Of a stretch of 64,000 bases of DNA, positions 1-64,000 are shown one piece after another. The translations under genes and the position numbers were made by a program. The notes beneath the pieces were generated by a model. It worked only from the letters and a program-made list of their open reading frames with translations. It made no database searches and was not told where the DNA came from. The stretch lies in assembly GCA_018398815.1 (NCBI GenBank), contig CM031616.1, forward strand, positions 23,467,404 to 23,531,403, in the 5' to 3' direction. The stretch is from Conus ventricosus (lineage: Eukaryota; Mollusca; Gastropoda; Neogastropoda; Conidae). Numbering within the stretch: position 1 is the stretch's first letter; every line of letters begins with the position of its first letter.

Positions 1-734
1 CCTGCTTTATGTCATGCAATCCGCCAAGTTTGTTTATTCTCTCAATTGCTTTGTGTTCGGGTTGTTCAATGAGCGACACCCCCCCCCCCCCCCCCCCCCC
101 ACCCCCCACCCCCCCCCCCCCCCCCAGTGTCTTCCTCCAAGGGAAAGGTGTGTTGCACCAAACTTTCGGGCAAGTCTGGCACTTGGGGCGACCTTTTTGT
201 CCCGGCAATGTTCCACAACACGTGCAGGGTCTTCATCTGGGTCTTATTAGTCAGCTCCTCCTGCCACTCACCCACCTTCATCCCCTTACCCGTCTTCTCC
301 CCCATAACCCCTTCCTCAGTCTCCCATCTCGCTCCTTCCATTACCATGTCAAGCATGTTATCCTTCGTCCATGTTTGTCACAGACCTTTCTTGAATGCAT
401 GCAACTCTCTTTTTTTTATTGTTGTTTTTCTGGCCTCTGGTCCTCCGTATTCCCCCTACTATCACGCCCCCTCCTCCTCCTCCTCCTCCTCCTGTCCGTC
501 TATCCTCTTCCCTTGATTGTCTACAAATTCGAGTCAAAACGTGAACCCAAAATAACAGTTGTCCAGCTCCGGTTTGCCTTCACGAAAGGCGGCGAACCAA
601 TGGATGTCTTGTAGTAGAAGATCGGACAAAAATTTGGATCTCCCCGTTATTCCTTTTGTGTGCTCTTCTGCTTTTTTGTCGTGTTTCAGTAACGCCGCAG
701 TTTGTTTCATTTGCTATCTCTCAACCATTTTTTT
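1..734. other. Unassigned left flank with poly-C tract
   Basis: A C-homopolymer with two interrupting A residues occupies about 80-126, followed by pyrimidine-rich sequence and a TCC run near 474-491. A 201-codon open frame crosses this stretch, but it is driven by the poly-C tract and has no recognisable domain. No gene is called. Confidence 0.5.
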
Positions 735-1525
735 TTAAATAGCGATTCAGCCGGGACAACTGCGAAGAGCTGTATAATCGTATCATACAGTTATCTAATG
801 ATTCATTGAGTACCACCGCCAGTAGCTGTGTAGTTATATAATAAACTTATCTAATTATTCAGTGAGGACTATTGCCGAGAGCTATGTAGTTTCGTAAGAT
901 TATATGAGGGCCAAGGCCGAGAACTGTGTAGTTATGTCGTTCTCTTATAAAATTATAATGATTCAATGAAGACTGCTTCCAGTACCTGTGTAGTTATACG
1001 ATACTCTAATCTAATGATTCAATGAGGAATACCGCCTATAGCTTTGTAGTTACATTATATCATACCTAATAATTCAATTGGGACTGGCACCGAGAACTAA
1101 GCAGTATTATCGGACTTATATCTAATGATTCAATGAAGGCTACCACCAAAAAACTTGTAGTTGTATGATACTCCTATCTGGTGATTCAAGGAAGACTACC
1201 ACCAAAAGCTTGTAGTTTTATTGTAGTCTTGTCTAATGATTCGATGAAGACTGTCCTGATAGCTGTCTACTTAAATCCTAATCTTATGTAATGATTCAAT
1301 GAAGACTAACACTAAAAGCTGTGTAGTTTTATGATACTCCTATATAATGATTCAATGAAGACTAACACAAAAGCTGTGTAGCTATATTGTATTCTTATCT
1401 AATGATGAAGACTACCACTAATAATTGTGCAATTTATTCATACTTTTATTTACTGATTCGATGAGGACTACCACTGATAGATCTAATGATTCATTGAGAA
1501 CGATCACCGATAGTTGTGTATTTAT
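735..1525. repeat. Diverged ~60-bp tandem array (about 13 copies)
   Basis: The motif TCTAATGATTCAATGAAGAC, then about 15 bases and AGCTGTGTAGTTATA, recurs roughly every 55-62 bases from the left end to about 1525. Copies differ at many sites and a few are shortened. An old minisatellite with no coding potential. Confidence 0.8.
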
Positions 1526-2404
1526 CTCTTCATGAAAAGGTAATGTAACATTGTGTGAATTATTTGGCATGCCTCACTCGGATCAAGTGACACCCAAAAA
1601 GACTGACTGGGCTAAACGGCACGGGGCGATACAACAATGGAAATGGGCAACTTGAATAAAGGGCGAATCGGAATGTCCCACACCACCACCCTTTCCACAT
1701 GCTCAACTGTTCGGTAGATTCTGGAAGCGATTTGGTTCTCTGATTTTGTCCTCAGGTGGACCAAAAGGTTCAATCATTGCCTATCGCTAAAGGGTTTGTT
1801 GTTGTTGTTTTTATAGTGGTATGGCAGGGACTTGGAAAGAGGAAATACTCTTTGTCTGCGCCTTCCCTGCTTTTCCCAACGTGTGAAAGATTCTTCTTCT
1901 TTTTTTAATTGTTTAAAAAGCACACGAAGATGAAGATATCATCGTCGCTTTTGTCACTCCCAGCGAACAGTACACACTTAGCTTCCAGATGTCTCGTGCC
2001 GCACCCCTCAAGCACGTTGTCTCTTCCACGCTAAACTTCAGCTGTTTGATAGTATGCGCCATGCAAGTTTAACGTCAACGCCCACGATAATGACAGATGG
2101 GGACCATCAGCCCAGGAGACTAGGAGTAACTGACCGTCAGCGTATGTCATGCCCAAGTCCTTTTGCCCTGTCATCCTGACGAAGTCCGCTGTCATCTCCA
2201 CATCGGTACGGCATCCTCACTGTTTGTCCTCGAGCTTCGTTCCCTCTGGCCAGGTTTGCGTTAGTGGAAGATCATGGCCTTGACAGTGCTGAAGTATGTG
2301 TTTAGGTCTGGATTCCCATCCCACGGGAACATTAGTCTGTGAGATGTGGAGTCGATAAAGGTGGCTAGGCAGTCTGCAGTGGCCAGACCTCAATCGGAAA
2401 AGAA
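1526..2404. other. Unassigned sequence, possibly the 3' part of a minus-strand non-LTR element
   Basis: No exon or intact frame recognised. On the minus strand it would follow the RNase H relic at 2405-3210, so part of it may be that element's C-terminus and 3'UTR. No end could be defined. Confidence 0.3.
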
Positions 2405-3210
2405 TTATCTGCTCATGTCTTTGTAGTTGGTGGATTGGATCAACACCAGTGCTACTGGGAGCCGTACTGGTTGTGGAAGATGGTTTGCCCCATCATCATA
2501 GGATAACGGCTGGCTGATCTGTTTCCGCTTGCTGCCAGTTTTGGAGAGGGCATCATCTTTTTCATTCCAGTCCCTCCCACAGTGCGACAGCAATCCCCGG
2601 AGGACATCAGTGGAAACAGTAGAATGGTTGCTGGGGGCCTTCCTAGTGTCGTACAAGTGCTGTTCATCGCTGGAGTTGTTGGATCGTTCCTGGAGCGATT
2701 TGCAGTCGCTGAAGAAGAATTTTTTATCTGGAGGTTGCCGGTTGCATTAGATGAAGGTCTTCACACCCTGGAACAATGCTGTTGACTCGGCTGTGAGATT
2801 GGAGGAGATTCTTCCAGTTGAAAAAGCTCTTGAGGCCAGCCTGCCATCTGTGTATTGAATGAACAATCTACTCCATCGTCGTTTCTCACTGCTCCTTCTG
2901 ACGACCCATCTAAGAACACTTGTGTCCATTCCTTGATGTCGTACTTGTCATTAGCCGTCTCTAAGAACATGACTTTCAGCTTGTGCGGAGTTTGACTGTT
3001 TCTCTTGTCAACGCCCGGCACCTGAATGATGATCATGACGTTGTCCAGGTCTTCACCTTGCACCTCAAAGTCTGCTAATAGGCCTACTTCTATCTCAGCG
3101 GGAGGAGGGGGGTGCGATGGATCCTTTTGGCACAGATGTACGCGTTTGGAGTTGTGAATGAAGCTGGTCCTCTTCGGTCTGTTCTGTGTAAAGAGTAAGT
3201 AACCTATCAA
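2405..3210 (-). pseudogene. Non-LTR retrotransposon relic: RT-RNase H spacer and RNase H domain
   Basis: Minus-strand frames carry, in order: the pre-RNase H spacer (KDPSHPPPPAEIE), then EWTQVFLDGSSEGAVRNDDG, the start of a type I RNase H with its first Asp (DGS); after a frameshift YTDGRLASRAFSTGRISSNL and TAESTAL (second acidic motif); then ALSKTGSKRKQISQPLSY and FHNQYGSQ, typical of the sequence after the RNase H. These belong to non-LTR elements with a C-terminal RNase H (I/Nimb-like). At least three frame breaks; dead. Confidence 0.8.
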
Positions 3211-3434
3211 TTAGGCTGTACACTGTGACCACAAAAGCCCATCATGCTTGCCGGTGTTATCTTAGCTTTTCACTGGAAAGAAACACTTCCGCATTGTCTA
3301 TGCTTGGTACAACTCTGTGTGTGTGTGTGTGTGCGTGTGTGTGTGTGTGTGCGCGCGCGCGCACGCGCGCGTACGTGCGTGCGTGCGTGTGTATGTGTGT
3401 GTGTCTGTGTGTGTGTGTGTCTGTGTGTCTGTGT

Positions 3435-3470
<36 letters not shown>

Positions 3471-5266
3471 TGTGTGTCTGTGTGTATGTGTGGAGTCGTT
3501 GAAATGCAACTGGAGGAAATCGGCTGAAGTAACTTTTTTTTTTAACCAGAAATCCTGAAAATATCAACAACAATAAACTGTCTGGAATGGGCTTTGCCAA
3601 ATTCAACAACCTCGCCAGGAATCTGAAATGCCTGTCCCAAGGCATCTATTATTGACTCATAGTCTTGCGCCGTAGGCTAGTAAAGGACTGTTTGGCAACT
3701 GTCAGCATTGCGTATGTTCTAACGATGGCAAAACCGGGATGTCAAAGAAGCCTGCTGTGAGGACCTAGAATCGCCTCCTACCTGAAGTCAGCCACAAAGA
3801 CAGGCTCATCATCCTTCGGCATTGATGCATGGACTGGTTGTTGTTGTTGTTGTTTTTCTGGCCGAACAGTCTTACAAGGATTTGAGAACTGCTCAGAGGG
3901 CACATTTGTAGATGTTGATAAGAGGTTTCGTTGATTTGCCCAGGCTTAGTCGAAAAGTGTTGAACAGTAACTGATTGAGGAGAGTATGTATGCATTCAAA
4001 GGAAGGGAAGAGGGAGGGGGAAGCAGGACTGAATAGTTATTAGCTGAGGGTAACGACGGACTGGAAGACCAAGCTAAAAACATGGGCGGGGTGGAGAGTG
4101 AGAAATGGGGTGGAGTTATGCAAGTAAAACTGCGAGTGAAGCGTCTTGGAAAATATCTTATCATAAGCGGAACTGTCACCACCGATTGCACTACATATCC
4201 ATCTGAAGAATGAAATCCACCTTTTTTTATTTTTTATTTCTTATTTAGTAATTCAGGGAGGTGAGGGGGGACGAAAGACATGTTTGCCCCGCCCCTTCAC
4301 CTTCCCTCCAACCACATCACAGTCAGCCTTCCCCCCCACCACACACACCCCACCTCATCCACTTTCCCTATCCATATGACACTATGCACTTGTTGTGCAT
4401 ATTTTGCTGTTGTCTTTTCTGTTGTTGGTGCTGAGCTGTTATTTTGTTTGTAGCCTTTTTTCCCCTAAAGGAAGGAGGGGGGAGTTTGTTGTTGTTGTTG
4501 TTGTTGTTGCTGAACGGTGTGTGTGGAAGTCAATGATACCTCCCCTGGTGACTCATGATTTTGATTGTGAACTGGATCTGTTAAGAATGGAAAACAGTTT
4601 ATCAAAGTTAGGCATTTGACCTCAACTATCTATCGTCAAGGTGTTTATAAATTTCAAAGCCTTTATTGTTCCTGAAAATGAATTTATAAATCATTTGAAA
4701 CCATCGGTGTATATTTCCGGTCCAATAATTTTAAAGAACCGGAAGGCACCTTGACCAATCCTAATTTAGAACTGGAAAGATTTCAAAAAAATCTGATGAT
4801 CATATCGGTGAATAATTTGTCTTGGTTGGTAAAAGAAACCTAACATTCGTCTGCTGACCCATCCAACAGAAAAAGGTACCTGTAGTTAAACTGCGTGTGT
4901 CCGTGCATTAGGCCCTAATTGGCAAACGAGGAGCGTTAACCGCCACGATTGTTTTGAATTCGTTAGGACAGTCTCTTGTTTATGTTCATGTCGAACCAGA
5001 ATGAATGAATCTGCACTCGCAGCACCGTCTGCTAGTGTCACCGTGCTAGCTTTTATTTTCAGTTTGCTGAGATGGGAAGCCAGTCGATGTATTTATAAGT
5101 GAATAAAATTGTAGCTATTCAGTATCTAAATTTCTCAATTTATTGCGTCCTTTTGACAGTTGACACAATATTCACCCTTGAGTTTTATTTTCTGCAAGTT
5201 AAAGTTCTTGCTAGAAACTTTTATTTAGCCATTTTCAGTTTTTCCAGGTTTAAAAATAATCAATAG
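3211..5266. other. Unassigned upstream sequence
   Basis: Apart from the GT microsatellite (listed) and a (GTT)n run at about 4487-4508 nothing is recognised. Small T-, G- and GA-rich runs are present. A promoter for CKAP5 could lie here or nearer 9600, but no element could be singled out. Confidence 0.4.
3317..3490. repeat. (GT)n microsatellite with GC-alternating core
   Basis: About 170 bases of alternating purine-pyrimidine: GT repeats with a GCGCGC/ACGCGCGC block near 3350-3372. All open frames here read Val-Cys or His-Thr runs and are artefacts. Such sequence can adopt Z-DNA. Confidence 0.93.
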
Positions 5267-6257
5267 TTACACACAATTAGAAGCAAGAATGATACACGCA
5301 TTCTACAAGAAGATCTAAACGCTTTACAAGAGTGGGAAAGAACTTGGAAAATGGAATGTAACAAACGCTCACTAATTAGATCAGATTATTCTATCCATAA
5401 TACTATTCTTAAAGAAACTAATGCTGCAAAATATTTAGGCGTGATTATAGATAGTCGTCTCAAATGGAAAGAACATTACAATTTAGTATGTAAGAAAGCA
5501 AATAACATCTTAGCTTTCTTACACAGGAATATCAATGACTGCCCCCAAAAGGTTAAAGACGACTGCTACAAAACACTGGTTAGACCAGTACTGGAATATG
5601 GTTGCTCAGTTTGGGATCCTTACCATCTAAAGGACATTGATAACCTTGAAAAGATTCAGAAGAGAGCAGCACGGTTCGTAACAGGGAACCACATCAGAGA
5701 AAAGGGGAATACTAGGAAGAACATGAGGAAATTAGAATGGAAACCCTTAGAAGAGAGAAGAGCTTTTATTAAACTTAACACCTTTTTCAAAGGCAGAGCT
5801 AAAGTAATTGATATTCCAATGGAACAACTAGTATTGAATAAAAGTAGCACCAGGAGTGGCGGTCAGTGTTATACCATACCTGCATCAAATATTGACAGCC
5901 ACTTACATTCTTTTTATCCCAGTTCTGTACGGCTGTGGAACTCACTGCCGGGTGCCATCAAGATTGCCACAAATGCAATCTCTTTTAAAAAACAAATTGA
6001 TACAACAGTTTTGAGATCTGCATATTGATGTTTTTCTATTTTTTACTTCCCAGATATTTTACTGTTAACTGGGCCTGAATTTGGCCATTGCTTTTAACTT
6101 CTTGAATATCGAGTGCGACCCCTTGTTGCCAAATTTGCTCCAGGGGCCAACAGTCTGAGTCGCACTATTTTATGTTATTTTTTTTACTTTTTAACATGCG
6201 CGCTGGTGACCTACTCGTTTTTGAGTGAACCAGTATTTTAGGAAGAAGAAGAAGAAG
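5267..6257 (+). mobile_element. 5'-truncated non-LTR retrotransposon (LINE), RT C-terminus and 3' end
   Basis: An open frame from about 5267 (Met at 5351) to 6028 encodes the region after the RT catalytic core: DTRILQEDLNALQEWERTWK, KYLGVIIDSRLKWKEH, LVRPVLEYGCSVWDPYH, IQKRAARFV and finally SVRLWNSLPGAI. This is the thumb and C-terminal region of CR1/L2/Jockey-group elements. An in-frame stop and loss of similarity just upstream indicate 5' truncation, usual for target-primed insertions. The 3'UTR runs to a (GAA)n tail at 6241-6257. The uninterrupted 225 codons suggest a fairly recent copy. Confidence 0.88.
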
Positions 6258-6412
6258 CTCATGTATAGCCAGTGTACTTGGTACAATTTTAAACCAGGAG
6301 TCAAAATGAACATCTGTTTTAAAATTAAAAAAAAGGAAGGGGGGGGGGGAGCGTTCAAATGCTATTTAAGTATAACTGTCTTGTTATTCAAATGATTAGA
6401 CAGACACATCAG

Positions 6413-6580
6413 CATTCAATCACTTTCTTAGTTTCTTGATTATTTCAATGACTGGTGCTAATCACACTGGCCTGTGTACGTGACCATTGGCAAGGTCACA
6501 TTCAGTCACTTTCTGAGTTTCTTGATTATTTAAATGGCTGATGCTAATCACACTGGCCTGTGTATGTGACCATTGGCTAG
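6413..6580. repeat. Two-copy ~86-bp tandem duplication
   Basis: CACTTTCTTAGTTTCTTGAT through CTGGCCTGTGTACGTGACCA is followed directly by a second copy with about 8% differences. It ends shortly before the insertion site of the zinc-finger element at 6605. Confidence 0.85.
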
Positions 6581-6604
6581 GTATAGTGCACTTAATGACT
6601 GGGG

Positions 6605-7830
6605 CATGGGTGAAACCACACGTCCGGAAAATCCGGAATCCGGATTTCGTATTGGTCGTTTGTCCGGAAATCCGGACATCGGCGTTCGTTGTGGTCGATT
6701 TTCCTTTTTTGGGTAGTTTTCGGTGAAGCTGCGTTCTTGAACAACTCGCGCATGCGCCGTCCAAGTTGTTGCAAAACTTGTCTTCCGATTTGCGCCATTT
6801 TCACGATAGCCTACAGCGTGTTCACGTCGCACGTCTTCACGTTGCAACGATCTTCTTCACGTCGGAACGATCCCGTCGACCTAGATCTAGTCTGAATCTG
6901 CTGCACTTCATTCTCTTCTTTGAGCACGATGCCGTTTGTGGCTGTGAATGAAGACACGTCGCTGATCGATGCTTCTGTCCCCAACAAATGGTCTTGGCGA
7001 TGGCTGGACGAAAGAGGTCCGGACAATGATGGCGAAATGGGAAAGGGCGACACATTTCTGACTTGGTGCCGCAAAACCACAGCTGCTGGCGTTGCCCGGT
7101 GCATCGTCTGCTTGCAGGACATCTAAGTAGGTATAAGAGGACACATGCTTCAAAGACTTATGAGCTGGTATACTACATTGGACATATGAATGTATAGACT
7201 TCCAGTTCCAGGATACCTTGCTTGAGCATCTGGGCTTGGACACTTTCTGCAAGGTTTTGTGTTAATATGTGCTGTATGGACTCCTTCATGAATGTGATCG
7301 TGTGGGCTATAAGAATACTGTTCTTGGACATCTGCGTTGTAAAGATTATTTGAACACCTGTGGGTTTGTTTGTTTTTTGGATAGTGGGCTTTTTCAATTT
7401 TGTAACTGCTCAGTGATGAACATCTGGACACCTGCTGCTGCTGGATAATGCTGAATACATTCCTTGGACAAGTAATGCACCAGTCTGTAAATAAATTCTG
7501 CATAACATACAAAATTATGCTGGTTTAGTGATTTTTATTATTCTTTAGGCCTATGATTCACATGTTTTCTTTTTTTTTTTTTTTTTTTGGGGGGGGGGGG
7601 CAATAAGTTACTCTGGGACACAACATTAGTCTTATTTCACTTATAAAAACATGCTGAAAGTACCTCAAAATGGTCTGATTTTAATAACGAAAATGTAAAA
7701 ATGCTTCAGCTTCAGGGGGCTTCGCCCCTGACCCCGGCAAGGGGCTCTGCCCTTGACCCCCGCAGGGGGCCTCCCGGCCCCCTGGACCCCCACCTTTCAG
7801 GATTTTCAATTTTCCTGGGTTTCACCCATG
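6605..7830 (+). mobile_element. Zinc-finger DNA transposon derivative A (1226 bp, 6-bp TSD)
   Basis: Inverted termini CATGGGTGAAACC (left) and GGTTTCACCCATG (right) are flanked by a perfect 6-bp duplication CTGGGG (6599-6604 and 7831-7836). Just inside the left end TCCGGA occurs five times (about 6623-6676). A plus-strand frame from ATG 6929 encodes PNKWSWRWLDER, FLTWCRKTTAAGVARCIVCL, the start of a BED-like finger, then stops. A three-hairpin array lies at 7713-7784 (separate entry). No transposase body. The termini and 6-bp duplication suggest a hAT-like group, but that is inference. Confidence 0.82.
7713..7784. other. Three consecutive hairpins near right end of element A
   Basis: Stem CAGGGG/CCCCTG at 7713-7730, stem CAAGGG/CCCTTG at 7738-7755, stem CAGGGGGCC/GGCCCCCTG at 7763-7784, separated by ACCCC-type spacers. 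The second stem differs from the first by a G-C to A-T pair swap that keeps pairing. A related array occurs at 44345-44418 in element C. Confidence 0.85.
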
Positions 7831-7902
7831 CTGGGGTAAAACTGTCTGTTAAATGAAAACTGTGAAGGGTTTTTTTTTTGTTCTCTTGTGGTTGTGAACT
7901 AT

Positions 7903-8288
7903 GGGAGTGTCTATATACACGCAATTACGTGTATCTACCTATATTCGAAATTTGCTATACGCACGTAATTGCGTGCACTGTTGACATAAATTTGCTATGT
8001 ACACGTAATGTCGAAAAAGTGCGTTCGCACACCGGCATCCCATTTGGTCTACTCCCATTTCGTCTCCAAAGCAGAATCGATGGTCTTTAGATTAGAGTAG
8101 GGCGAAGCCCGAGAGAGGACGAAGGACGAATGAACGAAGGCCGTTAGGCCAAGTCGTGCTCACACATTTCTGAGTAGGCGAAATGGGAGTAGACCAAATG
8201 GGAAGTAACCGATGTGCACGCAATTACGTGTACGCTACCACGACGAAATTTGCTATGTGCACGCAATTACGTGTATATAGACTCAGCC
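7903..8288. mobile_element. Mutator-like foldback MITE (386 bp) with 9-bp TSD
   Basis: Flanked by the direct repeat GTGAACTAT (7894-7902 and 8289-8297). Ends GGGAGTGTCTATATACACG and, inverted, GGCTGAGTCTATATACACG. Inside, palindromes of the type CACGCAATTACGTG recur about five times next to GAAATTTGCTAT, and a longer inverted pair (CCCATTTGGTCTACTCCCAT) brackets the centre. A 9-bp duplication is typical of Mutator-like elements (Merlin gives 8-9). Non-coding. Confidence 0.78.
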
Positions 8289-8297
8289 GTGAACTAT

Positions 8298-9604
8298 CCG
8301 TATTTAAACACTTCAGAGAATATTTCATATCAGTAAATATCTTTAAAGTCAACATATGACCATTGACCAAGTGGTGTCGTCGGCAGTTGCAGCTGATTGA
8401 AAGCACAAATATTTGAAGCCATTTCAGAAGTAGTGAGCCAACTGTTTTAAGTATTAGAAAAATAGTTAAAACCTGAAGTGCACAAGAAGCCTGTGAGTAG
8501 TGATAGGCCTATAAAAAATAATAAAGTGATTAGAATGGCATCAGCAGCCTCACCAGACAAGACTGACAGTACATTGATGATCAGATGGGGTGGTCGCACT
8601 GTCTCTTTCGAAAAGACATCCATTTGAAAATTTTCTTGTTCAACATATTTGTGACTAGCGTAAATTACACGTATGTTTTATTTTATCATATACTATGCAC
8701 TAATTATAAGTGAGATGTGTCAGCCATGCTATAGGGTAGGTTATTGAAAATGAAAATGAATAACTAAATTGATAAGATTTGCTATTAAAAGTGTGTGTTC
8801 ATAATAACTTGTGGATGGACAGCACATTCTGCCCATTCATGGCTTTCATTGCATTTATATTTACCTTGATTTTCAGGATGATGCGTGTGGCCATCTTTTT
8901 AAATGATATTGGACGACACTTCCATATAAATCTTACTAAAATGAGCAGAATCTAAAATTTTGCAGATTGAGTCTAATACAGGTTTGGATGATAGTTGATC
9001 AATGGACCTGGTGTATTCAAAGTAATTGTGGGTCACTGTGACCTACATTTCAAAAATAATATATGTTTCAACTCTGAAATCTCACATCTCAGTTATGCTG
9101 TCTTTGGAATACTGACAGCAAACTGGCACAGATCACAAGACATATTTAGGCTAACACTGTCAGCTATCCATTATTGGGGATACTATGGTTTAGTCATTAG
9201 TATTGATCTCTGCTTGGTGTAGTCTCCAACTGCAGCCAGTCAACAAAGATTTGGTATTTTTACATCTAACTTGTTGACAAAAGATGATTTACAAGCACAC
9301 TTTGCATGGTAAACCAAAAGATCTGATTTTTTTGTGAAAGTACAAATCACTAGAGTTTGAAAAGCTTCCACAGTAATGCTTTGCAGTGTGAACCCTCACC
9401 CCCATCATAAGAATTTTACAGGGGAAAATGAAAAAGCTTTTGTTTTCATTTGATAGAACACACATATTTGATATTTTGATTTATGTAAAGGTCGTTCAAG
9501 ATGGGATTATTGAGTAATTCAGGATGAGATCATTAAGTAACAGTGTAGTGGGTTTTTTTTTTTAAATCTAATGGTATTATTAAAATGTGATTGTTACATG
9601 ACAG
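8298..9604. other. Sequence immediately upstream of CKAP5 exon 1
   Basis: AT-rich and unique, without recognisable repeats or coding. A non-coding first exon and promoter are expected here or further left, because an acceptor-like ACAG sits at 9601-9604, but none can be proven from sequence. Confidence 0.4.
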
Positions 9605-9631
9605 GTAACTAGGCAGCCAGAGGTTGGCATC

Positions 9632-61395
<51,764 letters not shown>

Positions 61396-61818
61396 GTGAG
61401 GAGGGAAGGGCTCTTGGCTCGGGGTGGGGATGGTTGATCCTCATCCTTCAGGAGGAACTCGGTAATTCACTGTGAAGACATCAGACCTGCCTACCCTTCC
61501 GTAATCGTCCGTAATTTTACGGAAATTAACCCCCCATTACGGAGGTACGATTTTCCGTGCGAAATTACGGAAAAGAAAATTGAAAAACTACGCAAATTTC
61601 AGACTCGAAAAATTGTCGACTGCTAGACCTTTCCGAGACCGCAGAGTAACTTCCCTTGACTCAAGCCGAAACCACAGATGGTTCGGAACTTGCGATTGGT
61701 CAATGTGGTGCTGTGGGCCAACACGACACGCCATCACATCTGTGCGCGCCATTCGAAGCTTTTTGTTCAGCCATTGTAAGACAAAGTTTCAACCGATTTT
61801 TTGCCGGCGATTGTGAAA

Positions 61819-62235
61819 ATGGCGGAGAAATCTTCTAAACGTTTGCATGAAACCGATGACGAGGGTTCGAAAACCACTGTGCCACAACGGAAGAAGGCGA
61901 AGAAGCAAGTGTTCCGAAGTAAATACACGCGGACTTGGCCTTGTCATGGACCTGGATTTGTATACTCATTTCTGCTCGGTGTGCAATTCAGACTTCTCCA
62001 TCGGACATGGGGAGCAAATGACTGCAAGCGCCATATCTCGGGAAAATGCACAAAGAGACAGCTGCGAGTGCCTCCAGTCAGAAGATCACATCGTTGTTTA
62101 CGAAATCCAGCGAGAGCAGCCGTCAGACCCACACACGGAAGATCACCAACGCAGAAAGACTGTTGTGTGAGCTGATCTGCGAAAACAACTTGTCCCTGAG
62201 CTGTGCTGACAAGATAGTGGCGAAAATGAAAAGGT
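61819..62235 (+). pseudogene. BED-like zinc-finger frame of element D, frameshifted
   Basis: MAEKSSKRLHETDDEGSKTT, a basic stretch KKAKKQVFRSKYTRTWPC, then in another frame LYTHFCSVCNSDFSIGHG, ANDCKRHISGK and HKETAASASSQKITSLFTKS. With two single-base shifts the finger is CX2CX16HX5H. The downstream TNAERLLCELICENNLSLSC and ADKIVAKMK resembles the start of hAT-type transposase bodies. It ends in the palindrome at 62191. Confidence 0.68.
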
Positions 62236-62279
62236 CCTTTTCATTTTCGCCACTATCTTGTCAGCACAGCTCAGGGACA
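62191..62279. repeat. Perfect 44-bp inverted repeat with a 1-base spacer
   Basis: Left arm 62191-62234 (begins TGTCCCTGAGCTGTGCTGAC), spacer T at 62235, right arm 62236-62279 its exact reverse complement. It duplicates coding sequence of element D in inverted orientation. Confidence 0.95.
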
Positions 62280-62718
62280 CACACACAAAATATTTTTTTT
62301 TTTTTTTTTTTTTTTTTTTGTGGGGGGGGTTGTACATTAGGTTATTCATCAGTGGTGTCATCTGTGGTGACTGCTGTGTAAGTTACAAACTGTCAAGTAT
62401 ATCACCTTTGAATTGACCTGAAACTCCTGTCCTGAGTCCGTCATCTGCCATCATCCCAAGGTATTTTAATTCTGCTTTGTTGTTTTTGTTCCTTTTTTAC
62501 TGTTTATATTTTTTGTTAAAATGTTAAAAATGTAGTTGGAGTTTTGTACACATTATTTGTTCAATGTTAAAAATGTAGTTGGAGTTTTGTACACATTATT
62601 TGTTCAAAAACGCCGTGTATTACGCGTCCGTGGAATTACTGAAGGAAATGCAAAATTACTGAAAATCTCTGTGGTTATTACTGATGAGCACAACATGAGG
62701 TAGGCAGGTCTGAGACAT

Positions 62719-64000
62719 GGTGTGTGAGTCAAGGGGAAGTGGGTCTGAGAGTCTGAGTCTCATTGAAGTGTACTGAGAGTGAGATTTAGTTCCCTTTATC
62801 TCCCAGGGTGTGCGTGTGTGTGTGTGTGTTTTAAATATTCTGATTGTGGTGATGTTCTTGCCAGATAGGATAAAGGCACATGTAAATATGAGAAAAACAC
62901 TTTCAACAGCTCGGCTCAATTCCTGTCATCATGTCACATAATTTCTTGTCTGAACTGAAGGGCACAAGGGAGAGAGTCAAACAGTCCTTACATCAGTTAA
63001 ACCCAACCATCCATTGTAAATCATTTGATATATCTCCAAAGCTCCAAAGATGTATCGAAAGTGTTCGTTTCTACTTGAATTCTCATCATCCCAGCTAGAC
63101 TGTGGTGGTAGTTGCAGGTTTCGAGTTTATTAGTGTGCAGTAGTTAATAAGATATCCCCCCACCTCTTATACCATCCACTTGTTATCTTGTTTGCTGGAT
63201 GTGGGTTGTAATCTAAACGTGCACCAAATCTGTCAGATTCCTAGATATCAGTAACTCTGGTAAGCTTGATCATTTTTTTGATGAAATCCATTATTTCTTG
63301 CTTTATGTATTAAAGGGGTCCTCACCCCTAAATAGCATGTTTGGGTTGTTCAAAAGTATGATCGAGCGTGTTTCGATGTACGTGTTACTTTTCTTCTAGA
63401 ACTCACTTCTATCCGTGTTTCGGGCAGTGCAAGTAGCCAAATCGTGACTCGCCACGGAGATTGCCGAGCACAGTACGGAAAGAGACGAGAGTCGGGGATT
63501 CCGCAAGTGACGTATCAATGCCAAGACTACCATGAATGAAAGACATGTCCCTAAAAGCTTTCGCTATGAGGACGTAAAACTCAACTGTTTTCCGGCGATA
63601 ATGGCAGATGCTACTAGCTACGAGTCAAGTTCCAACGAAGAGGACATCGAACGTGAAATTTTCACTTAAGTGTATGGAGTTCAGCCGTACCAGTTTGAAC
63701 CTACAGCTCCTTGTACAGTACCACCTCCCTCGCCATCAGACGCTTGTATTTCTTTCCAGGCAGTTCGACATTTTACAGGTTGACCATATTATGTACATGT
63801 ACACACATACGCACGACACAGATAGTACATGATATAAACATGCACACACATCTGTTTACAAACACACACACACACACACATATTACTGTAGCATGTAAAT
63901 AACTTTAAAATGATTATGTGATAAACCACATTTTCTTTCAGTTGTTTAGATCTATCAGATAATGCCTTTTCCTTTGAACAGGAGTTTGTCAGCTACTGCA
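62719..64000 (+). other. CKAP5 intron 25, distal part, with a possible further mobile-element start
   Basis: Around 63601 ATGGCAGATGCTACTAGCTA opens MADATSYESSSNEEDIEREI, an in-frame TAA, then VYGVQPYQFEP. The QPYQFEP motif is one I associate with repeated predicted proteins of mobile origin in invertebrates; no domain can be named. A (CA)n run lies at 63860-63880. The next CKAP5 exon was not found. Confidence 0.4.

Follow-up and report, generated by a model that had tools for sequence, protein, structure and literature searches.

Results

Four elements bounded by 6-bp target duplications

The window, a 64,000-nucleotide stretch of Conus ventricosus DNA, contains four short elements, here called A to D, which look as though they sit within an animal gene. 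The stretch also includes a TOG-type exon; the match of a window frame to the TOG protein Stu2 (E 0.0037) fits a CKAP5/XMAP215-type gene. Each of the four elements is flanked by an exact 6-bp duplication and ends in inverted termini that begin with CA (Table 1), and the coordinates, the duplications and the 10–14-bp CA-starting termini given in the first-pass annotation were all reproduced. Extending the duplications to 7 or 8 bp fails in all four cases. The termini of hAT transposons begin with CA, and all four elements have the short, CA-starting inverted termini of that superfamily. The left tips of A and C agree in 10 of 13 letters and the tips of B and D in 14 of 20, with probabilities for random CA-starting pairs of 0.003 and 0.001, respectively, each being the figure for a single pair when there are six pairs. 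The distance from left tip to start codon is 324 bp in A, 341 bp in B and 337 bp in D, and putative NRF1- and YY1-like motifs occur close to start codons.

Table 1. Features of elements A–D in the window (L and R, distance from the left and right tip)
Element	Feature	Position	Strand
A	left duplication CTGGGG	6599..6604 (right copy 7831-7836)	
A	whole element, 1226 bp, 13-bp inverted termini CATGGGTGAAACC	6605..7830	+
A	left-end subterminal repeats, TCCGGA x5 (L19-L72), CpG core	6621..6678	+
A	truncated finger frame, half finger, stops past CX2C	6929..7123	+
A	3' subterminal block in common with C, 82% over 76 columns	7697..7771	+
A	right-end repeat, AG/CT core (R36-R27)	7795..7804	+
B	left duplication TAAACA	25827..25832 (right copy 26904-26909)	
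B	whole element, 1071 bp, 10-bp inverted termini CATAGCTGCC	25833..26903	+
B	left-end repeats GTCC[CG]G.. at L15, L65, L93	25847..25934	+
B	intact frame, 125 aa + stop, hAT transposase N-terminus, CX2CX16HX5H finger	26174..26551	+
B	right-end repeats GTCC[CT]GGAA at R76, R35	26828..26878	+
C	left duplication TCTTTT	42864..42869 (right copy 44466-44471)	
C	whole element, 1596 bp, 13-bp inverted termini CAGGGATGAAAAC	42870..44465	+
C	left-end repeats CTCCGCCG x4 at L16, L25, L48, L67	42884..42944	+
C	open frame, CX2CX16HX5H finger, without preceding Met	43158..43415	+
C	inner 464-bp stretch, 52-bp inverted arms (94%), microsatellite-rich middle	43487..43950	
D	left duplication AGACAT	61476..61481 (right copy 62713-62718)	
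D	whole element, 1231 bp, 14-bp inverted termini CAGACCTGCCTACC	61482..62712	+
D	left-end repeats TCCGTAA x5 (2 forward, 3 reverse), CpG core	61496..61573	+
D	transposase N-terminus, broken; finger split among three frames	61819..62235	+
D	palindrome, 44-bp arms, 1-nt centre, where transposase similarity ends	62191..62279	
D	right-end repeats TC[AG]TAAT at R78, R58, R36	62635..62686	-

We scanned the window for an exact 6-bp duplication combined with an exact 10-bp inverted terminus at a spacing of 150–4000 bp, excluding low-complexity pairs. The scan returned eight matches, namely A–D, one at 46402–46776 and three near 55.6 kb that are nested within one long inverted repeat; six of the eight (A–D and those at 46402 and 55718) start with CA. 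First-order Markov simulations (n = 100) returned on average 0.2 matches, and 0.01 with a CA start, which makes it extremely improbable that A–D are short repeats of AT- and microsatellite-rich intron sequence paired by chance. Such pairing draws some support from the CA-starting match at 46402–46776, which the identical scan yields, which overlaps what looks like an exon and which is possibly spurious; by the simulation figure, this match is itself not easily explained as chance. For B and D, chance pairing is refuted by the protein homology described below.

Finger frames and relationship to hAT transposases

Each element had been annotated with a left-end finger frame, a description that is correct in full for B, the only one of the four with an intact frame from ATG to finger. 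The CX2CX16HX5H frame of C is open but lacks a Met, and ATGGCGTCG at 43072 runs into a stop after 10 codons; the finger of D is spread over three frames, and A has half a finger. Judged by the reading frames, a short DNA-binding protein might still be produced by B at most. Without its inner 464-bp stretch, which is possibly a nested insertion, C would measure about 1.13 kb, near the size of A, B and D. The palindrome in D is of a kind that template switching in the course of gap repair would be expected to leave behind.

The frame of B has a single relative in the protein database, P0001, with 82% identity across 70% of the query. Using pieces of D together with P0001 as the query, we recovered nine proteins of 572–822 aa, all of which carry the hAT dimerisation domain (PF05699) in precomputed annotation; a rescan placed five of five long proteins above the domain cut-off, and P0004 starts downstream of the finger. 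By itself, D gave tblastn matches to seven of these nine proteins (E 2e-8 to 2e-5; low-complexity and composition corrections off). A profile built from B and its relatives matched four sequences in the PDB at E 4e-13 to 8e-13, all of them transposase chains and two named Hermes, through a C-terminal region contributed by the relatives rather than by B. Protein similarity to these long relatives shows B and D to be hAT elements, which themselves appear to retain the N-terminus only. The predicted structure of B (mean pLDDT 73.4) consists of short strands and helices, and structure searches with this model placed spliceosomal and TUT chains on top and ZBED chains lower, none reaching E 0.001. 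No Pfam family exceeded its cut-off in the frames of A–D or in P0001, and Rfam gave no matches at the gathering threshold.

Across 1670 window frames, a hAT N-terminal profile ranked B above three D frames and these above the C finger, which came fifth with a weaker match (E 0.004, or 0.012 once B and P0001 were removed from the profile); the next frame stood at E 1.2–1.3. The half finger of A was not recovered from these frames. The proposal that all four belong to one superfamily is thereby upheld for B and D, whose long relatives carry PF05699, and receives support from the profile for C, which is probably hAT as well. A is linked to hAT by association, through its apparent DNA kinship with C in the 3' block and the tip letters.

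It is quite unlikely, in our judgement, that only B and D are hAT and that A and C come from another superfamily with 6-bp duplications, such as Dada or IS3EU. Dada elements have a 6-bp target duplication, the tips and finger of A and C are unlike those of B and D, and a chimeric A and C protein query matched no protein at E 1. Against this, when window frames are ranked by the hAT N-terminal profile the C finger comes directly behind those of B and D, and C has a left repeat at offset L15, as do B and D. IS3EU was rejected for all four elements: their 10–14-bp, CA-starting termini do not fit the TAYGG..CCRTA ends and termini longer than 30 bp described for fungal families in PMC12730594.

In agreement with the first-pass annotation, no transposase body was recognizable in the window among the best 60 rows of a tblastn search with ten proteins (P0001–P0010). 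In those rows, E values below 0.01 were confined to the N-terminal parts of B and D, and the next row outside these elements, a lysine-rich stretch at 37.5 kb, had E 0.020. The companion claim, that the members had deleted their transposase, is supported; P0001 (173 aa), a related protein, resembles another such derivative at the protein level. Its residues 1–136 align to residues 84–221 of P0002 and its residues 134–167 to residues 690–723, so that finger region and transposase C-terminus meet at a joint with a three-residue overlap (TLE/TLD). P0001 thus looks like a further, in-frame body-deleted derivative, and a predicted splice could also explain it. Pattern scans for relatives in viral contigs (with P0001 and alignment A2) and in genome contigs (with B and A2) gave pattern matches, and none of the four scans yielded a confirmed relative. 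The 3' block of A and C had no match in the viral contigs, where a loose B/D tip pattern hit 40 loci that we assume to be chance.

CpG-core repeats at the left ends

A repeat with a CpG core lies within the first 105 bp of every left end, with the consensus AATC[CG]GAWT in A, GTCC[CG]GGAA in B, TCTC[CG]CCG in C and TTC[CG]TAAT in D. The first repeat 10-mer begins at L15 in three elements (B, C and D) and two bases further in, at L17, in A. The commonest CpG-containing 6-mer per 100 bp reaches 5, 3, 4 and 5 copies at the left ends of A–D and one copy at each right end. Of 2335 background windows, 0, 22, 6 and 0 attain the left counts of A, B, C and D, as do 0, 28, 35 and 2 of 1000 shuffled versions of the respective 100 bp. 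When any 6-mer is allowed the background figures become 2, 236, 18 and 2 of 2335, so that the left repeat of B is then unremarkable. The ratio of observed to expected CpG over the first 400 bp is 1.49, 1.13, 1.37 and 1.41 in A–D, compared with 0.51 for the whole window.

A different core at the right ends of A, B and D

We searched the last 120 bp of each element with a profile made from its left repeats, omitting the core letters, and found matches at nearly the same place in A (R36–R27), B (R35–R26) and D (R36–R27), with additional ones at R76 in B and at R58 and R78 in D. In the last 80 bp of these three elements, AG/CT replaces CG in the core at six of six sites. This pattern was first spotted by eye, and the sequences used to test it were those in which it had been spotted, from just four elements that include the related pair B and D. 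At a score of at least 7 over the last 200 bp, the four elements together have eight sites (A R36 and R148; B R35, R76 and R93; D R36, R58 and R78), with AG/CT in six, AC/GT in two (A R148 and B R93) and CG in none; the opposing CG at the left is partly a matter of construction, the left family having been chosen for containing it. The change from CG to AG/CT is a transversion, whereas the usual product of deamination is TG/CA. The letters flanking the core differ largely among A, B and D, and the left/right core difference is kept.

Of 500 shuffled right ends, 1, 5 and 3 attain the best score of A, B and D, compared with 261 for C, which breaks the pattern in that its best right-end match retains CG. 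In 12 tests of profiles on foreign ends, the B profile scored 12.5 on the right end of D, at R87 with core GT, as high as its best score on B itself; on the right end of A it scored 8.0, with core AG. The B site at R93 and the D site at R87 lie in a common block, CGTCCGTG, which may reflect kinship between the two elements and has a CG inside it at the right end. Both this CG and the B profile's score on D speak against the rule.

Discussion

Taken together, A–D are very probably non-autonomous, internally deleted hAT derivatives of the type with 6-bp duplications (hAT6-like). The first-pass annotation had called a 6-bp duplication unusual, adding that hAT subgroups with shortened duplications are on record. 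In the literature, families of hAT whose duplications measure 5 and 6 bp have been named hAT5 and hAT6 (Repbase Reports, Kapitonov and Jurka 2007, cited in PMC12730594), and since hAT6 was designated in 2007, the duplication type of A–D was already known as that of an established group. As hAT6 is described in PMC12730594, A–D share with it a duplication of 6 bp, with 7 and 8 bp excluded in all four, and short inverted termini, and B and D a hAT transposase origin; they differ in having no transposase body, and the likeness is to the description of hAT6. Taken as they stand, the four are unexceptional, gutted representatives of a transposon group already known.

We infer that A–D were mobilised in trans, by cut-and-paste, through the transposase of full-length relatives elsewhere, and that the N-terminal finger of this transposase would bind the subterminal repeats of the left end, as it does in Hermes. 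In that system several protomers engage left-end subterminal repeats through their BED domains, the phasing of these repeats relative to the tip matters, and the right end has repeats that no BED domain binds (PMC10368747). As described there, Hermes resembles A–D in its N-terminal finger, in several partly palindromic subterminal repeats near the left tip, in asymmetric ends and in repeats likewise mapped in two versions, AAGT and AAGC; it differs in its 8-bp duplication, in repeat sequence and in having repeats near both tips (PMC10368747). The left ends of A–D, with CpG-core arrays at fixed offsets, are consistent with the Hermes plan by analogy.

Retention of the finger is best explained as a side effect of deletions whose starting point lay some hundreds of bases in from the left end. 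The first-pass annotation had spoken of a kept finger exon, for which B alone has the intact anatomy; the finger is broken in A, C and D and we found no evidence of selection, so the phrase describes where the deletions began and is not evidence of function. In the P element, the KP repressor offers a model in which a truncated protein represses transposition, and a short DNA-binding protein that occupies the left-end repeats to repress or tune transposition could be imagined here. The intact 125-aa frame of B, the candidate binding sites in the left-end repeats and the existence in P0001 of a related shortened protein, with finger region and transposase C-terminal end, would all suit such a role. 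We nevertheless regard it as unlikely, and less credible for the state of three of the four frames, with no start in C, three frames in D and half a finger in A; the elements were moreover spotted partly through the finger, which biases apparent retention by the route of discovery. ZBED proteins are similarly hAT-derived finger proteins, from domesticated hAT elements, but are host genes as described in PMC3606216, whereas A, C and D are broken.

A doubtful but possible reading of the two ends is that they carry sister versions of one subterminal repeat, CCG at the left and AG/CT at the right at fixed offsets, as a conserved end-identity signal. The finding of eight sites rather than six, together with the comparison with Hermes, slightly lowered our already tentative confidence in it. 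The right version might be bound differently by the transposase finger, or might be a weakened copy that leaves the right end finger-free, as in Hermes; a right repeat read by the finger would mismatch that system as reported in PMC10368747, and a weakened one would match it. The core difference would then help to distinguish the ends, most simply with the right repeats as poor finger sites. CpG methylation would be possible on the left version only and could gate recognition of the left end. In the literature found, by searches not aimed at the point, a left/right difference in hAT subterminal repeats is not named.

The question of left versus right arises from the one-sided BED binding in Hermes. 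If the rule holds in other copies, it would explain at the level of sequence how the two ends are distinguished by a hAT transposase with one type of finger, and, if true, it would make the methylation-gated model directly testable.

Additional repeats and candidate elements

The 375-bp stretch at 46402-46776 may be a fifth element beside A to D, the internally deleted, probably hAT-type elements with 6-bp target duplications, or it may be a coincidence. Its left end falls inside an apparent exon. In our simulation, which used first-order Markov sequences, chance was not an easy explanation for its pairing of duplication and terminus. The 1.05-kb stretch is probably another terminal-inverted-repeat element, and a Pfam scan of the 212-aa frame within it returned no match. 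The TTAA-flanked stretch is possibly a TTAA-type miniature element; letters resembling it are also observed near 37878 on the minus strand. The three mutually similar stretches are perhaps copies of a single repeat.

Features of the window by position
Position	Feature	Details
6748	Promoter-like motif	GCGCATGCGC; in A
20140-21986	Tandem array	5 copies of 369-bp unit, 83% matches
26134	Promoter-like motif	GCATGCGC; in B
26171 and 61816	Promoter-like motif	AAAATGGCG; at start codons of B and D
30695 (-), 36966 (+), 54937 (+)	Three mutually similar stretches	Start CAGAGCTGACTAAYTGCC
31000-36500	G+C-rich block	G+C up to 0.615; long overlapping frames
43487-43950	464-bp stretch nested in C	52-bp inverted arms surrounding microsatellites
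46402-46776	375-bp stretch	Exact 6-bp duplication TCTGCT; 10-bp inverted terminus CAATGCCAAA
55621-56671	1.05-kb stretch	Inverted arms of 110 bp, 97% complementary
60516-60827	312-bp stretch	TTAA duplications; inverted termini CCCTCTTGCA
62191-62279	Palindrome in D	44-bp arms; where transposase similarity ends

Reading frames and motifs

The frame at 5267-6028, which we presume to be a reverse transcriptase remnant, gave no match in the Pfam scan, and neither did three of the long frames in the G+C-rich block. On the minus strand, the frame at 17381-17833 looks like an RNase H remnant; its match in the same scan fell short of the family cut-off (PF00075, E 0.0023). The promoter-like motifs in A, B and D resemble NRF1 and YY1 sites. 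RNA from the palindrome in D would form a hairpin whose sequence matches transposase.
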